From Minisyncoccota bacterium (GTDB taxonomy: Bacteria; Patescibacteriota; Patescibacteriia; Patescibacteriales; UBA12465): a stretch of 33,061 bases of DNA. A model generated the notes under the pieces. It made no database searches and was not told the origin of the DNA. It worked only from the letters and a program-made list of their open reading frames with translations. Of the stretch, positions 1 through 33,061 are shown piece after piece; position 1 is the stretch's first letter, and every line of letters begins with the position of its first letter. Location: NCBI GenBank assembly GCA_021734405.1, contig JAIPJA010000007.1, positions 1 to 33,061 on the forward strand. Reading direction: 5' to 3'. The translations under genes and the position numbers were made by a program.

Positions 1-2
1 CT

Positions 3-1694
3 GGTACAACCGTATCAGACACTTCAGTTTGGAGCATTTCTGCTAATGACACCATGAACTGCCAAGTTCGTGTTGACATTGAAAACACTAAGGATGAAAA
101 TGATTATGTTAAAGCTTCTATTGATGTTGACAACTGGACTTTCAAAGACGTAGCTACTGGTGATACTATCACCGATGTTGTTCCTTCTAGTGATATTGCT
201 GGAAGTGAAATGAATGTAGTAGCCGCTTCTTTAACTGTTACTCAAGCTGCTACTCCTCCAGGGGCTACTCACGTAGGTGGAGCTAACATGATTGAAGTAA
301 ATGGCTTTAACTTTGCTGCTGGCAATGCTGAAGACATTACTGTTACTGCTTTAACTCTTCATGGTTATATCGATGAAAACAATGATGGTAATGTAGGTGA
401 TGACTACACTGTTGGTGTAGATAATAGCGTTTACTTCAAAGATGTGTTAACCAGCGTTGAACTTTATGCTAACGGCACAAAGATTGGCGAAACTAAAACT
501 GCTACAACTGGCGGTGTAGTTACTTTCAACTCTCTAAATTGGACTGTTGAAGCTGGTTCTACTGAAAGATTAGTAGTTAAAGGCACTCTATCTAGCAACT
601 CTCCTTATGGAGGAAATAGTGATTATATCCAGTTCTTAGTAAACTCTGTAACTGCAGAATATGATGCTGGAACTAGTGTTTCACCTACTATTTCTTCTGT
701 AAATACTGCTGGTGATGTTACTGTTTACCAGACTATTACTTCAGCTGGTACCTTAACTGCTTCTTTAGATGCAGGTACTCCTGATTCTTCACTTATAACT
801 ATGGCTACAAATGACGTAGTTATGACTAAGATCAAGTTTGCTGCTACTGATGAAGATTTTGTAGTTGAAGAATTACAAATTGAAAATGCTGCTGATACTG
901 ATGATGACGCTGCTTATGGACCTGTAACTATTAGTTACACCAATAGCGCTGGTCAAACTGAAACTGCTAACGCTTACTTTACTGCTAACGAAGCTAACTT
1001 CAGTGGTCTAGACATTTTAGTTCCTGCTGATGATGACACTGTTGTAACTGTTATGGCTGACATCAATACTGATGCTGGCGGAGCAAACAATGATACCACT
1101 ACTTCTTTGAGTCTTGACGGCGGTGATGATTTCAGAGCTGTAGCTCAAGATTCAGGAACTGTAGATGCTGATGTTTCTGATGTAACTGGAAACAGTCATT
1201 ATATCTATGAATCTGTACCTACTGTAGCTTTTGCTGCAAATACTCCATCAGGAGACTTGATTCCAAGTGCTAACGGTCTTTTAGCTAGAATTGATATTAC
1301 TGCTGATGCTAACGAAGACATCACTTTTGCTTCAAGTGCTTCTAACTACATTACAGTACAAGTTGCTACCTCTGGTGCTGCTATCTCATCTTTAGTTCTA
1401 AAAGATGCTGATGGAAATACCTTAGATACTGCAGCTACTGTAACTAGTGGAGAAGCTACCTTCATGATTGGTCAAAGCACTGATAGTGACTTAACCATCC
1501 CTGCTGGACAAACTAAGACTGTCTTAGTTTACGGTGATATTACTGGCTTTACTAATGCTGGTGACACTGTTCAAATCTGGCTAGATGACGCAGCTGCTGA
1601 TATTGACTGGGGCATTGATGGCACCGGTGAATACCAGAGAGGCAACATCATCTTCAAAGGTGACCTTTATGGTGGAGCTTTAGTTAAACCGTAA
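3..1694 (+). CDS. C-terminal part of a large Thr/Ala/Asp-rich surface (S-layer-like) protein, 5' truncated by window edge
   Basis: The frame is open from nt 3, upstream of the listed ATG at 54. The translation is beta-rich and repetitive, rich in T/A/D/V and very poor in Lys/Arg, typical of secreted surface proteins. Ends in tandem TAA TAA stops. Confidence 0.7.
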   Translation, partial: GTTVSDTSVWSISANDTMNCQVRVDIENTKDENDYVKASIDVDNWTFKDVATGDTITDVVPSSDIAGSEMNVVAASLTVTQAATPPGATHVGGANMIEVNGFNFAAGNAEDITVTALTLHGYIDENNDGNVGDDYTVGVDNSVYFKDVLTSVELYANGTKIGETKTATTGGVVTFNSLNWTVEAGSTERLVVKGTLSSNSPYGGNSDYIQFLVNSVTAEYDAGTSVSPTISSVNTAGDVTVYQTITSAGTLTASLDAGTPDSSLITMATNDVVMTKIKFAATDEDFVVEELQIENAADTDDDAAYGPVTISYTNSAGQTETANAYFTANEANFSGLDILVPADDDTVVTVMADINTDAGGANNDTTTSLSLDGGDDFRAVAQDSGTVDADVSDVTGNSHYIYESVPTVAFAANTPSGDLIPSANGLLARIDITADANEDITFASSASNYITVQVATSGAAISSLVLKDADGNTLDTAATVTSGEATFMIGQSTDSDLTIPAGQTKTVLVYGDITGFTNAGDTVQIWLDDAAADIDWGIDGTGEYQRGNIIFKGDLYGGALVKP

Positions 1695-1744
1695 TAACGG
1701 CTTAACTTCAGTAAAGCATTTCAACTAATTACTAGTTGATATAG

Positions 1745-1780
1745 AGAAGAGCGGGGTAAAACCCGCTCTTCTTGCTTTTT
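1745..1780 (+). terminator. Intrinsic terminator after the surface protein gene
   Basis: AGAAGAGCGGG gtaaaa CCCGCTCTTCT: perfect 11-bp stem followed by TGCTTTTT. Confidence 0.9.
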
Positions 1781-1837
1781 AATAATATAGAGTATATAAT
1801 AGTTTAATTCATTGATGTTTAACAAAAAAATATATTT

Positions 1838-2368
1838 ATGAAAACTTTGAAGAGTCATTTACGTAATCGCTTACTTATTCCCTTTGGCTTAACTATTTTA
1901 CTTGTAGCTATGCTTATCTTTATTTTCTTGCATTTGAGCGTGGTGGATAGTAATTCATTTATGGTTGCTTTTTTGAGTTACATCTTTATTTCCATGATTG
2001 GTTTGTTCTTTATCATTAAGGCTCTTAGAAAGTTTGATTACGTGGAAAATAGGCTGGATGGAGTAGAGGTTTATTTAGTTAAAAAAATAAATAAAGATTT
2101 ATTTATTAAATTAGCTAAAAGGCAGAAAGGTAAGGATAAAAATAGTTATCTTTTTTCCTATAATGAGGCTCTAGAAGTAATAAAGGCTCATAAAAATTTT
2201 TTTTACGATTGGAAAACGTTTGTTGGTGTTTACTTTGGAAATAAGTTTTATTGGGCTGAGGTTTTTCAGGATAATAAGACCAAGAATCCCGGTCTTGTAT
2301 TAAAAGAAGCGTTAATTAGTCACAGGATAAAAGAGAAGGAGCCAGTGCTATTAGTTTTCAAAAAATAA
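1838..2368 (+). CDS. Hypothetical membrane protein, two N-terminal TM segments
   Basis: 176-aa ORF with two long hydrophobic segments near the N-terminus and a soluble C-terminal half. Confidence 0.65.
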   Translation: MKTLKSHLRNRLLIPFGLTILLVAMLIFIFLHLSVVDSNSFMVAFLSYIFISMIGLFFIIKALRKFDYVENRLDGVEVYLVKKINKDLFIKLAKRQKGKDKNSYLFSYNEALEVIKAHKNFFYDWKTFVGVYFGNKFYWAEVFQDNKTKNPGLVLKEALISHRIKEKEPVLLVFKK

Positions 2369-2374
2369 AATAAA

Positions 2375-2411
2375 AAAGCCCTGAATAATAAATTCAAGGG
2401 CTTATTTTTTT
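2375..2411. terminator. Bidirectional intrinsic terminator between convergent genes
   Basis: AAGCCCTGAAT aataa ATTC-A-AGGGCTT hairpin flanked by an A-run on the left and T-run on the right. Confidence 0.8.
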
Positions 2412-2414
2412 TGT

Positions 2415-3125
2415 TTATTTAATCAACTCTCTTATTTCCAATAGACTACTGGCAACTTGGTAGCTAAAGCCATTTCGCTTTATTTTAAAGTTTTCTTCCC
2501 ATTCTTCATAGTCATGTAGGCCAGTGGTTAGACCAATGAAATTTAAATTAGTGTTTGTAGCTAACTGAAAGTCATGAAGAATACTGTCACCTACAAAGAC
2601 AAAGTCTTTTAATTGATAGTGTCTTTTGTGCTTGAGTATTGGTTTTAAAACCAAGGGATTAGGTTTACAGATAAATTGTTGTGTAATTTTATCCTTTAAG
2701 GTGTTTCCTGCTATTATTAGCTCAAACATTTTAAGATTTAAGCCAATCTCTTTGCTAGCTCTTAGAAATGACTCTTGGTCTCGGTTGGTTAAAATAAAAA
2801 GGTCTTTCTTTTTACTTTTGAAATGAAGCAGGAGTTCAAAGATTAAAGCTTGTTCTTCTGTGTTTACATCTAAAGCGCTCTGATCGTTTAAATGTATATC
2901 TAAAAACATGGCTCTTTCTTCTTCGCTCCAGTCTAAAGCAAAGGCCAAGTTCTCCGATATCATTTCCATGTTTTGTCCCCAGAGCTCTTTTAAAAGGCTT
3001 AGGTCGGGAACCTTTTTATTACTATCAACTGCTATAGCAATGTTTTTTCTGATACGTTCCATGCTATTTACGGTAGATGGATAAATAACCCCGTCAAAGT
3101 CAAAAATTATTTGTTTAAATTCCAT
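2415..3125 (-). CDS. HAD-superfamily hydrolase (phosphoglycolate phosphatase-like)
   Basis: N-terminal IIFDFDGVIYPS (motif I DxDG), ILTNRDQ (motif II-like), FVGDSILHD (motif IV-like). Confidence 0.85.
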   Translation of the reverse strand: MEFKQIIFDFDGVIYPSTVNSMERIRKNIAIAVDSNKKVPDLSLLKELWGQNMEMISENLAFALDWSEEERAMFLDIHLNDQSALDVNTEEQALIFELLLHFKSKKKDLFILTNRDQESFLRASKEIGLNLKMFELIIAGNTLKDKITQQFICKPNPLVLKPILKHKRHYQLKDFVFVGDSILHDFQLATNTNLNFIGLTTGLHDYEEWEENFKIKRNGFSYQVASSLLEIRELIK

Positions 3126-3170
3126 AGTGTATATTTTTGTTGATTATTATTTTTAATGAGCAATTAGGTT

Positions 3171-3198
3171 ATTATATATTACTAAGACAAAGAGTCAA
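3171..3198 (-). promoter_or_regulatory. Sigma70-like promoter for the HAD hydrolase gene
   Basis: On the minus strand: CCTTGACT, 16-bp spacer, TATAAT, about 45 nt upstream of the start codon. Confidence 0.7.
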
Positions 3199-3267
3199 GG
3201 GTAATTTTGTGTATATCTCTAATTTGTTTTTTTAAAGCTTAAGCTATATAATTGTAATACTTAAATA

Positions 3268-3630
3268 ATGATTTTTATGGAGACAATTTTAAATTTACTA
3301 CAAATAGCTTTAAGCTCAGATTGGTGGGTTCATATAGTTTCTAATTTTGCTTTATGGGGACTTTTATACGTAATTGAAGTTAAGCTTTTAAGCAGGAAGT
3401 TTAAAAGTCGTAACGTTTTATTGCAACTTTTATTATCTAACCTTATAGACTTAGATCATTTATTATCTCGTCCTATTTATGATCCTAGTCGTTGTAGTTT
3501 AAATAATCATTTATTTCACTCTTACTATTTTATACCTGCTTATGTTATTGGGCTCTTTACTCGCTTTAGATATTTTTTTATGGGTATAGGTCTTCACTTT
3601 TTTATTGACTACATTGGTTGTGTTTTTTAG
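3268..3630 (+). CDS. Small integral membrane protein (DUF6122-like)
   Basis: 120 aa, multiple TM; NLIDLDHLLSRPIYDPSRCSLNNHLFHS motif recalls the DUF6122 family (from memory, not searched). Confidence 0.55.
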   Translation: MIFMETILNLLQIALSSDWWVHIVSNFALWGLLYVIEVKLLSRKFKSRNVLLQLLLSNLIDLDHLLSRPIYDPSRCSLNNHLFHSYYFIPAYVIGLFTRFRYFFMGIGLHFFIDYIGCVF

Positions 3631-3658
3631 AGTAGGGAAGGCGTAAAAAAGCATAGGT

Positions 3659-3690
3659 ATGACACAATAGACTTTAAAAAATGACACAAT
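3659..3690 (+). repeat. Two direct copies of ATGACACAAT, 22 bp apart, upstream of the zinc-ribbon gene
   Basis: Exact 10-mers at 3659-3668 and 3681-3690. Confidence 0.6.
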
Positions 3691-3752
3691 GGTGTTATTA
3701 TGTTAATTGTTAATATATTTAATTGTTCATTTAGAAAAGAAAGGAGTAAATT

Positions 3753-3995
3753 ATGAGTTATTGTCCGATTTGCGGTATTGGTTTAGGTGGTTGCCCTTGT
3801 TGTGGTCATAGGCAAACTGAGTTTAAAGGTAGAGAAATAGAGCAGGCTCGTATAGTTAACAATTTTGACGGTGGCGCTGTTTTTCAGGGGTCTGGTAATT
3901 CCCATTTTACTTTTAATAAGGGAAATTTTCATGTTACAACTGAGATTCCTGGTTTGAAACAAGGAGTGAGAATTAATATCAGAGATGATATTTAA
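3753..3995 (+). CDS. Small zinc-ribbon/knuckle protein of unknown function
   Basis: MSYCPICGIGLGGCPCCGHRQ N-terminus; preceded by a strong SD (AAAGGAG). Confidence 0.65.
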   Translation: MSYCPICGIGLGGCPCCGHRQTEFKGREIEQARIVNNFDGGAVFQGSGNSHFTFNKGNFHVTTEIPGLKQGVRINIRDDI

Positions 3996-4027
3996 AAATT
4001 AGGTAATCTGGAAAAATTATCTAATAA

Positions 4028-4062
4028 AAAGCAGGTTATTTAAAAACCTGCTTTGTTTTTTG
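4028..4062. terminator. Bidirectional intrinsic terminator between convergent genes
   Basis: AAAGCAGGTT atttaa AACCTGCTTT stem followed by a T-rich tract. Confidence 0.85.
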
Positions 4063-4064
4063 TT

Positions 4065-5090
4065 TTATTCTTTTTCGCATTCCCTTATAACAGACAAGAG
4101 TTTAATGGCCAGCACTGGGTGCATGGAAGCGTTCGTAACTTTACCGCCAGTGCTTTTTTTATAGCCCCTGTCAACAGTGTTTCCTAAAATGATCTTATCA
4201 AAGGGAGAGTCTTCCACAAAAGTTCTTTTCCAGCCTGACGTGCAAACTGGGTGGGTGGCACAAAAAATTAATTTTTTAGCCCCTCTTTCTTTGAGTTTTT
4301 TAGCTGTCATTTTAGCAGTGCTTCCGGTAGCTATTTCATCTTCAACCATAATAACAACTTGTCCATCTAAGTTTTCTGCTGGTCTAACCGGATAGTCAAA
4401 CTCTTCTCTTAGACTTTGCAAAACACTTTCTTCTAATTCTTTTTGCTCTACAGTTCCTTCAGCACTTCTTTCTTTTAAGTTAAAAAGTACTGGCAAATGA
4501 AGAAGTTTAGCTAAGTTAATAGCTCTAACAATAGAACCTTTATCAGGTGAATAGATAACTACGTTTTCTTCTTTATCTAAAACAGGTTCTAAAAGTTCAG
4601 CAAAAATTTTAGCTCCGGAAGTGTTGTGGACAGTAATACCAGCTTCTTTAAAATAAGTTAGAGCTGTTTCTGAATGGATGTCGCAAAGCAGTATTTCATC
4701 AACTCCGACGGCCTTCATTTCCGTGACAAATTGGAGATTACGATTAATTTCAAGAAATTTTTCTTGCCTTTCTTGCCTTCTATACATCATAAAGGGCATG
4801 ACAGCGATTACTTTTTTAGCTTGATATTGCTTTTTACAAGCAAATACCAGAGTTAAAAACTCTTCTTTGAGTTTTAAAGTGTTACAACTTTGAAAGATGA
4901 TAACATTTTTGTCTTTAATTTTTTCTGGTTTGGGAATTCGGAAGTCGTCCTCACCGTCAGGGTAGCTGTCAAAATTAATGTGTGAAAACTTGAAATCACT
5001 ACCAGCACTATTGTTTATCCATTGAATAGTTTTATCAGCCAATTCATAATGGCCGGTTCCTGATAGAATAATAAAATTTTCTTCTTTCAT
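4065..5090 (-). CDS. prs: Ribose-phosphate pyrophosphokinase (PRPP synthetase), divergent
   Basis: GTGHYELADK, PFMMYRRQERQEK (flexible-loop region), PRPP-binding loop VIMVEDEIATGST; overall PRPP synthetase layout. Confidence 0.8.
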   Translation of the reverse strand: MKEENFIILSGTGHYELADKTIQWINNSAGSDFKFSHINFDSYPDGEDDFRIPKPEKIKDKNVIIFQSCNTLKLKEEFLTLVFACKKQYQAKKVIAVMPFMMYRRQERQEKFLEINRNLQFVTEMKAVGVDEILLCDIHSETALTYFKEAGITVHNTSGAKIFAELLEPVLDKEENVVIYSPDKGSIVRAINLAKLLHLPVLFNLKERSAEGTVEQKELEESVLQSLREEFDYPVRPAENLDGQVVIMVEDEIATGSTAKMTAKKLKERGAKKLIFCATHPVCTSGWKRTFVEDSPFDKIILGNTVDRGYKKSTGGKVTNASMHPVLAIKLLSVIRECEKE

Positions 5091-5132
5091 GATTTATTAT
5101 TTTTTTTGTTTAAAGATCTAATGAATTATTTT

Positions 5133-5161
5133 ACTGTATGTTTTTTCTAGTTATTAGTCAA
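5133..5161 (-). promoter_or_regulatory. Sigma70-like promoter for the PRPP synthetase gene
   Basis: On the minus strand: ACTCTTGACT, 17-bp spacer, TACAGT. Confidence 0.6.
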
Positions 5162-5299
5162 GAGTTTGAGGGTAAATTTGTAAATTTAATAGTTAAAGAG
5201 GAGTGAAGAGGTAGTTAAATTAATTTAGAGCCCCTCAAGAGATTTAATTTATATATTACAATATAGTAATTTAATATATACCGGCATTATTATATAAAT

Positions 5300-5351
5300 A
5301 TAAGTTTAGCACATAAGCTAAACTTATTTGATTTTTCTATAAGTTTAGCTT
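5300..5351. repeat. Triple inverted/direct repeat able to form two mutually exclusive hairpins
   Basis: ATAAGTTTAGC (5300-5310), AAGCTAAACTTAT (5315-5327), ATAAGTTTAGCTT (5339-5351). The middle arm pairs perfectly with either flank (11 bp or 13 bp). Confidence 0.75.
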
Positions 5352-5506
5352 GTAATACAATTAATCGTAATGGGAATGGAGCCCGTATTTTCAGTTTGGA
5401 AGTTTGATATAATAAGCTGTTGTAGAATATCAACTAATTTCAATTGATAAAAATGTCAGTCAAGAGTTTAAGGGGTGCTTAACTTTTTATGTTGTTAATT
5501 ATCCGA

Positions 5507-6007
5507 TTAGTTTACTTGTTTGACTGTATAAGCTTGCTCCTTGTCTTTAGTGTTTAAAGTTATCTTGTCTCCAACCTTTTTTCCAATAAGTCTGGCACCT
5601 AGAGGTGAGAGATGGGAAATTATACCTTCGGTGGGATTGCTTTCACTAGAACCTAAGATAGTATAGGTTGTTTCTTGGTCATTTTTTTCTAAAACTACCT
5701 GACTGCCTATTTGTATTTTTCCCTCACTGTTTTTGTTTTCTATAATTATAGCGTGTTTTAGTTGATTTTCTACAAACAATATCTTATTGTTTAAACCTCT
5801 TAGCTGAGATTTAGCTAATTGGTAGCCAGCATTTTCAGAAAAATCACCATCAGAAGCTAATCTTTTTACTTCACTAGCTAGAATTGGTTGTTTCTTTTGC
5901 AACTCTTTTAGTTCTTGTGTTAACTTTTGATATTTAAGTTGACTAAGATAAGGGTCTAGTTTAGATCTTATTTTTCTTTGTTCGCTTTTTCTTTTAGGTA
6001 CTTGCAT
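5507..6007 (-). CDS. greA: Transcription elongation factor GreA/GreB family
   Basis: N-terminal coiled coil with DGDFSENAGYQLAKSQLRGLNNKI; C-terminal FKBP-like part (SPLGARLIGKKVGD). Confidence 0.9.
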   Translation of the reverse strand: MQVPKRKSEQRKIRSKLDPYLSQLKYQKLTQELKELQKKQPILASEVKRLASDGDFSENAGYQLAKSQLRGLNNKILFVENQLKHAIIIENKNSEGKIQIGSQVVLEKNDQETTYTILGSSESNPTEGIISHLSPLGARLIGKKVGDKITLNTKDKEQAYTVKQVN

Positions 6008-6078
6008 AAGGTTTTTTAAATTTTTACCTTATCATTTTAGCAATAAAAGAGTCTAGTGGTAAAGACTAAAAATTTTTA

Positions 6079-6106
6079 TTGACTAATATTAGATTTCTTG
6101 TATAAT
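6079..6106 (+). promoter_or_regulatory. Sigma70-like promoter driving the ncRNA candidate
   Basis: TTGACT (6079-6084), 16-bp spacer, TATAAT (6101-6106); no ORF follows before the terminator. Confidence 0.8.
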
Positions 6107-6112
6107 ATAGTT

Positions 6113-6360
6113 AAATAAGAAAGTGGTTTAGGAAAGCTTATTTTTTAATTAGTCTTGTAGGCATGTGTGAACAGGGTTGTGCCAGAGATTTTTAAAAAGT
6201 AGGTGAGAGGGATAAAAGTCCCAGACTGAAAAAGGCTAAGGTCCAAAAATTGAAGGTAGGTGGATAATTCTATCTTTAACCGAAGCCGCAGGCGTTCCCT
6301 GGATATTATCAGACGCGGTACTAAGCCAAGGGGTCAATTAGTTTTGACCTCTCTTTTTTT
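6113..6360 (+). ncRNA. Structured non-coding RNA candidate, about 245 nt, family not recognised
   Basis: Own promoter, no credible ORF, locally richer in G/C than neighbouring intergenic DNA. Closing helix 6124-6131 (TGGTTTAG) with 6321-6328 (CTAAGCCA); further stems TTAGTCT/AGACTGA and GGGA/TCCC; ends in an intrinsic terminator. Confidence 0.7.
6328..6360 (+). terminator. Intrinsic terminator of the ncRNA candidate
   Basis: AGGGGTCAA ttagt TTGACCTCT hairpin followed by CTTTTTTT. Confidence 0.85.
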
Positions 6361-6367
6361 ATTACTC

Positions 6368-6395
6368 TTGATTTTATTAATTATTTATGTAATAC
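6368..6395 (+). promoter_or_regulatory. Separate promoter for the gene at 6438
   Basis: ACTC-TTGATT, 16-bp spacer, TAATAC, located just downstream of the ncRNA terminator. Confidence 0.5.
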
Positions 6396-6437
6396 TGAGT
6401 AATTAATAATAGATGTTTAACAAAAAAATAATAAAAT

Positions 6438-6896
6438 ATGAAAACTTTTTTGACAGTGTTAGCGATGATTGTCCTATTTTTGATTATGCTTATTTTAGGG
6501 CTATTCGTTTTTGAGGCTGAACAGCAAGTTTGGCAATATCTTGTGAGCTTGTGGCGCTCTCAAAGAGAAAAGCTCCCAGCTTTTTTAATGGGTGGGGTCT
6601 ATTTACTCTTATATTTAATTCCTTTTTTTCAGAATATAAGAATTAAAAAAGAATTAAAAAGAGAATCAGAAAAAGATTTTTTTTATAAAGCTGCTTTGAA
6701 AATAAATTTTATTTTCTTCTTAGTTATCTTTGCTGGTTACAATCTTTTTTCCTTTGGGTCTTTTAACCTATTAAAGGAAAATCAACCTGTAGGAATGGTT
6801 TTTATTGCTTTGGCAATAATCACCTTTTTTGTTTATATATTTTCAGCAAATAAAGTAGTGTTTTACTTGAAGCATAAACAGGCTCTTTCAAGATAA
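6438..6896 (+). CDS. Hypothetical membrane protein, about 4 TM
   Basis: 152-aa ORF with alternating hydrophobic segments; followed by a terminator. Confidence 0.65.
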   Translation: MKTFLTVLAMIVLFLIMLILGLFVFEAEQQVWQYLVSLWRSQREKLPAFLMGGVYLLLYLIPFFQNIRIKKELKRESEKDFFYKAALKINFIFFLVIFAGYNLFSFGSFNLLKENQPVGMVFIALAIITFFVYIFSANKVVFYLKHKQALSR

Positions 6897-6917
6897 GTAG
6901 AATAAAAATTTTTAATT

Positions 6918-6947
6918 ACCAGGATTTAAATTCCTGGTTTTTTTATT
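6918..6947 (+). terminator. Intrinsic terminator
   Basis: ACCAGGA tttaaat TCCTGGT followed by a T-run. Confidence 0.85.
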
Positions 6948-7019
6948 TTCACAGCTTTTTTAAGCTAGCTTTAATTTTTCTAAATAAGCTATGTGTTAGC
7001 TTAGAGAAGTGTCTTAAAG

Positions 7020-7058
7020 CGCTCCTAGTCTCTTCTTTTTTTAGAAGAGCTAGGAGCG
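7020..7058 (+). promoter_or_regulatory. Strong hairpin abutting the start codon (putative translational control element)
   Basis: CGCTCCTAG-t-CTCTTCT tttttt AGAAGAG-CTAGGAGCG: 16 bp with one bulge, ending 1 nt before ATG 7059. The 3' arm carries AGGAG. No T-run follows. Confidence 0.7.
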
Positions 7059-7907
7059 ATGAAATCAGTTATGAAAATAAAGAGAAAAAAATTTAGCTTA
7101 AAGAAAAAGATTATAATTATAGTCATAACTACAATCTTAGTTTTAAGTAGTTTAATAATTTCTTTAGATTGGTGGAAATTTAGTCCTTTAGCTTCTAATA
7201 TAGCCTCAAAGAAACTACTAAAATTATCAGAGGCTTCTTTTTCTTGTCGAGAGCAATGTAATTATTGGCTTAGTTATTATTTAAAGATTATTTGTGCAAG
7301 CAGACGTTTAGATAATAGGAGCGTAGACAGGATAGAACAAGTTATTAGCAGTCAGACAGTGTCAGATTCCTTTAAGTTAGCTTTAATAGAGAAACTTAAA
7401 AACAGTAATTGTTTAGAAAAACACCCCTTACTATTTAACAGTTTAAAGGCTGTAAACTTAGAAACTTACTTTATTTTAAATGAGCCTCAAAGCTCAGACT
7501 TATTATATCAAAACAATATGAGAGAAGAATTAAAAACTATAATTAGTGACAAAAGCCTACCTTTAACTCAGCGAAAAACTGCTTTTAGAAGTTTATGGTC
7601 TGTTTTTGGCACAGAAGATTTATTTAGTTTTTACAAAGAAATTATAGCTACAGAGAGCTCAGAAGTTATTTTATTAGAAGCAGTTAAAGCCATTAGTAAT
7701 TTAAAGGCTAAGGCAACAAGTTTCAGTTTAAATGATTTATCTATATACAAGAAACTTTTGTCTTTTAATAATCCTGAACTAGAAAAAGCTGTTTTGTTTC
7801 TTTTAGCTGATTACTATCAACTTTATGGAGAGGAAATGAAGCCCTATTTAAATGATTTAGCTATATCAAACAATAATATTCGTTTATTTAAGGAGTTATT
7901 TAATTAA
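7059..7907 (+). CDS. Hypothetical N-terminally anchored, helix-rich extracytoplasmic protein (start could be ATG at 7071)
   Basis: Lys-rich N-terminus followed by one TM (IIIIVITTILVLSSLIISL), then a helical soluble region. Confidence 0.65.
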   Translation: MKSVMKIKRKKFSLKKKIIIIVITTILVLSSLIISLDWWKFSPLASNIASKKLLKLSEASFSCREQCNYWLSYYLKIICASRRLDNRSVDRIEQVISSQTVSDSFKLALIEKLKNSNCLEKHPLLFNSLKAVNLETYFILNEPQSSDLLYQNNMREELKTIISDKSLPLTQRKTAFRSLWSVFGTEDLFSFYKEIIATESSEVILLEAVKAISNLKAKATSFSLNDLSIYKKLLSFNNPELEKAVLFLLADYYQLYGEEMKPYLNDLAISNNNIRLFKELFN

Positions 7908-7913
7908 TTTTTT

Positions 7914-10900
7914 ATGAGGGTTTATAGGTTTATCTTAATAATTATCTTGGTGCTGATTAATTTTTTCTACTTAGTTAATTTAGCCCAGGCTTTACCTGTG
8001 GGTACTTTATTGTATAGAACTTCTAGTAATGGCAAGCTTTATGGTTTAAATGAAGATGAGCTTATACATATTAAAAAGGGGACGATAAAAAATATCTATT
8101 CTGGGCATGTAGCTATTTATGTAGGAGAAGAAAATGGTGAGCATTATATTGTAGAGGCTTTAGCTGGAGGGCTACAAAAAACTTTAGCTAAACATTTTAT
8201 AGACTCCAGCCAGGGGGAAGAGTTTTTAGGAGCTAAGATTCCTAAACAAGCTACTTGGCTACAAAGACAAAAAATAGCTGAAACCGCTAAAGCTTTAACT
8301 GAGTTTTCTCTAGCTTATGACTTTGATTTTCATCACCAGAAAGGTCCTTTAAGTGGACAATGGACCTGTGTAGGTTTGGCTGAAAAACTCTATGAAAGCG
8401 CAGATATAGTTAATCCTTATGATATTTCAGCTTTGGTTTATGAGCCTCAAGACTATAGCGTTAATATAACCGCAGATGGTTATGATAGCTATAGTCGCTA
8501 TAATGTTAGAGGTGATTGTTTTTCTCGCTCTAAAGAGTTTTCTTTAATAAACCCTTATACCAAGATGATTATGCCTTTACCTGAGGTCTTTGGTTTTAAT
8601 GTAGGTAAGCAATATCAAGGTAATCGCTATATATTTCTACCCTATACTCAATACTTACAAGCTTCTTTAGAAGATGTAGAGGTGGATATAGATATTTCTT
8701 CTGATTTTATTGAAGAAGGTATTAGGCCAAATTATCCTAGTTTAGCCATAGCTTTAAAATGGAGCTTTATTAACCAACCTTTATCAGCCATTAAAAAAGT
8801 TGGTGATTATTTAACTAGACAAAAAGAAATACTGGAATTAGAGGAAGGTGATGAATTTAATTCTAGTTTTACTGGTGAAGAAAAAGATGATTTAGAAGCT
8901 TTGGTTAAAGTTTTAAGTACAGAGAAGGAGTCTGAGTTTAATTTGAATAATAGTGAAGAAGCAAGTGTAGTCAGTGATCATGAAGTGAATAAAAAGACAG
9001 TTTCAGATGATTTTAAAAAGCTTTATGTTTATGAGGTTTTAAGCGGTGATACTATTATTTTAAACTCAGGGGATAAAATTAGATATATAGGAGTTGAAGC
9101 TCCTGAGCTTAAGTCTGAAGGAGCTAGTCAAGACGAGTGTTTAGCCTGGGTAGCCACTAAAAGAAACCAGGAGCTTTTACAAGGTAAAGAAATTGTTTTA
9201 AAAAAAGATGCTAATTTAGATATTGATAATTATGGTAGCCTGTGGCGCTATGTGTATATTAGAGAAAATAACGGGGAGTTGAAACTTATAAGTGAAATTT
9301 TAGCTAAGGAAGGCTTAGTGGAGGCGCTGGGGTGTGAAAATAAAGATTTTTGTCCCCAAAACCAGTTGTTAATAGCTAAAGTTTCTACAGCCTCTTTAAG
9401 TGCTAAAGATAATAAATTAGGGATTTATTCTGATAAATGCTTAAGCAAAGAAAAAGAGGAAATAAGTACTGCTAAAAATTTATGGCAGAAATTAAAAGAT
9501 TTAGTTTTCAAAAATGAAACCTCATCTTCGGAAGTTAAAATTGCCAAAGATAATAATACTGATAAAAGTCAAGAATTTAAAGATATTTTTGTTAGCTCGC
9601 CTAAAGCTGATGATAAAACAGAAGAAGAAAATAATAATCAGGTTATAAACGAAGATGTAGGTAGTGAAGATAACAGTAGTGATAATAGTGAAAACTCCAG
9701 TAATAATTCTAATTCTTCTTCTAGCTCAGGAAGTGGAAACTCTAATAATAATTCCTCCTCTGGTTCTAGTAGCTCTTCCTCTAGCTCTAATAGTTCTTCG
9801 TCTAGTTCAAATAATTCATCTTCTGGCTCTTCTGGTAGTAATTCTCAAGATCAAGAAGAAACAGAGGAAACAAATCCTTGTTTAGACTCGTTAGTTATTA
9901 GTAGAATTTTCTCAGTTGGCACTGATGATTGGTTAGAGTTATTTAATCCTTGTGATAGAGAGGTGGATTTAGCCCTGAAACAAATACGTTTAGAGAAAAG
10001 TAAAAGCTTAGAGGATCCAGAAATACTTTTACGTTTTGATAGTAGTGAAGATTATCAGCTGCTCTCTAGCTCTACTAAGATTTTACCTTTTTCTAAGTTT
10101 AAAATAGTTAGAGATGAAGCTAGTGATAACTTAAAAGCCCAAGCTGACGTCTTAGCTTTAAAAGATAGCTTTACTTGGTCAAGTTCAGGTTATTCTTTTT
10201 ATTTAGCTAAAGGTCCGGTTAGTTCAAGTGTAGATGAGGATATTATTGATTTAGTGGGTTTTGGGGTAGATAGTTTGTATTTTGAAGGTGTAGCTCCAGC
10301 AGTAGAAATAGTAGAAAATAGTGTTTTAAGCAGGAAGGCTTCTGCTAGTTCTACTTTAGAGAGTATGCAGACAGGCGAGCATTTAGGCCTACCCTTTGCT
10401 TATGATAGTAATGACAATAGTTTTGATTTTTTACTTTGGCCTTTAGAGGAAAATAATACTTCTTCAGGTTCTGGGGAAAATAGCAGTAGCGAAGACAAAC
10501 TTTTAAATTTATGGCATTTTAATAATTGTCGAGCTAATACTAGTTTTGACTCTTTAAGTAATTTAGAAAGCTCTAGCTTTGACTGGTATTGGGTTAAAGG
10601 AGAAAATGGTTGCGGTTTAGAGGCTTCCTACAGAGAAGAACCTTTAATTTTGCCTTTATCTGAAAATTTTTTAGCTTCTAATCATTCTTTAAGTTGGCAA
10701 CAAAGAATTAAAGCTGATGCCCGTTTAGTTTTGTCTTTACAAAATGCTAATGATAATAATTTTGTTTTAACTTTTAGTCATAATTACATTGAAAGTCAAG
10801 CTCCTAACGAAGAAAAGATAAGACATGGAGAAGCTAAAGCCGGGGTGGATGAAAACTGGCATCAAATATTTTTTTCTTTAAGTCTTGATCCGCCTAACTT

Positions 10901-11669
10901 TAAAATTTTTCAAGATCAGCAATTGCTAGTTGACCAAGAATTAGGGCAAAGACTAGAAAGTTTCGATGCTATTAGCGTGAGAGTAGAAAATGGAGACTGC
11001 GCTTTAGATCAATTAGCTATTTTTTCCCCCAGCTTATCAGAGACAGAAAAATTAAGTTTAAATTATCCTTTAGAACCAATTAACTTGCCTGCAAAACCAG
11101 CTTTAACCTTAAAGCATTATTGGAGTTTTGATGAAGGACAGGGAAGTTTAGCTAGTGATAGTGCTTCTGGCTATAATTTTGAATTAGACCCGTCTTTGTG
11201 GGCTAATGGCTATAGTGTTTTTGGTTTAGAACTGGATAAAAGACATGAGGAGGTAAGTGTTTCTTTACCTGCTTTAAATGGTGAAAGTGCAGGTATAGGT
11301 TTTTGGTATAAAAATATTTCTGACAATGATTCAGGTAGAGCCTATTTAGCTTTAGAAGGGAACTCAGAAGACGTTTTAGGACTAAGAATTTCTGCCTATA
11401 TGACTGAACTTGTTTTCAATGGACAAGCGTATAGGTTGGGAACAAGTGTTTTGCCTTATGATAATGATTGGCATTATTTAGCTATTATATACAACGGTTA
11501 TGACTACAGCTTAAAGCTTATGCTTGATGGTCAAGAAGTTTTAAGTCGAGATTTTCCTTGGTTAGCTTTTTATCCTGATAAGTTAAAAATTAGAAGAGAA
11601 AACTTTTATTTTATTGTAGATGAGCTTAAAATTTGGCAAGGAGATATTCAAGTTGAGGACCTTTTATAG
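7914..11669 (+). CDS. Secreted multidomain protein: permuted NlpC/P60-like + SNase-like + Ser/Asn-rich linker + LTD + two LamG/ConA-like domains
   Basis: Signal peptide; GHVAIYVGE (His) ... WTCVGLAEKLYE (Cys); SNase-like GDTIILNSGDKIRYIGVEAPE ... DIDNYGSLWRYVY; LTD-like VGTDDWLELFNPCDREVDL; LamG-like LWHFNN and HYWSFDEGQG...DNDWHYLAIIYNG. Confidence 0.75.
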   Translation: MRVYRFILIIILVLINFFYLVNLAQALPVGTLLYRTSSNGKLYGLNEDELIHIKKGTIKNIYSGHVAIYVGEENGEHYIVEALAGGLQKTLAKHFIDSSQGEEFLGAKIPKQATWLQRQKIAETAKALTEFSLAYDFDFHHQKGPLSGQWTCVGLAEKLYESADIVNPYDISALVYEPQDYSVNITADGYDSYSRYNVRGDCFSRSKEFSLINPYTKMIMPLPEVFGFNVGKQYQGNRYIFLPYTQYLQASLEDVEVDIDISSDFIEEGIRPNYPSLAIALKWSFINQPLSAIKKVGDYLTRQKEILELEEGDEFNSSFTGEEKDDLEALVKVLSTEKESEFNLNNSEEASVVSDHEVNKKTVSDDFKKLYVYEVLSGDTIILNSGDKIRYIGVEAPELKSEGASQDECLAWVATKRNQELLQGKEIVLKKDANLDIDNYGSLWRYVYIRENNGELKLISEILAKEGLVEALGCENKDFCPQNQLLIAKVSTASLSAKDNKLGIYSDKCLSKEKEEISTAKNLWQKLKDLVFKNETSSSEVKIAKDNNTDKSQEFKDIFVSSPKADDKTEEENNNQVINEDVGSEDNSSDNSENSSNNSNSSSSSGSGNSNNNSSSGSSSSSSSSNSSSSSSNNSSSGSSGSNSQDQEETEETNPCLDSLVISRIFSVGTDDWLELFNPCDREVDLALKQIRLEKSKSLEDPEILLRFDSSEDYQLLSSSTKILPFSKFKIVRDEASDNLKAQADVLALKDSFTWSSSGYSFYLAKGPVSSSVDEDIIDLVGFGVDSLYFEGVAPAVEIVENSVLSRKASASSTLESMQTGEHLGLPFAYDSNDNSFDFLLWPLEENNTSSGSGENSSSEDKLLNLWHFNNCRANTSFDSLSNLESSSFDWYWVKGENGCGLEASYREEPLILPLSENFLASNHSLSWQQRIKADARLVLSLQNANDNNFVLTFSHNYIESQAPNEEKIRHGEAKAGVDENWHQIFFSLSLDPPNFKIFQDQQLLVDQELGQRLESFDAISVRVENGDCALDQLAIFSPSLSETEKLSLNYPLEPINLPAKPALTLKHYWSFDEGQGSLASDSASGYNFELDPSLWANGYSVFGLELDKRHEEVSVSLPALNGESAGIGFWYKNISDNDSGRAYLALEGNSEDVLGLRISAYMTELVFNGQAYRLGTSVLPYDNDWHYLAIIYNGYDYSLKLMLDGQEVLSRDFPWLAFYPDKLKIRRENFYFIVDELKIWQGDIQVEDLL

Positions 11670-11687
11670 TTATCAACAGAATTACTC

Positions 11688-11723
11688 TTGACACTTTTTT
11701 CAAAAAGGTTAATAATATATAAT
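11688..11723 (+). promoter_or_regulatory. Promoter-like sequence upstream of the tandem repeat
   Basis: ACTC-TTGACA (11688-11693), 17-bp spacer to AATAAT (11711-11716); TATAAT at 11718-11723 is an alternative with non-ideal spacing. Confidence 0.45.
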
Positions 11724-11750
11724 TAGTTGTAAAGATCTTTTTAAAACCAA

Positions 11751-11856
11751 AAAGAAGAGGTATTTTTCAAGACTATGCTACACTTTGCTACACTTTTTTC
11801 TTTACCTCAAAGAAGAGGTATTTTTCAAAACTATGCTACACTTTTTTCTTTATCTC
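11751..11856 (+). repeat. Imperfect tandem direct repeat (58 nt and 48 nt units)
   Basis: AAAGAAGAGGTATTTTTCAAGACTATGCTACACTTT(GCTACACTTT)TTTCTTTACCTC repeated as AAAGAAGAGGTATTTTTCAAAACTATGCTACACTTTTTTCTTTATCTC. Confidence 0.9.
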
Positions 11857-11861
11857 TTCTT

Positions 11862-11890
11862 CCCCGGGACTATAAAATCCCGGGTTTTTT
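11862..11890 (+). terminator. Intrinsic terminator after the tandem repeat
   Basis: CCCGGGA ctataaaa TCCCGGG TTTTTT. Confidence 0.9.
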
Positions 11891-11933
11891 ATTGGCTTTT
11901 TTTTAAAAATAAGCTACACTATAATTATATAAT

Positions 11934-13640
11934 ATGGTAAGTCCTAAATTTCAAAAAGTTTCTTCTGACCAGCTATCAGTTTCTGGGCAAACAAAAAAAT
12001 TGTTTCAAGCTATTTATTTTTTAAAACAGCAAAACGAAGCTAAGCCAGAAGATATAAGTAGAATAAGAGTTTCAGCCTTAATTTCTAAGGTAGCTTTTTT
12101 TTATGAAAAAATAAGGAATGCGGTTGATTATGATGAAGAACACTTGCTTAGAAAAAATGCGATTGAAAGAATTTTGAAAAGACAGATAGTTATAGAAGGG
12201 GTTTTAAAAGCTTCTAAGAGTGAAGAAATTTCTTTACATCTTATAACCGAGCTTATAAGAGCTGGGTATTTGCCTAATAATGAAATTCCTGAAGCCAAAA
12301 TTAAAGAGATAGGACAGTTATTGGAAAAATATATAAAGTTAAAAAGTTTTTGTTTAGATAAAATTAGTACTTTTTCTGACGCTGAAACTGATACTAAAAT
12401 AGTTAAAAATAAAATAAAAGAAAGAAGCGGTTTAGTTTCTTGGCTTATTTCTCTTGCAGCTACAGAAATAGAGGAAAATTTGGGTTATAACAATGTACAA
12501 AGAACCATTGTCCAAAATATGTATGATGATTTGGAAAAAAATATTCAAGCTCAAGATAAACTTCAAGAAATTTACAAGAAAGATTTGAAAATACAAATTT
12601 ATTTAAGTATTTTCAGGAAACATTTAAAATATAATGATTCCATGTTAAGCTTAATTCTTTTTAGATATTATAATAGTACTTGGACGAAAAATAATATTTC
12701 TGATGAAGAAATTTATGAAATTGCTTATAATATAAAAACCTTACAAGCGGCTATAGCTAGACAATTAAACCATCCTTTAATTAAACAAATAGACAATATT
12801 ACTAAAAAATATTCAGTTTTTTATCAAATTTTAACTGAAACTATTGGCGATAAACCAGTTAAACTTTATAATGAAGTTAGAACTAATGCTAAAGTTTATT
12901 ATCAAAAAATAAAGGAAACCTATAGTCAAAAATACAAGCGCATGAAGAAAAGCCTTTGGCGTAGCGCTTTAAGAAGTATTATCTATATTTTCTTAACCAA
13001 ATCTATTTTTGTGATTTTAATAGAGGTTCCAGCTATACGTTGGTTTAATGAAGAAATAAATTATTTAGCTTTATTTATTAACATCACTTTTCCTGCCTTA
13101 TTACTTTTTATAATGGTTCTTTTAACTAGAAAGCCAAGCACTAAAAATCTAGAGGCGGTCGTAGAGGGTGTTCAAGAAGTTACTTATAATGAGCATAAGA
13201 GAACTAGGCCTTTCTTTATTGCTCCACCAGCCAAAAGAAGACCGGTTGTAAATTTTGTCTATAACCTTATTTATACTACTACTTTCCTTTTTACAGCCTA
13301 CTTGTTTATTAGAGTTCTTTTGGCTATTAATTTTAATTGGGTAAGCATTACTATTTTCTTATTTTTCTTGGCTTTTGTTAGCTTTTTTAGCATTAGGGTT
13401 AAAAAGAATGTTAAAGAGCTTATTATTGCTGAAAGAAAAGATAATTTAGCTGACTTTCTGTTCGATTTCTTTTATATGCCGATTGTAGCTACAGGTAGGT
13501 GGTTATCTGATAAGGCTTCTAAAGTAAATATATTTATATTCATACTAGATTTTGTTATTGAAGCTCCGTTTAAGGTTTTTGTAGAGATTGCTGAAGATTG
13601 GACTAAGTATGTAAAAGAAAGAAAAGAAGATATAATGTAG
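11934..13640 (+). CDS. Hypothetical multi-TM membrane protein with long helical N-terminal region
   Basis: 568 aa; about 4 hydrophobic segments in the C-terminal third. Confidence 0.7.
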   Translation: MVSPKFQKVSSDQLSVSGQTKKLFQAIYFLKQQNEAKPEDISRIRVSALISKVAFFYEKIRNAVDYDEEHLLRKNAIERILKRQIVIEGVLKASKSEEISLHLITELIRAGYLPNNEIPEAKIKEIGQLLEKYIKLKSFCLDKISTFSDAETDTKIVKNKIKERSGLVSWLISLAATEIEENLGYNNVQRTIVQNMYDDLEKNIQAQDKLQEIYKKDLKIQIYLSIFRKHLKYNDSMLSLILFRYYNSTWTKNNISDEEIYEIAYNIKTLQAAIARQLNHPLIKQIDNITKKYSVFYQILTETIGDKPVKLYNEVRTNAKVYYQKIKETYSQKYKRMKKSLWRSALRSIIYIFLTKSIFVILIEVPAIRWFNEEINYLALFINITFPALLLFIMVLLTRKPSTKNLEAVVEGVQEVTYNEHKRTRPFFIAPPAKRRPVVNFVYNLIYTTTFLFTAYLFIRVLLAINFNWVSITIFLFFLAFVSFFSIRVKKNVKELIIAERKDNLADFLFDFFYMPIVATGRWLSDKASKVNIFIFILDFVIEAPFKVFVEIAEDWTKYVKERKEDIM

Positions 13641-13645
13641 AAAAA

Positions 13646-14335
13646 ATGGGACAATTATTTATTATATCCACACCAATAGGAAATTTATCTGATATCAGCC
13701 TTAGAGCTATAAGCACTTTAAAAGAGGCTGATGTTGTTTTTTCTGAAAATCCTAATACTACTAGAAAATTACTAACAAAATACGATTTAAAGTGCAACCT
13801 TAAAAAATACAATCAGCACGCTAGTGACAAGGTTCTACAAGAAATTTTTTCATTTTTAAAAGCTGAAAAAAAGGTAGCTTTAGTTTCAGAAGCTGGTACG
13901 CCTGGAATTTCCGATCCTGGCTCCAAGCTAGTCTCCGATGTTAGAGAAAACTTAGCAGAAACAATTATAACCCCTATTCCTGGAGCTTCAGCTCTAAGCA
14001 CATTATTATCGGTGGCTGGAATAGGAACAGATAAATTTTTATTTTTAGGATTTTTACCTCATAAAAAAGGAAGACAAAAGGTTATTCAAGAAATAATTGA
14101 ATCTAATTATAGTGTAGTTTTATACGAATCAAAACATAGATTATTAAAACTTTTAGAGGAGTTAAAAAATCATGGCTTAAAAGATAGAAAAATTTTAATT
14201 GGTAGAGAAATGACTAAATTAAATGAAACTTTCTATTTTGATTTAGTAGAAAATTTAGAAGAGTATTTTAAAAATAATCCTGTTGAAAATAAAGGAGAGT
14301 TTTCTATGGTAATAAAAAAAGCCGCCAAAAGTTAA
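13646..14335 (+). CDS. rsmI: 16S rRNA (cytidine(1402)-2'-O)-methyltransferase
   Basis: LFIISTPIGNLSDISLRAISTLKEADVV; VALVSEAGTPGISDPGSKLV; PIPGASALSTLLSVAG. Confidence 0.92.
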   Translation: MGQLFIISTPIGNLSDISLRAISTLKEADVVFSENPNTTRKLLTKYDLKCNLKKYNQHASDKVLQEIFSFLKAEKKVALVSEAGTPGISDPGSKLVSDVRENLAETIITPIPGASALSTLLSVAGIGTDKFLFLGFLPHKKGRQKVIQEIIESNYSVVLYESKHRLLKLLEELKNHGLKDRKILIGREMTKLNETFYFDLVENLEEYFKNNPVENKGEFSMVIKKAAKS

Positions 14336-14412
14336 TTTGACGGCAAATCCCAAAACTATTAACCAAAAATTAGAACAAAGAACTATTATTATGATAATTA
14401 AAAAAATTAATT

Positions 14413-15834
14413 ATGTCAAATAAATTCTACATCACTACCACTTTACCTTACATAAATTCAGAGCCTCATATTGGTTTTGCTGCTGAAATTATTAAGGCTG
14501 ATGTTATTGCTCGCTATCATAGATTTTTAGGCAAGGAAGTTATTTTTAATACCGGAACCGATGAGCATGGTTTAAAAATACATAGAAAAGCTCAGGAGAA
14601 AGGTCTAGATACTCAAGTTTTTTGCGATCAAATGAGTCAAAGCTTTAAAGATTTAAAAGAACTTCTAAATTTAAGTTATGATAGGTTTATAAGAACTACT
14701 GATAAAAATCACGTAGAAGCAGCTCAAAAATTTTGGCAAATTTGCGCAGATAACGGTGATATTTATAAGAAAAAATATGCAGTTAAATATTGTGTTGGCT
14801 GTGAATTAGAAAAAACTGAATCAGAATTAGAAGATGATCGTTGTCCTTTACATCCTAATTTAGAATTAGAGATTATAGAGGAGGAAAATTATTTCTTTCG
14901 TTGGTCAAAGTATCAGGATAAGCTAGAAGCTTTTTATAGTAAAAATTCTGGCTTTGTTCAACCAGGGTTTAGATTTAATGAGATAAAAAGTTTTGTAAAA
15001 AGTGGTTTAAGGGATTTTAGTATTTCTAGATTGAGAGAAAAAATGCCTTGGGGTGTACCAGTCCCAGGTGATAACTCACAGGTAATGTATGTGTGGTTTG
15101 ATGCTCTTATAAACTACATCTCTACTCTAGGCTGGCCTGAGAGTCAGGAATTTAAAGATTTTTGGCCAGGTTTGCAAGTTGCCGGTAAGGATAATTTAAA
15201 ACAACAAAGTGCTATGTGGCAGGCTATGCTTATGTCTTCCGGCTTAAAACCTTCTGATAAGGTCTTAATTTTTGGTTTTTTAACTAATGAAGGTCAAAAG
15301 ATTAGTAAGTCTTTAGGAAACAGTATTGATTTAAAAGAATTAATATCAAAATATGGCTCTGAAGCTATAAGGTATTATTTACTATCAGCTATTTCCACCT
15401 ATAATGATGGTGATTTTTCTGAAAGTAGATTAAAAGAAGTATATAATGCGGACTTAGCTAATGGTTTAGGTAATTTAAGCGCTAGACTAGCTAATTTAAT
15501 TGAAAAGGAAGAATTGTCTTTAAAATTAGAATTTAATCCTAAGGCGGAAATTACTTTAAATTTTAAAAGATTAATGGATGAATATAAGTTGCAAGAAGCT
15601 ATTAATTTTTTGTGGCAAGAGGTTGATAAAATAAATGAGTATTTAAGCAGGGAAGCACCTTGGAAAGAAACGGACAAAGAGAAGAAAGCTTTGATTTTAA
15701 AAACTGCTGCTATTCAATTGGTAAATATCTCTGACTTAATAAGTATATTTTTGCCTGAAACTGGAAAAAAATTATTTTCTCAATTTAAAGCCGAGAAGAT
15801 AAAGAAAGCTGAGTCACTTTTTCCCAGACTTTAA
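14413..15834 (+). CDS. metG: Methionyl-tRNA synthetase (short form)
   Basis: FYITTTLPYINSEPHIGFAAEIIKADVIAR (HIGH-type), CVGC zinc region, GQKISKSLGNSID (KMSKS-type). Confidence 0.95.
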   Translation: MSNKFYITTTLPYINSEPHIGFAAEIIKADVIARYHRFLGKEVIFNTGTDEHGLKIHRKAQEKGLDTQVFCDQMSQSFKDLKELLNLSYDRFIRTTDKNHVEAAQKFWQICADNGDIYKKKYAVKYCVGCELEKTESELEDDRCPLHPNLELEIIEEENYFFRWSKYQDKLEAFYSKNSGFVQPGFRFNEIKSFVKSGLRDFSISRLREKMPWGVPVPGDNSQVMYVWFDALINYISTLGWPESQEFKDFWPGLQVAGKDNLKQQSAMWQAMLMSSGLKPSDKVLIFGFLTNEGQKISKSLGNSIDLKELISKYGSEAIRYYLLSAISTYNDGDFSESRLKEVYNADLANGLGNLSARLANLIEKEELSLKLEFNPKAEITLNFKRLMDEYKLQEAINFLWQEVDKINEYLSREAPWKETDKEKKALILKTAAIQLVNISDLISIFLPETGKKLFSQFKAEKIKKAESLFPRL

Positions 15835-15896
15835 TTATAGATAAAATTAATATATATTATATATATAAGTCTAAATTTAAAATAATATAAAAAACT

Positions 15897-16415
15897 ATGT
15901 TTATCTTTGATGCAATTTTATTAATAATTTTAGCTGGCTTTGTTTTTTACGGACTTTTTAAAGGTTTTGTTAAAATGGTTTTTGATTTTTTAGGCTTTAT
16001 TGCTGGTATTTGGGTGGCTAGCCACTATTATATACAATTTGCTCAGTGGTTACAGGGTTTGGGTTGGGGCTCAGAGAATTTAATGAAAGTAATTGCTTTT
16101 GTAGTACTTTTTGCTGTAACTGCTAAAGTGGCCGGTATAGTTTTTGCTTTGTTAGAGAAATTTTTCAAAATTATTTCCATTATTCCTTTTGCTAAAACTA
16201 TTAATAGGATTATAGGGGCGACCTTAGGCTTGGCTTTAGGGTCTTTATCTTTAAGTGTAGTAATTTTTCTTTTAGCTAGTTATACCAGTGAAACTTCTAA
16301 TTTAGCTAAATGGCTTAGTCAATCAGGAATAGTGCCTTGGCTTTTAAAAGTCGGTAATTTGTTAATGCCACTTTTACCAGAAGCTTTTGAGGCTGTAAAA
16401 ACCATTATTGCTTAA
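15897..16415 (+). CDS. CvpA family membrane protein
   Basis: FDAILLIILAGFVFYGLFKGFVKMVFDFLGFIAGIWVA, typical CvpA N-terminus. Confidence 0.8.
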   Translation: MFIFDAILLIILAGFVFYGLFKGFVKMVFDFLGFIAGIWVASHYYIQFAQWLQGLGWGSENLMKVIAFVVLFAVTAKVAGIVFALLEKFFKIISIIPFAKTINRIIGATLGLALGSLSLSVVIFLLASYTSETSNLAKWLSQSGIVPWLLKVGNLLMPLLPEAFEAVKTIIA

Positions 16416-16416
16416 T

Positions 16417-16998
16417 ATGGAAATTTTAAAAGTAGATAAGGAATTTTCTCATCAGGACATAACCCTTGTAGTTAATTATTTAAAGAAAGAAAAGGTGGTG
16501 GCCATGCCTACTGACACTATTTATGGGTTTAGTGCTAAATTAAGTTCTAAAAAAGCAGTTAACAAGATTTTTACTTTAAAAAAGCGAGCTAAAAACAAAC
16601 AATTCATTGTTTTAGTTTCTAGTTTGAGTATGCTAAAAAAATATTGTATAGTAAATACTAGACAAGAAGAATATTTAAAAAAAATTTGGCCAGGAAAAGT
16701 TACTGCAATTTTAAGTAGTAAGGTTAAACATTTTGGCAATCATAGTTTAGCTGTTCGTTTGCCTGAAAGTAAGTATTTACTTAGTTTAATAAGAAAAGTG
16801 AAAGAACCAATTATTTCTACTAGTTGTAATATTAGTGGAGAAGTTTCACTTTTAAATGGTGAAGATATATGTAGCAGGTGGAAAAAAGAAAAAGAACAAA
16901 TAGATTTGATAATTTTTAAAAAAGACAAACAAAATAAAAAAGCTTCTAAAATAGTAGATATCACTGATATCGAGGTTATAAAAATAATTAGAAAATAA
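16417..16998 (+). CDS. tsaC: Sua5/YciO/YrdC-type threonylcarbamoyl-AMP synthase
   Basis: VVAMPTDTIYGFSAKL, KKRAKNKQFIVLVS, WPGKVTAIL, LAVRLPES, PIISTSCNISGE. The track start at 16408 is a TTG; ATG at 16417 is more likely. Confidence 0.88.
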   Translation: MEILKVDKEFSHQDITLVVNYLKKEKVVAMPTDTIYGFSAKLSSKKAVNKIFTLKKRAKNKQFIVLVSSLSMLKKYCIVNTRQEEYLKKIWPGKVTAILSSKVKHFGNHSLAVRLPESKYLLSLIRKVKEPIISTSCNISGEVSLLNGEDICSRWKKEKEQIDLIIFKKDKQNKKASKIVDITDIEVIKIIRK

Positions 16999-16999
16999 T

Positions 17000-18253
17000 A
17001 TGGAAAATAATAGTCAGGACAACAAAAAAAAGCTTAGCTTTAAAATGAATATTTTTTTAGCTATATTTTTAATATTTTTAGCCTTTGCTGCTGGCAGGTC
17101 ATCTATTATAGATGAGCCTAAAGGACAGGAAATAGGTAAAAGTTATGAAACCGAAATTGTTAATAAGTATCAAGATGAAACTGGTAATTTTATTAAAGAA
17201 GTTGACTTTGATCTCTATTGGCAAGTCTGGGATGAACTGCAAGCTAAATATTTTGATGCTGATAAAATTAAAGAAAGTGATCTTTTCTATGGCTCTCTAA
17301 AAGGTATGGTAAGCGCAGTTGGCGACCCTTATACTAGTTTTTTAGACCCAGAGCTGTCTCGACAGTTTAGTGAAGAAATGTCTGGTAGTTTTGAGGGAAT
17401 TGGAGCTGAAATTGGCATTAGAGATGATATTTTAACTATTATTGCTCCACTGCCAGAAACTCCGGCTAGTAAAGCTGGAATTTTAGCTGGTGATAAAATT
17501 TATGAAATTAATGGGGAGTCTACTATGGGTATTAGTATTGATGAGGCAGTTAGTCAAATTAGAGGAGAAAAAGGCACAGAAGTTATTTTAACTGTATATA
17601 GAGATAGTTTTGATCAACCCCAAGAGATAACTATTATACGAGATACTATTCAAATTAACAGTGTGAAAACAGAAGTTTTAGAGGATAATATTTTCTTAAT
17701 TACTATAAACAGTTTTAATGATGATACTTTAGACTTGTTTAATCAAGCTATTAAAGAGGCTCAGCAAAAAAATGTCAAAGGTATAATTTTAGATTTACGT
17801 AATAATCCCGGTGGATATTTAGATACTGCCATTGAAGTGGCTAGCGAATGGGTTGAGTCTGGCCCTGTGGTAATTGAAAAATTTGATGAAGTTAATGAAG
17901 AAACTTATTTAGCTAGAGGTATTGCTAGATTAGCTGACTACAAAACTGTGGTTTTAGTTAATGGTGGCAGTGCTTCAGCTTCAGAAATTGTTTCCGGTGC
18001 TTTGCAAGATTACAGCTTAGCTACGGTTATTGGCACTCAGACTTTTGGTAAAGGGTCAGTTCAAACTCTTAATCCTTTTGCAGATGGTTCAGCTTTAAAG
18101 GTTACTGTAGCTAAATGGTTAACCCCAGAAGGTAATTATATCACTGACGTTGGCATTACTCCTGACAAGGTAATTGAATATAGCCCTGAAGACTTTGAAA
18201 ACAAGGTTGACCCGCAATTAGAAGAAGCGGTTAAGACTATAAACAATAAATAA
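17000..18253 (+). CDS. S41 family C-terminal processing peptidase (PDZ-containing)
   Basis: N-terminal TM, PDZ (PASKAGILAGDKIYEINGE), catalytic GGSASASEIVSGAL and GTQTFGKGSVQ. Confidence 0.93.
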   Translation: MENNSQDNKKKLSFKMNIFLAIFLIFLAFAAGRSSIIDEPKGQEIGKSYETEIVNKYQDETGNFIKEVDFDLYWQVWDELQAKYFDADKIKESDLFYGSLKGMVSAVGDPYTSFLDPELSRQFSEEMSGSFEGIGAEIGIRDDILTIIAPLPETPASKAGILAGDKIYEINGESTMGISIDEAVSQIRGEKGTEVILTVYRDSFDQPQEITIIRDTIQINSVKTEVLEDNIFLITINSFNDDTLDLFNQAIKEAQQKNVKGIILDLRNNPGGYLDTAIEVASEWVESGPVVIEKFDEVNEETYLARGIARLADYKTVVLVNGGSASASEIVSGALQDYSLATVIGTQTFGKGSVQTLNPFADGSALKVTVAKWLTPEGNYITDVGITPDKVIEYSPEDFENKVDPQLEEAVKTINNK

Positions 18254-18256
18254 AAA

Positions 18257-18292
18257 AAGGGGCCAATTTTTGGTCCCTTCTTAGTTCTTTTT
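18257..18292. terminator. Intrinsic terminator between convergent genes
   Basis: AAGGGGCCAA ttt TTGGTCCCTT; T7 run on the minus strand, weaker T tract on the plus strand. Confidence 0.75.
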
Positions 18293-18298
18293 AACTCC

Positions 18299-18577
18299 TT
18301 AGCTCCAATCAGAATGTATGTCTCTGTAACTTACATCTGAAAGCTCCTGTCTCGCCATATTTGCCAGAACTTTTTTTAGCTCTTCAGCGGCTTGATAAGA
18401 CTCCTGATCGAAAAAAGTAATTTTTGTCTCTTCTAGTTCGCAATTATTAATGATAAATTTAGCTATCACTTCTAATTTAGAACTTTTCTTATTCAAATTT
18501 TCCGGTCCATGCAGGAAATACAGAGGCGAACCATTACTCTTGTCCTCTAATTCAAACACATAATACTCCTCTTCCAT
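18299..18577 (-). CDS. Small hypothetical protein
   Basis: 92-aa ORF flanked by a terminator and a minus-strand promoter-like TTGACA-17-TATAGT near 18640-18670. Confidence 0.55.
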   Translation of the reverse strand: MEEEYYVFELEDKSNGSPLYFLHGPENLNKKSSKLEVIAKFIINNCELEETKITFFDQESYQAAEELKKVLANMARQELSDVSYRDIHSDWS

Positions 18578-18693
18578 GTTACTAATCTTTTTTGGTTAAT
18601 AATAAAATTGTTAAAAAACTTAAAAATATTATATAATAACTATATACAAATAATTGGCTTTTGTCAATGTAAAAAATCTTAATTAATTTTTGT

Positions 18694-20349
18694 ATGAAAA
18701 AAGAATCTCAAGCTCAAGACAAAAAAAATACTAAATATATTTTTGTAGTAGGAGGCGTAATGTCTGGGGTAGGTAAAGGAGTTACTACTGCTTCAATAGG
18801 CACGATACTTCAATCTAAAGGTTATAAGGTTAGTGCTATAAAAATGGATCCATATATTAATGTTGATGCTGGCACTATGAATCCAGTAGAGCATGGTGAA
18901 GTTTTTGTAACTGAAGATGGTGATGAAACTGACCAAGATATTGGCAATTACGAGAGATTTTTAAACCAAGATATTTACAAAGAAAATTACATGACCACTG
19001 GTCGTATTTATCAAAGTGTAATTGAAAAAGAAAGAAATTTGGAATATAAGGGTAAATGTGTGCAAGTAGTACCTCATATTCCCATGGAAATAAGAGAAAG
19101 AATAGATAAAGCTGCTAAAAAGAGTGGAGCTGAAATAATGATAATTGAAGTTGGTGGTACTGTAGGGGAATATGAAAATCTATTATTTCTGGAAGCAGCT
19201 AGAGTTTTAAAATTAAAACATCCTGATGATGTTTTATTTGTTATGGTTTCTTATTTGCCTTTTCCTCATAAAATAGGTGAGATGAAAACTAAACCTACTC
19301 AACATGCAGTTAGAAGTTTAAATAGCGCCGGCATTCAACCTAACTTTATTGTTGCTCGTTCAGAAGTAGCTATTGATGAACCTAGAAGAGAAAAAATCGC
19401 TATTCATTGTAATATTAATCCTTTAGACGTAATTGCTGCTCCTGACGCAGACTCTATTTACGACATTCCTATTAATTTTGAAAAAAACGGTTTAGGCGAT
19501 AGAATTTTAGAAAAGTTTAAATTAAATAAGAAAAAAAATGATTTTAAAGATTGGACAGAAATGGTTAAAAAAACTAAAAATGTTAAAGAGGAGATCAGTA
19601 TTGGTATTGTAGGAAAGTATTTTACCACTGGCGACTTTTCTTTAGCTGACTCATACATTTCTGTTATAGAAGCCTTAAAACATGCTGGTATTTACAACAA
19701 GGTAAAAGTTAAACTGCACTGGATAAACACTTCGGATATAGAAAAAAATGGTACTAAAAGTTTAAAATCTTTTAATGGCATAGTAGTGCCTCAAGGTTGG
19801 GGATCCAGAGGCTCAGAAGGGAAAATAGAAACTATAAGGTATTGTCGAGAAAATAAAGTTCCTTATTTTGGTCTTTGTTATGGCATGCAAATGGCGGTTA
19901 TTGAATTTGCTAGAAATGTTTGTGGTTTAAAAGAAGCTGACTCAGAAGAAATTAATTCTAAAACTCCAGACCCGGTTATTCATTTTATGCCCGAGCAAGC
20001 CAAGCTTATAGCTGAAAAAGGCTATGGTGGAACTATTAGGCTTGGTGGTTGGCCTTGCAAACTAAAAGAGGGAACTAGACTAGAAAAAGCTTATAATAAA
20101 TTTACTAGCAAGAAAACTGTATCAGAGAGACATAGGCATCGCTTTGAGTTTAATAATAAATATAGAGAATTATTTGAAAGTAAAGGTTTAATTGTTTCTG
20201 GAACTTCACCGGATAACAAGATAGTCGAAGCAGTAGAAATAAAAAACCATCCTTTCTTTATTGGTGTACAGTTTCACCCAGAATACATTTCTCGCCCCTT
20301 AAGACCCCATCCTTTATTTGTTGAGCTTGTTAAAAGTTGTAAAAAATGA
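18694..20349 (+). CDS. pyrG: CTP synthase
   Basis: KYIFVVGGVMSGVGKGVTTASIG; DPYINVDAGTMNPVEHGEVFVTEDGDETDQDIGNYERF; glutaminase FGLCYGMQ and FHPEY. Confidence 0.97.
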   Translation: MKKESQAQDKKNTKYIFVVGGVMSGVGKGVTTASIGTILQSKGYKVSAIKMDPYINVDAGTMNPVEHGEVFVTEDGDETDQDIGNYERFLNQDIYKENYMTTGRIYQSVIEKERNLEYKGKCVQVVPHIPMEIRERIDKAAKKSGAEIMIIEVGGTVGEYENLLFLEAARVLKLKHPDDVLFVMVSYLPFPHKIGEMKTKPTQHAVRSLNSAGIQPNFIVARSEVAIDEPRREKIAIHCNINPLDVIAAPDADSIYDIPINFEKNGLGDRILEKFKLNKKKNDFKDWTEMVKKTKNVKEEISIGIVGKYFTTGDFSLADSYISVIEALKHAGIYNKVKVKLHWINTSDIEKNGTKSLKSFNGIVVPQGWGSRGSEGKIETIRYCRENKVPYFGLCYGMQMAVIEFARNVCGLKEADSEEINSKTPDPVIHFMPEQAKLIAEKGYGGTIRLGGWPCKLKEGTRLEKAYNKFTSKKTVSERHRHRFEFNNKYRELFESKGLIVSGTSPDNKIVEAVEIKNHPFFIGVQFHPEYISRPLRPHPLFVELVKSCKK

Positions 20350-20415
20350 TAGTTTAGTATAGTATAGATATATAAAAGTAAAATTTAATTAAAATAATTT
20401 ATTAACATTAAATTT

Positions 20416-21447
20416 ATGAATTTTGAAAAAAATTTTAATCAACCCTCAAATAAAAACGAGGATAAGGAGGATAAGGAGCAAAGAGAAAAAAATAATGAAA
20501 AATTAGCTAGTGAGTTAGCAGAAAAAAGTTCTTCTGATATATTGGACATTCAAGAGAAAATGGATGCTTATAACAATGACCCTGAAAGGATAAAAAGAGA
20601 AGAAGATGAATTAGAAGCTGGTGAAGCTTTGATGAGAAAATTATATCGTCGTTGGTCTGATGGCAACGATACAAGATGTGGCGCATATGTAAGTGATAAA
20701 GAATTAGGTTCTTTAAAAACAATGAAACCTGAATGGGCTAAAATGATAACAGGAAAAGTTTGGGCTACAGATGGGGTACGTTATAATTTAATGGGAGTAT
20801 CTGAAATGAGCGATGAATGTATTGATATTTTCGCAAAATCAAATCAATCTCTAATGTTAGGAGTAGAAAAAGTAACTAAAAATTCAGCTGAATCTTTAAG
20901 TCAATGTAGAGCTGAATTAACTTTGGATAAAGTTAAAGAATTAAGTACTGAAGAAGCTGTCAGTTTATTTGAAGCTGATAGAGATCAATATGAATCTTCT
21001 ACACGTAAACGAAGAGGCACTGATTTAAATGGACTAAAACAAATCAGCCCAGAAGTGGCTAAAGCAATGGTTAGGGATCAGGGTTATCTTCAATTAGGAA
21101 TTGAGGAATTAACTGAAGAATTAGCAGATATACTATCAAAACATGAAGGAGAAGAGTTGAGTTTTTCAAATTTAAAAAAACTTGAGCCTGAAGTAGCAAA
21201 AAGGTTAGCACAATATAGAGGAAAATTAGAAATTTATGTACAAGAGCCGATTGACGATCAAACAGCTAAAAATTTAGCTAGAAAAATTGAAGGACAAGAT
21301 CAATATAATGCATCAGTGAGGGTTAGGGATGGTAAACATCAACCTTGGTATGAAAAAGACAATGAAAGAAAAATAAGTTATGAATCAAGCGAAAAAATGT
21401 GGAAGTCTAGAAGAAATTTTTTTCAAAGAATTTTGAATAGATCTTAG
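20416..21447 (+). CDS. Hypothetical protein with degenerate LRR-like/helical repeats
   Basis: Recurrent 'L..LK.(L/I).PEVAK.(L/M)...(G).L.L...EELTEELAD.LSKH.G' units in the C-terminal half. Confidence 0.65.
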   Translation: MNFEKNFNQPSNKNEDKEDKEQREKNNEKLASELAEKSSSDILDIQEKMDAYNNDPERIKREEDELEAGEALMRKLYRRWSDGNDTRCGAYVSDKELGSLKTMKPEWAKMITGKVWATDGVRYNLMGVSEMSDECIDIFAKSNQSLMLGVEKVTKNSAESLSQCRAELTLDKVKELSTEEAVSLFEADRDQYESSTRKRRGTDLNGLKQISPEVAKAMVRDQGYLQLGIEELTEELADILSKHEGEELSFSNLKKLEPEVAKRLAQYRGKLEIYVQEPIDDQTAKNLARKIEGQDQYNASVRVRDGKHQPWYEKDNERKISYESSEKMWKSRRNFFQRILNRS

Positions 21448-21466
21448 TTTTGAAGAGAATACCTTT

Positions 21467-21498
21467 AAAAGAAGACCCTCTACAGGGTCTTCTTTTTT
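21467..21498. terminator. Intrinsic terminator (A-run and T-run on both sides)
   Basis: AAAAGAAGACCCT ctac AGGGTCTTCTTTTTT. Confidence 0.9.
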
Positions 21499-21544
21499 AT
21501 GTGTCTAGTTTTCTTTTGCGAGTAATGTTTAAGTTTTTCTAAAC

Positions 21545-21826
21545 TTATCTGGTAGCAACAACATTAACAAAAACTGTTTTTTTAAGTTGGTTGTTGAATT
21601 TTTTAACTTTTTTGTCAGTGAACTTAATAAAACCTTCTTTAACAGCAAATAAAGTATCATCTTTGCCAATTCTTACATTTTCTCCTGGGTGATATTTAGT
21701 GCCTCTTTGCCTAATGATAATAGCTCCATTTTTAGCATATTCTCCAGCAAAAAGCTTAACACCTAAACGCTTACTTTTGGAATCTCGTCCATTCGAGGTG
21801 GATCCACCTGCTTTTTTATGTGCCAT
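21545..21826 (-). CDS. rpmA: 50S ribosomal protein L27
   Basis: [61 protein letters not shown]. Confidence 0.95.
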
Positions 21827-21954
21827 ATGTTTTTAATTAAATAAAAAAATAAAATTTTTTGCAATTTATTACTTTTATATAATAACAAAGCTCTATTTTA
21901 TTGTCAATATAAATATGATATAATACAGATAATTAATTATTTAATAATTTTAAT

Positions 21955-22143
21955 ATGAAAGTTAAAGTCGATAAGGACAAATGTATTAGTTGTGGCTTAT
22001 GTATAAACATGTGTCCTGAGGTTTTTGAGTTTGATGAAAATTCAAAATCAAGTGTTAAAAATCAGCCAAAAAACAAGGAGCAGGAAGACTGTGTTCAAAA
22101 CAGTATTAGCTCTTGTCCGGTAGAAGCAATAATTAAAGATTAA
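21955..22143 (+). CDS. Single-cluster ferredoxin
   Basis: VDKDKCISCGLCINMCPEVFEF ... SSCPVEAI. Confidence 0.88.
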   Translation: MKVKVDKDKCISCGLCINMCPEVFEFDENSKSSVKNQPKNKEQEDCVQNSISSCPVEAIIKD

Positions 22144-22147
22144 TATT

Positions 22148-22657
22148 ATGGCAGAACTTAATTTTAATCCTGAGATAGTTCCGGAATCAACTTCAGAAGA
22201 GTCCTCGGAAAATAAAGTTGAAAATGAGGGAGGTTTAGAATCTCAAACTGAAAATAAAGAAACTATTAAAGAAAATATAGATAGAAGTGAACAAGCTGTT
22301 AAAAATGAGGTTGAAACTCCGGCTTTAAAAAAGAAAAAAGCTTCTGTAGTTTTGCAAACTAATTTAAACAGTGAGCAAGCTAAACAGCTTAAAGAAATTG
22401 ATAATATTCTCTCTGAAGGTTTAGAAGATGTGTTTTTAAATTTATCTAAAGATAAACAAGCCCAATTTAAACAAACCGGAGAAGAAACTGTGGCTAAAAT
22501 TAATGTTTTACTAGAAAAAACTAAAATTAAGGTTGAGCAAATTGTTAATTTAATTAAAAAGTGGTTAGGAATAATTCCTAATGCTAATTATTATTATTTA
22601 GAACAAGAGTCTAAAATAAAGGCTGATAAGATAATAAAATTAAAAAAACATGAATAA
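22148..22657 (+). CDS. Hypothetical protein, acidic disordered N-terminus and helical C-terminus
   Basis: 169 aa; 10 nt upstream of and probably co-transcribed with the ATPase gene. Confidence 0.6.
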   Translation: MAELNFNPEIVPESTSEESSENKVENEGGLESQTENKETIKENIDRSEQAVKNEVETPALKKKKASVVLQTNLNSEQAKQLKEIDNILSEGLEDVFLNLSKDKQAQFKQTGEETVAKINVLLEKTKIKVEQIVNLIKKWLGIIPNANYYYLEQESKIKADKIIKLKKHE

Positions 22658-22666
22658 TTTTATATT

Positions 22667-25138
22667 ATGAATTTTGATTTTTCTACCATTAATCCTTTAG
22701 TAATTATCATTCCTTTAGTACTTTTAGGCTTGTTTTTTTTAGTGCTTTTAATTTTTCGTTCAATTTTAAAGAAAAAACAAATAGTTGAGCATAGAGTTTT
22801 TCTAATTAAATTGCCCAAGGACAAGCCTCAGGATGCTAATAAGGATGAAACTATTCAAACCATGCAAGAAGACATTGCTAAAGGGGAAACGCTCCTAGCT
22901 GCTATTGGAGGTTTAAGGGCGCAAAGAGGACAAAATCACTGGCTAAAAGGTAGAACTGATCATTTTGGACTAGAAATAGTGGCTCATAACAATAAGATAG
23001 CTTTTTATTTAGCTGTTCCTGAAGACAAAACTCGATATATTGAACAACAAATACACGCCTATTACCCTGAAGCTGTTATAGAAGAAATTTTAGACTATAA
23101 TGCTTTTAATATTCAAAATCAGGTTTTAGCTGGTACTTTAAAAACTAGAAAAAGTTTTGCCTTACCTATTAAGACCTATAAAGATATGGAGGTTGACCCC
23201 ATGAGCTCTATTATAAACGTGCTCTCTAAATTAGATAAAGATGAAAGCATCACTGTACAGTATTTAGTTAGAAGCGCTAAAGCTTCTTGGCATAGTACTA
23301 TAAAAAATATTGTTAGAAATAGCCATAAAAAAAATAGCTTACAACTTAGCTCTTCTGGTTCCGGTGGCGCTTCTAAGATTTTTTCTTTTCTTTTTGATAT
23401 GTTTAGCTCAGCTTCTAAATCAAAATCAGCCAGCGAACAAACCATGGATACTAAAAGATTAACTGCTAATGAAGAGGAGGTGCTTAAAAAAATGGAAGAA
23501 AAAAATGCTAAAGCCGGTTTAGATATTAATTTACGCATGATAGTGAGCGCTAAAACTCAAACTAAAAGTATAATGTATTTAGAAAATTTAGCTAATGCTT
23601 TTTCTGAATATAATGCTTATGAGAAAGGTAATAATTTTGGATCAATAGATAAATCTAAGCAAAAACAAATAGTTCACGATTTTATTTTTCGTCGTTTTGA
23701 TGACAAAAAAAGTTTTCTTTTAAATACTGAAGAATTAGTTGGTTTATTTCATTTTCCTACTAGAACCATGGAAACCCCCAATATTTTGTGGCTTACTGCC
23801 AGAGTAGCTCCAGCGCCTTCAGATATACCAGAGGAAGGCCTGCTTTTAGGTAGAAACAGTTATAGGGGGATAACTAAAGATATTTATATTAAAAGACCAG
23901 ATCGTAGAAGACACACCTATATTATTGGTAAATCTGGTACTGGTAAGTCAGTACATATAACTAACATGGCGGTTCAAGACATTGAGAATGGGGAAGGGGT
24001 TTGTGTTTTAGACCCTCATGGCGATTTAATAGAAGATATTATTCAAAGAGTACCCCCGCAAAGGGCTGAGGATGTGATAGTTTTTTCTCCGGGAGACGTA
24101 GAAAGACCTATGGCTTTGAATTTATTAGAATATGATGAAAAATATCCTGAACAAAAAAGCTTTGTTATTAATGAAATGATAGGCATATTTGATAAACTTT
24201 ATGACTTAAAAGCTACTGGTGGACCAATGTTTGAACAATATATGAGAAATGCTTTACTTTTAATAATGGATAGTCCTGAACTAGGATCAACTTTAATGGA
24301 AGTACCTAAGGTTTTGGCTGATGAAGATTTCAGAAAATTAAAAATATCAAAATGTAAAAATCAAACTGTCGTTGATTTTTGGAGTAAAGAAGCGGAAAAA
24401 GCCGGTGGAGAAGCAGCTTTAGCCAACATTGTCCCATATATTACCTCCAAGTTAACACCTTTTATATCTAATGACATGATGAGACCAATTATTGGTCAAC
24501 AAAAAAGCTCATTTAATTTTAGAGAACTAATGGATAGTCAAAAAATTCTGTTAATAGATTTACCTAAAGGTGTTATTGGTGAAACCAATGCTTATTTATT
24601 AGGTATGATTATAGTAGGTAAAATACTTATGGCCTCACTTTCTCGAGCTAATATGGCTCAGGAAGATAGGAAAGATTTTTATCTATATATTGATGAGTTT
24701 CAAAACTTTACCACTGACTCTATTTGCGCTATTTTATCTGAGGCCAGAAAATACGCTTTAAACCTTATTATCGCTCACCAATATATTGGTCAGCTATCCC
24801 AAGACAATAATTCTGAGATAAAAGATGCTGTTTTTGGTAACGTTGGCACAATGATAACTTTTAAGGTGGGCTCCGAGGATGCTGAGTATTTAGTTAAAGA
24901 TTTTGGTCCTACTTTCAATGAATTTGATCTTATAAACATTGGCAAGGGAACTGCCTGTATTAAATTATTAGTTGATAATACTTCTACAAAACCTTTCTCT
25001 TTGCAAACAATTTGGCCAATGCTTGGTACAGCTAGAGAAGATATGTCAGTTAAAATTAGAAATCTTAGTCGTTTAAAATATGGCCAAGATAAAAGAATTG
25101 TTGAAGCAGAAATTAAAAAAAGAGGTCTGGCTACTTAA
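22667..25138 (+). CDS. VirB4/VirD4/HerA-type membrane-anchored ATPase (type IV secretion DNA-binding domain-like)
   Basis: N-terminal TM; Walker A IIGKSGTGKS; GVCVLDPHGDLIEDI; Walker B DFYLYIDEFQNF; LIIAHQYIGQL. Confidence 0.88.
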   Translation: MNFDFSTINPLVIIIPLVLLGLFFLVLLIFRSILKKKQIVEHRVFLIKLPKDKPQDANKDETIQTMQEDIAKGETLLAAIGGLRAQRGQNHWLKGRTDHFGLEIVAHNNKIAFYLAVPEDKTRYIEQQIHAYYPEAVIEEILDYNAFNIQNQVLAGTLKTRKSFALPIKTYKDMEVDPMSSIINVLSKLDKDESITVQYLVRSAKASWHSTIKNIVRNSHKKNSLQLSSSGSGGASKIFSFLFDMFSSASKSKSASEQTMDTKRLTANEEEVLKKMEEKNAKAGLDINLRMIVSAKTQTKSIMYLENLANAFSEYNAYEKGNNFGSIDKSKQKQIVHDFIFRRFDDKKSFLLNTEELVGLFHFPTRTMETPNILWLTARVAPAPSDIPEEGLLLGRNSYRGITKDIYIKRPDRRRHTYIIGKSGTGKSVHITNMAVQDIENGEGVCVLDPHGDLIEDIIQRVPPQRAEDVIVFSPGDVERPMALNLLEYDEKYPEQKSFVINEMIGIFDKLYDLKATGGPMFEQYMRNALLLIMDSPELGSTLMEVPKVLADEDFRKLKISKCKNQTVVDFWSKEAEKAGGEAALANIVPYITSKLTPFISNDMMRPIIGQQKSSFNFRELMDSQKILLIDLPKGVIGETNAYLLGMIIVGKILMASLSRANMAQEDRKDFYLYIDEFQNFTTDSICAILSEARKYALNLIIAHQYIGQLSQDNNSEIKDAVFGNVGTMITFKVGSEDAEYLVKDFGPTFNEFDLINIGKGTACIKLLVDNTSTKPFSLQTIWPMLGTAREDMSVKIRNLSRLKYGQDKRIVEAEIKKRGLAT

Positions 25139-25222
25139 TACTAGCTTTTATATAATATTGATGAAAACAGAGTAATTGTTTTAAAGATAATTATTCTGTT
25201 TTTATCATTAAAAAATATACTC

Positions 25223-25250
25223 TTGACAGACTTAGTGTTATTGCTACAAT
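25223..25250 (+). promoter_or_regulatory. Sigma70-like promoter for the lipoprotein gene
   Basis: ACTC-TTGACA, 16-bp spacer, TACAAT. Confidence 0.7.
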
Positions 25251-25280
25251 TAAACAATTGTACTTTAAAAACTTGTAAAT

Positions 25281-25790
25281 ATGAAAAACATAGGAAAAGT
25301 GTGGTTTTTTTTGATGATGTTGTTTTTGTTTTCTTCCGCTTGCAGTTTAGAGAGGAGCTTAGATAATTTTTCTCAAACGGTTGAAGAAACAAAATATGGT
25401 GTTTTTTGGTCTGGATATATAGTTTATAATCAAGATTCACTATATTTTGATATTTTAGGTGATGTTGGCTATAGAATGTCTGATTCTGCCAGGGATGTAA
25501 TTATAATAAAACTAGAATCAGGTGATCTTTATGTGGCCACCAGAGAGATGGCGGATCCTTTAAATCGTCCAGCTCCTAATAAGGAGAAAATGATGACACA
25601 GTGGAAAATTGCAGGAGAAAAATCTTTATTTGCTAACAAAATAAGAGAATTAAGGAAAAATGGTGAAATTATTTTTAAAAATTTACCTCAAAATCAAGAT
25701 TCTGCAAGCAAAAAATTGATTTATCTCTATGGCTTAAAACCAGAGCTAGCCCAAAGAAAAATTAAACAAGCAAAAGACTTGTTTAAATAG
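25281..25790 (+). CDS. Putative lipoprotein
   Basis: Signal peptide with lipobox-like SSAC (FLMMLFLFSSACSLE). Confidence 0.7.
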   Translation: MKNIGKVWFFLMMLFLFSSACSLERSLDNFSQTVEETKYGVFWSGYIVYNQDSLYFDILGDVGYRMSDSARDVIIIKLESGDLYVATREMADPLNRPAPNKEKMMTQWKIAGEKSLFANKIRELRKNGEIIFKNLPQNQDSASKKLIYLYGLKPELAQRKIKQAKDLFK

Positions 25791-25795
25791 GAATT

Positions 25796-25822
25796 ATAGC
25801 TGCTAAAAAGGCAGCTTTTTTA
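25796..25822 (+). terminator. Intrinsic terminator
   Basis: AGCTGC taaaaag GCAGCT TTTTTA. Confidence 0.8.
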
Positions 25823-25876
25823 TTCACTAATTATATTTTTTATTGTATAATTTTATTATTAAATATAAAATAATTT

Positions 25877-26260
25877 ATGTTTCATTTTTTAAAAAAAATA
25901 ATTGAGAAAATTATGTTTAACAACAATAAATCTGAGATAGAATTCATGCCTTTTATCTACCTAGATAGTCCTTTAATTGATGATTTACTTGAAAAATTAT
26001 ATAATCTTAAAATTGTTAAAAGAAAAAAAGATGATAAGTATTATATTTTTCAGGCTAAATTAATGATTTATTTAGCTTTTAATAAATACTTACACTTATT
26101 ATTTTTAGATATAGATGATGATAAATTAATTAAAATTTTAGAAGAAATAGAGGATGATCAAACTAGTGAAAATATTTTTATAGCTCTAGAAAAAGGCTTG
26201 GAGGAGAATAAGGATAATATTATAAACAATTTTGTTAAATATTTTAAAAAAAATAAATAA
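25877..26260 (+). CDS. Small hypothetical helical protein
   Basis: 127-aa ORF 5 nt upstream of the 650-aa ORF; alternative start at 25913. Confidence 0.5.
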   Translation: MFHFLKKIIEKIMFNNNKSEIEFMPFIYLDSPLIDDLLEKLYNLKIVKRKKDDKYYIFQAKLMIYLAFNKYLHLLFLDIDDDKLIKILEEIEDDQTSENIFIALEKGLEENKDNIINNFVKYFKKNK

Positions 26261-26265
26261 AAAAT

Positions 26266-28218
26266 ATGAATTTTGAAAATATAAATAAAAACCAGGAGGA
26301 GAAAGAAATAGGAGGAAAAAAAATTACAGAAAAAAAAGACATTCAATTAGAAACAGGGGAAAAGGAAGAAAAACCACAGTTATCAGAATTGGATGATTTA
26401 AATCCTGATAGTTTAGATGGGGTTAGAGCAGAAAAGGTGAATAACAAAATAGCGTCTAAAGAATATATAGAGGATCCAGAATTGTTAATAAAAATAGATC
26501 AGTTTGAGGCAGGTATAAGTCAGGAAATAATAAAAAAACAACTCAGTGATGCTGAAAGGTATAAAGGTAAAAAAGGAATATTTGAGAAATTAAAACAAAA
26601 TAAAACTTTTAAAATAGCTAGTAAAGTAGTTTTAGCTTATATGATACTTTTTAAAGCTAATGCAGCTTTTGGCAATGACCAGGTTGAACAAGATAAAGTT
26701 AAAGATCTCAAAGCCGTAGAGTTTGTAGATGATAATTTAGGCGGAGACGGTGATAATAATTTAGAAGATAATACCTTTGAAATGAGTGCTTCTGATTTAG
26801 AAGATGTTGAAAATGAAGATGGAGATAAAACCAACAAAGCTGAGGTAGGTACTAGTGAAAATTTAGAAAGTAATAATTTTGAAGATAGCAAGGCTTCGGT
26901 TTTAGATATTGATCAGTATTTTGGTAATAATGAGGCGGAGATAAGTCAAGAAGGGCAAGATCAAGCTTTAGGTCATACCTTAAATTTTTTTAGCGATATG
27001 GCTGGAGAAGATGGTGAAATAGATAGAGATAAATTACGTGATTTTATGGATAATGAAATAAAAATAAAAGCTTCGGCTAATGAGTTATCTAGAGTAGGGG
27101 GAAACGAAGAATTGTCTATAGATAGAGGCGAGGCTTTAAAATCTATTTTAACTTCAGAAGATAGTTTGGAAAAAATTAGCAATCACTTAAGTGAATTGGG
27201 CTTATCTGATGATGAAGTGGATAGTGTATTGGAAAAATTTACTAATGCTAAAATAGAGATCCCTCACAGTGACACAGGAGAAGAAGCTGGAGTTACCTAT
27301 ATTACTGATATGGAAAATCCTGATACTGGTAATAATTATACGGCTCAGGAAGTGGAGGATATGAAAACAAATAACCCAGATAAGTATAATAAATTATTAG
27401 CTGAAGCTAGATCAGTAAAAATAGACTTATCAGCTGAACCTGATAATTTGCATGGATTGAGTTCTTTAGATGCTCAAATAGATAATCAGCTTGTTATTGA
27501 AACCTTAGAAAAAATTACTCCTAAACTTTCAGAAATAGCTAATTTTCAAGAAGTATTGATAGCTTCTGATAACAGTCCTTCAACTATTGACGACAATAAA
27601 AGTATGATAGCTCAGTTAGAAACTTATTTTAAAGACTTGAAAAGATCAGCTACAGAGTATAAGTTAGAAAGCATAAAAGTAGCTTCTTTTAGTGATGATA
27701 TGAGTGGGGTTAGTTCTTATGGTACTCAAGAGGCTGAAAAAGCTTTTTCTCAGCTATATGAACACGGTCATCAGGGCAATTCTAATGAAAAAGCGGTAGA
27801 TGCTGCCTTAAAACTTGTAGATAAAGCTGATAGTGAAAAATCTTCAGTTTGTTATATTAATACTGATGAATTATTGCAAAACCTTAGTTTAAATGAACTA
27901 GAAGCTCTAAAGGAAAAATGTCAGGAGAAGAAAGTAGAGTTAAAATTTCTTTTAAAACCGGATAAATTAATTGATCAAAACGGTCAAGAGGTTAAAAGCT
28001 CCAATCCTTATGTGGAGGCTAGTTTAAGTGAAGTTGAGAAATCTTTGTTATCTAAAATGTCTAGTAATTTTGAAAAGGTGGATGAGGTTTATAAAAATGC
28101 TAGCAGTCAAACTCAATTAGAAAAAAAGGCTGAGAGATTAGAAGCTTTAAAGGATTATCAACAGTACTTAAAAGAGATAGAATTTGACAATGGCATAAAA
28201 GCTACTTGGAAAATTTAA
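26266..28218 (+). CDS. Single-TM hypothetical protein, acidic linker, possible C-terminal VWA-like domain
   Basis: TM IASKVVLAYMILFKANAAF; Asp/Glu-rich middle; EVLIASDNSPSTIDDNKSMIAQLETYF (DxSxS) ... KSSVCYINTDE. Confidence 0.65.
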   Translation: MNFENINKNQEEKEIGGKKITEKKDIQLETGEKEEKPQLSELDDLNPDSLDGVRAEKVNNKIASKEYIEDPELLIKIDQFEAGISQEIIKKQLSDAERYKGKKGIFEKLKQNKTFKIASKVVLAYMILFKANAAFGNDQVEQDKVKDLKAVEFVDDNLGGDGDNNLEDNTFEMSASDLEDVENEDGDKTNKAEVGTSENLESNNFEDSKASVLDIDQYFGNNEAEISQEGQDQALGHTLNFFSDMAGEDGEIDRDKLRDFMDNEIKIKASANELSRVGGNEELSIDRGEALKSILTSEDSLEKISNHLSELGLSDDEVDSVLEKFTNAKIEIPHSDTGEEAGVTYITDMENPDTGNNYTAQEVEDMKTNNPDKYNKLLAEARSVKIDLSAEPDNLHGLSSLDAQIDNQLVIETLEKITPKLSEIANFQEVLIASDNSPSTIDDNKSMIAQLETYFKDLKRSATEYKLESIKVASFSDDMSGVSSYGTQEAEKAFSQLYEHGHQGNSNEKAVDAALKLVDKADSEKSSVCYINTDELLQNLSLNELEALKEKCQEKKVELKFLLKPDKLIDQNGQEVKSSNPYVEASLSEVEKSLLSKMSSNFEKVDEVYKNASSQTQLEKKAERLEALKDYQQYLKEIEFDNGIKATWKI

Positions 28219-28233
28219 TTTATTTTATAGCAT

Positions 28234-29967
28234 TTGTTTATGGCCAATTTATATAGAAAATATAGACCTAAGAATTTTTCTGAAGTTTTTAGTCAAAATC
28301 ACATAAAAATAACCTTACAAAATGAGGTTATCTCTAATAGCTTAAGTCAAGCTTATCTTTTTTGTGGACCTAGAGCTGTGGGTAAAACTACCTTAGCTAG
28401 AATTGTAGCTAAAAGTATTAATTGCTTAAAACCTGAAGGAGCTGAACCTTGCAGTGACTGTGAAAATTGTTTAGCTATAAGTAAGGGGCAAAGCTTAGAG
28501 GTTATAGAAATTGACGCAGCTAGTCACACTGGGGTAGATAATGTTAGAGAAAATATTATTAATTCAGCTAAAATACCTCCCTCTAATTTAAAACACAAAG
28601 TCTTTATAATAGACGAGGTTCACATGCTGTCTATTTCAGCTTTTAATGCCCTTTTAAAGTTAATAGAAGAGCCACCTAAACAAACTATGTTTATACTGTG
28701 TACTACAGAAGTTCATAAAATTCCAGAAACTGTTATTTCTCGTTGTGAAAGGTTTGATTTTAAAAAAATCTCTATAGCTGATACCGTTAAAAAACTTAAA
28801 TTTATACTACAAGGCGAGGGAATAAGTAGTGATGAAGAAGTTTTAGAAGCTATAGCTAAACAAGCTGATGGTTATTTACGTGACGCTGAAAGCCTTCTCG
28901 GACAAGTATTATCTTTAAAAAAAAATGATAGGATAAGTTTAGAAGAAGCTAAGCTAGTTTTACCACAAAGCAATTTATCTCAAGCTATGGCTTTTTTAAA
29001 GCATTTATACTTGAAAGAAACAGGGCCAGCTATAAGATTAATTAATGATTTAGCTGGATCTGGAGCAGATTTAAAAAGATTTAATAAAGATTTGATTATT
29101 CTTAGTAGAAAAATTTGTTTAAATAAAATAGATTCTTCTTTAGCTAATAAAATTGGACTTGATTTTGGCTCTAATACTGAAAAAGAATTAGCACAACTAG
29201 AAAATAAGGTTGAGCTGGAGAAATCTCTAAACTTCTTAGAAGAGTTTTTACTTTTAGAAAATAAATTGAAAAACACCGACTTGCTTCAATTACCTTTAGA
29301 AATTTTAGCTATCAGACTAAGCTCTGAAAGTGATTATGATAACAGCAAAAAACCAAACTTTGTTTCTCCCTCTAAAGGAACAAAATCAATAGCAACTAAC
29401 TTAAGCGAGCCTAAAGCAGAAAATAATTTCGAAACTGCTAATAATAACAATACCTTAAAAAGTATTAATGAAAGTGAAGTTAGCCTAGAAAGACCTAAGA
29501 TTAAACCTGAAGAAACAAAGGAAGATTTAAACACTAGTGTTAGTTTGAAAATAAAAGATATACAAGCTAAATGGAAAGAATTCTTAATTAAAATTAAAAA
29601 ATATAATCATTCTTTAACTTTTATTTTACAAAATTGTTTTCCTACAGAGATAAAAGGCGGGGAAATAAAATTACTTTGTAAATATAAGTTTCATGAAGAG
29701 AGGCTAAAATCAGCTACTATTTCAGATATTTTAGAAAAAGCCTGTGTTGAGGTTTTTAAAGAAAAACTCAGAGTTAATCCTGAGTTAGATAGTAGTTTAG
29801 AAGTTTCTAGTTTTTCTCTAAATTCTAAATCGAGTAGCAGTCAATTTTCAGAACCAAGGAAAGAAATAGAGAAAGTTAGTCCGCCAGAGAAAAAAGAGTC
29901 GGCTCAGAGTAATAAAAATAATTTAAATAGTATATTAAGTGTCTTTGGAGGAGAAATAATAAATTAG
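28234..29967 (+). CDS. dnaX: DNA polymerase III subunit gamma/tau
   Basis: MANLYRKYRPKNFSEVFSQNHI; FCGPRAVGKTTLARIVAKSINC; C-x2-C zinc region; VFIIDEVHMLSISAFNALLKLIEEPP. Confidence 0.95.
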   Translation: MFMANLYRKYRPKNFSEVFSQNHIKITLQNEVISNSLSQAYLFCGPRAVGKTTLARIVAKSINCLKPEGAEPCSDCENCLAISKGQSLEVIEIDAASHTGVDNVRENIINSAKIPPSNLKHKVFIIDEVHMLSISAFNALLKLIEEPPKQTMFILCTTEVHKIPETVISRCERFDFKKISIADTVKKLKFILQGEGISSDEEVLEAIAKQADGYLRDAESLLGQVLSLKKNDRISLEEAKLVLPQSNLSQAMAFLKHLYLKETGPAIRLINDLAGSGADLKRFNKDLIILSRKICLNKIDSSLANKIGLDFGSNTEKELAQLENKVELEKSLNFLEEFLLLENKLKNTDLLQLPLEILAIRLSSESDYDNSKKPNFVSPSKGTKSIATNLSEPKAENNFETANNNNTLKSINESEVSLERPKIKPEETKEDLNTSVSLKIKDIQAKWKEFLIKIKKYNHSLTFILQNCFPTEIKGGEIKLLCKYKFHEERLKSATISDILEKACVEVFKEKLRVNPELDSSLEVSSFSLNSKSSSSQFSEPRKEIEKVSPPEKKESAQSNKNNLNSILSVFGGEIIN

Positions 29968-29978
29968 TTGTTAAAAAT

Positions 29979-31232
29979 ATGATAGATATAAAAAAAATTA
30001 TTGAAAATACTAAAGAAGTAGAACAAGCCTTACTAAAAAGATTAGACAAAGGCAGTTTTAATTTAGAGGAAATAATAAAATTAGAAAATGAAAGAAAAAA
30101 CCTTACTACTAATTTAGAAGCTCTGCAGGCTAAAAGAAATGAGTTTAGTCATAAACGTCCAGATAAAAAGACTATAGAGGAAATGAAAGAATTAGCACAA
30201 AAAATTAAAGATAAAGAGACTCAGTTAAAACAATTAAAATTAAATCTTTTTGAAAAAGTATCAGCCCTGCCTAATTTACCAGCTGATGATGTTAAAGCCG
30301 GGGACAAAGAAAACAATGAAGTAATCTACACTTTTAAAGCTAAACCTGAATTAGATTTTAAAGCTAAAGATCATGTAGAGTTAGCTAAAGAGCTGGATAT
30401 TATTGATTACGAAAGAGCTACTAAAATGTCAGGTAATGGCTTTTGGGGGTATAAAGGGGCTGGAGCTTGGTTAGAATGGTCTCTTTTAAATTTTTTCATG
30501 GACTATCATGAGGCTAATAATTATCAAATGTTACTTTTGCCTTATTTATTAAATGAAGACTCTGCTTTTGCTTCTGGGCATTTACCTAAGTTTAGAGATG
30601 ATCTGTATTGGACCCAGGATAAAATTTGTCTTAATGCTACAGCTGAAATGATGCTTACTAATTATCACCGGGATGAAATTCTATTTGAAAAAGATTTACC
30701 TAAAAAGTATTTTTCTTATGCAACTTCTTTTAGAAGGGAAGCCGGTAGTTATCGTAAAGAAGAAAGAGGCATGATTAGAGGGCATCAATTCAATAAGGTA
30801 GAAATATTTCAATTTACTAAACCAGAAAATTCTTGGCAAGCTTTTTCTGATATGAATGAAGAAATTAAAAAAATGATGGAAACCTTGGATTTACATTTTC
30901 AAGTTAGTAAATTAGCAGCTAAAGATGCTAGTGCAGCTATGGCTAAAACTTATGACGTCGAGGTTTGGATTCCTAGTATGAATATCTACAAAGAAGTAAG
31001 TAGCATTTCTAATGCCACTGATTATCAAGCTCGGCGAGCTAAAATAAGATACAAGTCAGAAAATACAGGAAAAAATGAATTTCTCCATACTTTAAATGCT
31101 TCTGGGCTGGCCACTAGTCGTTTAATTCCAGCTATTTTAGAACAAAATCAAAGAGCTGATGGCTCAGTAATTATTCCTAAGGTTTTACATGAATATTTGC
31201 CGGAAAAATATCAAATCTTAAAATCAGTCTAA
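29979..31232 (+). CDS. serS: Seryl-tRNA synthetase
   Basis: Coiled-coil arm; class II motifs ATSFRREAGSYRKEERGMIRGHQFNKVEIF and NASGLATSRLIPAILEQNQRADGSVIIP. Confidence 0.95.
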   Translation: MIDIKKIIENTKEVEQALLKRLDKGSFNLEEIIKLENERKNLTTNLEALQAKRNEFSHKRPDKKTIEEMKELAQKIKDKETQLKQLKLNLFEKVSALPNLPADDVKAGDKENNEVIYTFKAKPELDFKAKDHVELAKELDIIDYERATKMSGNGFWGYKGAGAWLEWSLLNFFMDYHEANNYQMLLLPYLLNEDSAFASGHLPKFRDDLYWTQDKICLNATAEMMLTNYHRDEILFEKDLPKKYFSYATSFRREAGSYRKEERGMIRGHQFNKVEIFQFTKPENSWQAFSDMNEEIKKMMETLDLHFQVSKLAAKDASAAMAKTYDVEVWIPSMNIYKEVSSISNATDYQARRAKIRYKSENTGKNEFLHTLNASGLATSRLIPAILEQNQRADGSVIIPKVLHEYLPEKYQILKSV

Positions 31233-31234
31233 AA

Positions 31235-33061
31235 ATGAGAAATAAGTTTTGGCTAAAAATCAATTTATCTATATTGGTAATATTTTTGTTATCAGGCTTT
31301 TTTTTAATTAATAACAACTTAAAAAAAGCCGAGGCTCAAATTTATTTTCCTAAACTTTCTAATTATTTTCTAAATTGGCAAATAAACTCTCAAGAGGCCG
31401 AAAAATTGGCTAAATGGGATCTTTTAATTTTGGATATGGAAGTACAAGAAAATAATCCTGAACAAATTAGAAAAATAAGAAACTATAACCCAGATATAAA
31501 AATCTTAGCCTACATAACTTCTCAAGAAATAATAGATTATAGTCGAGGCAATTTTAGCTTAGAAGCGCCACTGAGAGCTAAGCTTTATAATCAAATTAGT
31601 GATAATTGGTGGCTAAGAGATAGTCAGGGCGATAAACTAAGTTTTTGGCCAGGAACTTATCTTTTAAATATTAGTGATGGCTCAGGACTTTCCAGTCAAG
31701 GAAAAAGGTGGAATGATTTTTTGCCAGAGTTTGTAAGCCAAGAAATTTTAAGTACCGGTCTTTGGGACGGAGTTTTCTACGATAATGTTTGGGGGGATAT
31801 AAGTTGGCTAAATACAGATATACAAATTGCTGAGAATAAAAAAATTTCTCAAAATGAATTAAATGCCTATTGGAAGGAAGGAACTGAAGAAATTCTTAAA
31901 AAAACTAGAGACTTAAACCCGGAGTCTATTATATTAGGTAATGGTAGAGTTTTTTTTGATTATCAAAAACATTTAAACGGTATGATGTTAGAAGATTTTC
32001 CTTCTAGTTGGGAAAATGGAGGTAGTTGGGCCGGATCTATTCAAACTTATTTAAATTTATCTAAATATAACAAAAGTCCTCAATCTTCAATTGTATTAAG
32101 ATTTGGTAACAGTAATGATTACAAGAATTTTCGTTTTGGTTTTACCTCTGCTTTACTGGGTAATGGTTATTTTGGCTATAATTATCATCAAGCAAATCAG
32201 GGTCAACTTTGGTGGTTTGATGAGTATAATATTGACTTAGGTCAAGCTGAAAATTCAGCCTATAACCTTTTAACTAAAAAAAGTAGTCAAGAAAAAGTTG
32301 AGGCTGGACTTTGGAGAAGAGATTTTTCTCAAGCAGTCTCTATAGTTAATTCTACGGGTAAAAGTCAAAAATATGTTTTTGAAAAAGAGGAGTTTGAAAA
32401 AATTAGTGGCTATCAAGACCCTAATACTAATAATGGCACGGTTGTAAATTGGGTAAATTTAAAACCTGAAGACGGGGTTATACTTTTAAAAAGAACTACT
32501 GAGATTCTAGACTCAGTGTTTGATAATGGTGCTTTTGTGAGGGTCTTTAATGAAAATGGTGAGCAAATACAAAATGGATTTTTTGCTTATAAAGACAGCT
32601 TTCCTGCTCAAAGTCAGATTATAATCTCTGATATTGATAATGATACAATTTTAGAAACTTTAGTTAATTATCAAGGAGAAATAAAAATATATAAAAATGG
32701 TCAGATTATAAAAAGCTTTCTACCTTTTGCTTCTAAATTTTATGGTGAAATTTCTGTAGCTATTTCTGATTTAAATGGTGATGGCACTAAAGAAATAATT
32801 ACTGGAGCGGGACAGGGAGGTGGTCCCCATGTCAGAGTTTTTTCCAAAGATGGCAAGCCTTTAATTGGTGGTTTTTTTGCCTATGATAGAGATTTTCGCG
32901 GTGGGGTTAATGTAGCTGTTTTAGACTTAAACGGTGATGGCACTAAAGAAATAATTACTGGAGCGGGACAGGGAGGTGGTCCCCATGTCAGAGTTTTTTC
33001 CAAAGATGGCAAGCCTTTAATTGGTGGTTTTTTTGCCTATGATAGAGATTTTCGCGGTGGG
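31235..33061 (+). CDS. Putative secreted glycoside-hydrolase-like (GHL15/GH114-like TIM barrel) protein with C-terminal VCBS/FG-GAP-like repeats, 3' truncated
   Basis: Read manually; not in the supplied track because it has no stop in the window. MRNKFWLKINLSILVIFLLSGFF signal; WDLLILDMEVQENNPEQIRKIRNYNPDIKILAYITS; GLWDGVFYDNVWGD; LNGMMLEDFPSSW; then DLNGDGTKEIITGAGQGGGPHVRVFSKDGKPLIGGFFAYD. Confidence 0.75.
   Translation, partial: MRNKFWLKINLSILVIFLLSGFFLINNNLKKAEAQIYFPKLSNYFLNWQINSQEAEKLAKWDLLILDMEVQENNPEQIRKIRNYNPDIKILAYITSQEIIDYSRGNFSLEAPLRAKLYNQISDNWWLRDSQGDKLSFWPGTYLLNISDGSGLSSQGKRWNDFLPEFVSQEILSTGLWDGVFYDNVWGDISWLNTDIQIAENKKISQNELNAYWKEGTEEILKKTRDLNPESIILGNGRVFFDYQKHLNGMMLEDFPSSWENGGSWAGSIQTYLNLSKYNKSPQSSIVLRFGNSNDYKNFRFGFTSALLGNGYFGYNYHQANQGQLWWFDEYNIDLGQAENSAYNLLTKKSSQEKVEAGLWRRDFSQAVSIVNSTGKSQKYVFEKEEFEKISGYQDPNTNNGTVVNWVNLKPEDGVILLKRTTEILDSVFDNGAFVRVFNENGEQIQNGFFAYKDSFPAQSQIIISDIDNDTILETLVNYQGEIKIYKNGQIIKSFLPFASKFYGEISVAISDLNGDGTKEIITGAGQGGGPHVRVFSKDGKPLIGGFFAYDRDFRGGVNVAVLDLNGDGTKEIITGAGQGGGPHVRVFSKDGKPLIGGFFAYDRDFRGG
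32777..33061 (+). repeat. Exact in-frame tandem repeat, 156-bp period
   Basis: 32777-32905 is identical over 129 nt to 32933-33061, where the window ends. Confidence 0.95.

Follow-up and report, generated by a model that had tools for sequence, protein, structure and literature searches.

A candidate stand-alone structured RNA gene between greA and a membrane-protein gene in a Minisyncoccota genome

In an ultra-small CPR bacterium, the intergenic DNA between greA and a gene for a small membrane protein may harbor a stand-alone, lineage-restricted structured RNA gene, a reading to which we assign a probability of roughly 0.5 from sequence features and computed folds. The locus lies at positions 6079-6360 of the window, i.e., of the whole analysed stretch of 33,061 nt, which is contig 4 of a 1.01-Mb genome in 51 contigs. 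The first-pass annotation had proposed a structured non-coding RNA of this kind. The promoter, the terminator, the missing ORF, a strand-specific fold and a helix closing the segment (P1) speak for the proposal, while the inner helices and the argument drawn from a second promoter did not survive, and the locus stands as a candidate only. Further support comes from a G over C skew and from a terminator that folds independently of P1, whereas the lack of homologs, an ordinary fold stability and the weak promoter of the downstream gene count against it.

Promoter, terminator and base composition

The segment is bordered on one side by the divergent greA (5507-6007, minus strand), whose product has the GreA/GreB N- and C-terminal domains, and on the other by a plus-strand gene for a membrane protein of 152 aa with no Pfam family (6438-6896). 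A promoter TTGACT-N16-TATAAT at 6079-6106 on the plus strand carries 11 of the 12 consensus bases, is the top-scoring promoter match within the surrounding 3.5 kb, and is expected to start transcription near 6113. Sites with a score of at least 11/12 were found 81 times in the intergenic DNA of this genome, compared with a mean of 6.4 (2 to 12) in ten dinucleotide shuffles of the same DNA, thus roughly nine in ten such promoters should be real. The intrinsic terminator (6329-6359, plus strand) consists of a 9-bp stem (6329-6337/6344-6352), a 6-nt loop and CTTTTTTT, its pair probability being 0.87-1.0, and the hairpin at 6329-6352 carries a CT7 tail. Both elements had been picked out by eye, as a near-consensus TTGACT-16-TATAAT box of what proves to be an enriched class and as a 9-bp terminator with a T7 run, and both were confirmed.

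The positions of the promoter and the terminator delimit a predicted transcript of about 247 nt (6113-6359, plus strand), which RNA polymerase would begin near 6113 and end at 6352-6359. A simple start-codon scan found no ORF of more than 10 codons wholly within it, and the largest frame across the region among ORFs of at least 20 aa, a 48-aa GTG frame from 6260 that is the sole longer ORF of the plus strand there, exits through the terminator, in agreement with the initial description, which saw no credible ORF over about 245 nt. The stretch 6079-6359 therefore combines its own promoter and terminator with the absence of an ORF, as a stand-alone sRNA gene would. In these features, in its size of about 245 nt and in its Rho-independent end it resembles the bacterial intergenic sRNAs, from which it differs in being structured beyond the terminator and in being a candidate without a family. 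A crude motif scan revealed no Hfq-like or CsrA-like short protein.

The segment 6113-6359 contains more G (0.26) than C (0.14), whereas each of the two makes up 0.144 of the intergenic DNA. This corresponds to a G over C skew of +0.30 where the intergenic DNA of the genome has none. The RNase P RNA of this genome has a skew of +0.16 and its tmRNA has none, thus the skew does not mark RNA genes in general in this genome.

Predicted fold of the segment

The plus strand folds more stably than dinucleotide shuffles, with z-scores of -3.3 for 6118-6360, -3.5 for the core 6122-6330 and -2.9 for 6113-6328, while the minus strand of the locus reaches only -0.4, so that the stability is strand-specific, as would be expected of a structured RNA. 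A z-score of -3.3 or below was, however, reached by 18.6% of the intergenic windows of this genome in a folding survey whose z-scores, computed from 10 shuffles per window, are rough, and fold stability alone is thus unremarkable here.

The helix P1 on the plus strand pairs TGGTTTAG (6124-6131) with CTAAGCCA (6321-6328) over 8 bp including one G-T pair, at a predicted pair probability of 0.79-0.98, and matches the 8-bp pairing already recognized between these positions. Its 3' strand directly adjoins the terminator without overlapping it. Shuffled sequences formed a comparable end helix with 8 or more pairs, 3 or more of them G-C, in 1.2% of cases, and one with 8 or more pairs regardless of type in 7%. 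Three hairpins inside P1, all on the plus strand, are predicted in both the minimum free energy (MFE) and the centroid structure: a long A-T-rich hairpin at 6136-6204 (GCTTATTTTTTAA...TTTTTAAAAAGTAGGT) with the tip GGCATG/TGTGCC, a small hairpin GGGAT-AAAA-GTCCC at 6209-6222, and a hairpin at 6234-6285 (GGCT..GGT..TTGAAGGTAG/CTATCTTTAACC..AGCC). They are followed by a GC-rich 3' segment at 6286-6320 (CAGGCG..CCTGG..CAGACGCGG) that is partly paired in the MFE structure and weaker in the centroid. The inner helix TTAGTCT/AGACTGA of the first-pass annotation has a pair probability of 0, and a structure forced to contain it is about 10 kcal/mol less stable (-64.2 versus -74.2 kcal/mol for the MFE structure); the inner helices drawn there are not favored by the folding model.

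We hypothesize that P1 would join the ends of the RNA and could stack on the terminator hairpin to give a compact, stable molecule, and that its purine-rich single-stranded joints (GGAAA, GTGAGA, AGACTGAAAAA, AAAAATT) might contact a protein or other RNAs. Such a small RNA could work in trans, either as a regulator or by binding protein, this trans function of the predicted molecule being a guess. A more ambitious version appears doubtful, in which a single CPR genus would have a structured RNA class of its own, serving as an RNP or a regulator and built on a conserved, multibranched core that P1 closes.

Homologs and the leader question

When the 98 genomes of the order were searched with the RNA by BLASTn, as had been suggested together with the original proposal, the locus itself was the only match and nothing was found in the 97 relatives. 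As a positive control, BLASTn recovered the RNase P RNA of this genome from 7/7 relatives tested, at roughly 1e-5 or better. A covariance model of the segment detected only the locus itself beyond chance in 60 relatives and in sets of 39 family, 111 order and 381 class genomes (overlapping sets, the latter three including the own genome, with about 480 order and class genomes), and as this model is built on one sequence and an unproven fold, a diverged homolog could be missed. The covariance model also revealed no further copy elsewhere in the genome, and two exact core patterns had no match in viral contigs.

Several matches were considered and rejected. The weak covariance match in genome G062 (L042, E 0.06) spans the end of an opposite-strand ORF and a terminator and is at chance level over 60 genomes, as is the match in G115 (E 0.018) over 381 genomes. 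The match in phage 2B8 lies inside a coding gene. A 37-nt match of 89% identity in a Rhizobium plasmid (E 0.02) was dismissed as a coincidence. The stretch belongs to a 300-bp repeat present at 155 places in 40 plasmids, of which this copy alone is similar to the window, and the RNA model gives no match to it. The repeat, seen at L120 2900-3200, is intergenic, occurs up to five times per Rhizobium plasmid, and has no annotated feature in the plasmid table.

The greA gene is present in 93/98 genomes, and the region upstream of it is not conserved in the relatives inspected. Three greA-upstream regions have short words in common with the locus, namely GCCGCAGGCG (L004), TGGATATTATCA (L016) and an A/T-rich 22-mer (L030), which were rejected as homologs because they do not extend into alignable RNA. 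A GreA search of wider genome contigs gave no near relative, the nearest named ones being MAGs of Magasanikbacteria (48%) and Uhrbacteria (42%), with one further MAG at 46%. The protein encoded at 6438 has no relatives in the 97 other genomes of the order.

The strongest competitor of the stand-alone gene, although we consider it clearly less probable, is a regulated 5' leader of the 6438 gene, in which transcription from 6079 would stop at the 6329 terminator unless a ligand, a protein or a ribosome event allowed read-through. A promoter, a structured RNA, a terminator, 80 nt and a same-strand ORF follow one another in the classic layout of attenuation, and both the RNA and the 6438 gene are missing from relatives. 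The first-pass annotation had argued against a leader from a second promoter after the terminator. The best match there, TTAATA-18-AATAAT at 6403-6432, has only 9 of 12 consensus bases, a score class no commoner than in shuffles (17 found versus 14.5 expected), thus that argument fails. The 6438 gene is left with no convincing promoter, which makes the leader a serious reading.

The locus shares with riboswitch and attenuator leaders the promoter, the folded domain closed by a basal helix, the terminator and the downstream gene, but no known core and, in single-sequence folding, no alternative antiterminator fold were found. When P1 was blocked or the RNA was cut before the 3' strand of the terminator, single-sequence folding gave no competing strong structure, and Rfam contributed no riboswitch or leader family even with permissive filters. 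The side-by-side arrangement of P1 and the terminator also speaks against a leader, and blocking P1 leaves the terminator intact, which suits an end that forms constitutively better than one that is switched. A pairing of CCCTGG (6297-6302) with CCAAGGG (6326-6332) can be drawn by hand but is absent from the MFE structure. Beyond the 6438 gene, the intergenic stretch 6897-7058 of the window folds into very strong hairpins on either strand (z -5.6 and -9.1) and holds the terminator of that gene.

Other cassettes and known RNA families

A genome-wide scan for a strong promoter followed by a terminator with no CDS between them recovered tRNA genes, one tRNA with an intron, several units with small ORFs, and no fewer than four additional cassettes that match nothing in Rfam. 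These are located at C14:6756-7017 (L058, plus strand), C28:5780-5946 (L072, plus strand), C29:142-469 (L073, minus strand) and C26:13682-13888 (L070, plus strand). The last one, of 207 nt, folds into a single long hairpin interrupted by an internal bubble and is a candidate for a diverged 6S RNA on the basis of this predicted shape. With at least four other cassettes outside Rfam, the 6079-6360 locus is not unique and its surprise is lowered.

The existence of these cassettes also lends weight to another explanation, namely that the locus is indeed a transcript unit but one that has no function or is decaying. A strong promoter would fire into intergenic DNA until a terminator happens to stop it, or the unit would be the relic of a lost element. 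The complete absence of conservation and the 18.6% of intergenic windows that fold as well are consistent with it. Against this, the fold is strand-specific, the G over C skew is marked, and P1 closes the whole segment, and we regard such a unit as rather unlikely.

Rfam 15 detected no family above the gathering cut-off anywhere in the window, and a permissive scan of the locus gave as its best match a eukaryotic snoRNA model at E 2.9, i.e., chance. The Rfam scan proposed at the outset thus yielded no significant match and bears out the by-eye impression that RNase P, SRP, tmRNA and riboswitch cores are absent. A resemblance to a group I intron and to a T-box was dropped by eye, as the element order is wrong and Rfam gives no support.

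The locus is very unlikely to be a diverged form of one of the housekeeping RNAs (SRP RNA, 6S, RNase P or tmRNA), even though Rfam finds neither SRP RNA nor 6S here or in the relatives, with matches to the small and large SRP RNA models in 0/13 genomes and to RF00013 in 0/21. RNase P RNA and tmRNA are located elsewhere in the genome: its single RF00010 match is at C39:1294-1654, and ARAGORN, which reported no tmRNA in the window, places it on C5 at 859-1244. The locus shares the size class and the stand-alone gene with 6S RNA, but its fold is multibranched, whereas 6S forms a single long hairpin with a bubble at its center, RF00013 does not match, and the C26:13682-13888 cassette fits 6S better. 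SRP RNA is unlikely as well, the locus having no apical S-domain motif and no RF00169 or RF01854 match. We found no SRP-type GTPase in this genome, and PF00448 (Ffh/FtsY) gave only weak partial matches in the 98 genomes of the order with 14/14 controls positive, which suggests that the signal recognition particle was lost order-wide. As the order seems to be without Ffh/FtsY, SRP RNA is not expected here. A limited literature search found no paper stating an order-wide loss of SRP.

Among known orphan RNAs with a structure, the stand-alone candidate resembles raiA, ROOL and GOLLD in being multibranched and in having no assigned function, and differs from them in matching no Rfam model and in having no homologs found. 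It is also much shorter than ROOL and GOLLD. Little literature was found on the small RNAs of CPR bacteria, and a clean promoter-to-terminator RNA gene shows how far the CPR RNA repertoire may fall outside Rfam. The several cassettes without an Rfam match are in keeping with the idea that RNAs missing from the catalogues occur in this lineage. As one unconserved candidate among several in the genome, the locus is of value mostly as a lead.

Two further observations were made elsewhere in the genome. A group I intron (RF00028, 109.7 bits) lies inside an apparent tRNA gene at C16 17055-17281 on the plus strand (L060). On the minus strand of C17 near 5529 and of C20 near 9556, perfect-consensus promoters are followed by similar leaders (AGATA-GATAAAGAAG-ATC...CGGGAAGT), which possibly represent a shared leader element.
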